NCBI GenBank assembly: GCA_943704525.1
Contig: CALSCQ010002968.1
Span: 1 to 20,717, forward strand
Length of the DNA stretch: 20,717 nucleotides
DNA from: Pigoraptor vietnamica
Taxonomy: Eukaryota > Opisthokonta > Filasterea
Direction: 5' to 3'
Below, piece after piece: positions 1 to 20,717 of this stretch. Both the position numbers and the translations under genes were made by a program. How positions within the stretch are numbered: the stretch's first letter is position 1; each line of letters begins with the position of its first letter. The notes beneath the pieces were generated by a model, which saw only the letters and a program-made list of their open reading frames with translations, was not told the origin of the DNA and did no database searches.

Positions 1-77
<77 letters not shown>

Positions 78-93
78 ACACACACACACACAC
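1..93. repeat. (CA)n microsatellite upstream of the seipin gene
   Basis: The window opens inside a dinucleotide CA tract that runs to about position 93, with a single CATA interruption near 71-74. It ends 75 bp before the seipin start codon, so it lies in the promoter or 5' UTR of that gene. It is the reverse complement of the GT tract that closes the window, so the window seems to be bounded by such repeats. The true length is unknown because the left edge is cut. Confidence 0.97.
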
Positions 94-168
94 GGACAAA
101 GCACCCCAGCAGCGCAGCACTCGCAACAACAGCCCACAACGACTCCCTTGCGCTTGCCGTGCGTGGGA

Positions 169-2005
169 ATGGGGCTTCTGGGGGCCGTGCTGCGCTTGGC
201 CGCGGCCATTCTCCGCGTCACGGGCATCGAGTCAGTGCTCCTCTCCATCGGTCGCACCGTCGGCAAGTCCATACTCGCGTCCGTTGTCGCCGCGTGCCTG
301 CTCGTGGCGTCGACGTTCCTCTACGCGGCCTTCTACGCCCTCTACATCCCCACCGTCTCCCACGTCGTCCCGGTGCACTTTCAGATTGGGTGCGCTCGCG
401 TCGCGCACGCTGCGGCAGTGTGTGTTCCCTGCTGACACTGCTCGCGCTGCGCCGCAGGAGCGAACCGTCCCTCCCCGTGTACGAAGTGGAGCTCACGCCG
501 TACGACAGCGTGGGTGGCCTGCACTCGCGCTGATGGGCGCAACACCCCGATCTCTTTATCGCACCGCCACCCCCGCACCCGCCCACCCCTGCTCCCGTTG
601 CGCACGCAGCTGCTCCGCGGGGGCCAGGCGTACGACGTCTCCGTGGCCCTGGAGATTCCCGAGTCCGCCGTGAACCAAAACGCGGGCATGTTCATGGTGT
701 CGGTCGCACTCGAGTCGCGCGGCGGGGAGACCAAGGCTGTGTCCGCACGGCCGGTGGGTACGGTGGAGGGTAGCCGCGCAGCTGAAGCAAGGACACCCGC
801 TTCCCTCCCTCACTCGCACACGGCGTCGTGCTGCAATGGGATTGCCACAGTGCATGCTGTTGACATGGCTCGTCTCCATCAGACCATTCTGCGGCACAAG
901 TCGTTCCTTCTGCAGACGCTCTCGACGCTGTTTTACTCCCCCCTCCTCGTGCTGGGCCTCTCCGAGGAGAAGCAAATGTTGCGCGTGTTCCCCTTTGAGC
1001 GCTTCGTGGACGACTCGGTGGGCGCCGTGCCGTGCCGGGGCGTCCTGTTCGTAGTGGCAGTGCATGTGTGTGTGTATGTGCTGACGGTGGGACTGCCGCA
1101 GCAACACCCCGTCGTGCGCGCGCGCGTGTCGCTGTCTCGTCCGGACATTCACGTGTACTGGGCAGAGCTGCGCATCGACGCACACTTCACTGGCCTCAAG
1201 TGCGTACGGCAGCAAACAGTGTCACCCCGCTCAGTCTGCGTCCGTTTGACCAGGCCCTGACTACTGCTGTTAATACCGCGGTGTCCTCTGCGTCGCCCCG
1301 CACCCGCTTCACTCACTGCCCTTCCCTGCGCACACGCACGCGCTCCGCCCACAGCCCTTCGGTGTCTATTCTATCCCCGTAGTGTCACTCTCATGAACCC
1401 ACTCCATCCACTCCGTGCCCAGGTATTTCATGTACTGGTGGCCAGCGAGCGCCGCGACGGCAGGCGTCCTCGTCCTCTTCGCGTGGCAGTCGGCCATCGT
1501 CTTCCTTCTCTATCTCCGCTTCGCGCCTAAGCAGCCGGAGCGCCGCCGATCGTCGGTCGCCAGCGTGTCTGCGCCACCCCGTCCCGCGCTTGTCCAGACA
1601 CACGGACCGGCAACATCAAAGACGGTACGTGCGCCCTATCCTTCCTCTCTCGTGTATTGCGTGTTTACACACACAACCCCGCACATGCAGGCCGCCGAGA
1701 GCGCCGCGCAGGCCGCACACGCGGGTGAGCTTGCGGGCGGCGCGCCCATCGCCGACTGGCGCGGCGCACTCGACACCATCGCAGCCGCCGCGTCTGCCGC
1801 CGCCGACGGGGCCGGTGCGGCCATTGACGTGGTTGCGAGCGAGGTAGAGCGGCACGCGGAGGCGCGAAGCAGCGCCCAGTCCAGCACACCCGCCGAGGGC
1901 GAGCACGTGTCAACACCGCACGTCGAGACTATCGGCGCGGGCGAACCGCCGCGCACCCCGGGCTCGCCTGCGGACGGACTGCGGCGGAGACAGGGAAGGC
2001 AATAG
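169..2005 (+). CDS. BSCL2: Seipin (BSCL2 family), lipid-droplet biogenesis protein, 7 exons
   Basis: Seipin is an ER membrane protein that assembles into rings where lipid droplets form. Exons by phase and similarity are 169-389, 458-509, 610-753, 883-1017, 1102-1199, 1423-1624 and 1691-2005, giving 388 residues. The first ATG in frame is at 169. Residues about 38-62 form membrane segment 1, ending FYALYIPTV. The lumenal domain shows the family signature GQAYDVSVALEIPES, then NQNAGMFMV, FLLQTLSTLFYSPLL and ELRIDAHFTGLK. Segment 2 is about residues 218-250 (YFMYWWPASAATAGVLVLFA). A 139-residue Ala/Ser/Glu-rich cytosolic tail follows and has no family match I recognise. Introns 3 (129 nt), 4 (84 nt) and 6 (66 nt) are multiples of three without stops in frame, so retention would only insert residues. 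The gene converges on PIG-F, with 87 bp between stops. The exon 4/5 junction is the least certain. Confidence 0.9.
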
Positions 2006-2092
2006 GCGCCCACGTGCACGCGCGCGCCCTGTAGATAAACCGCCTTGCGTCGTCCGCACCCAAACAGCGGCCAGCGGGGCAGCCCGCACTGT

Positions 2093-3022
2093 CTAGAGCC
2101 GCTTCTTCTTTGCGCGACGGGCGAGGACAAGCCCCAGCACCCCTCCCAGGTGCGCGCCCGCAAAGCACCCGACGGCGCACGTGATGGGCCACCGCTGCGG
2201 GCAACTGCTGTGAGCACACAAGGCATGACAGTCACGTACCACCCGCGACGCACCTGCCACGGGCGGTCCCAGTCGAGCGGAATGGGCAGCGCGCCGAGCC
2301 ACGCCCCGAGGGCCGCGCCCGCAAACAGCCCGCGGTTGAGATGCTCCAGCGCCGTCTCGGGCCTTCGACAGACAGCACTCGGCTCAGCTCCATGTCCACA
2401 GTCGCAAGAGCAGGCGGAGAGTGATACGCACCTTCCCCCCGCAAGCACGCGCACGGCGACGTCCCAGTCTGTCGTCGTCATGGCCGGCACGAGCGTGCCC
2501 GCCACTGCAATCTCGCACGCAAGCGCAAACGTCGCGGCAAAGTCACTGCGCAGCGTGACGTCAGCAGTGAGCACCAGCGTGCGACACCACCCGCCCGTCC
2601 AGTACATACTCGGTGATGGGCGCTCCAAAGAGAACGATGAGCACGTGCGCGACGAGCGCGGCGATGGGCACGACAAAGGCGGCCCGCAGCAACGCCAGCC
2701 ACTTCTGCGAGGAGGACATTGACGCGCGGAGGACAGAACATCCTGAGCGCTGCCCACAGGCGACAACGGCAAGTAACAGGCATGCAATGAGCACGAGCCG
2801 CGTGCGCACCTTTCCCTGCACAACTGCCGGCAGCGCGAGGCACGCGAGTGCCGAGGCAACGGCGTGCGCCTGCACGGCATCGGCGACGGCGACGGCGGGT
2901 GGCCTCTCACCCGAGAGCAGCGCCGCGCCGGGAGCGCTCGGCGGCCATAATAGCGCGCCCCAGCCAGCGACTGCGCCCGCCGCAAGTACTTCCGTGAGGT
3001 GGAGGGCGCGGGGGGAACGCAT
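2093..3022 (-). CDS. PIGF: PIG-F, GPI-anchor ethanolamine-phosphate transferase subunit, 4 exons
   Basis: PIG-F is a multi-pass ER protein that stabilises PIG-O and GPI7/PIG-G, which add phosphoethanolamine to GPI anchors. Exons on the minus strand are 3022-2610, 2545-2432, 2362-2254 and 2194-2093, giving 245 residues (human protein 219). Introns of 64, 69 and 59 nt begin GTATGT, GTGCGT and GTGCGT. Recognition rests on VLIVLFGAPIT in exon 1, on GAWLGALPIPLDWDRPWQ in exon 3, which is almost identical to the human protein, and on RWPITCAVG in exon 4. The rest is Ala/Leu/Val-rich membrane helix. The open frame extends upstream of 3022, but no earlier ATG is in frame. It shares a 473 bp head-to-head promoter region with the KMT5 gene. 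The second intron is a stop-free multiple of three. Confidence 0.9.
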
Positions 3023-3495
3023 GGCGCAGAGGACGAAGTGTGTTGGACGCACAGGCAGATGCACACGGAGAACGCCTGAGTTGATGAAGGTCAAAGGGTG
3101 TTATGCTAGGTGAGTGTTGGCGCACGGTGGGTGTTACGTGCGTGTCCGCATGACGTGGATGTCTGCGCAGGGTGGGTGTTACAGCTCACGTCCCTGCAGC
3201 ACTCCGCGTGCGGTGGGTGTTATGCCACATTTCGCTGATTGCGCGGCCTGCCAACAACGCCAAGGATTTTTCTGCGACGTCGGCGACTGCGTCATCGCGC
3301 TTTCTCCGCTTTTCTCTCGCGCACTTCGGACGCCGTCTCTCGTTCTTGTGGAGGGAGCGCAACCCGCGGGCGCCTTCCTTGAAGAGCTCAGTCGCAGTTG
3401 TCTTTGCTTGTTTGGCTCTACAATGGGTTGGCGCGCGCCTGCTTAAAACGCGATCGGTGTGCTTCGTGGTCCGACCCACAGCCGCTGCCGTAGCC
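3023..3495. promoter_or_regulatory. Divergent promoter region between PIG-F and KMT5
   Basis: This gene-free stretch separates two start codons facing away from each other, so both promoters should lie here. I see no TATA box at a convincing distance. The PIG-F-proximal part holds four direct copies of GGGTGTTA, described separately. The KMT5-proximal part is open in the frame of KMT5 exon 1 but has no ATG, so it is probably 5' UTR. The sequence just before 3496 (GTAGCCATGG) is a good start context. Confidence 0.6.
3097..3222 (+). repeat. Four direct copies of GGGTGTTA, putative regulatory element
   Basis: The octamer GGGTGTTA begins at 3097, 3129, 3174 and 3215, always on the plus strand, with spacings of 32, 45 and 41 bp. 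The last three share a longer core, GGTGGGTGTTA. The surrounding bases differ, so only the core looks maintained. A related palindromic copy lies at 9123 in another divergent intergenic region. This is a pattern seen by eye; no known factor is assigned. Confidence 0.6.
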
Positions 3496-6400
3496 ATGGC
3501 GGACGTCACGTGTCGTGCGCTCGCCGAGCACGACGACATGGCGACGGCCGTGCTTGTGGACGCCGTTTTGGGCTTTCGCACGCACAAGATGCATGCGCGC
3601 TTCCGTCCGCGCAAGACGGACGCCGCGCTCCTGCAGTCCGTTCTCGGCAGCATTCGCGCGCCCGAGGACACCGTGCGCGCCTACCAGCGGCTGCTTGTGG
3701 ACGCGCCGATGTGGTCGCAGTCGCTGGCGCTGAGCGGGGCGCTTGGGACGGGCGGTGTGTACGGGGTGCAGTTTCGCGAGCACGCCCTGCGCTATCTCGC
3801 CATGTACCTCCCCGATGCGGGATACGAAATCACGCTCTGTGAGCGCTACTCGTCGGAGGAGCACCAGGAGGCGAAGGTCCAGGCGACGCGGCGATGGTGG
3901 GAGTGATTGGGAGCGACCTTGCTTCAGTTTGACGCACGGCTGACGTCACTCTGCTGCTCCGTAGGGCGAAGGGGGAGCGCATCGTGCACCTGTGCGGCTG
4001 CATTGCGGAGATACCCCTCGAGGAGGAGGAGGCGTTCCTGCGCCCCGGACAGAACGACTTTAGCGTCATGTATTCGACGCGCAAGGGGTGCGCGCAGCTG
4101 TGGTTGGGGCCTGCGGCATACATCAACCACGGTGCGTGTGCATTGCGGTGTTGTCGCTGCTGTTCTTGTGCTCTTTCTGCGTGGCTGTTGCCTTGCACAT
4201 CAACCGCGGTGCGTGTGATGCATTGCGTTGTGGCTGCTGTTGTGGCTGCTGTTTGTGCTGTGTCGGCTTGCATCATTTGCTGCGTGGCTAAACTGACGTT
4301 CGAATGCGCCGACAGACTGCGATTCCAACTGCAAGGTACGTGTCATGTCGTGGCTGTTGGTTGGGGCCCGTCGTGTTCAGTGAGACATCCACTAGTGTGT
4401 CTCCTGTATCTGTCGTGCGATGCCTAACTGCTGCGTGCGTGTGCGTGGCAGTTTGTGTCGACGGGGCGCAACACGGCGTGCGTCGTGGTGACCCGCGACA
4501 TTGAGCAAGGCGAGGAGATCACGTGCTTTTACGGCAAGAATTTCTTTGGCGAGCGCAATGAGCACTGCCGCTGCGAGACGTGCGAAAGGTGCGTCTGCCG
4601 CGTTGTTGCCGTGCAATTCCCAGGGCGCTCTTGCCACTTCGGTGCCTCTGCTGTGCGTGCGATTGCGTTGCTCACGTGCGCTGCGCAGGCGAGGCGAGGG
4701 CGCATTCCGCGACGAGTCCAAGTCGGAGGCTGCGGAGGGCGCCGAGGTTGAGGGCGGCGACTCGACCAAGCAGAAGTACGCGCTGCGTGGGCGCAAGCGG
4801 CCGCGGTTCGAAGCGCTAGGCGGTGCGTCGCCTGCGCCGGAAGACGAGAGCGGGCGGTCGGACACGACATCGTCGTCTCGGTGCGTGCGACCTAATAGTC
4901 TTGTCCGTGGAGTGGGCTGTTGTGAGAGGGCTTTCGGCCCGTTTGTGTCGTGCGGTTGCTGATATAGTTTCTCTCGCAGAATCGCGCCCATTGGGAGGAC
5001 GCGCGAGGTGGTCTTTGTGAATCCCCTCGACGAGCGCGAGCCATTCTGGTGGCCGGCAATGGTGGGGAGACTGCCTTTGCTGCGTCTGCTGTCGCTGTCG
5101 CCGTGCGTGTTGTTTGGTCCAATGGGATTCTCACAGTGTCTACGTATGGGCGCAGGTTGTGCCCCCGCGGGAGCTTGATGCAAGCATGCCACGCCCAGAC
5201 GAAGGCGACTGCGTCGTGCGTTATTTTGAGGACAACACATAGTGAGTGCGCGCGTGACGTCAGAGCAATGCCCTGCTTCTGACGCCGTGCCACTGCTGTT
5301 CACTAACGCCCTCCCGCGCGCAGTTCGACGGCCGACACCACCGAGCTGCGCATTTTCGCCGAGGACTCGCCCATGTTTGTCGAGTACGCGCGTCGCCTAG
5401 GTGACGATTTCCTTGACAACCGCAATGTGCAGCGCGCCCTGCGCTATCTGCGCACCGGCGCGCTGCCCAAGGGCTTTCGGTGGCCGCGGTGGCAGCCGGA
5501 TGACGTCCCGCGTGTCGCTCGCCCGCCGCGCGCGCAGCCGGCCGATGCGGTGGCTGCGCCGTCGGAAAGCGACGACGAGGACGCGGCAAGGGCGCGGCGG
5601 AGGGCTCAGTTGGCGGCATCCAGGGCGCAGCGGGCGGAGCTCCGAGCGGTGGGTGGCATTGACAAGTGATGGAGCGGTCGCAGAGTGGAGGGGATTTGAG
5701 TGCGCTATTGCGCCATTGAAGCTTTGTTGTCGATTTCTGACGGGTGACTGCGTGCAGGTCACCCCCGCGGCCAAGGCGCCCGTGCGGAAGGGCGAGACAA
5801 AGGGTGCGTTGGTTGTGCAGTTGCCGCGTCAGTTGTCTCGTGTCCCGCATAAATTCCCTTCTGAACCATCGCGGGATGGCGCAGAAACGTCCCCGTCGTC
5901 GGTGCGACGGCGAAGACCCTCGCTTGACTCGGCCAGCGCGGACGAAAAACGCGCCGAAATTCCGCGCAAACGGCGGCGGGTGACGGTGAGTTGGCGAGTG
6001 GCAGCGACGTGTTTTGCAGAATAGAGACGGCTCCTTTGCCGCACTTGTGGCGCGCGTGGCTCACCCGACCCCCTCTGATGTAGAGGAGCACATCGGTCGA
6101 CTCGGACGGTAGCCTTTCCGCGGCGAGCGGATCGAGCCTCGCGTCCGGTGGATCGCGCGTGCCGGGGACGAGTGCGTCGGGAACCCCGCGTGCGGAGCGC
6201 AACGGCGTCCGCACGCGCAGCAGCGCCGCGGGTGCGTTGGCGACTGTGGCGGAGCCTTTGTCGCCCGTCTCTGAAGAGGGGGAGCGGAAGCTGCGTGGGC
6301 GGAAGGCCGCCTCTCGCGCTGTGCGGACGCGGTCTTGGGGACACGCCACGAGCGACGATGCGAAGGCCGTTGCCGTGGCTGCGCGGCGCTCTGCCCGCAT

Positions 6401-6986
6401 CTCCGTCTCATCGACATCGTCGCGCGTTGCTACGGTGGACGAGAAATTGGACGTCGACGACAGGGGCGACGAGGTGGACCGCAGTGTGGCGGAGGGTGCG
6501 CCTTCTCCGGGCGGCGTGCGGATCGTCGTGGAGAGCGAAGAGGAGGAAGAAGACATGCACGTGGACGTTGTTGGTTCACCCCCTGCGTGCGACGGCGTGA
6601 AAGTAAGCTGCGGGGATGCGGCCGCGTGCGACGTGCTGCCCCACGAGCGCCAATCGCGCCGCGTTTCGCCCGAGCAGAAGCGGAGCTGTCCGTCGGCGAA
6701 TGCGGCGCGCGGCACCTCGCGCCCCTTTGGCGACTTTCTCATGTCGAGCATTCTGTCGGACAAGTCGTGGCTGTGGAATCCGCTGATGGGACTGCAACGC
6801 CCCGCGTCGCACGCTTCGTCCGAAGCACCCGGTGAATCTGCGGGCGACGCCATGGACACGGACGAGGACGACGGCGTGGTCACGCTGGCGCCCGCGCACG
6901 ACGCAGCCGCAGCCGCCGCGCCGCAGAGCCGGAAGAGTGTGTATGCGCATCACGCGCGTCTGCCTCTCGGGTCCGGATGGCCGTGA
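3496..6986 (+). CDS. KMT5: SUV4-20/KMT5-type histone H4K20 methyltransferase with PWWP-like domain, 10 exons
   Basis: Predicted nuclear enzyme that di/trimethylates H4 lysine 20 using S-adenosylmethionine. Exons: 3496-3896, 3965-4131, 4316-4335, 4452-4588, 4689-4880, 4980-5061, 5156-5241, 5324-5648, 5758-5985, 6084-6986 (846 residues). The N-terminal SUV4-20 domain starts at once ([15 protein letters not shown], then [14 protein letters not shown]). The SET domain (about 136-240) has [32 protein letters not shown], the NHDCDSNC site at 188-195, [15 protein letters not shown] and the zinc-binding CRCETCERR end. After a charged linker, a PWWP-like module at about 315-375 shows [10 protein letters not shown] and CVVRYFEDN, followed by a helical stretch (RALRYLRTG). 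The remainder is Ser/Arg/acidic and probably disordered, with one hydrophobic island near 761-787. The PWWP part has no ATG of its own and its frame joins exon 5 exactly by splicing, so I read it as one gene. The 5985/6084 junction is less sure: the acceptor ending at 6019 would give an early stop at 6110. Confidence 0.88.
4114..4270 (+). repeat. Imperfect tandem duplication spanning the exon 2/intron 2 junction of KMT5
   Basis: The block CATCAACCACGGTGCGTGTG at 4121-4140 contains the end of exon 2 and its splice donor. It recurs at 4198-4217 as CATCAACCGCGGTGCGTGTG, 77 bp downstream inside the intron. Similarity continues after both copies through CATTGCG and CTGCTGTT-rich sequence. The intron (4132-4315, 184 nt) is therefore long because it contains a duplicate of its own 5' end, including a second good GTGCGT donor at 4209. 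Confidence 0.8.
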
Positions 6987-7373
6987 TCACGTGACGTCCC
7001 GCCCGCTTCTCTTTTCCTTGCCTTCTGTCGTTTTCGCGATCGCTTTGCGTGCGTTCTCTGCGTCCCTGTGTGCCACCCGCAATGGTCTGCGCGTTGCATG
7101 CCGTGCCCTGCTACGTTTGCGTCCCGTCGGCTGTCTTTGCGTGCGTGCGCTGTCGTTTGCGCGTTGTCGTCGCAGTGAGAAATCAAGTTTGCATTTGCTC
7201 GGGCGTGTTTGAACTTGTGATATTTACTGCAGCCGGACGGCCGCCGCGCCGGGCGTGGCCTTCGTGCAAGTGAAGACGCGCGAATGCGAGTGTGAGAGTG
7301 CGTGTAGGAGAGCGAGTGTGTGTGTGTGTGTGTGTGTAGGAGTAAGCGAGTAAGAAAGCGTGTTGGTGGGCTC
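6987..7373. other. Convergent intergenic region between KMT5 and the unrecognised gene
   Basis: 387 bp between two stop codons facing each other. It must hold the 3' UTRs of both genes. A GT microsatellite occupies about 7315-7337. I find no AATAAA on either strand at a convincing place, and no open frame with family similarity. Confidence 0.6.
7315..7337. repeat. (GT)n microsatellite in the 3' flank
   Basis: A short GT tract of roughly eleven units lies 37 bp beyond the stop codon of the minus-strand gene that ends at 7374. It is likely within that gene's 3' UTR, where it would be transcribed as (CA)n. Confidence 0.9.
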
Positions 7374-7567
7374 TTATCGGGGTGACGTGAGGAAGCCGCC
7401 CTGGAACGAGTCGGTGAGATCGCCGGGGTGTCGCCGCAGAAGGAAACGAATGTCCTCAAGTACTGCAGGCGATCATACACTGGACTTAGCGCGCATTCAC
7501 GTGCATACGCATTCTTGTGTGCGTTGTGTGTGTGTGTGTGATTGTGTGATTGTGTGTGTGTGTGTGT

Positions 7568-7620
<53 letters not shown>

Positions 7621-8929
7621 GTACGTCGGCGCAGAGGGGGTAGGATATCTGCAGCGACAGAATGGGCTCCACGGCAATGCAATTCCAATACCTTTGTCCG
7701 CAAACGTGCACTCGGGCGACGTGTACACGCGCACGAGGAAGTTGAGCAGGGCGCCGCCCGCAATCACCGCCTCCATGCTCGTCATCTCGGCAAACAGCGC
7801 GCGGTCGATCGCAAACGGATTCGACGGCGGCGGACGCACGCCCACGCGCACCACTTCCGCGATAATCTCCCACGCCCGCACATCTGGAAAAAATATGGCT
7901 ATGTTGAGTGCGTGCGTGTGCGTGTGCGTGTGTCCCTACGTGCAGTGTGTGCACAAGCGCATCCCAGTCCCCATCGACCCACCGCGCGTCTTCCACTCGT
8001 CTGTGGACTTCAGACGCAGCGGGCGGTCGCGATCGACGGTCGTAGTGCCGTCCGAAGTGAGCGCAAGCAGCCGCCGGTGGTTCGTGCGCAGCTGCGGTGC
8101 CAGGTTGTGAGACGCCAGCTCTCAATTTCATCGCACACGTGCACACGCACCCAGACGTACGGGCACTTGTAGCGCGCGTATGCGGCCAGGAGAAACGCCG
8201 TCTCGTCTGGGTCCTGCTCCGGCGCAGGGATTAGCACAGCACATACCAAAGTGGCTGAAACATGATCGCGATAGGGTGCTTCACACGACGCACCTCGAGC
8301 GTGCCTTCGTTCATCGAAGGACTCGCCGGGGCGGGGGAGTTGCCCCCGTGCCCGCTGAAGCTGCGGGTCGAAATGTTGTGTCAGCTTTAATGTGTGTGCG
8401 TGTGCTCATGCGTGTAGTTGTGTGTGCATCGTGTTTCAATGTGTGCGCGTGCGTGCGTGCGAGATTTCCTGCGTGAGCGCGAGCATGCGTGCGTGCCTGA
8501 TCCCACAGTAACTGACATGACCTGCCAATACCCACAGAGTCCTGAAGCTGGGTGCCTTCTGGAGGTTGACGGCCGACGACGCGCGCGAGTGTGCGGGCGT
8601 CGCGCGGTTGTTGTACACCGTCACCAGCAGCTCCTCCCTCCCCCGCAGATACAGACGGAAGTGCTTGAAGCCGCTCACGCAGCCCGTGCGCAGGCACTCC
8701 CCAAGGAACGCGGGCAGCCGATTCGGAGGGACAGCCGCGTCCGCCGCAGCAGGCGTGGGTGCGGCCATGTGTGCGTACGCCTCCTTGCCTCGGAAACACG
8801 GAGAGGCAACGACAACGGCGCCCGTACTTTCTCAGCAAGCACGCGCACATGCACGCTTAGCTTCAGTGGGTTCGTCATAGCGCCCTCGTACCGCTGCCCG
8901 GCGCACACAAACAGCCACAGCCGGCATTC
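7374..8929 (-). CDS. Unrecognised protein, at least 7 exons, 5' end not found
   Basis: I do not recognise the family. Minus-strand exons that join in phase are 8929-8828, 8783-8536, 8360-8294, 8213-8151, 8091-7983, 7883-7692 and 7462-7374, encoding about 289 residues to a TAA at 7374. Protein-like stretches are CRLWLFVCAGQRYEGAM, GFKHFRLYLRGREELLVTVY, DETAFLLAAYARYKCPYVW, LLALTSDGTTTVDRDRP, RAWEIIAEVVRVG and VLEDIRFLLRRHPGDLTDSF. It is soluble-looking: beta-rich first, helical at the end, with no signal peptide or membrane segment. The segment around LLALTSDGTTTVDRD faintly recalls a fascin-like trefoil strand, but I would not assign it. An ATG at 8768 (CACATGG) could start a shorter form of 250 residues. 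The upstream exon 8929-8828 has strong coding character but needs a 44-nt intron. The last intron holds a CA/TG microsatellite. It is head to head with SNAPC4. Confidence 0.62.
7524..7620. repeat. (TG)n microsatellite with TGTGAT interruptions, inside an intron
   Basis: An almost pure TG tract interrupted by GAT at three places near 7540, 7550 and 7570. It lies in the last intron (7691-7463) of the minus-strand gene, so the transcript carries (CA)n, a sequence class that binds hnRNP-L-type regulators in animals. The tract produces long false His-Thr open frames on the minus strand. Confidence 0.95.
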
Positions 8930-9334
8930 CTGAGATCACGTGGATGGTGTCACGTGGTGTCACGGGACTCGCCTTCAGGCGACGGCGCCAAACTGTGCTT
9001 TCCGTCGTCTGCTGCCACGCGGCAGGCGTGCGTGGACGGCGGGATGGAGAGCCATGCGCCCGACACACATGCGGCGCACGACGTCCACGTGACACTGGAG
9101 GGCTCGCCCGCGGGCAGCCATGGGGTGTTACACCCTCCCGCACACACGCACGACGCGTCTCCTGCGGCGTCCCCCGCTGCGCCCGAGCAGGTGCGCCGGA
9201 TTGCAGTCTTGCCGCTGGCAGCGCGTGCTCTTCTGAACTCAAGACAGTGCGATCTGTCGCTGCACGCGCGGAGTCAAATATGGCGACCATGTGATTATAT
9301 GTAACGCCTTGGTAACACACTCTTATTGTTGCAG
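8930..9334. promoter_or_regulatory. Divergent region holding the 5' ends of the unrecognised gene and SNAPC4
   Basis: About 405 bp between the first supported exons of two head-to-head genes. Both genes lack a certain start codon, so their first exons and promoters should be here. Several frames are open on both strands and none is convincing. A near-palindrome GGGTGTTACACCC lies at 9123-9135. A Kozak-like ACCATG at 9288 is followed at once by a stop in its frame. Confidence 0.5.
9123..9135. promoter_or_regulatory. Palindromic GGGTGT-T-ACACCC element
   Basis: Six-base arms GGGTGT and ACACCC surround a single T. The left half reads GGGTGTTA, identical to the octamer repeated four times in the PIG-F/KMT5 divergent region. 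Its place in a second divergent intergenic region suggests a binding site for a dimeric factor, but this is inference from two places only. Confidence 0.4.
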
Positions 9335-11158
9335 GCGTCCCTCACGGCGACGCGGCGCGCATTGGCCCTCAACCGCGCCATACAGCAGCGACTACACGCG
9401 CAGCTGCAGCGCATCGAGCATGCCCAGGCGCGCAACACGGAGCTCCAGCGCCGATTCAAGGAACTCGCGACGCAGGCGGCACGGCCGGCCGCTCGACGCG
9501 AAACAATGGGCCTCGCCCGCAAGTTTTTGGGTCCGTACTTTGTGGACGTTCGCGGGGAAACTCCGCCGGATAATGACGACGCAAGGGAAAAGAAGGCGCT
9601 CGCTGCGCATGCGCCGGCAGTGCACCGCTCGCGCAAGTGGACGGATGCCGAGCGTGCGGCGCTGGCGAAGGGCGTGCGGCAGAAGAACCAGGAGCTGCTC
9701 ATGCGCCCGCTGCAGGACGACGCGCGCGCGGGGCTCTCGGGTGCGGAGCTTGCGCGGCGCTTGGATGCGATTCGCAATATGCCGTCGCGCGATCTCGAGA
9801 TGAACGTGCGCGGGATTGACTGGGAGCGGCTCGCGCGGACGCACCTGCCCGGGCGCTCGGGAGTGGACTGCCGGCTCCAGTGGCTGAACAACGACCACCC
9901 GCTCATCAACAATGGGCCGTGGACGCGCGCGGAAGATCGCGCGATTGTGCGGCTTGCGCACGAGCGCGGCGAGCTTCAGTGGGAGGCGATTGCGGAGGCC
10001 GTGGGGACCAACCGCACGGCAGCGCAGTGCCTGTCGCGCTACCAGCGGGCGCTGAATCCCGGCATGCTGCGCTCAAAGTGGACGCCGGAGGAGGACGCGG
10101 CGCTCGCGGCGGCTGTGCGGCGGCACGGGGAGGGCAACTGGCAGCAGGTGGCGTCGGACCTCGAGGGGCGCACTGGGCAGCAGTGCCTGCACCGGTGGCA
10201 GAAGACGCTCGACCCCGGCATTCGCAGGGGCAAGTGGACCGAGGAGGAGGACGGCGCCCTGCGCCGCGCCGTCGATCGCTTTGGCGTCGGCAACTGGTTC
10301 AAGGTGCAGACGCTCGTCCCCGGGCGCACCGACGTGCAGTGCCGCGAGCGGTGGGTCAACGTGCTCGACCCCGCGCTGTGCCACCAGCCGTGGTCGCGCG
10401 AAGAGGACGCGCGGCTGCTCGAGGCCGTGGCGCAATACGGCACGGGGCGCTGGTCGCGGATTGCGCAGGAGCTGCCGCCGCGCACCGATAACCAGTGCTG
10501 GCGGCGGTACAAGAGCCTCATGCCTATCGAGGCAGCCGCCGGCCACCGGCTCGTGCTCAGCGCCGTGGGCGGGCCGCCGAACCGCCGGAAGCGCACGCTG
10601 GACGAAATTGCGCCGCACATGGGCGCGCCCTCCGACAAGCGCCCGCGCGAGGACGGCGGCGCGCACCTGCCCCTCGTGCCGGCGGCGCAATCGCTGGTGG
10701 CGTCCATCCCGCGACCTCCCGTGCCGCCGCAACCGTCGGGCGCACGCCCCGTGTTTAGCGCCACGGCGGTTGAGACGGACGCGGGCGCGGCGACCGCAAT
10801 GTTTGAGGAGGTACGTGCATGTGGTCCGTGTGTACGTGCGCGTGCAGTGGGCCTTCGGCGTATGTGGCGGATGTGCGTCTGATGTGCGCGTGGACTACAG
10901 ATGTTCCGTGCGAACGCGCACCCGGAGGCCCCGCTCGTTGGCATCCCACCCTTGCCGCCGCTCGCCGCGACGGTGTCGGCGCATGCAGCGCTGCAGTTGC
11001 TGCTTGGCGACGCACGCGCACCGGAAGCGGCGCCGCCACCGCAAGTCGATCCCCGCGCCCTCGCCCTGCTGCAAACGCGCTTCCGTGCGCTGTTTGTGTG
11101 GCCGAGTATGCTGGCCGCAGCCGACTTGCAGGCGCCGACGGACGATGCGCCATCATGA
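9335..11158 (+). CDS. SNAPC4: SNAPC4, Myb-repeat subunit of the snRNA-activating protein complex (first exon missing)
   Basis: SNAPC4 is the DNA-binding subunit of SNAPc, which recognises the proximal sequence element of snRNA promoters for RNA polymerases II and III. The large exon 9335-10810 is joined in phase 0 to 10901-11158, giving 577 residues after the acceptor at 9334. The order matches the family: a coiled coil (LNRAIQQRLHAQLQRIEHA), then the SNAPC4 pre-Myb signature FLGPYFVDVRGETPPDND, a half Myb repeat (about 9817-9905) and four full repeats (about 9913-10062, 10075-10218, 10228-10374, 10384-10524), each with W-x(n)-W-x(n)-W spacing such as KWTPEEDAAL and RTGQQCLHRW. That is the 4.5 repeats typical of SNAPC4. 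The C-terminal part is Ala/Pro-rich. No in-frame ATG precedes the coiled coil, and a TTGTTGCAG acceptor ends at 9334, so one or more 5' exons lie upstream. The intron begins GTACGT. Confidence 0.9.
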
Positions 11159-11453
11159 CGCGCTTGTGCCAATTTGAAAGCGGCCGTGCGATCATATGTC
11201 GGGTGATACGTCTGGCGGACGTTTTTTACGTCGGCAGCTGCCAACCACCCGTTGCGTGGATGGGGGCGCCTAATCGTCGTCTGGCGTGAAAGCAGCCACA
11301 CTTGTGGGTGGTGTTGTGTCGCACTTCGACACGCTTCCCAGCAGTCCCGACTGCCACTTGGGCCATCCTTTGCGGAACCCTCCATCTAAACCAGGGGCGT
11401 GCGAGAGTGAATATAGTGCGAATGTAATTTGTGTGTGTATGTGACAGCAGTCC
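11159..11453. other. Convergent intergenic region between SNAPC4 and nirK
   Basis: 295 bp between two stop codons that face each other. It should contain both 3' UTRs. I see no AATAAA, no RNA gene and no repeat beyond a short GTGTGTGTATG stretch near 11430. Confidence 0.6.
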
Positions 11454-12773
11454 CTAGTTGTGCAGCTTGCACCCGGCGCAGTTGACGGGAAGCTCGGCGG
11501 GTGCGTAGATCTCGCGCGCCTTCTGTGCGCCCCCCACGGGCGGCGACGGGCTGACCTTGAGGAAGCCGACGCACCCCTTCTCCAGCCGAAAGAGCGAGTG
11601 GTCCAGCAGCGTGTAGTTGCCCGGCACAGGGACGCCGAACTCGACGACGGTCGTTCCGCCCGCAGGCACGGCGGTCACGTGGATGCCGCGGCTGGGCACG
11701 TCCATGAGGCTGCCCTCGCGGTACACCTTGTCGAAGACGACACCGATGACGTGGAATGACGACACGAGGTTGGGCCCTCCGTTGCCGAAGTAGATGCGCA
11801 CGCGGTCGCCCTGCTTAGCCAGCAGCGGGCTCTCGGTGAGCGCGCCCTCGCGCCCGTTCAGCACGACGTAGAGCGGGTTCTCCGCCACGCCGTCCGTGTA
11901 GCTCGGTATGAGGAGGTCCGACCCTCGCTCGGGCATCTCGGCGTAGATCTCGCTCTGCATGACGTAGTACTCGCGGTCGACCCTGGGCAGCCCCTCCTCC
12001 GGTTCGACGAGGATCAAGCCGTACATACCGTTGGCCACGTGCACGGGCACGGGCGCCGCGGCGCAGTGATACACGTAGAGACCCGCGTACTGCAGCTTGA
12101 AGGCCGCCGCACGCGTCTCGCCCGGCTCGGCGTAGAGTGCCGGGGCGCCGCCGCCCGGTCCGGTGAATGCGTGAAAGTCAATGTTGTGCCCGACACCCGA
12201 CTCGTCCTTGTTCGTGTAGTGCACCTCCACCACGTCGCCGACGCGCGCGCGGATGAAGGGGCCGGGCACGTGGCCGTCGAAGGTCCACATCGGGTAGCGG
12301 TGGCGGGGGCTGACGGGCAGGTTCTCGGACGTCGTGTTCATGGTGACAATCAGGCGCACGGGGTGCTTGCGGGTGATCGGCGGCGGCACTTCCGGTGCGT
12401 ACGTCGTCTTGGCCGCTTCCACGAGCAGTTTTGCGTGCACGTCTTTCACGACGACCTCGTCTGCGCGGTACTCGTGGTGCTCGATCAGCTGCCGCGTCGG
12501 CGCCGAATCGGATGGCTCCGGTCCCCCTTCCACGTCAGCGCTCGCGTGCGTGCGCGCACCCATGTACCAGAGGGTCGCGCCCACGCCCACCGCAGCCCCC
12601 GCCACCTGCGCAGCCCGGCGGACGAACGCCCCGCGCGCACTCCCCGCCCCGGCGGCAGTCGAGAGGCGTGCGACGGACCCCATCAGAGTCACGGGAACGA
12701 GGCGATCGCGACCGGAAGGGCAGCCCCGGCGAGCCACCGTTGCAAGAGTGCGCAGCATGGTGGCAGCCGGCAT
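11454..12773 (-). CDS. nirK: Copper-containing nitrite reductase (AniA-type NirK), mitochondrial, intronless
   Basis: The enzyme reduces nitrite to nitric oxide with electrons from a small carrier such as azurin or cytochrome c. One open frame of 439 residues, ATG 12773 to TAG 11454; a second ATG at 12758 is an alternative start. Residues 1-45 are Arg/Ala/Ser-rich without acids apart from D23, as in a mitochondrial presequence, and 54-71 is a possible membrane anchor. Two cupredoxin domains follow. All copper ligands can be placed: type 1 His196, Cys237, His245, Met250 (in HNIDFHA and YHCAAAPVPVHVANGM); type 2 His201, His236, His392; catalytic Asp199 and His341. The short type 1 loop ending ANGMYGLILVEP is the AniA class. 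The tail ends NCAGCKLHN, with a CxxC pair. It is the only gene here without an intron. An upstream TATA-like AATATAATAA is at 12843-12832. Confidence 0.93.
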   Translation of the reverse strand: MPAATMLRTLATVARRGCPSGRDRLVPVTLMGSVARLSTAAGAGSARGAFVRRAAQVAGAAVGVGATLWYMGARTHASADVEGGPEPSDSAPTRQLIEHHEYRADEVVVKDVHAKLLVEAAKTTYAPEVPPPITRKHPVRLIVTMNTTSENLPVSPRHRYPMWTFDGHVPGPFIRARVGDVVEVHYTNKDESGVGHNIDFHAFTGPGGGAPALYAEPGETRAAAFKLQYAGLYVYHCAAAPVPVHVANGMYGLILVEPEEGLPRVDREYYVMQSEIYAEMPERGSDLLIPSYTDGVAENPLYVVLNGREGALTESPLLAKQGDRVRIYFGNGGPNLVSSFHVIGVVFDKVYREGSLMDVPSRGIHVTAVPAGGTTVVEFGVPVPGNYTLLDHSLFRLEKGCVGFLKVSPSPPVGGAQKAREIYAPAELPVNCAGCKLHN

Positions 12774-12831
12774 CGCCTTGCACGTCCTCCCCTTCCCCTC
12801 TCACCCTTCACCCTCCGTGTTTCGGTGTGGG

Positions 12832-12843
12832 CTTATTATATTG
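12832..12843 (-). promoter_or_regulatory. TATA-like box of nirK
   Basis: On the minus strand the bases read CAATATAATAAG, an AT-rich patch in GC-rich surroundings 59-70 bp upstream of the nirK ATG. The placement fits a core promoter element; function is inferred. Confidence 0.45.
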
Positions 12844-12987
12844 CCAGCATAAACAGAGGAGCAAGCCGTGACAGGACAGCTGCGATAGGCGAGAAATTCA
12901 CCCGGTGGTGGCAGTATGTGCTTGAGTATGGGGCAACTTGTGTGGCAGCCTGTCGCGAAGATGACAGCGCATGTGCGCTGTTGGGTT

Positions 12988-13001
12988 AAAAAAAAAAAAA
13001 A
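12988..13001 (+). promoter_or_regulatory. Poly(dA) tract of 14 bases
   Basis: An uninterrupted run of 14 A lies 182 bp before the pinin ATG and 215 bp from the nirK ATG. Such tracts exclude nucleosomes and often mark shared divergent promoters; a role here is inferred. It is the longest adenine run I see in the window. Confidence 0.5.
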
Positions 13002-13018
13002 GTTTGGCGATGAAAACA

Positions 13019-13097
13019 CAACTGCGCTCTTCCCCGTCGCTCACAACAGTTTGCGCGCAACTGCACTCTCTTCCTGTCGCTCATTACCGCTTGCACA
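13019..13097 (+). repeat. Imperfect tandem repeat of about 39 bp
   Basis: Both copies begin CAACTGC. The first copy (13019-13057) continues CTCTTCCCCGTCGCTCA and the second (13058-13097) CTCTCTTCCTGTCGCTCA, and they end TTTGCGCG and CTTGCAC. The pair is pyrimidine-rich and ends 85 bp before the pinin start, so it may be duplicated promoter or 5' UTR sequence. Confidence 0.7.
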
Positions 13098-13182
13098 ACT
13101 CACATGAACGGGTGACGGCTGCGTGTGCCTGCGCCAGTGAGCTGCAGATTCATTAACCCACGGAGTGTTGGCGCGAGTGACG

Positions 13183-15013
13183 ATGGCTGATCTCGAGCGC
13201 CTCTCGTCTCTGATTGAGGCGAAGCAGCGCGAGCTAAACGAGCTGCACACACAAATCGGAAGGTGCGTTGTGCGTGTTCTTAAGTGTTCGTGCCAGTTGG
13301 CCGTTTAGCTCTAATCCTTACTTTTTCTTCACGCAGGCCTGTTCGCGCGCCGTTCCGCGGGGTATGTTTACACCTGCACAGCAACTTGTTTTGCTCATGG
13401 AATGGAGCGCTTAAATGGTTCTTGATTGCGAATTGGTTTGGGTGAGCTGTTGTGCCTTTTTGTTTGCCTCACACGCGTCCGCGCAGGCGCACGTGCAGCA
13501 CAGCGAGCGTTCGGAATGGGAGCGACGGCGGGATGACATTGTGGAGGACGACGCTCCGAAGGTGGGTTTGCGCGATTGCCGCCGTGTGCGCGCCATTCTA
13601 TTCTGTCTTTGGATGAGGGCAGGGCCTGTTTGCGCGCACGCACCATGAAACCATCCATACGCGAAATAGGCATTCACTGTGTTTGCGCTGCAGCCGTCCA
13701 TGGCGTCGTCTGTCGCGGCGGTAGGCGAAGCGCTCTCTCGGTCGCGGGACGATCGGCGGGACGATCGGCGACGTGACGGGGAGGAGCGCCGGCGCAGCAT
13801 AGGCGAGAGGGACGAGCGGGAGCGTGACAGAAACAGGGGTCGTGATGAGCGCGAGAGGGTCTCGGACATCAAGGACCTGCTGAGAGAGCGGTCGCGTGAG
13901 AGGGAGAGGGAGCGCGAGCGCGATCGTGTGCGAGAGAGGGAGTCCGAGGGTCGGCAGCGACGGAGAAGCCGTGGAGACGACGATCATCGACAGTCGCGGG
14001 GCGAGAGGGGCGAAAGGCCGGAGAGGGAAGGGGCGGGGCACACGGAGGAGACAGCGCAAACTCGGCGGAGGTCGTCGATGGGTGTTGGAACGCGCGAGCG
14101 GCGGATGTTTGGGATGCTCATGGGCACGCTGCAGCAGGCGCAGAAAGAAACGGAGAAGAAGGTGCGGTGCGCAGTGGAAAGGCAATGTCATCGCGCACTC
14201 AAGCACGCATCCAGCCCGTGAGACGTTTTTGGGCGATAAGTAGTGTCGCTCTTCTCTCGGCTGTAATCTTCACACTCTTGGGCAATTGTCCCGGCCCACA
14301 GGATGCGAACCGCGCGGAGATTGAGAGCCGGCTCGAGGAGAAGCTGCAGAACGACCGGCGCGAGGCGCAGGAGGCGATCGAGAGGGATCGGCAGGCGCGC
14401 GCGGACATGGAGTTGCGCGCGAGGGAGATCAAGGCCGAGCTGCTTCGGCTGCGCATCCAGAAGCACGACGCAGAGGCGGTACGAATCGCACCACGTGCGC
14501 TCGATGTGTTTGGCATTCATCCCATTTTCGTGTACACACTTGGCATGCGTGCGAGGCATGTGTGCGCTTGGGCCCATGCACCCACATGCACACGTCGTCA
14601 TGAGTTGCGCGAGCTGCTTGTTTGATCACAGGGCGATTGCCGTGACCTTATGTGTTACCCCTTCTACGTGTTGACCGCAGGACGAGGCTCGGCGAACGCG
14701 TGCGTCGCTGTTGGGCTGTTTCATTCGCACGGAGACGCAGCCGCGCCTGTACTTTCTGCCGGCGAAGAGCGACGCGCTCGTGGAGGGGCTGTTGGGGCGT
14801 TCGCGCGAGGCAGAGGAGAGCGAGCTTGCGGCGTGGCGTGCGTCGCGGCCCACTATTGCCACGCACGAAGTCGTGGACGACCACGCGGATGACGACCACG
14901 CGGACGACCACGCCGACGGACAGGCAGACGGCCATGGGGACACAGTAATGGACGGGTCGGAGCAGCAGCAACAGAGCGGCGACGTCATTATGGGTGGCGA
15001 CGACGACAACTAG
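13183..15013 (+). CDS. PNN: Pinin (Pinin/SDK/memA family), splicing and exon-junction-associated protein, 6 exons
   Basis: Pinin is a nuclear-speckle protein that works with SR-type factors and the exon junction complex in splicing. Exons: 13183-13262, 13337-13361 (25 nt), 13487-13561, 13694-14161, 14302-14478, 14681-15013, all joined in phase (385 residues). The N-terminal helix MADLERLSSLIEAKQRELNE matches the pinin coiled-coil start. The core signature RRMFGMLMGTLQQAQKET is followed by a long coiled coil rich in Glu, Arg and Gln (exon 5), then FIRTETQPRLYFLPAKSDA, equivalent to the animal RTKTKPHLFYIPGR segment. Between residues 70 and 170 lies an RE/RD-rich low-complexity stretch, N-terminal to the core; animal pinin has its RS-like region at the C-terminus instead. 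The protein ends in a DDHAD-type repeat and a Gln/Gly/Asp tail. It converges on the HAD-like gene with 94 bp between stops. Confidence 0.9.
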
Positions 15014-15094
15014 CGCGTTGCCCACTAAAATGCCTCCCGCATCCCGATCGGTCGCATTTTGCAACCCTCTCCGTTCAGAGGGCTTGCCTTTCGT

Positions 15095-15100
15095 TTTATT
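15095..15100 (-). terminator. AATAAA polyadenylation signal of the HAD-like gene
   Basis: TTTATT on the plus strand is AATAAA on the minus strand, 8-13 nt beyond the TAG at 15110-15108. It is the only canonical hexamer I noticed close behind a stop codon here. The convergent pinin stop is 82 bp away, so the two 3' UTRs would overlap. Confidence 0.5.
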
Positions 15101-15107
15101 GTTGCGG

Positions 15108-15787
15108 CTATTCCTCAGCCTTGTTCGCCTCTGCCCCCCTTTGCGGGGGGCACAGAAGTGCCATTGCGCCATCCCAGTCGGCGACGCGGTGCACGCCCTC
15201 CAGTTTGTCTGCGCCAGCGGCAGCCCAGCGCGCGGCATCACGCTCGCTCCCATTGAAGCAAATCCGCGTGGGTACGGCGCCGTGGAGGTAGTGGTGCACT
15301 TCCATGGAATCGTCCACGAAGTGCGTGATGCCTGCGAATGTGTAAATGCGAACGTGTGAGGGGCGGTTGTGGGAGAAGAGATGTCTCAACGAGTGCGCAC
15401 CCAATTCGCGGCACACGTCGGCCTTCTGGCGCCGCTCGAGGCAGAAGTGGACGTTCTCGCGCCTAAGTCCCGTGCGCTCATAGACACCGTGCGTGTCAAA
15501 GTAGTCGAGAATGCGGCGCTGCATGCGCGGGCCGCACTTGGAGACGACAAAGACGTTCTCGGGTCCGTACGCGTCCACGAGCCGCCTGAGCGACCCAAAC
15601 GCGCCTGTGAGCGGCTTTTGCTCGGCAAGCACTGCAGTACGCACAACAGGTCAATGCACCGAGCCGATCATATGTTGGCAGACCGCCAGTTGAGTACCCA
15701 CTGTCTTCGCCACCCGACTCCACATCGAAGCTCCGCAGAAGGACGCCGCCGACGTCAACGCCACCGCGCGCCGCGCACGGGCGGCTG
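15108..15787 (-). CDS. HAD-like hydrolase-fold protein with DxG nucleophile motif (5' exon unresolved)
   Basis: It resembles a family of HAD-fold proteins, found in bacteria and some eukaryotes, of uncertain function. Minus-strand exons: about 15787-15702, 15631-15401 and 15331-15108, with introns of 70 and 69 nt. HAD elements in order are motif I GVDVGGVLL, where the usual second Asp is Gly; motif II VFVVSKCGPR, supplying the Ser; a Lys in ERRQKADVCRELG; and motif IV ITHFVDDS. These match the family pattern of a GED loop, GAF..LRRLVD, NVFVVSKCG, R..K..ICRELG and THFVDD. No ATG is in frame before GVDVGG, and acceptor-like CAG sites lie at 15790-15785, so a short first exon is missing. The 69-nt intron is stop-free in frame. 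The neighbours give no pathway hint. Confidence 0.75.
15132..15152. repeat. GC hairpin, 8-bp perfect stem with 5-nt loop
   Basis: TGCCCCCC and GGGGGGCA flank the loop TTTGC. It lies in the last coding codons of the HAD-like gene (CPPQRG). On the minus strand the mRNA would form a strong hairpin 22-44 nt before the stop. It may only be composition-driven. Confidence 0.6.
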
Positions 15788-15940
15788 CTGAAGTGTGACG
15801 CACTGTGGCTCCATATTGCCGTCCATGGCTGGCGTGCTGCGGATGCTCACACAGTAGGACTGTACTTTGTACCTTCGGGGTTGCTGACGTCAGCGCAGCA
15901 CCAGTAACATAACAGCGAGTAACAAGTAGCACGTGATCAT
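15788..15940. promoter_or_regulatory. Probable 5' region of the HAD-like gene with a CRE-type palindrome
   Basis: This stretch should contain the missing first exon and promoter of the minus-strand gene. The perfect 12-bp palindrome GCTGACGTCAGC at 15883-15894 contains TGACGTCA, the site bound by ATF/CREB-type bZIP factors. An ATG at about 15825 on the minus strand (MDGNMEPQ) is in another frame and would need an implausibly short intron to join. Confidence 0.4.
15883..15894. promoter_or_regulatory. Palindrome GCTGACGTCAGC (CRE/bZIP-like site)
   Basis: A perfect inverted repeat of 12 bp with the CREB/ATF core TGACGTCA at 15885-15892, about 100 bp upstream of the first supported HAD exon. ACGTCA fragments are common elsewhere in the window, including in coding sequence, so the evidence is its symmetry and its position. 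Confidence 0.4.
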
Positions 15941-16060
15941 TTAATCAGTGGCAAATTCCTAAATAAACACCTTATTTTGTATATTAAGGATACTCCCACA
16001 CATTGCAACCGTAAAAGGGCATTATTTTCAGAATAGCTCAAATAAGGAATTTCTAGGCCA
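15941..16060. other. AT-rich island of about 120 bp in GC-rich DNA
   Basis: By hand count about one third of these bases are G or C, far below the rest of the window. The island contains AAATTCCT at 15953-15960 and its reverse complement AGGAATTT at 16045-16052, plus CCTTATTTTGTATATTAAGG at 15970-15989 with CCTTA/TAAGG ends. It is not coding. It could be the nucleosome-free core of the divergent HAD/XDH promoter or the remnant of a small insertion. I tested it for a tRNA fold and saw none. Confidence 0.7.
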
Positions 16061-16659
16061 TTCGGAGGCGCCGTGCAATTGGCCCGCGGCCACCAACCCG
16101 TGACCCCATGAGGAGCCCGGCCGACCCAACCACACAACCCATACAATCCCATACAAATCATTGCCCCCACTCCATACACGGGCTATGCGGAGTCATTGCC
16201 GCACCCCATCTGCGAGGTGGGCGCATCGTGGGCCAGTCTCCCATCAAACCACCGATCCCTCTCCCCCTGCCCTCTGACCCTCGTCCTTCTCGCTCACGTG
16301 CGTGCACGCACAAGAGGCGCACGCTGTCTCCCTCTGCGTCGTGCCGCTGTGCCTCATTTCCGCCGAGCTCCTGTCGAACGCGCGGGATCGCACTTCGTTG
16401 CACATTCGCACCGGCACACGGGTGTGTTATTATCTAATTGCAATGTTGAGGCCTTGGATTTTTGGCGCTTGATGTGGGCGTGTGCATGCCTAAATTGCGC
16501 GCGCGCGTTCGTGTGTGAAGCATCCGCTGCGTGTGCGTGAATTTCGGTGTGCGTCGTGGGCTATGTGTGCTATCTGTGTATTTTCACGCCAATCGACAAC
16601 AGTGTGGTGCGGTTGTCTTACACCCCTTCTGCTGTCGTCTCTCGCGTAGATCCTTTACC
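16061..16659. promoter_or_regulatory. Upstream region of the xanthine dehydrogenase gene
   Basis: About 600 bp without a supportable gene. The 109-residue frame at 16108-16437 is Pro/Ser/Arg-rich with no family look. An AT-rich patch TTATTATCTAATTGCAAT at 16428-16445 stands about 215 bp before the ATG and could be a core promoter. From 16480 the sequence is GT/GC-rich, as expected of a 5' UTR here. Confidence 0.5.
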
Positions 16660-19600
16660 ATGGAGGGTTCCGAAGCCCACCTCCAGTGCCCGCATTGCGC
16701 GGCAGCGTGAGTGACGCACTTTCTGTGCGCTTGGAGATGCCCTTTGCCCCAGCTCCTCAGCACTCGACTGGTGGGGATCTAACCCCTCCGACTGCCCGTA
16801 CAGGATCAAGCCCAAAAACCCCCTCCCCTCCGGCGTGTACTCTGGCCGCTGCAAGAGCTGCGGCAAGTCGTTCACCTTTCGCGCTGTGCGTGCGAGTGAA
16901 GATGGCGCGACGCAGCGGGTTGCGCGCGCCCCTTCGGACGCCGCGGCGGTCTTTGCGGGGTCGTCTGAGCTCAACTTTGTGCTCAACGGACAGAACGTGC
17001 GCATCACGAACCCCGACCCTAGCATGACGCTGAACGAGTTCATTCGCTCGCGGCGCAATCTCACGGGGACGAAGCGCTCGTGCAACGAGGGCGGCTGCGG
17101 CGCCTGCGTCGTCGCCATGTCGCGCGATGGAACGACCGTCGCCGTCAATTCCGTGGGTGTCGTTTAGTATCGGAGCGAAAGTGTGGTACAGTGTGTGTGT
17201 GTATGTGTGTGCGTGCGTGCTGTGTGGCGTGCGCTGAGATTTCTGTGCGCTGTTCGTAGTGCCTGAAGCCTCTCTGCGCCGTCGACGGATGGACAGTGAC
17301 GACGACCGAGGGCATCGGCAGGTGCGTTTGAGACCCCTTGTGTGCCGCCACTGTGTTACGCTCAGCCGCCCTAATGTAACAACCTGTTACCCACGCAGCA
17401 ACAAGGCCGGCTTCCACCCCGTGCAGGAGAAGATTGCGTCGGGCAACGGCAGCCAGTGCGGCTTCTGCACGCCGGGCATGGTCATGTCGATGTACAGGTG
17501 CGTGCGCCGTGCGTGCTGCTCACGTGGGGGTGCGCCGTGCGTGCTGCTCACGTGGGCGTGCGCTGTGCGTATTGTGTCGCGTGGGGGCGTGTACCGTGGC
17601 GTGTGGTTATGCGCGTGCAATTGAGTTTGAATGCGGCCATTGTCAGCCCCCGAAAGTGGCTAAAATCGCCCATTCTCCACCCGCAGCCTTCTGCAGAGCA
17701 ACCCCACGCCCACGATGCAGGACGTCGAGGACGCCTTCGACGGCAACATCTGCCGCTGCACGGGATACCGCCCCATCCTCGAGGCATTCAAGTCGTTCGC
17801 CATCGACGCCCCGCACCACGCGACCTACGGTGGCATTGCCGATATTGAGGAGGCTGCGCGCAAGGCCTCTGCGGGCGGCGTGTGCGCGTCTGCCGCCGGC
17901 GGGTGCAGCTCTGGCGGGTGCGGCTCTGGCGGCTGCGGGTGCGCCAAGTCGGGCTCGTGCGGGTCGAAGGGCGCTTGCGGTGACATGCCCACGTGCTCGT
18001 TCCGCCCCATCGGCACCAAGTGCCCTGGCGTGGCGGCGTGCAACGTCCCGTCGACGTCACTCTCGGGCGGCTGCGTGCCGTGTGCGTCCGGTGTGGGTGC
18101 CGTGCCCGCGCGCGCACTCCGCTTCGCCGCGAACGGCGTCACGTGGTACCAGCCGACGACGCTGACGGACGCATTTGTGCTGATGCGCCAGCACGCGGGG
18201 GCCTACAAGCTCGTCGCCGGTAACACGGGCACGGGCATCTTCAAGGACGACAAGGCGCCCGTCCTCATCGACATCCGCTGCATTCCCGAGCTCTCGGTCG
18301 TTTCGGCGGACGCGCAGAAGGGCGTCACCATTGGCGCCGCCGTGACGATTACCGGCGTCATTGCGACGCTCACGGCGAACTCTGCGCTTTCGGCGTCGTA
18401 CGCCACGGCCGTCGCGCACCTCAAGAAGATCGCCGGCAAGCCCGTCCGCAACGTGAGTGGCGGCTCGCTTCATTCTTGCGTTGTTCTTGTTTTAATGGCT
18501 GTGTGCGTGTGCGTGTGTGTGCGTGTGTGCTTATCTTCCAACGTGAGTCGGACCGTACTTGTTTTGCGGTGTTGTGTTTCTAACGGCGTTTGTGTGTGTG
18601 CGCTCCTGCAGGCGGCCACGTGGGCCGGCAACCTGATGCTCGTGCACAACCACGCCGACTTCCCCTCGGACATGTGCACCGTGCTCGCGGGCCTCGGCGC
18701 GACCGTGCGCGTGGACTCGTGCACGGGCACGTCGATGGTGGGGGTTATGGACCTCCTCACGCTCGACATGACGGGTCGCATCATCACTTCGGTGACGATT
18801 CCCGTGCTCGCCGCCGACGAGGTGTTCCAGTCGTACAAGGTCATGCCCCGCCACACGGTCAGTGCCCTCCGCCGCACACTTTGATGTCGCCAGCTTGATT
18901 CAGAGACGGATGTTTGTCGACCCTGCCGTGTCTCTGAAAGAGAGAATACCCTCGGCTGTGTCGTGGTTGGGTATGTTCTCACGTGACGTTTGGCCCGTTT
19001 TGCAGAACGCGCACGCGTACGTGAACGCGGCCTTCCGCTTCAAGCTGGACGCGTCCCAGCGCATCTCGTCGCCCGTGCTCATCTACGGCGGCATTGGCCC
19101 TGAGCTTGTGCGCGCGTCGGCGACCGAGGCGTATCTCAGCGGGCAGTCGCTCACGGACGTGACGCTCGGCGGGGCGGTGACGAGCCTCATGAAGGAGCTT
19201 GTGCCTGACAACCCGCCGGTGGCGGCGAGTCCGGACTACCGCAAGGGCCTCGCGGCGTCTCTCCTCTTCAAGTTTATCGTGAAGGTAAGTGTTTTTCTGT
19301 GGCCATTGTCGCACCGACGTGCACGTCCCTCCCTCCCATCGACACTGCGCGATGCGGTGCTTCCACATCAATCCTCCGTGAATTTCGGTCTATTCGTTCA
19401 AAAGCTGAGCTGCGTCCCCATCGCAGCTCGTGGGCGCCAAGGCGGACCCGCGGGTGCAGTCGGCTGGCACGGAGTTTGTGCGGCCGGTGTCTTCGGGTGT
19501 CCAGTCGTTCACGTCGGACCAGTCTGAGTACCCCGTCTCGCAGCCCGTCGTCAAGCTCTCGTCGCACATTCAGGTGCGTCGTGCGCGTCGGCAGCAAAAA

Positions 19601-20599
19601 AAAAGCCCAAATGTCACTGTTGTAGTACACACTGTGTGCGCTGCGGTCACTTGTGCTCACAACTTACTCCTTGCTTGCTGCAGGCGAGCGGTGAGGCGCA
19701 GTACACGGAGGATATTCCCCCGCCCTCGAACACTCTCTTCGGCGCCTTCGTCATTACGACTGTCGGCTCTGCGACGATTGCGTCGATCGATGCCACGGCG
19801 GCGCTGGTGCGTGCGCATTCTGTGTGCCAGTCGTTACCGTGTGTTATGTGCCAGTCGTTACCGCGTATGTTGTGTGCCTTGGACGCGCCCACCCGCCTGC
19901 TTTCGGGGCTGACTTGCGTGCTTGGCTGTCGCAGGCGATGCCCGGCGTCGTGCGCTTCCTGACGGCGAAGGACATTCCCGCGAAGGGCCAGAACAACTGC
20001 AGTCCGGACACGCCCGAGGAGCTCTTCTGCTCTGGCACCGTGCTGTATGCCGGTCAATCGGTCGGACTCATCGTCGCCGACACGCAGGCGCACGCGGACG
20101 CCGCCGCCAAGGCCGTGGTGGTCACTTACACGAACGTGCAGAAGCCCATCCTCACGATCCAGGACGCCGTCGCCGCGAAGAAGTTTTTTGACAACCCCAT
20201 TCCGCCCCTCGCGATGGGCGACGTCGACAAGGCCTTCCCCACGTGCGCGCACGTGATTGAGGGGTCGGTCGAGTGCGGCAGCCAGTACCACTTCCACCTG
20301 GAGACGCAGGTGACGCTCGCCGTGCCCGAGGACAACGGCGGCTTCACGATCCACTCTGCCGCGCAGTGGCCTGACTACGTGCAGAAGTCGGTGTCGCAGA
20401 CGACGGGCGTCCCCATCAACATGGTGTCGGTCGAGGTCAAGCGCGTGGGCGGCGCATACGGCGGCAAGATCACGCGCAACCTGTCGACGGCGTCGGCGGC
20501 GGCGGTCGCTGCGTCGGTGCTCGGGTGCACCGTGCGCGTCGCGGTGAACCTCGAGACGAACATGGCGATGATTGGAAAGCGCCACCCCTTCCTCGCCAA
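16660..20599 (+). CDS. XDH: Xanthine dehydrogenase/aldehyde oxidase family enzyme with N-terminal zinc ribbon (3' end beyond window)
   Basis: Molybdenum hydroxylase oxidising purines or aldehydes. Exons: 16660-16706, 16804-17152, 17260-17321, 17399-17497, 17687-18452, 18612-18857, 19006-19284, 19427-19573, 19684-19806, 19935-20599, giving 927 residues before the frame leaves the window. Residues 10-35 form a zinc ribbon (CPHC, CKSC). The plant-type 2Fe-2S domain has Cys109, 114, 117, 133 (CNEGGCGAC). The second 2Fe-2S domain has QCGFCTPG at 172-179 and [10 protein letters not shown] from 207. A linker with 12 cysteines (252-318) leads to the FAD domain ([31 protein letters not shown]). The Moco domain starts near 655 ([51 protein letters not shown]). 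The last exon ends HPFLAK at a GTGAGC donor and continues beyond the window. QYHF instead of QEHF recalls insect aldehyde oxidases, so the substrate is open. Confidence 0.93.
17503..17587 (+). repeat. 28-bp minisatellite, three copies, in XDH intron 4
   Basis: The unit TGCGCCGTGCGTGCTGCTCA plus CGTGGGGG spans 17503-17530, is repeated almost exactly at 17531-17558, and appears in decayed form at 17559-17587. The array begins five bases after the splice donor at 17498, and each unit contains donor-like GTGCG words. The intron is 189 nt (17498-17686). Confidence 0.85.
19824..19875 (+). repeat. 24-bp direct repeat in XDH intron 9
   Basis: GTGCCAGTCGTTACCG occurs at 19824 and again at 19848. The two copies follow each other directly and then diverge into GTGTGTTAT and CGTATGTTGT. 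The pair is wholly inside the 128-nt intron 19807-19934. Confidence 0.85.
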
Positions 20600-20616
20600 G
20601 TGAGCGTCGCATGCGG

Positions 20617-20618
<2 letters not shown>

Positions 20619-20687
<69 letters not shown>

Positions 20688-20717
20688 GTGTGTGTGTGTG
20701 TGTGTTTGTGTGTGTGT
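20619..20717 (+). repeat. (GT)n microsatellite in XDH intron 10, running off the window
   Basis: A GT tract starts 19 bases after the donor at 20600 and runs to the window edge, with single interruptions near 20686 and 20705. It belongs to the intron that should precede the exon encoding the YKVGF-type continuation of XDH. Confidence 0.93.

Follow-up and report, generated by a model that had tools for sequence, protein, structure and literature searches.

The locus at positions 3496-6986 of contig CALSCQ010002968.1 from the filasterean Pigoraptor vietnamica, analysed as one stretch of 20,717 nucleotides (the window), raises the question whether an H4K20 methyltransferase of the SUV4-20 class is joined in a single chain to a PWWP-class domain and, if so, which kind of PWWP it carries. 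To our knowledge, animal KMT5B and KMT5C have no PWWP, and we know of no settled account of how SUV4-20 enzymes are targeted to chromatin or of why H4K20me3 drops upon loss of ARID4A/B. A sequence-only reading of the window had proposed such a fusion and set its PWWP part beside that of Pdp1 from fission yeast.

Ten exons were joined in phase into a single predicted product of 846 aa, which terminates at the TGA at 6984-6986, and every intron has GT..AG ends (Table 1). Splice sites were scored with a matrix derived from 15 introns other than intron 5 (four from the SUV4-20-PWWP gene, six from contig C774 and five from contig C1027) and ranked against the window's 1537 plus-strand GT sites and 1018 AG sites. 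Donor and acceptor lay at percentiles 93.1 and 86.1 for intron 6 and 98.8 and 84.5 for intron 7; the acceptors of exons 9 and 10 ranked at the 75.7th and 50.1st percentiles. Codon scores were +0.53 bits per codon for exon 1 and +0.24 for exon 10 (71.9 bits in total). Exon 7 scored -0.05, which means that it has no codon bias and that its support comes from homology. As an alternative, exon 8 may extend past its donor site to a stop codon at 5667-5669.

Table 1. Exons of the predicted SUV4-20-PWWP gene and the intron at its domain junction (window positions).
Feature	Positions	Strand	Content
Exon 1	3496-3896	+	Start ATG, KMT5 N-terminal domain, SET start (residues 1-133); KMT5B alignment from residue 4
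Exon 2	3965-4131	+	SET core; domain and KMT5B matches
Exon 3	4316-4335	+	20-base micro-exon, (INH)DCDSNCK; phases compatible on both sides
Exon 4	4452-4588	+	SET end, post-SET CRCETCE
Exon 5	4689-4880	+	RRGEGAF, followed by a C-terminal stretch resembling that of KMT5B (KYALR at 271); KMT5 similarity as far as residue 302
Intron 5	4881-4979	+	99 bases, writer/PWWP junction; non-coding by codon score
Exon 6	4980-5061	+	PWWP domain, first part (TREVV at 313, FWWP at 328-331)
Exon 7	5156-5241	+	VVPP..VRYFEDN (VRYFED at 354); homology to C1027 paralogue
Exon 8	5324-5648	+	RBB1NT/PWWP C-terminal extension (18-residue motif from 396), then charged tail
Exon 9 (less certain)	5758-5985	+	Low-complexity basic tail; codon score 0.01
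Exon 10 (less certain)	6084-6986	+	Low-complexity charged tail up to stop; 300-codon open frame

The catalytic unit that had been read in exons 1-5 was borne out by a search of PDB sequences. KMT5B was the best solved relative of their product (3.9e-79 over residues 4-250), and the best 10 of 70 matching sequences were all KMT5B/C (3.9e-79 to 6.6e-73), followed by KMT2D at 3.8e-5. The alignment with 7yrd (4-250) takes in the N-terminal domain and the post-SET cysteine cluster and that with 8t9f spans residues 29-302, so that similarity to KMT5 extends over residues 4 to about 302 and stops just short of residue 305, where exon 5 ends. By these comparisons, the exons encode a predicted H4K20 methyltransferase of SUV4-20/KMT5B type. 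Over the Pfam cut-offs the window protein gave only SET, RBB1NT and PWWP; the Tudor, ARID and chromobarrel domains of ARID4 were not among its matches.

Whether the exons that follow belong to the same chain depends on intron 5. It is conceivable that SUV4-20 ends after exon 5, or at the stop at 4960-4962 if the intron is retained, and that exons 6-10 form a separate transcript. Readthrough of intron 5 does meet that stop, so that a short isoform is possible, and as far as the sequence goes a start could lie in an unseen upstream exon. Against two genes, exons 5 and 6 are just 99 bases apart, and the bases between them gave roughly -1 bit per codon in each of the three frames (exon 5, +0.47; exon 6, +0.33). 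The intron 5 donor ranked at the 98.3rd percentile and its acceptor at the 99.9th. The same stop closes the frame of the PWWP exons upstream of exon 6, the frame of exon 6 contains no ATG ahead of the exon's final codon (5059-5061), and the phases are compatible. A PWWP part with no ATG of its own, continuing exons 1-5 in splice phase, had been claimed and was found; on the closed frame, missing start, phases and junction intron scores a separate gene for the PWWP exons was rejected, and two genes are very improbable here.

Exons 6-8 encode a domain of about residues 313-411. In the whole protein it exceeded the curated cut-offs of both RBB1NT (PF08169; 2.4e-6, 28 bits against 25), the PWWP of ARID4A/B (RBBP1), and PWWP (PF00855; 4.4e-6, 27.5 bits against 25.6), in agreement with the PWWP class first assigned to these exons. 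The two scores were close on the domain alone, with 31.6 bits (1.8e-7) for RBB1NT and 31.3 bits for PWWP. The RBB1NT model was covered from 8 to 94 of its 94 positions, reaching the model end at residue 411, and the PWWP model from 13 to 63 of 93.

A two-sequence profile, built from the window domain and its paralogue on contig C1027, was searched against 177,635 distinct PDB sequences. ARID4A was the top match (0.0014), with more ARID4A chains at 0.0092 and 0.010; DNMT3B (0.0064) fell between them as the sum of two weak copies. Pdp1 came last of the five at 0.22, and its alignment stops where the C-terminal motif begins. The ARID4A alignment covers the domain including this motif (QKA..L.T...P), which is common to the window domain, the paralogue and ARID4A. 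As a single sequence, the domain had no significant match in the PDB search (DNMT3B 0.3, ARID4A 0.39), and human ARID4A alone failed to detect the window exons; the kinship is therefore distant and rests on profiles. As controls, trimmed Pdp1 and NSD3 segments did not match RBB1NT at E up to 10, a trimmed DNMT3B segment gave 0.027, and RBB1NT was not detected in three scanned of this genome's four other PWWP matches (two at E up to 10, one at E up to 0.01). The results indicate that the domain is closest, at the level of sequence, to an ARID4-type (RBB1NT) PWWP and not Pdp1-like. Six-frame searches of the genome with RBB1NT and with the human ARID4A PWWP gave nothing and missed even the window's own exons, so that absence cannot be demonstrated in this way and the count of such domains is a lower bound. 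No relatives were found in viral and prokaryote contigs.

The paralogous domain on C1027 adjoins GATA-like and PHD fingers. Both intron positions within the domain are common to the two genes, the two ends of exon 7 coincide with exon ends on C1027, and the paralogue has one additional intron in the part matching exon 8. Its RBB1NT score (21.1 bits) was higher than its PWWP score (16.3 bits), both under the cut-off; Ntox8, an unrelated-looking family, was level with RBB1NT at 21.3 bits, also under the cut-off. The 5' half of the paralogue was not found in pattern and profile searches of the genome. Another match to the WWPA pattern, in the interior of contig C1333, scored only 0.39 with the local profile and showed no further PWWP features by eye. 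The copy sits in a separate GATA/PHD protein, which suggests that the domain is mobile within this genome.

Contig C774 encodes a predicted ARID4 orthologue, with double Tudor, ARID and chromobarrel in one gene and its exons in phase (ARID4B double Tudor 2.5e-34, ARID 1.6e-22, Tudor-knot 3.2e-14). No Pfam match to RBB1NT or PWWP was found in it. The alignments abut, and only 262 intron bases (116 and 146) lie between the Tudor and ARID exons. The local profile of the window and C1027 copies had no match in positions 1-9000 of C774 at E up to 10; it recovers both copies, a control by construction since it was built from them. With ARID4A alone the same stretch gave matches at E 7.1 and E 7.4, both at chance level; one lies between Tudor and ARID. 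The orthologue thus seems to be without a PWWP where animal ARID4 carries one, and the writer would carry what its ARID4 lacks.

Two other readings of the domain were weighed. A general PWWP might score as RBB1NT by chance or convergence, the fusion then being an isolated domain-shuffling event unrelated to ARID4; the nearness of the RBB1NT and PWWP scores, the failure of single-sequence searches to single out ARID4A and the copy in an unlike GATA/PHD protein would fit this. It is nevertheless unlikely, given that both copies match the RBB1NT model through to its end, that ARID4A has the same C-terminal motif and that the ARID4 orthologue is without its PWWP. We consider about as improbable, or slightly more so, a Pdp1-type reader fused to Set9/SUV4-20 that binds methylated H4K20 and DNA. 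Pdp1 is among the matches of the profile, and W330 and Y356 are presumably matched by aromatic residues in Pdp1. As read by eye from the profile alignment, two of the three methyl-lysine cage positions are aromatic (W330 and Y356) and the third, P327, is not, so that the cage would be incomplete. ARID4A has Y and S opposite W330 and Y356 in the profile alignment. The domain itself is net acidic (13 K+R against 19 D+E), so that a DNA-binding surface is not evident. Kinship with Pdp1-like domains, raised in the sequence-only reading, was rejected as the best reading by the profile ranking and the RBB1NT controls. That reading's union of writer and reader was retained in part: SUV4-20 and a PWWP-class domain stand in one predicted chain, and the parallel with Pdp1 falls away. 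In its favour, Pdp1 of fission yeast is described as being in a complex with Kmt5 (Set9) and needed for H4K20 methylation (PMC10553808), and its PWWP as binding H4K20me3 and DNA (PMC6222470).

The gene is thus probably a single-chain SUV4-20 H4K20 di/trimethylase with an ARID4-type PWWP, a likely nucleosome anchor in cis. Histone H4 of this genome is 98% identical with K20 kept (AKRHRKILRDN), and KMT5A was found on contig C404. No second SUV4-20 was found in the genome, where 11 candidates were scored, nine gave matches and the SET-part matches all lay in the window. H4 with K20, KMT5A and one SUV4-20 would complete the predicted H4K20 pathway. In this pathway KMT5A would make H4K20me1 and the SET part would turn it into me2/me3, while the PWWP part would most likely tether the enzyme to nucleosomes by contacts with the histone tail, the DNA or both, anchoring it in cis as ARID4 may do in trans in animals. 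Transcription as one mRNA, catalytic activity, the ligand of the PWWP and any cooperation with ARID4 are inferred here from sequence.

The enzyme resembles KMT5B and KMT5C (SUV420H1/H2) over residues 4-302 in its N-terminal domain, SET, post-SET cysteines and KYxLR-type C-terminal stretch; it differs in the PWWP added directly behind the catalytic unit. With ARID4A and ARID4B (RBBP1) it shares a PWWP of the same type, including the C-terminal extension, here on a methyltransferase and not beside Tudor and ARID. Like Set9 with Pdp1, it would pair H4K20 methyltransferase activity with a PWWP domain, although fission yeast uses two chains and a different PWWP subtype. NSD1-3 and plant ATX are H3 methyltransferases of other SET classes. 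They also combine PWWP and SET in a single protein, with PWWP preceding SET in ATX (PMC3457860); the NSD-like gene of this genome (contig C611) has the same order, whereas the window gene places PWWP behind SET. The word PWWP is absent from the text of a review of KMT5 enzymes (PMC9102147), and no SUV4-20-PWWP fusion was found among the listed titles and abstract openings of open-licence papers.

Since the domain is closest to ARID4A, the fusion favours an SUV4-20-ARID4 connection over one between Set9 and Pdp1. In this genome the PWWP stands on SUV4-20 and seems to be missing from the ARID4 orthologue, an arrangement that counts as fusion-type (Rosetta-stone) evidence and points to a direct link between the two proteins. 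It is possible, though we hold this tentatively, that the ARID4-type PWWP serves an ARID4-SUV4-20 partnership on either chain, having moved from ARID4 to SUV4-20 here or in reverse in animals, with ARID4 reading and SUV4-20 writing H4K20 methylation in one assembly. In mice, loss of Arid4a/Arid4b lowers H4K20me3 at the PWS imprinting centre, as stated in a review (PMC6947649). Such a partnership, if true, would explain this decrease. The finding bears on how SUV4-20 enzymes find chromatin and on why loss of ARID4A/B lowers H4K20me3.

The gene at 3496-6986 encodes a predicted protein of 846 residues; it has ten exons, and its introns measure 68-184 bases and are all of the GT-AG type. The host assembly comprises 32.5 Mb in 1395 contigs and is marked as eukaryotic by its introns and histones; the G+C content of the window is 64%. 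The best 10 of 70 PDB sequence matches to exons 1-5 were all KMT5B or KMT5C (3.9e-79 to 6.6e-73), and the next match after these was KMT2D (3.8e-5). Similarity to KMT5 covered the N-terminal domain, the SET domain, the post-SET cysteines and the KYxLR stretch, and extended up to residue 302. Judged from sequence, exons 1-5 encode a SUV4-20 enzyme. It was the sole SUV4-20 found, as the genome search returned no second one.

Exon 5 ran to residue 305, with the PWWP domain beginning at about residue 313. The sequence-only reading held that exons 6-8 continue the SUV4-20 exons in splice phase and have no ATG of their own. Both points stood: all ten exons were joined in phase, the first possible start codon of exon 6 was its last codon, and the frame was shut upstream by the stop at 4960-4962. 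Intron 5 (99 bases) scored about -1 bit per codon in all frames with a codon table built on three other genes (1322 codons). Its donor and acceptor ranked at the 98.3rd and 99.9th percentiles of the window plus strand with a splice matrix trained on 15 introns other than those scored. In-frame codon scores were near zero for exons 7 (-0.05) and 9 (0.01); every other exon (1-6, 8 and 10) scored above zero. Exon 7 was backed by a paralogue on contig C1027; exons 9-10 are provisional because their acceptors were weak. A separate PWWP gene would have little room to begin between exons 5 and 6. The PWWP exons might still start in an unseen upstream exon, as a separate gene.

Elsewhere in the window, four Myb repeats (PF00249, 3.6e-67) were encoded in an open frame at 9305-10882. 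A 448-codon frame on the minus strand (11454-12800) contained two multicopper oxidase domains (PF07732, PF07731); from its look the product may be copper nitrite reductase-like, with a possible mitochondrial leader. A xanthine dehydrogenase/aldehyde oxidase-type gene with introns occupied about 16900-20700, two parts being domain-matched and the start placed by eye, and probably extends past the window end. A long intergenic GT microsatellite lay at 7530-7620; similar repeats occurred in frames of three loci on other contigs (L025, L028, L040).

The PWWP part matched Pfam RBB1NT (2.4e-6, positions 8-94 of 94) and PWWP (4.4e-6, positions 13-63 of 93), both over the curated cut-offs. RBB1NT is carried by fly Hat-trick, the ARID4 orthologue (PMC5844294), and the domains listed for ARID4A and ARID4B are Tudor, PWWP, ARID, chromobarrel and R2 (PMC8038949). 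Since the ARID4A PWWP segment scored 118.6 bits for RBB1NT (20.2 bits for PWWP), these descriptions indicate that RBB1NT and the ARID4 PWWP are one domain. Searched on its own, the window domain had no significant PDB match (DNMT3B 0.3, ARID4A 0.39, NSD3 1.1 and 1.3). With a two-copy profile of the window and C1027 domains, ARID4A came top across the domain (2yrv 0.0014, 6l87 0.0092, 7v8n 0.010); DNMT3B reached 0.0064 as the sum of two weak copies of 8.8 bits each. Pdp1, to which the domain had been proposed to be akin, reached 0.22, and that kinship was not borne out. Among control segments, RBB1NT did not match trimmed Pdp1 or NSD3 and matched DNMT3B weakly (15 bits). It was also absent from three of the four other PWWP hits of the genome, scanned as single-exon frames (the fourth, on C284, was left out). 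Pfam, the profile and the controls together argue for an ARID4-type rather than a Pdp1-type domain, and the preferred reading of the window domain is a PWWP distantly related to that of ARID4.

Genes related to the window domain or to ARID4 on other contigs
Feature	Location	Domains
C1027 gene (L038)	G000:C1027:165-2050	RBB1NT/PWWP-type domain, then GATA-like and PHD fingers
ARID4 orthologue (L053, L027)	G000:C774:3441-5980	double Tudor, ARID, chromobarrel; without PWWP/RBB1NT

The genome search placed the second copy of the domain at the start of C1027, with 48% identity over the aligned part. The counterpart of window exon 7 had identical start and end positions and phase; an additional intron (505-622) lay inside the stretch that is continuous in window exon 8. 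RBB1NT (21.1 bits), PWWP (16.3 bits) and the toxin family Ntox8 (21.3 bits) all matched this copy under cut-off, and the Ntox8 match was taken for chance. Of the downstream fingers, the PHD match was above and the GATA-like match below the Pfam cut-off. Domain and fingers apparently belong to one gene, cut on its 5' side by the contig start. A Set1/KMT2-like SET exon, so assigned by eye, was seen at G000:C1107:6005-8080 (L054) with a GATA-like zinc finger upstream (1.7e-4, below cut-off). This finger and its linker are similar to the GATA region of the C1027 gene; a joint SET/finger gene is only a candidate.

The N-terminus of the C774 protein matched the double Tudor of ARID4B at 2.5e-34 and that of ARID4A at 8.5e-26, followed in phase by ARID (1.6e-22) and a Tudor-knot chromobarrel (3.2e-14). 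The ARID part alone matched ARID1B (8.7e-12) and ARID3A (1e-11) slightly ahead of ARID4A (5.1e-11), and L3MBTL3 and MRG15 preceded ARID4A (3.2e-5) for the chromobarrel; it is the Tudor part, together with the order of the domains, that supports its predicted identity as the ARID4 orthologue. In animal ARID4 the PWWP lies between Tudor and ARID, in ARID4A directly before ARID. The PWWP of ARID4A chain 7v8n spans 14-101, and the C774 protein aligned from 111 onward. Its Tudor alignment ran to residue 150 and its ARID alignment from residue 150, with no PWWP between them; the two introns of the interval totalled 262 bases, and neither Pfam nor a local profile found PWWP/RBB1NT. The abutting alignments, the intron lengths and these null searches indicate that the ARID4-type PWWP is missing from this protein. 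As read from its sequence, this one genome has the ARID4-type PWWP on SUV4-20 and on a GATA/PHD protein, and not on ARID4.

PWWP and SET occur in one protein in NSD and ATX (PMC3457860); the term SUV4 was absent from that paper. Fission yeast Set9 works with Pdp1, a separate PWWP protein, of which Zymoseptoria is reported to have no true orthologue (PMC10553808), whereas in the window gene the PWWP is on the enzyme chain itself. In the portions of open-licence literature searched, SUV4-20 and PWWP were not found in a single chain.

H4 of this genome was 98% identical to human H4 with K20 conserved, and KMT5A was found on C404; together they would allow the me1 substrate to be formed. The window domain was net acidic (13 K+R, 19 D+E), and a role in DNA binding alone is less likely for that reason. 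At the three positions that we take, from the Pdp1 and DNMT3 cages, to form a putative aromatic cage, two residues were aromatic (W330 and Y356, mapped on the two-copy profile alignment); ARID4A has fewer. In mouse, H4K20me3 at an imprinting centre falls when Arid4a and Arid4b are lost (PMC6947649), and KMT5A, KMT5B, ARID4A and ARID4B are all among the ten top-ranked proteins in a screen that predicts binders of the nucleosome acidic patch (PMC12341937). The fusion, in which the PWWP part would hold the SUV4-20 enzyme on nucleosomes, is consistent with ARID4 and SUV4-20 being directly linked.
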